Source: a virus
DNA: 25,720 bases
Strand: one strand, 5' to 3'
Virus record (IMG/VR): IMGVR_UViG_3300010368_000095
Coordinates: 1 to 25,720 of that record
Shown: positions 1-25,720 of the stretch, piece by piece
How the letters are laid out: every line of letters starts with the position of its first letter
How positions within the stretch are numbered: the stretch's first letter is position 1
The notes under the pieces: model-generated
What the model saw: the letters and a program-made list of their open reading frames with translations, nothing else
Databases searched by the model: none
Told to the model about the DNA's origin: nothing
Position numbers and translations under genes: made by a program

Positions 1-1423
1 TAATAGTGTAACTGCAAAATCATCTACTGCTAATAGTGGTTACACAAGTTTTTCTGGAGGCGACACACTAGGTCTTGCTTTAGATATTGATAATGGCAAA
101 TTTTATGCACACCTAAATGGTACTTATTATAATTCTGGCGACCCAGCTAATGGTACAGGAGCTTTAGTTACTGGCATTACTGCACAAAAAGGTGGTATAT
201 TTTTACCTTACTTAAACGTAGGTACAAGTGCTTCAAGAACTTTTGAATTCAATTTTGGTGCGCCATCTCACGCTATATCGTCAGGAAACGCAGATGGAAA
301 TGGTCACGGGAACTTTGAGTACGCTGTACCTACTGGTTTTTTATCTCTATGCACAGCTAATATGCCTGACCCAGTTGAAACAATAGACCCTAACAAAGGT
401 GGTTCTCCTAAAGATTATTTTAATACTGTGCTTTGGACTGGTAATGGAACAGATGACACAAGTATTACAGGAGTAGGATTCCAACCTGATTGGGTTTGGG
501 TAAAACCTAGAAGTGAGGCAGATAACCATTATCTTCAAGATTCTGTTCGTGGAGTTACTAAACAATTAAACACTAATCTCACTGGTGCTGAAACAAGTTT
601 TACAAATGGTGTTAAATCTTTTGATAGTGATGGATTTACGGTAGGTACGTCTCAGTGGGCTAATGGCAATTCGAAAACAAAAGTAGCGTGGAACTGGAAA
701 GCTAACGGTTCTGGTAGTTCTAACACTGATGGTGCAATAAATACTACATCTACATCTGTAGCAACTCACGGTGGATTTTCAATATCAACTTATACTGGTA
801 CTGGTAGTTCAACTACAGTGGGTCACGGTCTTGGGGGCGTACCTGATTTAATTATTATTAAACGTAGGAATAGTGCTAGAGAGTGGTATGTTTATAACTC
901 TATTAATGCTGGAGACGGATACTTATATTTACAATCAACTGCGGCTTTAAATACTGATTCTAACCGACACGATAGGATTGGTAATGGAAGTGCTTATGTT
1001 GCTCCCACATCTACTTTAATTACGTTAGGTACATCAGGCGATGTTAATGGTAGCAGTGATACTTACGTTATGTATTGTTTTAGAAACATAGACGGTTTTT
1101 CAAAGATTGGACAATACACTGGGAATGATAATGCAGATGGCACGTTTGTTTACACAGGGTTTAGGCCAGCTTTTGTATTAATTAAACGCACTGATGGTAC
1201 AACAGATTGGACAATACACGATAATAAAAGAAGTCCTTTTAATCTTGTTGATGATATGTTGCGTCCAAATTTAAGTAATGCAGAAGCAGTAAGTTCAACA
1301 AACTCATTTGATTTTGTTTCCAATGGATTTAAAACTAGAGGTACTGGTGGAACTGTAAACAGTGGCAATTTAATATATATGGCTTTTGCCGAACAACCTT
1401 TTAAATACGCAAACGCAAGATAG
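1..1423 (+). CDS. Phage tail/receptor-binding structural protein, SPRY-like plus DUF7483-like (5' end outside window)
   Basis: The reading frame is open from the first bases of the window (codons in phase with base 2), so the gene starts upstream; about 473 residues are visible. The first ~110 resemble a SPRY/B30.2-type fold as seen in phage tail proteins: 'LGLALDIDNGKFYAHLNGTY', then 'FLPYLNVGTSAS' and 'PTGFLSLCTANMPDP'. The rest matches the DUF7483-type layout as I remember it and carries three copies of a G-x-x-P-[DA]-x-[VIL]-x-[VIL]-K-x-R motif: FQPDWVWVKPR, GVPDLIIIKRR and FRPAFVLIKR. The last two are followed by a W-[YT]-[VI] strand. It ends in a conserved-looking 'MAFAEQPFKYANAR'. Such proteins are usually late virion or adsorption proteins. 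An internal Met at 362 is not the start, because the homologous domain extends upstream of it. The role in host recognition is inferred from family and position. Confidence 0.8.
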   Translation, partial: NSVTAKSSTANSGYTSFSGGDTLGLALDIDNGKFYAHLNGTYYNSGDPANGTGALVTGITAQKGGIFLPYLNVGTSASRTFEFNFGAPSHAISSGNADGNGHGNFEYAVPTGFLSLCTANMPDPVETIDPNKGGSPKDYFNTVLWTGNGTDDTSITGVGFQPDWVWVKPRSEADNHYLQDSVRGVTKQLNTNLTGAETSFTNGVKSFDSDGFTVGTSQWANGNSKTKVAWNWKANGSGSSNTDGAINTTSTSVATHGGFSISTYTGTGSSTTVGHGLGGVPDLIIIKRRNSAREWYVYNSINAGDGYLYLQSTAALNTDSNRHDRIGNGSAYVAPTSTLITLGTSGDVNGSSDTYVMYCFRNIDGFSKIGQYTGNDNADGTFVYTGFRPAFVLIKRTDGTTDWTIHDNKRSPFNLVDDMLRPNLSNAEAVSSTNSFDFVSNGFKTRGTGGTVNSGNLIYMAFAEQPFKYANAR

Positions 1424-1432
1424 GAGATTAAT

Positions 1433-1993
1433 ATGCCTTGGAAACTAAGTGGAACTATAATTAAAGAAGGTCGGTCTTGGGTAGATGCTAGTGGAATAAG
1501 ACACCCCACTAACTGGATACAATGGACTGATACTGAGAAAGAAGCAGTTGGCCTAGCTTGGACTGACCCAGTTGCTCCGCACGATAACAGGTTTTATCAT
1601 GGTCGAGATGGTAGTGGTAATTTAATTGCTAAATCATTAACAGATGTAAATGAAGTTGATAGTGATGGCAATCCTATTAACGATGAAGATGGAAATCAAC
1701 TCGTTACTTTAGGTCTAAAGAGTGCAGCTATACAGGTCATTGATAGACAAGCGCGTAGCTATTTAGCTGAACATGATTGGTACGTTACTCGTAACGCAGA
1801 GAAATCAACAGCTATACCTAGTACAATAACTACTTATCGAGATGCGGTGCGCTCTGCTCACACCACAATTAAAGGTAAGATAAATGGTGCGGCTAATCTT
1901 AATGCTTTCATTGCTTTGTATACTACGCCTGTTGATAGCGATGGTAAACCAACTGGGAATGCACCTATAGTAGATTGGCCTAATGCAATTTAA
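1433..1993 (+). CDS. Tail-fibre-assembly-like protein (DUF4376/XkdW-type C-terminus)
   Basis: This 186-residue protein starts 10 bases after the tail gene, behind a clear GGAG ribosome site. Residues ~115-140 (DWYVTRNAEKSTAIPSTI, then TYRDAVRSAH) match the 'DWYvtRkaE...IP..v..YR.avR.a' signature of small tail-fibre assembly or XkdW-like proteins encoded next to phage fibre genes. The N-terminal half is acidic and polar, with 'PTNWIQWTDTEKEAVGL', a segment often found in the same family. It probably acts as an accessory or chaperone for the preceding tail protein. The family assignment rests on motif recognition only; a minor structural role is also possible. Its last codons overlap the start of the next gene by 11 bases, so translation is probably coupled. 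Confidence 0.6.
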   Translation: MPWKLSGTIIKEGRSWVDASGIRHPTNWIQWTDTEKEAVGLAWTDPVAPHDNRFYHGRDGSGNLIAKSLTDVNEVDSDGNPINDEDGNQLVTLGLKSAAIQVIDRQARSYLAEHDWYVTRNAEKSTAIPSTITTYRDAVRSAHTTIKGKINGAANLNAFIALYTTPVDSDGKPTGNAPIVDWPNAI

Positions 1994-2528
1994 ATTATTA
2001 TATATAGTTTTGCTGTTCTTAGTAACGGCAGGAGGGGCTATTTCTGCTGACTCCAATACTGTCTCCTCAACGGTTGTCACTGACAAGGCTCCTCCAACAG
2101 CTTCAGCACCGTCCGTTGTAGTAAACAATACAGATGTCTGTAAGTCAGGCGCATCTGCTTCTATACAAACACAAATACTAGGCATAGCTAGCGGTATTGC
2201 TATCTCTGATTTAAACTGTGAACGTTTAAAACTATCTAGGTCATTGTATGCAATGGGTATGAAAGTTGCAGCTGTATCTACGCTATGCCAAGACTACCGT
2301 GTCTTCGATGCTATGGCTATGTCAAATACATTTTGTCCTTTTATGGGGCAGATAGGTGCTGATGCACAGCAAGCATGGGAAAAAAATTGGGAGTTAATTC
2401 CAGAAGGTTCTACGATTAAAGATTTATATATACCACCTCCAACAAAGAGAATTAAAAGTGACACACCTATTCAACTTGAGCCTAAAAACGGCATCATTGG
2501 TTTTCTTCTGGCTCTTCTTATCTTATAG
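1983..2528 (+). CDS. Secreted/membrane phage protein of unknown function with signal peptide
   Basis: This 181-residue protein begins with a signal peptide (MQFKLLYIVLLFLVTAGGAISA, cut about residue 22) and ends in a short hydrophobic segment (IIGFLLALLIL). The central part has four cysteines in a pattern I associate with an uncharacterised marine-phage family: 'CKSGASAS', 'LNCERLKLSRSL', 'GMKVAAVSTLCQD' and 'NTFCPFMGQIG'. The cysteines suggest disulphides in the periplasm. It starts inside the last codons of the preceding tail gene (ATG at 1983). Its last 71 bases are also read in another frame as the signal peptide of the next gene. Its position before the lysis genes and its export signal fit an envelope role, but I do not assign a function. 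Confidence 0.75.
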   Translation: MQFKLLYIVLLFLVTAGGAISADSNTVSSTVVTDKAPPTASAPSVVVNNTDVCKSGASASIQTQILGIASGIAISDLNCERLKLSRSLYAMGMKVAAVSTLCQDYRVFDAMAMSNTFCPFMGQIGADAQQAWEKNWELIPEGSTIKDLYIPPPTKRIKSDTPIQLEPKNGIIGFLLALLIL

Positions 2529-3948
2529 AGTTGCGGCCGATGTTTCTACCTGTCCTACCAACGTAGTTGGTTTGTGTGACCCATCTGTTATTGAGAGTGT
2601 TGTATCTGAAACTGTAACTGAAAGCTTCAATGAGGCTAATGGTATTACAACTGTCGAGACTACAACCAATACAGTTACTACAACTACTATCTCAAACGCT
2701 GACACAGGCGATATACTCGCTTCTGGGTCGGGGTTTGTTAGTTCTACTAAGGAAGGTGACATGGATTCTGATTGGGGTGGTCAGGGGCCAGCTTCTATGC
2801 CTAGCGGAAATTCATGTGGTGAGTTAGGTCCAGACAAATGTGCTATGATTACTGGTAGTGGCAATACTACAAGTACAATGGGTGTTGCTGGTATGGGTAC
2901 TACGTTTACGAACACAATAAATCTAGCTAGTTTAAATATAGATAAGGGTGGTCGAACTAATTACACAATTAAAGTTAACAAAGAAGATGCTAGTGATAGA
3001 ATTTATATGCACATTACTGGCTATGATGGAAGCACTTCTACTTTTAATGGTACTGATATTCTTTCTGAATCTGGGGTTAATAGTGGGTTTGCTTCTTACA
3101 CTGGTGGTTTTAATTTTGGTGGTAATCTAACTAGTTTAATTGTTGAGATAGGTGGTCGGGATATTAACTTAGCTGTTGGCCCAATGTTCGATGACGTTAC
3201 TGTTAATGTACTTTACAATGTAATTAATACTATTGTTACACAGAACATAACTACAATAGAAACCTTCATCTCTTTAAATCTAGGTGGAGATGATATAACT
3301 ATAGATATAGCTGAAGATATATTTGAACATAATGATGTCGTTGATGTAGGCGGTGTCATTGTAATTGAACCAATGGAGGGGCCAAGTGATGCGACTTACA
3401 CTGAGATTGAACTTGAACTGGATACACCAGTTATTGAAACGATTGAGATTAACATGGACACGGAACTCGGAGGGGGAACAGGTGCTGACGTACAATCAGA
3501 CTCCGTCCTATCTAGCCAAGAAGCCAACCTCGAAGCCGAAATCGAAACCAGCACCGAAACCGAAGAAGTCGTTGAAGCCAAAGTCACCGCCAAAGAAGTA
3601 AAAGAAAAAGTAGCTGAAGTTAAGAAGGAAGAACCTGTTAAGAAAGTTGTTGTTAAAAAGAATAACAAAGAACAAAAACAAAAAGTAGCTAACAAGATAG
3701 TTAAGAACATGGGTTCAAAAGGTAGGTATGACAATACTAACCAGCTCAAAACACTAATGGTTATGAACGTCCTCGCTGATAACAAGAGTTTCTTTAACAA
3801 CCAAATAGCTTTAACAGACAATGTACAATTATTTACTAATGACACAATACCAGATGGTATTATTAATGATAACAATGTAGCTTTATACTTGTTACAGTAC
3901 GGTGCTGATACACAGATGATGGCACTAGTAGATATACAATATAAATAG
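2458..3948 (+). CDS. Large exported phage protein with signal peptide, beta-rich N-terminus and lysine-rich tail
   Basis: The protein has 496 residues from a GTG start at 2458, with AGAGA a suitable distance upstream. The start is supported because it yields a proper signal peptide (SLKTASLVFFWLFLSYRVAA, cut near residue 27). This means the leader is encoded over the C-terminal hydrophobic codons of the preceding gene. The mature part is Thr/Ser/Asn/Gly-rich, with a predicted beta domain (residues ~100-330). An acidic stretch follows, then an Ala/Lys/Glu-rich segment (~365-410), and finally a ~90-residue C-terminal domain beginning about 'KGRYDNTNQLKTLMVMNVLA'. I do not recognise a characterised family. 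Export and pairing with the preceding exported gene suggest the two act together in the envelope or on the virion. Codon use is unusual at about 3475-3600, where third positions become C-rich. Confidence 0.75.
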   Translation: MTHLFNLSLKTASLVFFWLFLSYRVAADVSTCPTNVVGLCDPSVIESVVSETVTESFNEANGITTVETTTNTVTTTTISNADTGDILASGSGFVSSTKEGDMDSDWGGQGPASMPSGNSCGELGPDKCAMITGSGNTTSTMGVAGMGTTFTNTINLASLNIDKGGRTNYTIKVNKEDASDRIYMHITGYDGSTSTFNGTDILSESGVNSGFASYTGGFNFGGNLTSLIVEIGGRDINLAVGPMFDDVTVNVLYNVINTIVTQNITTIETFISLNLGGDDITIDIAEDIFEHNDVVDVGGVIVIEPMEGPSDATYTEIELELDTPVIETIEINMDTELGGGTGADVQSDSVLSSQEANLEAEIETSTETEEVVEAKVTAKEVKEKVAEVKKEEPVKKVVVKKNNKEQKQKVANKIVKNMGSKGRYDNTNQLKTLMVMNVLADNKSFFNNQIALTDNVQLFTNDTIPDGIINDNNVALYLLQYGADTQMMALVDIQYK

Positions 3949-3956
3949 GAGGTAAT

Positions 3957-4097
3957 ATGCCAAAGAAAAAAGGACTATACGCTAACATGAACGCTCGTAA
4001 GAAAGCTGGTACATCAAGACCTAAATCTAAAAGTACAGTTACTGACAAAGCTTATGCTAATATGAAAGCTGGGTTTCCTAAAAAGAAACGAGCCTAG
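3957..4097 (+). CDS. 46-residue basic phage peptide (MPKKKGLYAN type)
   Basis: This small ORF of 46 codons follows a perfect AGGAGG five bases upstream of its ATG. It translates as MPKKKGLYANMNARKKAGTS, continues with a Lys/Ser-rich centre and ends AYANMKAGFPKKKRA. Small proteins opening MPKKKGLYANI are common in marine podoviruses and myoviruses and remain of unknown function. The high lysine/arginine content suggests nucleic-acid or membrane-surface binding, which is inference. It begins 9 bases after the preceding stop and ends one base before the next gene's ATG, so it lies in a tightly packed operon. An internal duplication of 'YANM' (residues 8-11 and 33-36) is visible. Confidence 0.75.
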   Translation: MPKKKGLYANMNARKKAGTSRPKSKSTVTDKAYANMKAGFPKKKRA

Positions 4098-4098
4098 T

Positions 4099-4497
4099 AT
4101 GTATGAGTATGCTGTAAAGAAAGTAGTCTATGTTGTTGATGGTGACACAGTAGATATAGAAATAGATTTAGGTTTTAGTTTAACTAAGAAAGAGCGTGTG
4201 CGTCTAGCTGGAATTGATACACCTGAGAGTAGAACACGCAACTTAGAAGAGAAAGAGTTAGGCTTAAGAGCTAAAGATTATTTAAAACAAATGTTAAAAG
4301 ACTCTAAGAATTTAAAAGTACAGACATCTAAAGATGGTAAGTATGGTAGAATGTTGGGTTGGTTCTTTGAGAATGATTTAAATATTAATTTAGATATGGT
4401 TGAGAATGGTCATGCTTGGGCATACGATGGTGGTACTAAGATTAAAAACCTACAAGATTTAATTTCAATACAGGAACAAAGTAATGAGTCTACTTAA
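4099..4497 (+). CDS. Staphylococcal-nuclease-like (SNase/TNase) endonuclease
   Basis: This 132-residue protein has all the landmarks of the SNase family. 'VVDGDTVDIEIDLGF' (residues 12-26) carries the calcium-site aspartate. 'RVRLAGIDTPE' supplies Arg35 and Glu43, and 'KYGRMLGWFF' supplies the second catalytic arginine, Arg84. It is close to the minimal domain (~130 aa) and has no signal peptide, so it probably acts in the cytoplasm. SNase enzymes hydrolyse DNA and RNA to 3'-phosphate products in a Ca2+-dependent way. In a phage this could help degrade host DNA or trim nucleic acid during late infection; that role is inference. It overlaps the next gene by 14 bases (ATG at 4484). The ribosome site upstream is weak, suggesting coupling to the preceding peptide. 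Confidence 0.9.
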   Translation: MYEYAVKKVVYVVDGDTVDIEIDLGFSLTKKERVRLAGIDTPESRTRNLEEKELGLRAKDYLKQMLKDSKNLKVQTSKDGKYGRMLGWFFENDLNINLDMVENGHAWAYDGGTKIKNLQDLISIQEQSNEST

Positions 4498-4759
4498 GAA
4501 ACATAAGAATCCTAAAGGTGGATTAAATGCAGCTGGTCGCGCTCATTTTAAAAAAACAGAGGGTGCTAACTTAAAAGCACCTGTTAAGAAAGGTACTAAT
4601 CCAAGGCGTGTAAGTTTTGCAGCTAGATTTGCTGGCATGAAAGGACCAATGAAAGATGAGAAAGGTAGACCTACTCGTAAAGCATTGGCATTAAAAGCCT
4701 GGGGATTTGGCAGCGTTGCAGCTGCGCGTTCGTTTGCAGCTAATAATAAGAAGAGTTAG
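4484..4759 (+). CDS. Small basic phage protein, DUF6321-like
   Basis: The protein has 91 residues, is strongly basic and reads MSLLKKHKNPKGGLNAAGRA at the N-terminus. The central 'GTNPRRVSFAARFAGMKGPM' and the C-terminal 'ALALKAWGFGSVAAARSFAA' are the hallmark of a small phage family I know as DUF6321. The function is unknown; the positive charge and glycine-rich turns suggest nucleic-acid binding, which is inference. It starts within the nuclease gene and ends two bases before the next ATG, in the same frame-hopping cluster of late accessory genes. The family identification comes from memory of the pattern, not from a search. Confidence 0.75.
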   Translation: MSLLKKHKNPKGGLNAAGRAHFKKTEGANLKAPVKKGTNPRRVSFAARFAGMKGPMKDEKGRPTRKALALKAWGFGSVAAARSFAANNKKS

Positions 4760-4761
4760 GT

Positions 4762-5436
4762 ATGGCAGAGGTTGAGTTTGCAGGGGTAAAGTTTACTGGC
4801 GGTAGGATGGTTGCTCTGATTGTAAGCTTAAGTACGCTTGGTGGTGGTGCGTATGGTGTGTTCGAGGCATACAAACAATTTACTGACATGCAAACTGCTA
4901 TCTCTGAGTATGTAAGTCCTGACTTATCCCACATAGATAATCATATGACGTTGGTATCGGGTGAGCTGGGTGTGATTGAGGCTGAGTTTGTTGCGTTGAA
5001 AGAGGCAGATACGTTAATGAACGAGCTAGTTAGAGAGCAAGTTAATTCTATTAAGAGTACAGTAGCTGAGTTGCAAACACAGATACACGACCTAAAGATA
5101 GAACAGAAGGTTGACCTCTCTGATATGTCTGCACGATTAGATAAGGATATAGAAAAGCAATCGAACAAACTAACAACAAGTATTGAGCAAGTTACTAAAG
5201 ACTTAAACAAAGTAATTAAATCTACTGACGACCAAGAGAATAGAAACAGGTCAAGCATTAGAGATACAGACCTACTGTTACGCGGTAATGTTAAAACAAT
5301 TAGAGATATTATCTCATCGTTTGAAATTAGAATGGATGCAAAGCTAACTAAACTTGATGAAAAAATTGACACTCTCGAAGAAAACCTAGATAAGAAAATA
5401 CAAAGAGCATTAATTAATCCATTACTAGGAGGATAG
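4762..5436 (+). CDS. Membrane-anchored coiled-coil protein upstream of the holin
   Basis: This 224-residue protein has one hydrophobic segment near the N-terminus (MVALIVSLSTLGGGAYGVF, about residues 16-35). A long charged heptad-rich region (about 70-215) follows, with repeated segments such as 'IDTLEENLDKKIQ', predicted to form a coiled coil. This is the shape of an inner-membrane i-spanin (Rz-like) or of another envelope-linked rod protein. Its position directly before the holin (ATG two bases after this stop) and endolysin supports a lysis-cassette role. It is longer than most Rz proteins (~150 aa), and no overlapping Rz1-like lipoprotein frame with a lipobox is apparent, so the spanin idea stays tentative. 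The start ATG at 4762 follows the preceding stop by two bases. Confidence 0.65.
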   Translation: MAEVEFAGVKFTGGRMVALIVSLSTLGGGAYGVFEAYKQFTDMQTAISEYVSPDLSHIDNHMTLVSGELGVIEAEFVALKEADTLMNELVREQVNSIKSTVAELQTQIHDLKIEQKVDLSDMSARLDKDIEKQSNKLTTSIEQVTKDLNKVIKSTDDQENRNRSSIRDTDLLLRGNVKTIRDIISSFEIRMDAKLTKLDEKIDTLEENLDKKIQRALINPLLGG

Positions 5437-5437
5437 T

Positions 5438-5815
5438 ATGGGACTATTAAGTACACTTGTTGGGCCAGTCACTGGTATCTTAGATAAATTCATAGAAGAC
5501 AAAGACCAGAAAGCTTTACTTGCACATGAGATTAGCACGATGGCCGAATCCCATGCGCAAGAAGCACTGCTCGCCCAGTTAGAAATTAATAAACAAGATG
5601 CAAAGGGTAACTGGTTTCAATCTAGTTGGCGACCAGCTACTGCTTGGGTATGTGTTCTTGGATTCCTTGTAAATTTTTTGGTGTCACCGTTATGCGCTGG
5701 GTTTGGTATTGATATACCTCAAGCGGATACAGGTACAATGTTACCTGTGTTGATGGGGATGCTTGGGCTTGGTGGTTTAAGAAGCTTTGAGAAAACAAAA
5801 GGATTAAATAAATGA
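5438..5815 (+). CDS. Holin of the GTA/3-TM superfamily
   Basis: This 125-residue protein carries the signature 'NWFQSSWRPATAWVCVLGFL' (residues 58-77), which marks the 3TM holin family first noted in gene transfer agents and many alphaproteobacterial phages. Hydrophobic segments lie at about 67-90 and 100-114, with an N-terminal amphipathic segment (1-17). Holins make the inner-membrane lesion that releases or activates the endolysin at the end of infection. The gene follows a GGAGG site (5429-5433) and its stop overlaps the endolysin start by four bases, the usual holin-endolysin coupling. Length and charged C-terminus are typical of the family. Confidence 0.85.
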   Translation: MGLLSTLVGPVTGILDKFIEDKDQKALLAHEISTMAESHAQEALLAQLEINKQDAKGNWFQSSWRPATAWVCVLGFLVNFLVSPLCAGFGIDIPQADTGTMLPVLMGMLGLGGLRSFEKTKGLNK

Positions 5816-6267
5816 GTGAATTTAAATTATCGAATAGAAGTCTAGCTAATCTTGAGGGTGTGAACTCTAAGTTGGTGGCGTTAGTTAAGATGGCGATTGC
5901 TGAAACCAAGGTAGATTTTGCTGTGATATGTGGGATGCGTACTATTGATGAGCAAAGAGAATTGTTTGAGAAGGGTGCATCAAAGACAATGGAGAGTAAA
6001 CATTTGCAGGGGTTGGCTGTTGACCTGATGGCTTACATTGGTTCTCGAGCGTCTTGGGAATTAAATCTGTATGACGATATAGCTGATGGTATGAAGAGAG
6101 CAGCAGTGTTAGTCGATGTGCCGCTTCGCTGGGGGGCGGCTTGGCACATCGACAATATTGCTGAGTATAAGGGTTCAATGCAAGATGCTATGAATGATTA
6201 TGTAGATTTGCGTAGGTTTCAGGGTCGTCGTCCTTTTATAGATGGCCCCCACTTTGAATTAGGATAG
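5812..6267 (+). CDS. Endolysin, peptidase M15 (L-alanyl-D-glutamate/D-Ala-D-Ala type)
   Basis: This 151-residue enzyme shows the M15 zinc-peptidase layout: 'GMRTIDEQRELFEKGASKT' (residues 41-59), then 'SKHLQGLAVDLMAYI' with the ligands His64 and Asp71, 'RWGAAWHIDN' (106-115), and the C-terminal 'GPHFEL' with His147 as third ligand. There is no signal peptide, so it depends on the holin just upstream for access to the peptidoglycan. It would cleave the peptide stems of the cell wall. The start overlaps the holin stop (ATGA). Its last 49 bases overlap, on the other strand, the 3' end of the small HTH gene, so the two operons converge and interlock here. Confidence 0.92.
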   Translation: MSEFKLSNRSLANLEGVNSKLVALVKMAIAETKVDFAVICGMRTIDEQRELFEKGASKTMESKHLQGLAVDLMAYIGSRASWELNLYDDIADGMKRAAVLVDVPLRWGAAWHIDNIAEYKGSMQDAMNDYVDLRRFQGRRPFIDGPHFELG

Positions 6268-6422
6268 CCATATTCAGTAACTATCTTATGTATTCTTGAC
6301 CTACTTAGTTTAAATAGTTTTCCTACTTCCTCCAGAGTAGGTCTGCCCCCACAATGGGGGCAGTTTTCTAAGTAGGTTTTGCAAATCAATTCATTGCGTT
6401 CCTTTTCTTGTTTGTAACCCAT
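6219..6422 (-). CDS. Small helix-turn-helix protein with a CPHCGG motif
   Basis: The protein has 67 residues. Residues 29-52 (PTLEEVGKLFKLSRSRIHKI...) form a clear helix-turn-helix of the sigma-70-region-4 or short-regulator type. They are preceded by 'CPHCGG' (residues 21-26), a knuckle-like pair that with Cys14 might hold a metal. It is the last gene of the leftward operon; its ATG overlaps the preceding stop in TAATG, so it is translationally coupled. Its 3' end runs 49 bases into the convergent endolysin gene. I infer a DNA-binding regulator, possibly acting on early or late transcription. The family is not identified. Confidence 0.65.
   Translation of the reverse strand: MGYKQEKERNELICKTYLENCPHCGGRPTLEEVGKLFKLSRSRIHKIVTEYGYPNSKWGPSIKGRRP
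6343..6369 (+). terminator. Rho-independent terminator after the lysis genes
   Basis: An 8-bp perfect GC stem, CTGCCCCC (6343-6350) paired with GGGGGCAG (6356-6363), closes a 5-nt loop and is followed by TTTTCT. The polarity is rightward, 76 bases after the endolysin stop. No T run follows on the opposite strand. It lies inside the leftward HTH gene, whose codons for Cys-Pro-His-Cys-Gly-Gly form the stem. Confidence 0.75.
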
Positions 6423-6814
6423 TAGAACGGTATCGAGTCATCATCACCTAATGCATTAGATACGCTAGATTTAGGTGTGACTTGCGTGCGGTCGGTAACT
6501 TGTACGCTAATCATATTAAGTCCAGCGTCTGTAGTTTTTTTCCAAGCTGCAACTTTTTTGTTCTCAACGAAAGCACCTGTGTTATCTAATGGCCCTGAGT
6601 AATTAGGTTTGCCATTAGTAACATCCTCTTGCTCAAACATTATGCCCATCTTCTGGTATATTTTAAGCACACGTTGCCCTGATTTAGTAGTAGCAGCTAC
6701 ATAGATAACATCGTTGTCGAGTCCATCGACATTAATCTTCCCTGTTAGTACCATCTTCTCTTCGTCGTAGGGTGGGAATCCAGCACCTCGATTAGTGTTG
6801 TCATACTCTGACAT
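6422..6814 (-). CDS. Probable ssDNA-binding/accessory protein with an SSB-like acidic tip
   Basis: This 130-residue protein ends in 'LGDDDSIPF'. A D-D-x-I-P-F tip is the protein-recruitment tail of bacterial SSB, which binds repair proteins. The body (residues ~20-110) is beta-rich and polar with aromatic positions, compatible with an OB-like fold. I do not recognise a classical SSB core, and it is shorter than SSB (~175 aa). It follows the Erf gene immediately (start 6814 next to the Erf stop at 6815), with GGAG upstream. Exonuclease, annealase and SSB-like protein are therefore consecutive, the usual make-up of a phage recombination module. Binding of single strands is an inference from the tail and the neighbours. 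Confidence 0.6.
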   Translation of the reverse strand: MSEYDNTNRGAGFPPYDEEKMVLTGKINVDGLDNDVIYVAATTKSGQRVLKIYQKMGIMFEQEDVTNGKPNYSGPLDNTGAFVENKKVAAWKKTTDAGLNMISVQVTDRTQVTPKSSVSNALGDDDSIPF

Positions 6815-7258
6815 TTAAAAGTCTCCTTCTGGTTTAGATTTAGGTTTGATAGGTGTGTGTTTAGCTGGTGTTTTACTAGCCTCGTTACCGTCATCATCTT
6901 CTGGTGCAATGCCAGCCATTTGCAATAGACCATAACGTCGAGCGTAAGTAATAGCTGACCCTAGCCCTTGCATAGTTTGTTTCTCTATAACTAGGTAGAC
7001 TTTAGATTGGAAAGCCATACCTGTTACATGAGTAATGTTAGTACTAACAAAGTCACCGTACTCGTCACGACCTGATGGTTGTGTAACAGTAAAGCCATTG
7101 TCATTAAATGGCTTAAGACACGCATCATACACATTACCTAGGTCAGCATAGCTGCTGCGGAAATGTGGGTTGGTTGAGTTCTTAATAGCTTTACCCATTG
7201 CTTGTTGCGCTCTGACATAATCGTCAATAGCGACTTGCTTCTCACTTTTAGTTGCCAT
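6815..7258 (-). CDS. erf: Erf-family single-strand annealing recombinase
   Basis: This 147-residue protein matches the ERF superfamily core: 'NPHFRSSYADLGNVYDACLK' (residues 30-49), 'FNDNGFTVTQPSG' (51-63), and the hallmark 'LGSAITYARRYGLLQMAGIA' (99-118) followed by 'EDDDGNEA'. The core is followed only by a short basic tail (PAKHTPIKPKSKPEGDF), so it is shorter than P22 Erf (~200 aa). Erf proteins bind single strands and anneal complementary sequences for recombination and genome end processing. The start has the leader GGAGAACATAAG before ATG. It sits directly after the exonuclease gene, its expected partner. Confidence 0.88.
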   Translation of the reverse strand: MATKSEKQVAIDDYVRAQQAMGKAIKNSTNPHFRSSYADLGNVYDACLKPFNDNGFTVTQPSGRDEYGDFVSTNITHVTGMAFQSKVYLVIEKQTMQGLGSAITYARRYGLLQMAGIAPEDDDGNEASKTPAKHTPIKPKSKPEGDF

Positions 7259-7259
7259 C

Positions 7260-8090
7260 TTATGTTCTCCTTTTGATGGTTATTGCTCCACGCTTATTGC
7301 GCTTCACGGTTATGTAGTCATTATAGACTTCGCGTTCATTAGGTTTTATTATTTCTTTGAGTCCTTTCTTTGCATTTTCGTATGTCTCAGCTGAACTTTT
7401 GTTAGCTGTAAAATCACTAGCTAACATACCGAAATGATTATCGAGTGTAGCATCACGTTTAACCATGCTGTCTACAGGTATAGCATCTGTTAATTTTTTA
7501 TTATCAACTTCAAAATCGTGAGGCTCTTTATTATGATGTACATGAGCCCAGAAATCTAAGACTTCTTTTCTCATTACTCTAATATACTCATCGTCTCTAG
7601 CTATAGCTGTTGCTTGATGCTTAGAGTTACCAAAGATAACAGAGAATATACACAAATCCATGTCAGCTAATTCTAGGTAGCATTGTATTTGTGGCATATA
7701 ATACTCTACTTGTTTATCCATAGTAGTAAATGCATTGGTATGTTTGCACTCGATGATTGCTTTTTCACCTTGGTCATTGATACCTATAGCATCTATTGTA
7801 CCTTGCATTGGTGCTATAATTTTATTTGATATAACATCTGATGCATCATGACTGTTAGTATTACTCCAGCCTTTAGCATAAGGTGCTTGATTTTCTGATG
7901 CACTCCAGCCAGTTTCTTTTTCTAACCAATATAAATTAAATGGTTCAGTAAAACTACCTAGTTCTACTTGTATTAAATGTGATAAATCCTCAGGTTGTTT
8001 GCGACCTGTTTTGATTTCCCATAGCTCATACCATTGTCCGTCCATAATCTTGACGCAATCAGAGCCGCCTATAAATCCAGTTCTTTTCAT
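7260..8090 (-). CDS. YqaJ/lambda-type 5'-3' exonuclease
   Basis: This 276-residue protein belongs to the PD-(D/E)xK recombinase-exonuclease family. The motifs in order are 'GGSD' (8-11), 'ELWEIKTGRKQPED' (22-35), 'ELGSFTEPF' (43-51, acidic residue Glu49), 'GTIDAIG' with catalytic Asp100, 'AIIECKHTN' with Glu114 and Lys116, and 'YYMPQIQCYLEL' (130-141). The family degrades one strand of duplex DNA, giving 3' overhangs for the annealing protein, here the adjacent Erf. Its start is preceded by GGAGAACACATT. Length and motif spacing are typical of phage members; the C-terminal third is lysine-rich and variable. Confidence 0.88.
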   Translation of the reverse strand: MKRTGFIGGSDCVKIMDGQWYELWEIKTGRKQPEDLSHLIQVELGSFTEPFNLYWLEKETGWSASENQAPYAKGWSNTNSHDASDVISNKIIAPMQGTIDAIGINDQGEKAIIECKHTNAFTTMDKQVEYYMPQIQCYLELADMDLCIFSVIFGNSKHQATAIARDDEYIRVMRKEVLDFWAHVHHNKEPHDFEVDNKKLTDAIPVDSMVKRDATLDNHFGMLASDFTANKSSAETYENAKKGLKEIIKPNEREVYNDYITVKRNKRGAITIKRRT

Positions 8091-8118
8091 AATGTGTTCT
8101 CCTTGTTTCCATTATATA

Positions 8119-8583
8119 CTAGTTGTCAACAACATCAACCTCATATTTTTTAAGGTCTTGGTTTGTAAGGTTGGTAGCAGCTAAAAGTTTACTGCGCATA
8201 ATACCATTTTTAATATAGCTTTCTGCTATTGGTTCACCATTACGCACACGTTTCTCCATTATCTTATAGGTATCTAGTTGATAAATTTCTGTTGGGTCTA
8301 CTGGTACATCTGGTGCAGATTTTTTGGTGCAATCAATAAATGTTTTAACAGTAGGCCAAGTACGTGCGCCATGATTGGCGCGTATCTTAGACTCGACACG
8401 CTCGAGCAACGAGTTGAGTTGCTCTTGTGTTACATGAGCCGCGATATTTGCGTTCACATCTTTGACAATAAATGTCAGTTCTTCTCTAAGAGAGTCATCA
8501 TCCATCCTAGATGGTGGCTCATACCTCTTGAGAAGCCCCTGTACCCACCGTCCGATGGTATTTGTACGCTCAGTATAGTTCAT
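8119..8583 (-). CDS. Hypothetical protein, possible helicase loader by position
   Basis: The protein has 154 residues, is largely alpha-helical and charged, and has no membrane segment. Visible landmarks are 'NTIGRWVQGLLKRYEPPSRM' at residues 8-27 and 'ANHGARTWPTVKTFI' at ~73-87. The latter loosely recalls the '[HG]..R.WP....F' stretch of phage replication accessory proteins. It lies directly downstream of the split replication initiator and upstream of the exonuclease, where lambda-like phages carry the helicase loader. That role is inferred from synteny only. The start is preceded by GAGGAG. I cannot name a family. Confidence 0.55.
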   Translation of the reverse strand: MNYTERTNTIGRWVQGLLKRYEPPSRMDDDSLREELTFIVKDVNANIAAHVTQEQLNSLLERVESKIRANHGARTWPTVKTFIDCTKKSAPDVPVDPTEIYQLDTYKIMEKRVRNGEPIAESYIKNGIMRSKLLAATNLTNQDLKKYEVDVVDN

Positions 8584-8587
8584 GCAA

Positions 8588-8998
8588 TTACTCCTCTCTA
8601 TGAAGCTGTTTAAGGGGCAAAGGAAAACTAAGAATATTATCTAATCTTTCTTTGTTTGTCTCTTCGCGTAAGTCATCGATGTCATCTTCCCATCTTTCTC
8701 CGTTTAACCAAGTAGATGCATGGGGTATGTACTTCTTAGGTGTGCCATTAGATTTGATTGCTTTAGCAAATTCTTGCGCTGCTATTATGATGTCATACTT
8801 GTCGGCTATCTTGCATGCATTATAAAAAGCATAACGTGCTGTCTTCTTTTGCACACGCTTGGGATATGCTTGCCAAAATCTATGGAAGTCTAACTCATCA
8901 GGTGACTGTGTGTCACCCAAAGAGTTAAGTTCTTTATTGTTATAACTAATAAGGTTACTCTCTTTGTGTGACTGTGTGTCACTACTCTTGTCTTTCAT
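8588..8998 (-). CDS. Replication initiator, C-terminal part (separate gene)
   Basis: The protein has 136 residues from ATG at 8998, chosen because GGAGAACACAC precedes it, the leader shared by other early genes here. A low-complexity polar linker (residues ~1-35, with two 'DTQS' repeats) leads to 'FHRFWQAYPKRVQKKTARYA' and then 'YIPHASTWLNGERWEDD'. The pairing 'FW..YP+r..+..A..a' with 'y.ph...WLn..rWed' is the C-terminal signature of phage replication initiators of the O/DnaD-like class. That domain contacts the helicase loader or helicase. The N-terminal wHTH domain is encoded by the gene just upstream, overlapping by 17 bases in another frame. The linker codons contain the proposed origin repeats. 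Confidence 0.8.
   Translation of the reverse strand: MKDKSSDTQSHKESNLISYNNKELNSLGDTQSPDELDFHRFWQAYPKRVQKKTARYAFYNACKIADKYDIIIAAQEFAKAIKSNGTPKKYIPHASTWLNGERWEDDIDDLREETNKERLDNILSFPLPLKQLHREE
8902..8982. other. Candidate replication origin: two palindromic iterons around an AT-rich segment
   Basis: The 15-bp palindromic sequence GTGACTGTGTGTCAC (arms GTGAC/GTCAC) occurs identically at 8902-8916 and 8968-8982. Between them lie 51 bases that are strongly AT-rich, especially 8924-8955. Both repeats lie in the linker-coding part of the replication initiator, just as the lambda origin lies inside gene O. The core 12-mer GACTGTGTGTCA appears a third time at 12997-13008. Iteron and unwinding-element functions are inference. 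Confidence 0.5.
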
Positions 8999-9296
8999 GT
9001 GTGTTCTCCAATGGGCAAGTGAGGTCGTAAAGTGTGGTGTTGCCCTTGCATCCACGCTCTCGATGTAAAAATTTATTATCTTCTAGGTAGTTAATGCAAC
9101 GAATAACTGTCCGACTAGATAGTCCTGTTCTCTTTGCTATACCTTGAATAGATGGATAGCATACCCCATCTTCATTCACATAGGAAGCAAGAATAATATA
9201 GACATACTTAGCTAGTGCATTATTAACTTGCGTTCTGCAAATATTTAATGCTAGTGTATCGGCATATATTGGACGCCTTTGAATCTCCTTATACAT
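8982..9296 (-). CDS. Replication initiator, N-terminal winged-helix part
   Basis: The protein has 104 residues. 'AKYVYIILASYVNEDGVCYP' (residues ~29-48) followed by 'SIQGIAKRTGLSSRTVIRCI' and 'YLEDNKFLHRERG' is the winged helix-turn-helix of phage replisome organisers and plasmid-like initiators. This domain binds origin repeats. The start is preceded by GGAGAACACATCA. It stops at 8982 while the C-terminal partner starts at 8998, so an initiator that is usually one polypeptide is here two overlapping genes. Because the second has its own strong leader, I favour two products over a sequencing frameshift. It has no ATPase motifs, so it would recruit a host helicase or loader. Confidence 0.8.
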   Translation of the reverse strand: MYKEIQRRPIYADTLALNICRTQVNNALAKYVYIILASYVNEDGVCYPSIQGIAKRTGLSSRTVIRCINYLEDNKFLHRERGCKGNTTLYDLTCPLENTHERQE

Positions 9297-9325
9297 TGAT
9301 GTGTTCTCCGACCAGTAATGTATAA

Positions 9326-9358
9326 CCCTCGACCTGCCATGAGGTCGGGGGTTTTTTT
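9326..9358 (+). terminator. Strong rightward terminator hairpin inside the leftward operon
   Basis: CCCTCGACCT (9326-9335) pairs with AGGTCGGGGG (9342-9351) around a 6-nt loop, with one T-G pair, and is followed by seven T (9352-9358). The polarity is rightward, opposite to the surrounding genes. On the leftward transcript the same hairpin lacks a U run. GGGGTT/AACCCC around the T run forms an alternative stem. It lies between the HTH gene and the initiator gene. Confidence 0.6.
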
Positions 9359-9614
9359 AACCCCAGTCGGGCAACATCCAGTTACGTTCTTTCTTCTTTG
9401 GTTCATCTCCTTCTGGGAAATATTCATAGACTGCATACGTCTTGCCATTGTATGTATGCATGTCAGTTGTGATAGTCATACCTTCTTCTCTAAGTATATG
9501 TATGACTGCTGCTAATCTAAAGCAGCCGAACTTCTCGAGTGCATCGAGTGGTGTAATCCTGTTACCTTCTTCTAGGTAAGATTTAATCTGGGTTTTTTGT
9601 GTTGCTCTTGTCAT
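9357..9614 (-). CDS. Helix-turn-helix protein (HTH_39-like)
   Basis: The protein has 85 residues from ATG 9614; an in-frame TTG at 9623 could add three. 'TQKTQIKSYLEEGNRITPLD' followed by 'ALEKFGCFRLAAVIHILREE' is the classic small phage HTH domain in which a layered helix-turn-helix covers nearly the whole protein. Residues after 45 form a beta-rich wing ('NGKTYAVYEYFP'). The ATG is preceded by GGAGAAC, unusually close (3 nt), and the TTG has GGAG four bases upstream, so the start is uncertain. It overlaps the preceding nuclease gene by ~30 bases. It is probably a regulator of the early operon; the target is unknown. Confidence 0.75.
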   Translation of the reverse strand: MTRATQKTQIKSYLEEGNRITPLDALEKFGCFRLAAVIHILREEGMTITTDMHTYNGKTYAVYEYFPEGDEPKKKERNWMLPDWG

Positions 9615-9930
9615 GTTCTCCAACTAACTCCGCAAACAAATCTCCGTCCATGATAACAAGCGTTTGCGGTTTGCCTGTTCGACGTTTGTAAAAGGCTATG
9701 TCTCTGCCTTCTAATACTTTGTAAGGGCTAGGGAAGTTAGACTTATCCCTGTACTTTACCTCACCTACTAGGTTTCTGCCTACCATAGACAGATGTATAT
9801 CTCCTGACCATTCACCGCCAAGCGCACCTGATAATGGTACTCTCTTAGCTTTGATGCCTACTTTTTCGATGAGCCATTTAACAAACCATCTTTCATGGTA
9901 ACTTCCCTTTGACTTATTGTTGTTTGCCAT
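9583..9930 (-). CDS. PDDEXK nuclease, Holliday-junction-resolvase-like
   Basis: The protein has 115 residues. The motif series is Glu13 in 'SYHERWFVKWL', 'RVPLSGALGGEWSGDI' (30-45, catalytic Asp44), and 'LVGEVKYRD' (54-62, Glu57-x-Lys59). This is the arrangement of small archaeal-type resolvases and phage PDDEXK endonucleases ('RvplSGa..G.kGDi....l.gEvK'). Residues after 70 ('LEGRDIAFYKRRTGKPQTLV') fit the remaining strands of the fold. It probably cuts branched DNA made by replication and the nearby Red-like system; the substrate is inferred. The start ATG is preceded by GAGGGACAC. The 5' end overlaps the CxxC gene by 73 bases. Confidence 0.8.
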   Translation of the reverse strand: MANNNKSKGSYHERWFVKWLIEKVGIKAKRVPLSGALGGEWSGDIHLSMVGRNLVGEVKYRDKSNFPSPYKVLEGRDIAFYKRRTGKPQTLVIMDGDLFAELVGEHDKSNTKNPD

Positions 9931-10055
9931 GTGTCCCTCTCATAACAATCTAAACAAATAAAATAATGTTTAGTTGGTTTATAACTATGCAACATAGCAA
10001 CAAACCATTCAGTTGTAATACCGCAGGCTTCACAGTCAGCGGTATTTGATTTCAT
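9858..10055 (-). CDS. Small CxxC zinc-ribbon protein
   Basis: The protein has 65 residues from ATG 10055 (an alternative in-frame TTG lies at 10088). It has two Cys pairs, 'CEACG' (residues 8-12) and 'CLDCYERD' (34-41), spaced as in a treble-clef or zinc ribbon. The C-terminal 24 residues are read over the start of the PDDEXK nuclease gene in another frame. The ATG overlaps the preceding XRE gene by 20 bases. The ribosome site is weak, so expression probably depends on coupling. The role is unknown; zinc binding is inferred from the four cysteines. Confidence 0.55.
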   Translation of the reverse strand: MKSNTADCEACGITTEWFVAMLHSYKPTKHYFICLDCYERDTWQTTISQREVTMKDGLLNGSSKK

Positions 10056-10263
10056 TCTTTGCTTTAACGACTTCGATTTTGCAACCAAGTGAATCTACCC
10101 AACACGATAGCATGAACCCACTTGGTATGCGCTTGTGCTGCTCCCATTTATGTATCAAAGAATTAGTAACACCTATCATAGACGCTAATTGTTCTTGACT
10201 TATTTTCTGTTGATGTCGTTCAATAACTAATTGTTCGACTAAAGATTTGTACTGAATACTCAT
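10036..10263 (-). CDS. XRE/Cro-CI-type helix-turn-helix regulator
   Basis: The 75 residues contain a typical five-helix XRE domain: 'ISQEQLASMIGVTNSLIHKW' (21-40) is the helix-turn-helix, followed by 'EQHKRIPSGFMLSCWVDSLG' and a basic tail. Such small single-domain proteins act as Cro-like repressors. It lies in the middle of the leftward operon rather than at a divergent promoter, so it more likely tunes early transcription than decides lysogeny, which has no other support in this window. No strong Shine-Dalgarno is visible before the ATG. Confidence 0.82.
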   Translation of the reverse strand: MSIQYKSLVEQLVIERHQQKISQEQLASMIGVTNSLIHKWEQHKRIPSGFMLSCWVDSLGCKIEVVKAKNEIKYR

Positions 10264-10294
10264 TTAGTCTGTAACGTTATAGACATGGTGTTCA

Positions 10295-10600
10295 CTAGTC
10301 AAGCCCATCATCATCTAAAAATTTAAATCTATGTAGAATTGTACAATAACCTACGATATCTCGTAGACTATCTTCACTTATATTGTGATGACAACGTGCT
10401 ATCTTAACTAGTATCATCATCATTGCTACGTCTTCCTTACGAAACTTGTAGCCTCGAGTGTAGTCAGTCCACATATTAGCAATGTCAGTAAAGTTATTAG
10501 CTGCATCACCATACTCTTCATGCCTATCACCATAGATAATTGAGTGTGCTTCTTGCAAAAACTTTTTAGAATTATCAGCTTTGTTACTCTTCGAGTTCAT
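10295..10600 (-). CDS. DUF6378-like phage protein
   Basis: The protein has 101 residues. The core 'YGDRHEEYGDAANNFTDIAN' (23-42) followed by '...KEDVAMMMILVKIARC' and 'EDSLRDIVGYCTIL' is the pattern of a phage family I know as DUF6378 ('YGd...ygda..nf..ia..w...........vAlmm.l.KiaR......dsl.Di.gY'). The fold is all-alpha with acidic residues resembling MazG-type nucleotide pyrophosphatases, so a role in nucleotide metabolism is possible but unproved. Its ATG is preceded by AAGGAGGA. It overlaps the end of the upstream zinc-ribbon gene by 17 bases. Confidence 0.8.
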   Translation of the reverse strand: MNSKSNKADNSKKFLQEAHSIIYGDRHEEYGDAANNFTDIANMWTDYTRGYKFRKEDVAMMMILVKIARCHHNISEDSLRDIVGYCTILHRFKFLDDDGLD

Positions 10601-10763
10601 AGTATCCTCCTTCGCAATTACGACAGGGTTCTTCCCTGTGTTCTGGTATGTACATGCCAGCTACACCATAGTCACATGCAGCTGCGTTATATACTGGCAA
10701 GGCATAGTTATCTACCATGCCAGTACCGAAACATTCTTTACATTTTAAATAAGTTACAGACAT
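10584..10763 (-). CDS. Small zinc-ribbon protein with DnaJ-like CxxCxG motifs
   Basis: The protein has 59 residues from ATG 10763, chosen because GGGAGGAGTT lies immediately upstream; a Met four codons earlier (10775) would lie upstream of that site. It has 'CKECFGTGMV' near the N-terminus and 'CRNCEGGYYELEE' at the C-terminus, two CxxCxG[GT] knuckles as in the zinc-binding region of DnaJ, which together can bind one zinc ion. The middle is aromatic and neutral. The gene overlaps the DUF932 stop by 10 bases. The function is unknown; similar tiny zinc proteins are common fillers of phage early operons. Confidence 0.65.
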   Translation of the reverse strand: MSVTYLKCKECFGTGMVDNYALPVYNAAACDYGVAGMYIPEHREEPCRNCEGGYYELEE

Positions 10764-11626
10764 AACTCCTCCCATTCTTTTGATTGTAATGCTGACTTAA
10801 CTAAATTAGTACGTTCAACAGATGTATTGTGTGGACTACGAGACATACGTCTACCTGTATTGTCAGTAAAATCTGTATGCGTAGACCAACTTGTTAAGCA
10901 ATTATATAATGCCCACTTAGTATTACCTAGGTCTTGAACGTGGTCATGATATAAACTCATTAGGTTTTCGAGTTGACGCTCGTTGTTTTGCTTGATGCTC
11001 GAATGTGTTTTCTTTTTAACAAGTTTAGATTTAAAGAATTGTTCTACAAAAACATCTGAAATAAATTCATTAGCGTATGTATTCCAAATAGATTGTTTAT
11101 CTTTAAATGTATCTAGCTGGCTAACAATATGATTAGCAGTTGCATCTACATTAACACGACTCGTATGCTTGAGAGAGATGCGTGCTAACGGGTCAGGGAA
11201 TGTCATACCATTGAGACATACAAGACGTAAGCCGTCAGCTGATATACAATACTTCCAAGCAGCATCATGGCTGCTAAACATTTGTATTCTAAAGTATGAA
11301 ACGTCACGCAACTGAGTCGGTGAGTTTGTTACCTCGAACTGTAAGTCAGGAAATAAAACGTCAACCTTTAGCTTGCGACCACCTTCATACACAGTAATCT
11401 TCTCATTGTAATCACTTGTAATATCAGATGTCTTGATGGCTGACATAAGATTGTCTACGATTTGGTCGTAGTTAATAGGCGTGTAGCTATTGCTATGCCT
11501 ACCTAGTATTTGATTAGTATCTGGATGGGTGAGTACCTTCATGTCTGGTATCTCAGTACCATCAGCAAGGTATGCTTTCTGCTCTTTGACTTGAAAGCTA
11601 TGGTCTATTGTCGTCATGTCTAACAT
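10754..11626 (-). CDS. DUF932 family protein
   Basis: The protein has 290 residues from ATG 11626, preceded by AGAGGAGGACATCGAAG; an earlier in-frame start at 11668 lies upstream of that site and would add 14 residues that look like read-through of the overlapping peptide gene. The centre, 'YFRIQMFSSHDAAWKYCISA' followed by 'DGLRLVCLNGMTF', and the early 'PDTNQILGRHSNSYTPINYD' are diagnostic of DUF932. That family is widespread in phages and plasmids near replication or repair genes, with unknown function. The first 28 bases are shared with the 38-aa membrane peptide gene. It is probably expressed early from the promoter at about 11733-11761. Confidence 0.85.
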   Translation of the reverse strand: MLDMTTIDHSFQVKEQKAYLADGTEIPDMKVLTHPDTNQILGRHSNSYTPINYDQIVDNLMSAIKTSDITSDYNEKITVYEGGRKLKVDVLFPDLQFEVTNSPTQLRDVSYFRIQMFSSHDAAWKYCISADGLRLVCLNGMTFPDPLARISLKHTSRVNVDATANHIVSQLDTFKDKQSIWNTYANEFISDVFVEQFFKSKLVKKKTHSSIKQNNERQLENLMSLYHDHVQDLGNTKWALYNCLTSWSTHTDFTDNTGRRMSRSPHNTSVERTNLVKSALQSKEWEELCL

Positions 11627-11714
11627 CTTCGATGTCCTCCTCTTTTGTAAATAAAACAGGAATACCACACAGCATTAATGCACAGCCGATTATGAAATGT
11701 TTTGGTAGTTTCAT
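11598..11714 (-). CDS. 38-residue membrane peptide
   Basis: This tiny ORF starts with ATG at 11714, preceded by AGGAGAACACA, the same leader as the replication genes, which is the main evidence that it is translated. The peptide begins MKLPKHFIIGCALMLCGIPV and ends LFTKEEDIEDVRHDDNRP. It has one hydrophobic helix (residues 7-22) with a positive N-terminal flank and an acidic, soluble tail, so it is probably an inner-membrane protein with its C-terminus outside. It overlaps the start of the DUF932 gene by 29 bases. The function is unknown; small early membrane peptides can act in takeover or exclusion. Confidence 0.55.
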   Translation of the reverse strand: MKLPKHFIIGCALMLCGIPVLFTKEEDIEDVRHDDNRP

Positions 11715-11732
11715 TGTGTTCTCCTGTTAGTT

Positions 11733-11761
11733 AGTATGTAGAAATCTAGTTAGATAGTCAA
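11733..11761 (-). promoter_or_regulatory. Candidate leftward early promoter
   Basis: Reading the minus strand, TTGACT (11761-11756) is followed after 17 bases by CATACT (11738-11733), close to the sigma-70 consensus. The start point would fall near 11726, about a dozen bases before the ATG of the membrane peptide. The surrounding 11715-11864 holds no other gene and is AT-rich with CTAACTA-like repeats that could be operator sites. Confidence 0.4.
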
Positions 11762-11864
11762 CTTGATTCTTACATAATTCAATTAAATCAGTAACTTAGA
11801 GTGCTAGTTGTGCGCGGCCCTTGCTTTAACAAAGACAGGGTGGTTGCGCTTTTGACCCCCGAGG

Positions 11865-11945
11865 TTACGATATGCCGTGACTTATCAGTAGTATCCCAAT
11901 AGTAATCACGCAGATAAGGGCAATGCCCAGTATGTCTTGTACCAT
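11865..11945 (-). CDS. 26-residue single-TM peptide
   Basis: The ATG at 11945 overlaps the stop of the upstream gene in TAATG, and GGAG lies eight bases before it inside that gene. The peptide reads MVQDILGIALICVITIGILL followed by ISHGIS, almost entirely one membrane helix. The coupling and ribosome site make it plausible, but the length makes it hard to prove. No function is assigned. Confidence 0.4.
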   Translation of the reverse strand: MVQDILGIALICVITIGILLISHGIS

Positions 11946-12109
11946 TAGTCAGTCTCCTTCCAAACACGCACTATAACTTCATTCTTGTTGTTCTTTAAGA
12001 ATTGAAAGTTCACTTCATTCAAGTCACTGTTTTCATCAGTCAGTAGTCCAACACAACAATCATGTAGGTATTTTCTATCAATCCCATCATCATAATCTTC
12101 CATATTCAT
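11945..12109 (-). CDS. 54-residue acidic hypothetical protein
   Basis: The ATG at 12109 is preceded by AAGGAGACTAC. The protein starts MNMEDYDDGIDRKYLHDCCV and ends VNFQFLKNNKNEVIVRVWKE plus TD. It is acidic at the N-terminus, has a Cys-Cys pair, and a C-terminal beta-strand pattern 'EVIVRVW'. No family is recognised. It is followed by a 26-residue membrane peptide with a 1-base overlap and preceded by a 9-bp perfect hairpin. Confidence 0.55.
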   Translation of the reverse strand: MNMEDYDDGIDRKYLHDCCVGLLTDENSDLNEVNFQFLKNNKNEVIVRVWKETD

Positions 12110-12130
12110 GTAGTCTCCTTGTTGATAAAT

Positions 12131-12158
12131 GATAGGTAGACTCGGAAGCCTACCTATC
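12131..12158. other. 9-bp perfect hairpin between early genes
   Basis: GATAGGTAG (12131-12139) and CTACCTATC (12150-12158) enclose a 10-nt loop. No T run follows on either strand, so this is more likely an attenuator, a processing site or a protein site than a full terminator. It separates the 137-aa gene from the tiny genes downstream. Confidence 0.5.
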
Positions 12159-12167
12159 TAGGTTATG

Positions 12168-12581
12168 TTACTTAGAAATCTTACCAGCTAGTTGAGGTCT
12201 AGCATCTGAAGTTCCATCTGCATTAGGCGTAGTGTATTTATCACGCAATGCCTGTATCTCATCTACTGATAGATGAGTAGTAGTAGCCTTGGAACCTCTC
12301 TTAGTAGGTGACCAAGTATCACCAGTAAGTTGTTCATGAACAGATTGGTCTGCGTCATGTTCTTGCTGAACTATCTGAATGATAGTATCAGTCATCTCTG
12401 CATATGCAACTTGGTTTGCATCAATCTGTTCTACAATCTTACTCTTTAAATAAGTTAATCTATTGTAGCTTGCGTAGCAGGAAGATTCTGCTCGTTTTTG
12501 ATAAAGGTATTCGTCCTGTTGCTCAGACCCAGTTGATGACCATGTTGCTATTGCCAGTTTATTTGCTATTAACTTTTTCAT
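12168..12581 (-). CDS. First gene of the leftward operon, 137-residue hypothetical protein
   Basis: The ATG at 12581 is preceded by AAGGAACATATA. The protein begins MKKLIANKLAIATWSSTGSE, is hydrophilic and mainly helical (residues ~20-85), and ends in a Thr/Ser/Lys-rich tail with 'HLSVDEIQALRDKYTTP'. There is no membrane segment and no family I recognise. It is the gene nearest the structured intergenic region. Its first ~42 codons and its leader are duplicated, inverted and decayed, at 12771-12948. That duplication suggests this start region matters or is prone to rearrangement. As the first gene of an early operon it could be a host-takeover protein; this is speculation. Confidence 0.65.
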   Translation of the reverse strand: MKKLIANKLAIATWSSTGSEQQDEYLYQKRAESSCYASYNRLTYLKSKIVEQIDANQVAYAEMTDTIIQIVQQEHDADQSVHEQLTGDTWSPTKRGSKATTTHLSVDEIQALRDKYTTPNADGTSDARPQLAGKISK

Positions 12582-12598
12582 TATATGTTCCTTATTTT

Positions 12599-12793
12599 AA
12601 ATCGCCTGACCATACAGGCATGCTTCATCTAACAGGAATAGCCAAACTGGCTACGCCAGCCACACAAAGAAACGCCTGCCACATCTATCGCACAAGAAAA
12701 ATCGACGAGGGCAGCCCGTAGGGATACGTCTATTATTCTTGTGTGACCAGTTTGACTAATCCACTTAGATATGCCTGTATGGTCGGGGGATTT
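12599..12793. ncRNA. Candidate structured RNA / long palindrome at the centre of the inverted duplication
   Basis: On either strand this 195-nt segment folds as one rod. The outer stem is 12599-12621 with 12771-12793 (21/23). The middle stem CAAACTGG (12643-12650) pairs with CCAGTTTG (12747-12754). The inner stem 12691-12707 pairs with 12727-12743 (15/17) around a 19-nt GC-rich loop, with a small side hairpin CTGGC/GCCAG at 12647-12659. As a leftward RNA it would form the 5' leader of the 137-aa gene, ending 18 bases before its ATG. It could equally be a DNA cruciform. No known ncRNA family is recognised. Confidence 0.45.
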
Positions 12794-12816
12794 ACAATAA
12801 GCCTTACGAACATATG

Positions 12817-12948
12817 GTGACAAAGTTGGTAGCCAATAAACTTTTCCGGCAATAACAATATGGTTAGCGACGCAGTGGCTGTGCATCAGGACACCTTTAT
12901 CGGAAACGAGTAGAATCTCTTTTGTGTAGTGTAGTTTACAATAGATTA
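12817..12948 (+). pseudogene. Decayed inverted copy of the 5' end of the 137-aa gene
   Basis: From GTG at 12817 the + strand encodes V/M-T-K-L-V-A-N-K-L-F-R-Q and then stops. The intact gene starts M-K-K-L-I-A-N-K-L. DNA similarity continues past the stop to 12948 with shifts of frame, then ends. The leader similarity (AATAAG, GAACATAT) also extends upstream of the start. There is no open frame long enough for a product, so this is a remnant, not a gene. Confidence 0.6.
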
Positions 12949-12981
12949 GAGGTCCGAGCGGGAGCGAAAGGCGTCCGTGCC

Positions 12982-13020
12982 GTACAGGTGACACACGACT
13001 GTGTGTCATGCGGCCTGTAC
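12982..13020. promoter_or_regulatory. Large two-part palindrome upstream of the late genes
   Basis: The outer arms are GTACAGG (12982-12988) and CCTGTAC (13014-13020). The inner arms TGACACAC (12989-12996) and GTGTGTCA (13001-13008) enclose GACT, with a 5-base bulge on the right. The inner half contains the 12-mer GACTGTGTGTCA that also makes up the two origin repeats at 8902 and 8968. It may be a binding site for the initiator or an operator between early and late operons. Confidence 0.5.
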
Positions 13021-13022
13021 TT

Positions 13023-13070
13023 CACAGGCAAAATCAGGGTTGTCCAACCTGATTTTAGCAGTCTCCTGTG
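13023..13070. other. Nested inverted repeat
   Basis: CACAGG (13023-13028) pairs with CCTGTG (13065-13070). Inside it AAAATCAGG (13030-13038) pairs with CCTGATTTT (13048-13056), extended by TTG/CAA across a 2-base loop with one bulged G. It lies two bases after the preceding palindrome. A third hairpin, GCCTGC/GCAGGC, follows at 13110-13126. Three hairpins in a row just upstream of the small terminase gene could be a packaging or replication site. Confidence 0.45.
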
Positions 13071-13109
13071 GCCGACTACAGCTAGACCAAGCGAGGACAC
13101 CTATGATTG

Positions 13110-13126
13110 GCCTGCCCTTAGCAGGC
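13110..13126. other. 6-bp GC hairpin
   Basis: GCCTGC (13110-13115) and GCAGGC (13121-13126) enclose CCTTA, and the flanking GATT/AATC could lengthen the stem. There is no T run, so it is not a terminator. It is the third hairpin in the series between 12982 and 13126. Confidence 0.4.
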
Positions 13127-13153
13127 ACCGTAATCTATGGAATATGGGTAGTA

Positions 13154-13218
13154 TTACGACTATTTAACACTGTTTGCTATATTGTGAGTTGACAAGTGCA
13201 TTTAACTAAAACTATCTG
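13154..13218 (+). promoter_or_regulatory. Candidate late promoters upstream of the small terminase gene
   Basis: Two overlapping sigma-70-like candidates are visible. One has an extended -10 TGCTATATT (13175-13183) with a weak TTACGA at 13154-13159. The other has a perfect -35 TTGACA (13189-13194) with TATCTG (13213-13218) after 18 bases. The 11-mer ATTGTGAGTTG at 13181-13191 recurs at 16211-16221 before another virion gene, suggesting a shared control site. Confidence 0.4.
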
Positions 13219-13245
13219 TGAAGGGGGAGAGGTAAGGAGAGGGGG

Positions 13246-13632
13246 TTGTTCCTGATGATACCTGTAAGTAATAGAAAACTAACACGAAGACAGATAGCTT
13301 TAGTTGATGCATATGTAGCAAATGGAGGGAATGTCACACAAGCCGCAAAAGAAGCTGGATATGCAGAGGGAGATTCGGGCAGAGTCAGCGCACAAAGGGC
13401 TTTGAAGACTGCACACGTCAAACAACACATGATGCAAGTAGTAGCAGATGAGTTTAGTAAACATGCTCCGATGGCATTGGGTCAGTTAGCTGGACTAAGC
13501 AAGAGAGCTAAGAGTGAGTATGTACAGCTGGAAGCGAGTAAGGATTTACTTGACAGGGCAGGATTCAAGCCCGTAGATAGAAGTCAAGTACAGGTGGCTG
13601 GTGACATTCGTGTCAGTATAGACCTGTCGTAA
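13246..13632 (+). CDS. terS: Terminase small subunit
   Basis: The protein has 128 residues from TTG 13246 (AGGAG six bases upstream); the in-frame ATG at 13255 would remove three residues and has only a G-run at a usable distance. 'LTRRQIALVDAYVANGGNVT' then 'QAAKEAGYAEGDSGRVSAQR' is the N-terminal helix-turn-helix of Terminase_2-type small subunits ('ltpkQ..Fv..Yl..gN.tqAA..aGYs'). A central oligomerisation region and a short C-terminal tail follow. TerS recognises the packaging site and loads the large subunit. The site it recognises is commonly near this gene, and the hairpin series just upstream is a candidate. It is the first gene of the rightward late operon. Confidence 0.82.
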   Translation: MFLMIPVSNRKLTRRQIALVDAYVANGGNVTQAAKEAGYAEGDSGRVSAQRALKTAHVKQHMMQVVADEFSKHAPMALGQLAGLSKRAKSEYVQLEASKDLLDRAGFKPVDRSQVQVAGDIRVSIDLS

Positions 13633-13641
13633 CAGTGGTAG

Positions 13642-13690
13642 GGGGTCAAAAACTGCAACCACTCTGTTGCAATAGGTCTAACCCCAGCAT
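13642..13690 (+). terminator. Nested hairpin followed by a T run, possible attenuator
   Basis: GGGGT (13642-13646) pairs with ACCCC (13681-13685), with TGCAAC/GTTGCA (13654-13659/13666-13671) inside, followed by AGCATTTTTCT. The long internal gaps make it a weak terminator. It may lower expression of the genes after terS. Confidence 0.35.
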
Positions 13691-13711
13691 TTTTCTTTAG
13701 AAAGGTTCGAT

Positions 13712-14497
13712 ATGGAAAAGAAAGAGAGTAGTTCGATAGAGATGGGAAACATTGAGTTTCATCATGCATTAATGAGTGAAGATAATTATGACCCTATTGT
13801 AGCGTTAGGTTTTAATCCTAGTGTAGCGCATCACATTCCTGACAGTGAGGCTATAAATTTTTTATACGATGACAATAAGAAAGTAATGGCTGGTATGTAT
13901 GTACCTGACACTCTTAACTATGGGAATGTATCTCAGGCTTTTGCTGATGCTCAGGAGGCGGCTGGTGGTCCAGTGACTGTTGAGTCTGGTGAAGATTTAG
14001 TTATGACATTTGGTTCGTTTGCGAATAAGAGTGCGGTTTGGAATCATGAGTTTAGACACAGGGGTTTAAGGATATTGCGTCAGGAGTATAGTGACGATGA
14101 AATAATGGAGCGTGTTCCTCTTAGTTTTATGGAAAGATTGAGGGACTTTGCTGGTCGTAGTATTAATAAGACTAAGGTTATGGAGGGTTTGTTAGACTCT
14201 ATGAGTAAGCCTGATGGTCAAGAGTGGTTAATGGCAGCTTATGATGACTTTGATAATGTAGGTTCTGGTGTTATTGATGAGAGCAAGTTATTAACTCCTG
14301 ACCAAGTTACAGAGTTTATGGATGCTTTGAACTCACTAGCGAACGACCACTTAGAAAGAATACAAAAAGAAAAGTATGAAACAAATCTTAGGAAAAGGGG
14401 ATTAGATAGTGAGCCTGTTTTTAACCCTACTAATCGTGCAGGTAGTGGTGGCATTAGTAGTACATTCATAGATACTGAGGAGTCTATGCTTCAATGA
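13712..14497 (+). CDS. Hypothetical protein with an HExxH motif between the terminase genes
   Basis: The protein has 261 residues, with an AAAGG ribosome site. Residues 112-116 read HEFRH in 'AVWNHEFRHRGLRILRQEYS', a match to the HExxH zinc-protease signature set in a predicted helix. The acidic helix that follows offers possible third ligands. The upstream part contains 'HHIPDSEAINFLYDDNKKVM' and 'GMYVPDTLNYGN', conserved in appearance but of unknown function to me. The C-terminal third is acidic and helical, ending 'SSTFIDTEESMLQ'. Among packaging genes a protease might mature capsid or portal proteins or belong to the virion; this is inference. Its stop overlaps the next start in ATGA. Codon use is GT-rich, as in the following two genes. 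Confidence 0.7.
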   Translation: MEKKESSSIEMGNIEFHHALMSEDNYDPIVALGFNPSVAHHIPDSEAINFLYDDNKKVMAGMYVPDTLNYGNVSQAFADAQEAAGGPVTVESGEDLVMTFGSFANKSAVWNHEFRHRGLRILRQEYSDDEIMERVPLSFMERLRDFAGRSINKTKVMEGLLDSMSKPDGQEWLMAAYDDFDNVGSGVIDESKLLTPDQVTEFMDALNSLANDHLERIQKEKYETNLRKRGLDSEPVFNPTNRAGSGGISSTFIDTEESMLQ

Positions 14498-14688
14498 GTT
14501 TTATAAGTACGATTAAGAGTGAGGACTTAGATATACTTCGTAGGATAGTTAAGAAGGTAAATTTTGTTCACTTTCCTAAAGATTTTGTAACGGATTACGA
14601 GGCTGACAAGTTTATTGATACGCTTGCTCCAGCGACTGTAGAGAGGTTGTTGAAGGTTGGTGTTGATAGTAAGGTAGCTGATAGGTAA
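14494..14688 (+). CDS. Small conserved protein upstream of the large terminase
   Basis: The protein has 64 residues: MSFISTIKSEDLDILRRIVK..., then 'VHFPKDFVTDYEADKFIDTL' and 'APATVERLLKVGVDSKVADR'. A small protein with 'EDL..LRRIV.kvh..hyp...vtd.EADk.I..laPet.er.lk' often sits directly before the large terminase in podoviruses; its role is unknown. It is predicted all-helical. It overlaps the preceding gene by four bases and the terminase start by one (TAATG), so all three are translationally coupled. Confidence 0.75.
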   Translation: MSFISTIKSEDLDILRRIVKKVNFVHFPKDFVTDYEADKFIDTLAPATVERLLKVGVDSKVADR

Positions 14689-16211
14689 TGGTTGATTTTA
14701 AATACAAGCCTGACGGTGAGACTTTAAAAGCTTTTATGAAAGACGATACATTTTTTCGTGGCATAAGGGGTCCAGTTGGTTCTGGTAAATCTGTTGGGTG
14801 TTGTGTTGAGGTATTTCGTAGAGCCTTGGGTCAAGAGAAGGGTAAGGATGGTAAGCGTAAGAGTCGCTGGGCTATTATTCGTAATACCAATCCACAGCTG
14901 CGAACTACTACTATTAAGACTTGGTTAGATTGGTTTCCAGAGAATGAGTGGGGTAAGTTTAATTGGTCTGTTCCTTATACTCATAGAATACTAAAGGGTG
15001 ACTTAGACCTTGAGGTTATTTTTTTAGCCCTTGATAGGCCAGAGGATGTAAAGAAACTGTTGTCTTTAGAGGTAACAGGTATTTGGATTAACGAGGCTAG
15101 AGAGTTAGGTAAGAGTATTATTGATGCCTGTACTATGAGAACAGGTCGTTTTCCTTCAATGCGAGATGGTGGTCCTACTTGGTCAGGCGTAATAGCAGAT
15201 ACTAACGCACCAGAGGAAGACCATTGGTGGCCTATTATGTCTGGTGAGGTTCCTATTCCAGACCATATTCCTCGAGAGCAAGCGAAGATGTTGGTTAAAC
15301 CTACAAACTGGAGGTTCTATACTCAGCCCTCTGGTATGGTTGAGGTTAAGGATGAGGATGGGGAGATTGATAAGTATAGCCCCAATAAGAAAGCTGAGAA
15401 CGTAAAGAATATGTTAGACAGCTATTACCCTAATCTTATACAAGGTAAGACAAAGAGTTGGATAGATGTCTATGTAATGAATAGACTTGGTAGTATTCAA
15501 GACGGAAAGCCTGTATATTCTATGTTTGTTACTGATACACACGTTGCTAAAGAAGAAATCCCAGTTGCTGCTTCATTGCCCTTATACGTTGGTATAGACT
15601 TTGGGCTAACACCAGCGGCAGTATTAGGTCAAAAGGTACGCGGCAGATGGCTAATACAGTCAGAAATTGTAGCCATTGATATGGGCATTGTTAGATTTGC
15701 AGAGGTACTAAGAGAGGAACTAGCTACACGATTCCCTGACTGCCCTGATGTTCTTATCTTTGGTGACCCTGCTGGAGACTTCAGAGCGCAGACAGATGAA
15801 TCAACACCCTTCCACATACTAAGGGGCGCAGGGCTAAGAGCATTACCAGCACCAAGTAACTCTGTAGACCTTAGACTCGAGGCGGTGTCCTCACAGTTAA
15901 ATAAAATGTCCGAAGGTAAGCCTGCTTTTCTCATTGATAGGCGGTGTTCATCCCTCATAAAAGGCTTTGAGGGAGGATACTCCTACCGCAGAATGGAAGT
16001 ATCGGGCGAACGATACACAGATAAACCTGATAAGAATATGTATTCACACATACATGACGCACTACAATACCTATTACTAGGGGCTGGAGAGGGCAGAAAC
16101 CTTATAAGTAACCAGAAACCAGCTCAAGCTACAGTTGTACAACGCAACTTTGATGTATTTGCACGTACTAATAAGCCACGAAGACGACAAGGATTATGGG
16201 CTAGAATGTAA
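14688..16211 (+). CDS. terL: Terminase large subunit (packaging ATPase-nuclease)
   Basis: The 507 residues carry both catalytic domains. The ATPase has a Walker A 'GPVGSGKS' (28-35) and a Walker B region 'LEVTGIWINEARE' (127-139), with 'VIADTNAP' (168-175) as a possible coupling motif. The RNase-H-like nuclease has Asp304 in 'VGIDFGLTPAA', Asp360 in 'IFGDPAGDFR' and Asp457 in 'HDALQYLLLG'. The protein pumps DNA into the prohead through the portal and cuts the concatemer. Length and motif spacing are normal for podoviral TerL. Base composition changes inside the gene, from G+T-rich codons in the ATPase half to A+C-richer codons after about 15540, near the domain boundary. Confidence 0.95.
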   Translation: MVDFKYKPDGETLKAFMKDDTFFRGIRGPVGSGKSVGCCVEVFRRALGQEKGKDGKRKSRWAIIRNTNPQLRTTTIKTWLDWFPENEWGKFNWSVPYTHRILKGDLDLEVIFLALDRPEDVKKLLSLEVTGIWINEARELGKSIIDACTMRTGRFPSMRDGGPTWSGVIADTNAPEEDHWWPIMSGEVPIPDHIPREQAKMLVKPTNWRFYTQPSGMVEVKDEDGEIDKYSPNKKAENVKNMLDSYYPNLIQGKTKSWIDVYVMNRLGSIQDGKPVYSMFVTDTHVAKEEIPVAASLPLYVGIDFGLTPAAVLGQKVRGRWLIQSEIVAIDMGIVRFAEVLREELATRFPDCPDVLIFGDPAGDFRAQTDESTPFHILRGAGLRALPAPSNSVDLRLEAVSSQLNKMSEGKPAFLIDRRCSSLIKGFEGGYSYRRMEVSGERYTDKPDKNMYSHIHDALQYLLLGAGEGRNLISNQKPAQATVVQRNFDVFARTNKPRRRQGLWARM

Positions 16212-16254
16212 TTGTGAGTTGCAAAAAATTTTTTTCTGTGCTTACACAGTAAGC
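16211..16254 (+). promoter_or_regulatory. Candidate promoter/control element after terL
   Basis: ATTGTGAGTTG (16211-16221) repeats the 11-mer at 13181. TTGCAA (16219-16224) is followed after 17 bases by TTACAC with an upstream TGC. A perfect hairpin GCTTAC/GTAAGC (16240-16245/16249-16254) overlaps that -10. The A6T7 tract at 16223-16235 would give bent DNA. The next gene starts at 16277 behind AAAGGAG. Confidence 0.35.
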
Positions 16255-16276
16255 AAGAAACACAAAGGAGTATATT

Positions 16277-16531
16277 ATGTGCCTGCCAAAACCTAAAAGA
16301 GACCCAGCTATTGATGAACTTGCCAAGCTTCAAAAAGCGCAAGTTGCAGAGCAAGAAGCTGCAATAGCTGCTGATATTACCGAAGAAAAGCAAGAAGACA
16401 AAGATTTAGCTATTACCGAAAGACAGGGTATGAAAATGCGTAGACGAGGCGGTGGCCGAGGTAGACGTAGAACTATGCTTGCTGGTGGTCAAGGCTATGA
16501 AGGTAGATTTGGTACAGGTAGGTTTGGTTAA
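16277..16531 (+). CDS. Small basic phage protein between terminase and portal
   Basis: The protein has 84 residues, starting MCLPKPKRDPAIDELAKLQK. A charged helical middle (KQEDKDLAITERQGMKMRRR) leads to a Gly/Arg-rich end ('RGGGRGRRRTMLAGGQGYEG'). Short proteins opening MC[LF].kPk..dP and ending in an R/G stretch are frequent immediately before the portal gene in podoviruses; their role is unknown. The RGG-like tail suggests nucleic-acid binding. It ends with TAATG, overlapping the portal start by one base. Confidence 0.7.
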   Translation: MCLPKPKRDPAIDELAKLQKAQVAEQEAAIAADITEEKQEDKDLAITERQGMKMRRRGGGRGRRRTMLAGGQGYEGRFGTGRFG

Positions 16532-18108
16532 TGGATAATACCAGTAACTATGGTGACGACCCAGTTGCCAAAAAATATATGGAACGATATGAAAAGGCTA
16601 AAAGTTTAAGAGAAAACTTTGTGCCTTTATTCGAGGAATGTTACGAATACGCTTTACCCATGAGGGAATCGTTTTACCATGAGCATGTTGGTCAAAGACG
16701 CGATGATAAGATATTCGATGAAACTGCTGTGGTGGGTGTACAGGAGTTCGCTTCTCGTTTGCAGTCTGGTATTGTTCCCAATTTTGCTAGGTGGGCTGAC
16801 CTTGTGGCTGGTTCTGAAGTACCTAAAGGAGAGCGTGACCCAATTAACAACGACCTCGATGAGGTAACAGAGTATGTATTTGAGATAATACAAAACTCTA
16901 ATTTTTCCCAAGAAGTGCATGAGTCTTTTATGGATTTAGCTGTAGGTACTGGTGTATTGGTAGTAGAAGAGGGTGACTCTTTAAATCCTGTAGTGTTTAG
17001 TGCAGTACCTTTACCCCATGTAATACTAGATACTGGCCCTGATGATAAGATTGACCATGTGTTTAGGGAAAGAAAGAAGATACGCTTCGACCAAATACCT
17101 ATATTATACCCTAATTCTTCTATGCCTCCTAAGATTACAAACATGATTGCTAGTGATGGCAGTAAAACAACAACACTTTTGGAGATTGTGTGCAGAGATT
17201 ATGCATCTAAAAATGAAGAATCCTACTTACATTACGCTATATGTATGACAACAAAGTGTGTTGTGTTCTATAATAAGATGCAAGGTGTAGGTTCTAATCC
17301 GTTTATTTGTTTCCGTTGGTCTAAATGTGCTGGTGAAGTATATGGTCGTGGCCCACTAATGAACGCCCTTAGTGCAATTAAAACTACTAACCTTACTATC
17401 GAGCTTATCTTAGAGAACGCACAGATGTCTATTTCTGGTATCTATCAAATGGAAGATGATGGCGTAGTAAACGTAGATACTATCCAGCTAGTCCCAGGCA
17501 GTATAATACCAAAGGGTATTGGCTCTGCTGGATTGCAGCCAATACAAGCTGCTGGTAACTTTGATGTTGCACAGTTGGTACTTAGTGACATGAGATTAAA
17601 TATTAAACGTGCGTTATACAACGATATGCTAGGTAATCCTGATAGAACACCAGCCTCTGCTACTGAAGTTGCAGAAAGAATGGCTGATTTATCGCGTAGA
17701 ATGGGGTCTGCATTTGGTAGATTACAGGCAGAATTAGTACAACCAGTGCTACAAAGACTAATATATATCCTTAAAAAGCAGGGTAGAATAGAAATACCTG
17801 TTGTAAATGGCAGAGAAGTTAAGGTTAAATCAATATCACCATTAGCTCAAGCGCAGGCAAATCAAGATATAAGTTCTGTATCTAGGTTCTTAGAGTTAGT
17901 TGGTGGTGTATTTGGCCCCGAAATGCTTAATATGTTAATCGATGGTGAGGAGACTGCGGTACATTTAGCTAAGAAGTTTGGTGTACCTGACGCATTAATA
18001 CGAGATGAAGAGCAACGTAGGCAGATAGCTGAAGCTGCTCAACAGATGGCAGCAATGCAACAACAGCAGGCTCAACCACAACAACAGGAAGAAATGGTTG
18101 CCCAGTAA
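16531..18108 (+). CDS. Head-tail connector / portal protein (T7 gp8-like)
   Basis: The protein has 525 residues (T7 gp8 has 536). Characteristic stretches are 'YGRGPLMNALSAIKTTNLTI' in the middle, 'ATEVAERMADLSRRMGSAFG' in the clip/crown region, and the N-terminal 'ARWADLVAGSEVPKGE'. The C-terminus is glutamine-rich (QQMAAMQQQQAQPQQQEE), as is common in podoviral connectors. Twelve subunits form the vertex channel through which TerL packages DNA and to which the tail tubular proteins attach. It is coupled to the preceding small gene, and the next gene starts within its last codons. Confidence 0.93.
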   Translation: MDNTSNYGDDPVAKKYMERYEKAKSLRENFVPLFEECYEYALPMRESFYHEHVGQRRDDKIFDETAVVGVQEFASRLQSGIVPNFARWADLVAGSEVPKGERDPINNDLDEVTEYVFEIIQNSNFSQEVHESFMDLAVGTGVLVVEEGDSLNPVVFSAVPLPHVILDTGPDDKIDHVFRERKKIRFDQIPILYPNSSMPPKITNMIASDGSKTTTLLEIVCRDYASKNEESYLHYAICMTTKCVVFYNKMQGVGSNPFICFRWSKCAGEVYGRGPLMNALSAIKTTNLTIELILENAQMSISGIYQMEDDGVVNVDTIQLVPGSIIPKGIGSAGLQPIQAAGNFDVAQLVLSDMRLNIKRALYNDMLGNPDRTPASATEVAERMADLSRRMGSAFGRLQAELVQPVLQRLIYILKKQGRIEIPVVNGREVKVKSISPLAQAQANQDISSVSRFLELVGGVFGPEMLNMLIDGEETAVHLAKKFGVPDALIRDEEQRRQIAEAAQQMAAMQQQQAQPQQQEEMVAQ

Positions 18109-18355
18109 AGTTAATATTGGAATAGATGGATTCCAAAGAGATGCTACAAAAGATAAAGAGGTAAGCAAAAATATAGCTTCCTTGCTAGAGACTCCTGCTG
18201 GTAAGGAAGTTTTAAAGTATTTACGCTCTATAACTATAGAGATGGTAAATGGCCCGAATGTTACAACTGAGGAATTGCGTCATTTGGAAGGTCAGAGATA
18301 TATAGTTGGTCTTTTAGAGAGGCGTATACAACACGCGCATAGGAAAAATCAATGA
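18098..18355 (+). CDS. Small Bbp19-like phage protein
   Basis: The protein has 85 residues from TTG 18098, with GGAAG six bases upstream and an 11-base overlap with the portal gene; no ATG is available near the N-terminus. 'LLETPAGKEVLKYLRSITIE' followed by 'LRHLEGQRYIVGLLERRIQH' fits a family of short proteins encoded between portal and scaffold genes ('tp.Gr.vL..l........EGrR.lv..i...i'), which I recall as the Bbp19-like domain. The function is unknown; a minor head protein or assembly helper is plausible. The stop overlaps the scaffold start by four bases. Confidence 0.65.
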   Translation: MPSKVNIGIDGFQRDATKDKEVSKNIASLLETPAGKEVLKYLRSITIEMVNGPNVTTEELRHLEGQRYIVGLLERRIQHAHRKNQ

Positions 18356-19080
18356 ATGAAACACTTATAGATACATCGACAGAAGAAGTTGCTGAAACAA
18401 CAGAAGCAACAGAAGCAGTAGAAACTCCTGATAGACCAGAATGGTTGCCTGAGAAATACAAAACAGGTGAGGATTTAGCTAAAGCTTATAAAGAACTTGA
18501 GTCTAAACTAGGTAACAAGGACGAATCTTTACGCAAAGAAATAGAAGAAGAACTAAACGTAAAGCGTTATGAAAATCGTCCAGAGAATAAAGGTGATTAT
18601 AAATTACCAGAAGGAATAGATGAAGGTGAAGCAGTAGAGAGTGAGTTACTGCAATGGTGGGCTGAACATTCTTTTGATAATGGTTATGGTCAAGAAATGT
18701 TTGAAGCTGGTATCCAAAAATATATGGATGCTATTAGTGGTGATGACATTAATATTGATGATGAGATGATTAAACTTGGTGACCAAGCATTAGATAGAAC
18801 AACTGCTGCTAGTGCATTTGCTAATAAATTTTTTCCAAAAGAAGTTATGTCAGCAATAGAGCGTATGGCAGAAACTCATGAAGGTATTGTTGCAATAGAA
18901 CATATAATGGAAAGCATGAAGTCTCCGTCATTAAATCAAGGAGCAGACCCTGTTGATACTATAGATGAGTCTGATTTAAGAACTATGATGCTCGATGACA
19001 GGTATCACAATCCAACTAAACGTGACCCTGCATATGTAAAATCTATCGAAGATGGATTTAAAAAGTTATATGGAACCTAA
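18352..19080 (+). CDS. Scaffold / capsid assembly protein (T7 gp9-like)
   Basis: The 242 residues are very acidic, with a Thr/Glu-rich N-terminus followed by 'RPEWLPEKYKTGEDLAKAYK' and 'ELESKLGNKDESLRKEIEEE'. The 'P.WLP.k+...edla.sY.ElE.klG' block is the common start of podoviral scaffold proteins. The remainder is helical and charged. The position between portal and major capsid genes is exactly that of T7 gene 9. Scaffold proteins direct prohead assembly and are then lost. The gene overlaps the start of the following gene by about 11 bases. Confidence 0.85.
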   Translation: MNETLIDTSTEEVAETTEATEAVETPDRPEWLPEKYKTGEDLAKAYKELESKLGNKDESLRKEIEEELNVKRYENRPENKGDYKLPEGIDEGEAVESELLQWWAEHSFDNGYGQEMFEAGIQKYMDAISGDDINIDDEMIKLGDQALDRTTAASAFANKFFPKEVMSAIERMAETHEGIVAIEHIMESMKSPSLNQGADPVDTIDESDLRTMMLDDRYHNPTKRDPAYVKSIEDGFKKLYGT

Positions 19081-19585
19081 TGTTATCATGAAGCAGGGGC
19101 GGTTAAAGCTAGTCCCTGCTGAAAAGAAACATATTATACCCCTAGCTGAAACACTTAGTGAAGAAAATATATTTGAACTGTCATTGTTTGACAGAACTCC
19201 TATAGATTTTTTTATGGAATTTGTAGAAAAAGACGATGTTTATGTTGTTGAAAAGGATTATGTGCCTCTTGCAATTACAGGTGTAGAGGCTGATGGCCCA
19301 CAAACAGGGTTAATGTGGGCAATGTTTGCAAAAGATATGCAGAAAAATTGGTATAGTTTTTTAAAAGCTTCACCTAATCTCGTAGAATTTATGCATGGTA
19401 ATTATTATAAGCTTAATATGAACATATTAGAATCTAATGAACGCATAATAAAGTGGGCATTATGGCTAGGATTTAAGGCAGATGCAGTCATAAAAGGAGA
19501 AAATGTGGATTATGTGCATTTTGTGCGTTGCAATTTGTTGAAAAAAAATGTTTACAATTTAGCATCACGGCCTGTGATACATTGA
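19070..19585 (+). CDS. T7 gp13-like protein (DUF2833/acetyltransferase-like)
   Basis: The protein has 171 residues from ATG 19070; ATGs at 19052 and 19088 are also in frame and no ribosome site is decisive. It opens with 'KQGRLKLVPAEKKHIIPLAE' and continues with strands like 'DVYVVEKDYVPLAITGV' and 'KLNMNILESNERIIKWALWL', ending 'GFKADAVIKGENVDYVHFVR'. This is a degenerate GNAT fold as in T7 gene 13 and relatives. Those proteins help assembly of the internal core, although T7 gp13 itself is not retained as a major virion component. Position in phages varies; here the gene lies between scaffold and capsid. Catalytic activity is doubtful. Confidence 0.7.
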   Translation: MEPNVIMKQGRLKLVPAEKKHIIPLAETLSEENIFELSLFDRTPIDFFMEFVEKDDVYVVEKDYVPLAITGVEADGPQTGLMWAMFAKDMQKNWYSFLKASPNLVEFMHGNYYKLNMNILESNERIIKWALWLGFKADAVIKGENVDYVHFVRCNLLKKNVYNLASRPVIH

Positions 19586-19673
19586 GTAGCCCTTCTGGAT
19601 ACCTACATTGACTATGTGAAGCAGATACCCAAGATACAAAATAGTGCAACTTTAATTGAAAAGGAAAGTCGTA

Positions 19674-20486
19674 ATGGCAAATTCAATCGACACAGCCTTC
19701 ATCAAGCAGTTCGAGTCCGATGTGCATTTAGCGTATCAGCGTATGGGTTCTAAACTGCGTAACACAGTTAGGTCTACCAATGTAACTGGTAGCGTAGCTA
19801 GGTTCCAAAAAATTGGTTCTGGTGAAGCATCAACTAAATCTCGTAACGGTATGGTTACTCCTATGGAGCTAGCGCACACAACCGTTGAAGCAACAATGGC
19901 TGACTACTATGCCGCTGAATACATTGATAAACTCGATGAGTTAAAAATAAATATCAATGAGCGTCAAGCAGTAGCGCAATCTGCAGCAGCGGCTCTTGGT
20001 CGTAAGACAGATGCAATAATTGTTGCGGCCCTAGATGCTGGTGCAAATAGTACACAAATCCATGACACAAGTTCTGCTGTAGAAAAAGCTGACTTGCTTT
20101 CATTGTTTGAAACTATGGGCGCAGCAGAAGTACCAGAAGATGGTCAAAGATATTTAGCAATGCACCCTAAAGGTTTTGCTGATTTATTCTTAATCACAGA
20201 GTTTGCATCGTCAGACTTTGTTGGTGACCAAAATCTACCATTTGCTGGTGGCATGACAATGAAGAAGTTCTTAGGCTTTAATATATTCTCAACAGCAGCA
20301 ATAGCTGGTGGTAAGAATATGGCTTACCATACTTCAGCTATTGGTCTTGGTATCAACGCTGATGTTTCTACAGAGGTAAACTATATCCCTGAGAAAGCTT
20401 CTCATCTCACCACTTCAATGATGTCAATGGGGTCTGTTGCAATAGACGACAATGGTATCTACGAAGTTCTTGACAATAACGGATAA
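19674..20486 (+). CDS. Major capsid protein
   Basis: The protein has 270 residues from ATG 19674, set by AAGGAAA ten bases upstream; the in-frame TTG at 19656 lies before that site and is not used. The protein starts MANSIDTAFIKQFESDVHLA, contains 'SVARFQKIGSGEASTKSRNG' and 'DYYAAEYIDKLDELKININE', then 'ALGRKTDAIIVAALDAG' and 'ADLFLITEFASSDFVG'. This series is typical of HK97-fold capsid proteins of T7-like and related marine podoviruses. It assembles the icosahedral shell on the scaffold encoded just before. The 88-base leader between 19585 and the start contains a TTGACT (19608-19613) but no convincing -10. Confidence 0.88.
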   Translation: MANSIDTAFIKQFESDVHLAYQRMGSKLRNTVRSTNVTGSVARFQKIGSGEASTKSRNGMVTPMELAHTTVEATMADYYAAEYIDKLDELKININERQAVAQSAAAALGRKTDAIIVAALDAGANSTQIHDTSSAVEKADLLSLFETMGAAEVPEDGQRYLAMHPKGFADLFLITEFASSDFVGDQNLPFAGGMTMKKFLGFNIFSTAAIAGGKNMAYHTSAIGLGINADVSTEVNYIPEKASHLTTSMMSMGSVAIDDNGIYEVLDNNG

Positions 20487-20504
20487 TAAAGGAAGGACTT
20501 TAAA

Positions 20505-20768
20505 ATGGCTTATGCGGCAAGCGGACTCTCTAGATTAAGTGGAGATTCAAATGGCAATTTTTGGCGTTATACGACCACGGATGCTATTGCTACTGTTAAT
20601 ACTGCTGGTTACTTTAATGATGCGGCTAATATGTTAGCTGTTCGTGATTTAATTTGTGTGCATGATACTAACGTGCCAACAACAAATTTTGTAACTGTGT
20701 TAAGTAATACTGGTAGTGTTGTTGACGTTTCTGACGGCACTGCTGTAGCAGAAACAGACGGCGATTAG
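20505..20768 (+). CDS. Small capsid-associated protein (possible decoration protein)
   Basis: The protein has 87 residues, preceded by AAGGAAGGA. It starts MAYAASGLSRLSGDSNGNFW and continues 'RYTTTDAIATVNTAGYFNDA'. Small beta-rich proteins with 'WrYtTtDa.atv.taGYFn.a..ml.v.D.i' are common directly after the capsid gene in marine and other phages. They are thought to sit on the capsid as decoration or stabilising proteins; this role is inferred. The acidic C-terminus (DGTAVAETDGD) is typical. A strong hairpin follows the stop by four bases. Confidence 0.7.
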   Translation: MAYAASGLSRLSGDSNGNFWRYTTTDAIATVNTAGYFNDAANMLAVRDLICVHDTNVPTTNFVTVLSNTGSVVDVSDGTAVAETDGD

Positions 20769-20772
20769 AGGA

Positions 20773-20796
20773 TTAGGGGGCTTAACAGCCCCCTAA
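20773..20796 (+). terminator. Perfect 10-bp hairpin after the capsid genes
   Basis: TTAGGGGGCT (20773-20782) and AGCCCCCTAA (20787-20796) enclose TAAC. It lies between the abundant head genes and the tail genes, the position of the T7 Tphi terminator. The bases that follow are ATTACAT, not a T run, so it probably acts as a partial terminator or as an mRNA-stabilising 3' end. It also leaves no free ribosome site before the next ATG at 20804. Confidence 0.6.
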
Positions 20797-20803
20797 ATTA
20801 CAT

Positions 20804-21388
20804 ATGGCAACAGCAGCAAACTCATCGATTGATGTTTCTTCAAGAGCTTTAATATTGATAGGGGCAGAACCTATTACATCTTTTGAGGATTCTACTAATG
20901 AAGCACTAGTTGCTTCTAATATGTATGAAGATATAGCAAGGGCGGCATTAACAAATTGTCGGTGGCGTTTTGCAACAGAGCAAGCACAGCTTAATTTATT
21001 GTCTGATGCTCCAACAGGTAGATATGATGCAGCATATCAATTACCATCAAATTTAATAATGTTACACGCAGTTACAGTAAATGATTTTCCTATAGATTAT
21101 CAAACTTATGGGGATAAAGTATTCTGTGATGCAAGCAGTACAGAGACTTTGATTGCTGATTATACATTTAGAGCATTGGAAGTTGATTGGCCTTCGTATT
21201 TTACAATAGCTGTTGAATATACTTTAGCTAGTATGTTTGCAGTTTCTATAGCTAGAGATACATCTATGGCTAGTATGATGGAAGACAAGGCTGCAATATC
21301 TATGGCTAAAGCTAGAGCAAGTGACTCTCAGCAACAAACAACTAGGAAATTTAATACCAGTAGGTTTATTACTCAAAGGCGTAGCTAA
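20804..21388 (+). CDS. Tail tubular protein A (T7 gp11-like)
   Basis: The protein has 194 residues, close to T7 gp11 (196). Family landmarks are 'DVSSRALILIGAEPITSFED' near the N-terminus, 'NMYEDIARAALTNCRWRFAT', 'AAYQLPSNLIMLHAV' and the late 'YTLASMFAVSIARD'. This gatekeeper ring binds the portal and the tail nozzle. It begins eight bases after the hairpin at 20773-20796, without a visible Shine-Dalgarno. The stop overlaps the tail tubular B start by one base (TAATG), as expected for this conserved pair. Confidence 0.9.
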   Translation: MATAANSSIDVSSRALILIGAEPITSFEDSTNEALVASNMYEDIARAALTNCRWRFATEQAQLNLLSDAPTGRYDAAYQLPSNLIMLHAVTVNDFPIDYQTYGDKVFCDASSTETLIADYTFRALEVDWPSYFTIAVEYTLASMFAVSIARDTSMASMMEDKAAISMAKARASDSQQQTTRKFNTSRFITQRRS

Positions 21389-23973
21389 TGCGGAAAGTTC
21401 GAGTACCAGTAAATAATTTCCAATTTGGTGAAATAAGTCCGTCAGCAATATCAAGAACAGACTCTGCGGTATATGCAGCATCGGCTCAACGTGTAGAAAA
21501 CTTTTTACTTAGAAGTGAGGGTGGTGTTATTAAACGTGCTGGCACAGAGCGTGTGTATGAATATGATATTACTGTAGAGCAAACATCATTTACTATAACT
21601 GTTTCTGATTATGCTAATATTGCAGTTGGTACTCAAATAAAGTTTTTAACCCATGATGGAACAGAGATTACATTAGAGTCTGAAACTTCTAGTGGTAGTA
21701 GTCCATCTGCGTCTTCTGGTAACACTCATTACTTTAGACCTAATGAAAGTAATAATACTACTGCTGATAATATTTATACAGCTATTAATGCAATATCAGG
21801 ATTTACAGTAGCTAATCCTTCTGCAGCAGTTGTTACTGTTGTAAGAGATTATCCTCAATCTGGTACAAATTTAACAGTAAGTACAACAGATAGTACACGT
21901 TTAACTGTTACTAATTTTACTGGTGGTAGTGATACTCAAAGCAGATTAATTCCTTTTATATTTTCTGATGATGAACAATATATAGTATCAATAGAAAATG
22001 CTAAGTTAAGAGTATTCCGTGTAGTGCAATCAACTGGTGTTACAAGTTTAGTTTCTACATTAACTGCTGATGTAGATACTAATGCTATACCATTTGATGA
22101 TGCGTATATTCATGAGTATTCGTTTGCTCAAAGCGGTGACATTATGTGGATATGTCATTCGCTGTTTCAACCAAGATTATTAGTTCGTACAGGCGCAACA
22201 TCTTTTCAGTTAGAAGTAAAAGCGTTTGATAGTTTAACGTCAGGGTCAACAGTAACAGATACATTCCAACCTTATTATTATTTTCAAGACACAGGTGTTA
22301 CACTATCAGTTAATGCAACTGCAGCTGGCACAGGTAAAACTTTAACAACTAGTGCTGATTACTTTGTATCAGGTCATGTTGGTACACGTTTTAAATACCA
22401 TGATTCTGAAATACTTATAACTGCTGTAACAAATGCAACAACAGCTACAGGTACAATACTTAAAACATTACAACAAACACTTATAAACAATGCGTTTAGA
22501 ACAGCATCAGGTAGTGACGTAGTAGAAGTAACTCATGTTGGTCATGGTTTTGTAGGTGGTGAAACAATTACTATATCTGATGCAGCTTCAGTTGGCGGTA
22601 TATCTACTTCTAATTTAAATAATGCAGAATCTATAACATCTATTATAGACGAAAATACATATACGTTTACAGCTAATGGTACAGCTAATGCGAGTGAAGA
22701 TGGTGGTGGTGCAGCTATTAAAATAACTACAGGAGCTGCAACATTAGAATGGCAAGAGCAAACCTTCTCGAGTGTGAGAGGTTTCCCTGTAGCGGTTACG
22801 TTCCATGAAAATAGACTAGTATTTGGCGGCACTTCCTCCCAACCTGACGCCATTTGGATGTCTAAGACAGGTGAATATTGGAACTTTGATGTTGGTGAAG
22901 CTAACGATACAGACTCAATTCAACTCATTGCCGCTACAGGTGAGGTAAATGAAATACGTCATTTGATTTCTAACAGAGACTTACAAATATTTACAGCGTC
23001 TAACGAACTGTTTGTACCTACATTTCTAGGTAATGCTATTACACCTACTAACGCTCAGTTAAGAAAACAAACTCCGTATGGTTCTGAGTGGATTCGTCCT
23101 GAGTCTTTAGATGGTGCTACTATATTTGTGCAAAAAAATGGTGCTATTGTTAGAGAGTATTTGTTTTCTGATGCAGAAGATTCTTATACATCTTCATCTA
23201 TTTCTTCTATATCATCGCATCTTATTAAGACTCCTGTTGAGCAAACAGCACTTCGAGGTGCTATAAATCGTAATGAGTCTTATTTATTTATTACAAATAA
23301 TGATGGCACGATTGCAGTATTTAATTCTAATAGAACAGAAAAACGTGCTGGGTGGGTAGAGTTTACAACTCGAGGAATGTTTAAGTCTGTAGTTGCAATA
23401 GATGATAAAGTATTTTGTAACATTGTTATTGATACTGGTGCTGGTACACAGAAAATGATTTTGTGTGAATTTAAAGATACAGTTAATTTAGATGTAGCTA
23501 AAACATATACTAGTACAACAGGCTCATTTTCAGTTAGTTCAGAGTTTGCAAATGGTGCAACAGTAAGTGTTATAAGTAATACTAACTATTATGGCGATGT
23601 AGTTGTTGGTAGTGGTAACGCTGATGTATCTTCTGTTGAAGCTATAACTACAGCAGAAATAGGATATAAGTTTGACGTTACATTAAAAACAAATCCTTTA
23701 GATTTTAGTGCAGACAATGGGCCAGTTACAGGATTACCTCGAGCATTAGGTAGTGTTTTCCTTGATTTAAATAGTACACTTGCAGTAAGTGTAAACAACA
23801 CAGCATTAACAATACGTCAGGTTACAGATGATATGTCTAAGATAAGAACACCTGTTACTGGTAAAAAAGAATTTAGATTACTTGGTTATAGCAATGACCC
23901 ACAGATAGAAATAACTCAGAGTGAACCATTGCCAATACAAGTTAATGGTCTTGTTGCGGAGGTAATTATATAA
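21388..23973 (+). CDS. Tail tubular protein B (T7 gp12-like nozzle)
   Basis: The 861 residues are of the same size class as T7 gp12 (794). The start 'VPVNNFQFGEISPSAISRTD' and 'NFLLRSEGGVIKRAGTERVY' is the usual opening of the family ('n...GevsP.l.gR.D...y...........n....+GG...RpGt..v'). Later stretches are 'VRGFPVAVTFHENRLVFGGT', 'PDAIWMSKTGEYWNF', 'DTDSIQLIAATGEVNEIRHL' and 'TPYGSEWIRPESLDGATIFV'. The protein is beta-rich throughout and forms the tail nozzle below the gp11-like ring. Its sequence is more Ser/Thr-rich than average at 60-170. It is coupled to both neighbours by 1-base overlaps. Confidence 0.92.
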   Translation: MRKVRVPVNNFQFGEISPSAISRTDSAVYAASAQRVENFLLRSEGGVIKRAGTERVYEYDITVEQTSFTITVSDYANIAVGTQIKFLTHDGTEITLESETSSGSSPSASSGNTHYFRPNESNNTTADNIYTAINAISGFTVANPSAAVVTVVRDYPQSGTNLTVSTTDSTRLTVTNFTGGSDTQSRLIPFIFSDDEQYIVSIENAKLRVFRVVQSTGVTSLVSTLTADVDTNAIPFDDAYIHEYSFAQSGDIMWICHSLFQPRLLVRTGATSFQLEVKAFDSLTSGSTVTDTFQPYYYFQDTGVTLSVNATAAGTGKTLTTSADYFVSGHVGTRFKYHDSEILITAVTNATTATGTILKTLQQTLINNAFRTASGSDVVEVTHVGHGFVGGETITISDAASVGGISTSNLNNAESITSIIDENTYTFTANGTANASEDGGGAAIKITTGAATLEWQEQTFSSVRGFPVAVTFHENRLVFGGTSSQPDAIWMSKTGEYWNFDVGEANDTDSIQLIAATGEVNEIRHLISNRDLQIFTASNELFVPTFLGNAITPTNAQLRKQTPYGSEWIRPESLDGATIFVQKNGAIVREYLFSDAEDSYTSSSISSISSHLIKTPVEQTALRGAINRNESYLFITNNDGTIAVFNSNRTEKRAGWVEFTTRGMFKSVVAIDDKVFCNIVIDTGAGTQKMILCEFKDTVNLDVAKTYTSTTGSFSVSSEFANGATVSVISNTNYYGDVVVGSGNADVSSVEAITTAEIGYKFDVTLKTNPLDFSADNGPVTGLPRALGSVFLDLNSTLAVSVNNTALTIRQVTDDMSKIRTPVTGKKEFRLLGYSNDPQIEITQSEPLPIQVNGLVAEVII

Positions 23974-24512
23974 TGGACCCATTTACAATGATGGCAATAG
24001 GCGGCTCTGCGCTTTCTGCTTTTGGACAAATACAATCTGGTCGAGCAGCAGCTGGACAAGCTTTGCAAAGTGCAGAGTTAGAATTAATTAATCGTGACCT
24101 TATGGCAGTACAAGCAAAACAATCTGCAAAAGCAAGACTTGACCAATATGAAATAGAAACAGCTACTAACAGAGGTCTGTTTTCTGCGCTTGGACGATTA
24201 GATGACCCAAGTATGAAAGCATTTTTTGATGCACAAGATAGAATTATAGGCGAAGATTTAAAAAGAATATCAGCACAAACTAATATTGAAATGACTAATG
24301 TTTCTATAAAGGCTGCTGGTTTAAGAGCTAAATCTAAAAATGTAATGAGGTCAGCTACTGTTGGTGCAATGGGTACATTGCTTCAAGGCATGAACTCATG
24401 GAATCAAGCAAGGCCAGCAGAACCAAAAATTACACCATCAACTCCACCGCCTATGCGTAACAATCAATATAGACAAACTTTACTAAAAAGAATTTTTGAT
24501 ACTAGAGGTTAA
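23973..24512 (+). CDS. Internal virion protein (T7 gp14-like)
   Basis: The protein has 179 residues (T7 gp14 has 196). It opens with a small-residue hydrophobic segment (MMAIGGSALSAFGQIQSGRA), then a long amphipathic helix with 'QALQSAELELINRDLMAVQA' and 'GLFSALGRLDDPSMKAFFDA', and a second hydrophobic stretch 'ATVGAMGTLLQG'. This hairpin-like layout matches gp14-type core proteins that are ejected into the outer membrane at infection. The position between tail tubular B and a large gp15-like gene agrees. The start overlaps the preceding stop by one base. Confidence 0.8.
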   Translation: MDPFTMMAIGGSALSAFGQIQSGRAAAGQALQSAELELINRDLMAVQAKQSAKARLDQYEIETATNRGLFSALGRLDDPSMKAFFDAQDRIIGEDLKRISAQTNIEMTNVSIKAAGLRAKSKNVMRSATVGAMGTLLQGMNSWNQARPAEPKITPSTPPPMRNNQYRQTLLKRIFDTRG

Positions 24513-24514
24513 TT

Positions 24515-25720
24515 ATGCCAGTCTTAAGACAAAAAACTCAAAACATAAATAGACCAATAAATGTTGCGCGTGTAGATACAGGTGAAGCTGAGTTGTGGCA
24601 AACTATATCTGCTAATGCACAACAAATGTCTGAAACAGCATTTAAAAATTTAGCTGATAAATCTTTAGAAGAAGCTGTTGAGTTAGGTCAATCGGCTGAC
24701 AATGCGCGAGTAACTACTATTAATCCAGCGACAGGTAAGCCAGAAGCATTAGATGCATATGATTTAAACCCTCGAGCACAACAAGCTTATAATAGAGTAA
24801 TACAACAAAGGTTTGAAACTTCTATTAGCAATGAAATAAAGTTAAAAGCTAAAGAACTTTCTATGATTGAAAATATTTCTCCTGATTTATATTCAGAAAA
24901 AATGTCTCAATACTTAGAAGAAATGATTAATAGTGCTTCTAGTGGTCAATATAAAAATATGATAGAAGAAACAGGTACATTTTACCTAGCTTCTACTAAA
25001 ATGAATTTAATAGAAACAAGACGTAGAGAACAAAAAATAAAAAATAAACAATTTTTTATAACTAATCATACAGAAGTATTAAAAAGTTTTCAAGATTTAG
25101 ATGCTAATGATAGGATTTTAGCGTATGAAAAATTAATAGCAGATATAGATTTACAAATAGAAGCTGACCCTAATTCATATTCTGGTCCAGAAATTAATGC
25201 TTTAAAAAAGAATGCTGAAGAAGCTTTTTGGATTGCTTCTGTTAATGAAGATATGGAAAATACTAATTTTAAAACAGTAGCAGAATTTAATAATTATGTT
25301 TTAAAATTAGGTAGTGGTAGTAGAATTTTTGGTGTTGGTAAGCCCCCCGAATATTTGCAAATTAATTTAGCTAAACATGCTAATAGTTTATCGTTCCAAT
25401 ATAAAACTGAAATTCAAAATAATATGGATAGACGTTTTAATTATGTTGTAGAAAAATTAAAACAAAAAGATATTTTAATTGATAGTATTTTTCCTGAAAT
25501 GGTATTTGGTAAAATACCTGAAGAAGGAATAAGGGTGAGTCGTTCTGATAGAATTGAATCTGCATTAGAATATTTTGGAACAATGATGGATGAAAGGAGA
25601 GCATTTTTAGCTGAAAAAGCAGAAAGATTCCCCGATTCAAGATTTAGTAATTTAGATAAAAAAGTAACTAATGAAGCGCAATTATTATTAAGTTACGCTA
25701 TTTCTCTTAATAAAGATACA
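24515..25720 (+). CDS. Internal virion protein, T7 gp15-like (3' end outside window)
   Basis: From ATG 24515 (AGAGGT seven bases upstream) the frame stays open for 402 codons to the window end. The protein starts MPVLRQKTQNINRPINVARV, is almost wholly helical and charged, and has an early 'ALDAYDLNPRAQQAYNRVIQ', a segment typical of large phage internal core proteins. No transglycosylase motif is seen in the visible part. By position after the gp14-like gene it corresponds to T7 gp15, part of the ejected trans-envelope channel. Base composition becomes much more A-rich here than in the head genes. Confidence 0.7.
   Translation, partial: MPVLRQKTQNINRPINVARVDTGEAELWQTISANAQQMSETAFKNLADKSLEEAVELGQSADNARVTTINPATGKPEALDAYDLNPRAQQAYNRVIQQRFETSISNEIKLKAKELSMIENISPDLYSEKMSQYLEEMINSASSGQYKNMIEETGTFYLASTKMNLIETRRREQKIKNKQFFITNHTEVLKSFQDLDANDRILAYEKLIADIDLQIEADPNSYSGPEINALKKNAEEAFWIASVNEDMENTNFKTVAEFNNYVLKLGSGSRIFGVGKPPEYLQINLAKHANSLSFQYKTEIQNNMDRRFNYVVEKLKQKDILIDSIFPEMVFGKIPEEGIRVSRSDRIESALEYFGTMMDERRAFLAEKAERFPDSRFSNLDKKVTNEAQLLLSYAISLNKDT

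Follow-up and report, generated by a model that had tools for sequence, protein, structure and literature searches.

Why would a phage keep the leader and the beginning of an early gene next to an inverted, non-coding copy of the same sequence? This question is raised by a locus in the window, by which we mean the whole analysed stretch of 25,720 nucleotides, a 25.7-kb virus record. The locus sits between two divergent gene sets: the leftward (early) one runs from 12581 and includes genes for a DUF932 protein, a RecE/YqaJ-type exonuclease and a RusA-type resolvase, and the rightward (late) one runs from 13246 with the small terminase, the large terminase and the head-tail connector. As judged by the large terminase, the closest isolate is Pelagibacter phage EXVC031P Hodr, with 64% identity. 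The reading that the sequence comparisons favor, with a probability of about 0.72, is a conserved, strand-specific long hairpin RNA locus on the plus strand, read towards the terminase genes and placed between the divergent early and late operons of mostly marine phages. The features on which the argument depends are the following.

12168..12581, minus strand: the 137-aa leftward (early) gene, an open reading frame with homologues, whose first 42 codons lie within the 5' arm of the hairpin
12456..12650, plus strand: hairpin 5' arm, which covers the leader, the start codon and codons 1-42 of the 137-aa gene in antisense
12651..12746, plus strand: apical domain with its own stem (12688-12707/12727-12746)
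12747..12948, plus strand: hairpin 3' arm, non-coding, which pairs with the 5' arm and had earlier been taken for a decayed gene copy
12949..13130, plus strand: extra structured segment with at least two local hairpins, conserved in the window's own clade only
13189..13218, plus strand: promoter-like TTGACA-N18-TATCTG, sigma70-like, between hairpin and terminase
13246..13632, plus strand: small terminase subunit (phrog_2538, E 4e-14; Terminase_2; alignment A4)

The inverted match between 12456-12680 and 12733-12948, which a first-pass annotation of the window had noticed, is confirmed by BLASTN at 155/220 (70%, E 2e-29), and the local score of the arms is 103, compared with 28.9 +/- 4.8 and a maximum of 44.5 in 500 dinucleotide shuffles. 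When 12400-13000 is compared by BLAST with the whole record, 12483-12918 matches the minus strand at 67% (E 2e-32). Within the repeat, the blocks 12591-12621/12771-12801 (90%), 12483-12508/12893-12918 (88%) and 12456-12467/12937-12948 (100%) stand out; a sliding scan of the window gives this repeat a score of 122 and the next best 25, which leaves it the sole large inverted repeat, and self-comparison thus yields a significant inverted match well beyond short blocks. The plus-strand copy of the gene indeed stops after about 12 codons, reading from GTG at 12817 to TAA. The earlier impression that the centre is the best paired part does not hold: once G-U pairs are allowed on the plus strand, the helix has hardly any interruptions and the pairing at its centre does not stand out. 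In a structure of 188 pairs, 98.6% of the pair cells from six distinct sequences are standard (G-U allowed, plus strand), although this figure is partly biased in favor of the structure, which was derived from the same alignment. Seven pairs changed on both sides, a number reached in 0/500 shuffles, and six of the seven are concentrated at the centre, where ACC/GGT in the window is replaced by GAA/TTC in relatives with retention of pairing. An assembly artefact was rejected, since many metagenome contigs and a complete isolate genome show the same structure.

The 137-aa gene is found at 85-100% identity in ten contigs, and those reaching far enough retain both arms, including a frame-shifting insertion and the stop in the plus-strand copy. 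The 3' arm is conserved almost to the degree of the coding arm. That one copy had decayed, as first supposed, is therefore not borne out, because the frameshift and the stop are fixed in close relatives. The aligned arms are similar and complementary in the relatives too, and the second arm resembles its own first arm more than the orthologous arm of the next clade. For the window and L021, arm identity is 0.84 within each locus, compared with 0.77 and 0.73 between the loci, and the same order is seen for L097/L149, L106/L123 and L186/L187. Independent drift of the two copies would not make the arms of one locus resemble each other more than their orthologues, and the ortholog tests gave no sign of a second arm drifting on its own. 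At its tip the apical domain has a 49-nt insertion in the L005 group, and in the L021 clade a related sequence can be recognized at the apex. The suggestion that the palindrome itself is under selection appears well founded in view of the co-evolving arms and the pairing retained across relatives.

Does the pairing concern DNA or RNA? Static mismatches in the arms, read on the terminase-sense strand, comprise 502 G-U and 259 A-C, compared with 409 and 352 expected from arm composition. In 22 disjoint ortholog pairs, some of whose sequences are near relatives of each other so that not all pairs are independent, 174 one-sided transitions interconvert Watson-Crick and G-U pairs (94 A/G, 80 C/T) and 78 interconvert Watson-Crick and A-C (42 A/G, 36 C/T). 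Two-sided changes lead from one Watson-Crick pair to another in 128 cases, versus 39 to a mismatch. A strand-biased mutation was considered as the cause of the G-U excess and rejected: where the partner permits G-U, differences of both the A/G and the C/T class are about 2.2 times as frequent, and since the same base differences are compared, with only the partner differing, a mutational strand bias cannot yield the excess. Two marks of a selected structured RNA are present, namely two-sided pair changes above shuffles and strand-specific wobble, the latter heterogeneous among clades. As the pairing is strand-specific and tolerates G-U on the terminase-sense strand, the element points to RNA. 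At the level of sequence, these comparisons demonstrate a widely conserved hairpin with co-evolving arms and strand-specific pairing, and we infer that it is transcribed as a non-coding RNA.

Often the partner arm is at the same time a stretch of a protein gene, and comparison of orthologous genes shows that the codons in the overlap are constrained at the nucleotide level. In the window's clade, synonymous differences per site amount to 0.04-0.11 inside the hairpin and 0.33-0.59 outside, with the switch at the hairpin edge, so that the suppression covers codons 1-42 of the 137-aa gene. The pooled synonymous rate in the overlapped gene is 0.147 inside versus 0.341 outside the hairpin; of the 11 pairs compared, among which some sequences are again near relatives of each other, 10 have the lower rate inside and one shows no difference. 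The encoded protein is a member of a divergent, conserved family of small helical proteins, and in all relatives an SD-like AAGGA/GGAGA precedes the ATG. AlphaFold2 predicts a helical hairpin (pLDDT 82), and searches of PHROG and Pfam gave no match. Foldseek returned weak helical-hairpin resemblances to T4 UvsY and to the RNA-binding ROP, of which the best (E 1.1) is not significant, and this modelled resemblance may serve as a weak lead only.

The distribution of the element was followed in relatives collected by a large terminase search and by a search with the 11-member small terminase alignment. This gave 115 usable upstream regions, reduced to 66 non-redundant ones, in which 1.5 kb upstream of the terminase gene was examined under strict scoring, and a self-inverted match was taken as significant if it exceeded all 60 shuffles. 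Such a repeat is present in 61 of the 66 regions, a minority of the matches being short or far upstream and possibly unrelated; the spans range from 59 to 1,149 nt, with a median of 274. There is one such element per genome. It is also found in the isolate Pelagibacter phage Hodr (OQ414635), at about 11,988-12,591 of that record, and in some MAG contigs, which carry it into more distant phages (L183/L184, and L186/L187 at 1.36 kb). The MAG contigs with the phage locus in L182, L186 and L187 are labelled Euryarchaeota and Rhodobiaceae; these are probably phage contigs binned into MAGs, and the labels do not show the host. The related phages MEP301 and Ss1 are without the element, and a DNA-level search of phage records for this region of the window gave no match. 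Burkholderia phage BcepC6B, a distant relative by its large terminase, has only a 98-bp near-perfect palindrome at the end/start of the genome record (L178:1-98). Across this sample the arms keep their complementarity while their own sequence turns over.

Among the loci with the 137-aa family (alignment A6), the start codon lies inside the hairpin in 25 of 25, and in L021/L101, L149 and L097 the first arm spans the entire leftward gene, with the second arm as its non-coding complement. In 36 loci without this family the hairpins are shorter, with a median of 150 nt, and many stand clear of the leftward gene, so that the hairpin core is independent of the 137-aa gene.

The origin of the arms had been ascribed to a template switch or hairpin-primed event. 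This is probably right for how the repeat arose, but it does not describe its present state, since the second arm is not decaying. As the copy spans the whole leftward gene in L021, L097, L149, L186 and L187, an inverted duplication is the natural origin. Arms of about 220 nt in L022/L029 compare with about 550 nt in their relative L021, and the extra part of the second L021 arm is complementary to the remainder of the leftward gene. We infer that copying of the flanking gene in inverted orientation (fold-back duplication) gave rise to the arms and lengthened them outward; the end of arm 2 would anneal to arm 1 and then be extended on the neighboring gene. Alternatively, the L022 line could have been shortened, rather than the L021 arms grown.

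The TTGACA-N18-TATCTG sequence at 13189..13218 is the presumed late promoter, and similar TTGACA-type sites recur between hairpin and terminase in many relatives. The preceding segment, 12949..13130, possibly belongs to this hairpin RNA as its 3' part. Its local hairpins are highly conserved in the window's clade, where one stem changed on both sides from CCTGC/GCAGG to TTTGC/GCAAA; the segment is absent in the L022 clade, and in L022 itself about 70 nt separate the hairpin from the late promoter. In the hairpin-TerS interval of L097, L157, L163, L164, L169, L174 and L175, palindromic TGACGTNACGTCA-like sites lie immediately 5' of the TTGACA promoter and are a possible regulator site for it. 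At the left foot of the hairpin, a TGTGTGTG stretch followed by an AT-rich block abuts the element in L093, L104, L120, L150, L151, L152 and L172, and this is possibly the hairpin promoter. A promoter common to all loci was not found at this foot, where TGTGTGTG-type motifs occur at clade level only. Another short conserved element, GGATGGAAGCCC-loop-GGGTCGAGAC..GGCTCGATTCACGACAGCC, with two small stems possible inside the closing stem, is present in 9 of 91 regions. It lies about 145-295 nt upstream of TerS in L120, L083, L147, L148, L158, L160, L162 and L167 and at -1139 in L123, and it is right of the hairpin except in L123.

Concerning the role of the RNA in the window's version of the element, we tentatively propose that a cis-encoded antisense or double-stranded RNA controls the first early gene when early expression gives way to late. 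The 5' arm would be antisense to the start of the 137-aa gene and the 3' arm would be the non-coding partner held complementary to it, and the hairpin could influence how the mRNA of that early gene is translated or degraded during this switch. An action on the 137-aa gene is proposed because all 25 hairpins beside that gene family enclose its start codon, i.e. they show the complementarity to the translation start region that is expected of a cis-antisense RNA. Against this role, an arm that is paired to its own complement makes a poor antisense RNA. Regulation of the 137-aa gene also cannot be the general role, because the 36 loci without the family have short hairpins, many of them clear of the gene, and hairpins that stand clear of a gene need another role. 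A wider idea, which we regard as doubtful, is that phages repeatedly copy the first early gene in inverted orientation by fold-back template switching, and that the resulting hairpin RNA is selected as regulator of this gene or as a linked decoy at the early-to-late switch, which would make it the bacterial-virus counterpart of gene-derived hairpin RNAs. If this is true, there are lineages whose hairpin RNA matches the entire first early gene in length.

The main alternative role, in our view an unlikely one, is that of a sequence-independent double-stranded RNA decoy or ligand, in which the rod-like RNA would occupy a host dsRNA-binding factor, nuclease or immune sensor. It shares the evidence for an RNA hairpin with the antisense proposal and differs in role only. 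It would agree with the conservation of pairing but not of sequence or length (59-1,149 nt), and a sensed structured RNA from terminase genes, cabRNA, is a precedent (PMC10686824). However, cabRNA is a defence target and not a decoy, no partner is known for the hairpin, and the enclosed start codon in 25 of 25 loci is left unexplained.

Rather improbable, yet still a candidate above all for the Hodr-like clade, is a purely DNA-level palindrome without functional RNA, whose arms would be homogenised by gene conversion or by template switching, or which would serve as a cruciform or single-strand hairpin in replication or packaging, for which a site adjoining the terminase genes would be suited. 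No G-U excess is seen in Hodr, L161, L186/L187 and several of the L139-L144 group, and mismatches, asymmetric between the strands overall, are symmetric in Hodr, L161 and L186/L187. The ratios of G-U to A-C are 5:7 in Hodr, 13:17 in L186 and 10:12 in L187, whose arms are very long and 88-94% paired, and the arms of L186/L187 are still more alike within than between loci. DNA-level homogenisation or a recent regrowth of the arms could dominate in such clades. At the centre of the window's hairpin the ACC/GAA differences form a cluster, the pattern expected from a template switch. On the other side, G-U exceeds A-C in both the A/G and the C/T class, and the ratios are strong in L149, L021/L101, L097, L010 and the window's clade. 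Conversion leaves this one-strand tolerance of wobbles unexplained, whereas a single-stranded DNA hairpin of the plus strand could in part explain it.

It appears very improbable that the structure forms on the minus strand, where the early mRNA would have a self-complementary leader in which the ribosome-binding site of the 137-aa gene is hidden. A transcript starting right of the hairpin would hold both arms, and some minus-strand promoter-like sites are present there, but the wobbles favor the plus strand and so do the fold energies of the alignment (-341 on the plus strand versus -293 on the minus strand). The decaying inverted gene duplicate of the first-pass annotation, with a second arm without present function, can hardly be upheld, since the frameshift and early stop in the plus-strand arm and its likely origin by inverted duplication are outweighed by co-evolving arms, strand-specific compensation and suppressed synonymous change in all relatives.

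The hairpin RNA locus that we favor would be an undescribed element which is nevertheless common in mostly marine phages related to Hodr; literature on pelagiphage inverted repeats, on Hodr and on long-hairpin phage RNAs gave no published description. It forces a protein gene, silent sites included, into co-evolution with a non-coding inverted copy, and its length varies between lineages from below 150 nt to above 1 kb. It would offer a way to test the use and tolerance of long double-stranded RNA during phage infection of bacteria, and the birth of hairpin RNAs out of gene duplicates where RNAi is absent.

Among known RNAs, the families of Rfam 15 (including GOLLD, ROOL, 6S and phi29 pRNA) gave no match at E <= 1 in 12000-13800 of the window. 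In Rfam searches of further loci, six had none at gathering score and nine gave one chance-level snoRNA match (E 0.43). A 6S-like RNA, considered for the rod shape, was rejected in the absence of an Rfam match and of a shared central bubble, and membership in GOLLD or ROOL was rejected as their covariance models were not matched. GOLLD and ROOL are large ornate phage RNAs of unknown function with multi-domain folds and conserved cores, often near tRNA islands and represented by Rfam families, and GOLLD also occurs in marine samples (PMC12286853). The hairpin RNA, presumed here from its sequence, would likewise be a large, strongly structured non-coding phage RNA, but it is a variable-length rod beside the terminase genes and has no Rfam family. 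The CBASS-activating bacteriophage RNA, cabRNA, lies inside the terS/terL coding sequence and triggers host defence (PMC10686824). Like the present element it is structured, largely double-stranded, located in the terminase region and not conserved in sequence between phages, whereas the element is a separate hairpin upstream of terS with no sensor known. The classical cis-encoded antisense RNAs of phages and plasmids are short; the hairpin RNA would also lie opposite the translation start of a neighboring gene, but its antisense arm is paired to its own complement over 60 to 500 pairs. We know of no bacterial parallel in which a protein gene forms one arm and a maintained non-coding complement the other, and to our knowledge bacteria lack RNAi machinery. 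The eukaryotic MIRNA and hpRNA loci encode gene-derived hairpin RNAs born by inverted duplication, and here too the hairpin is related to a gene and made of a piece of it together with the inverted copy; unlike in eukaryotic hpRNA, the functional gene itself is one of the arms, read in antisense.
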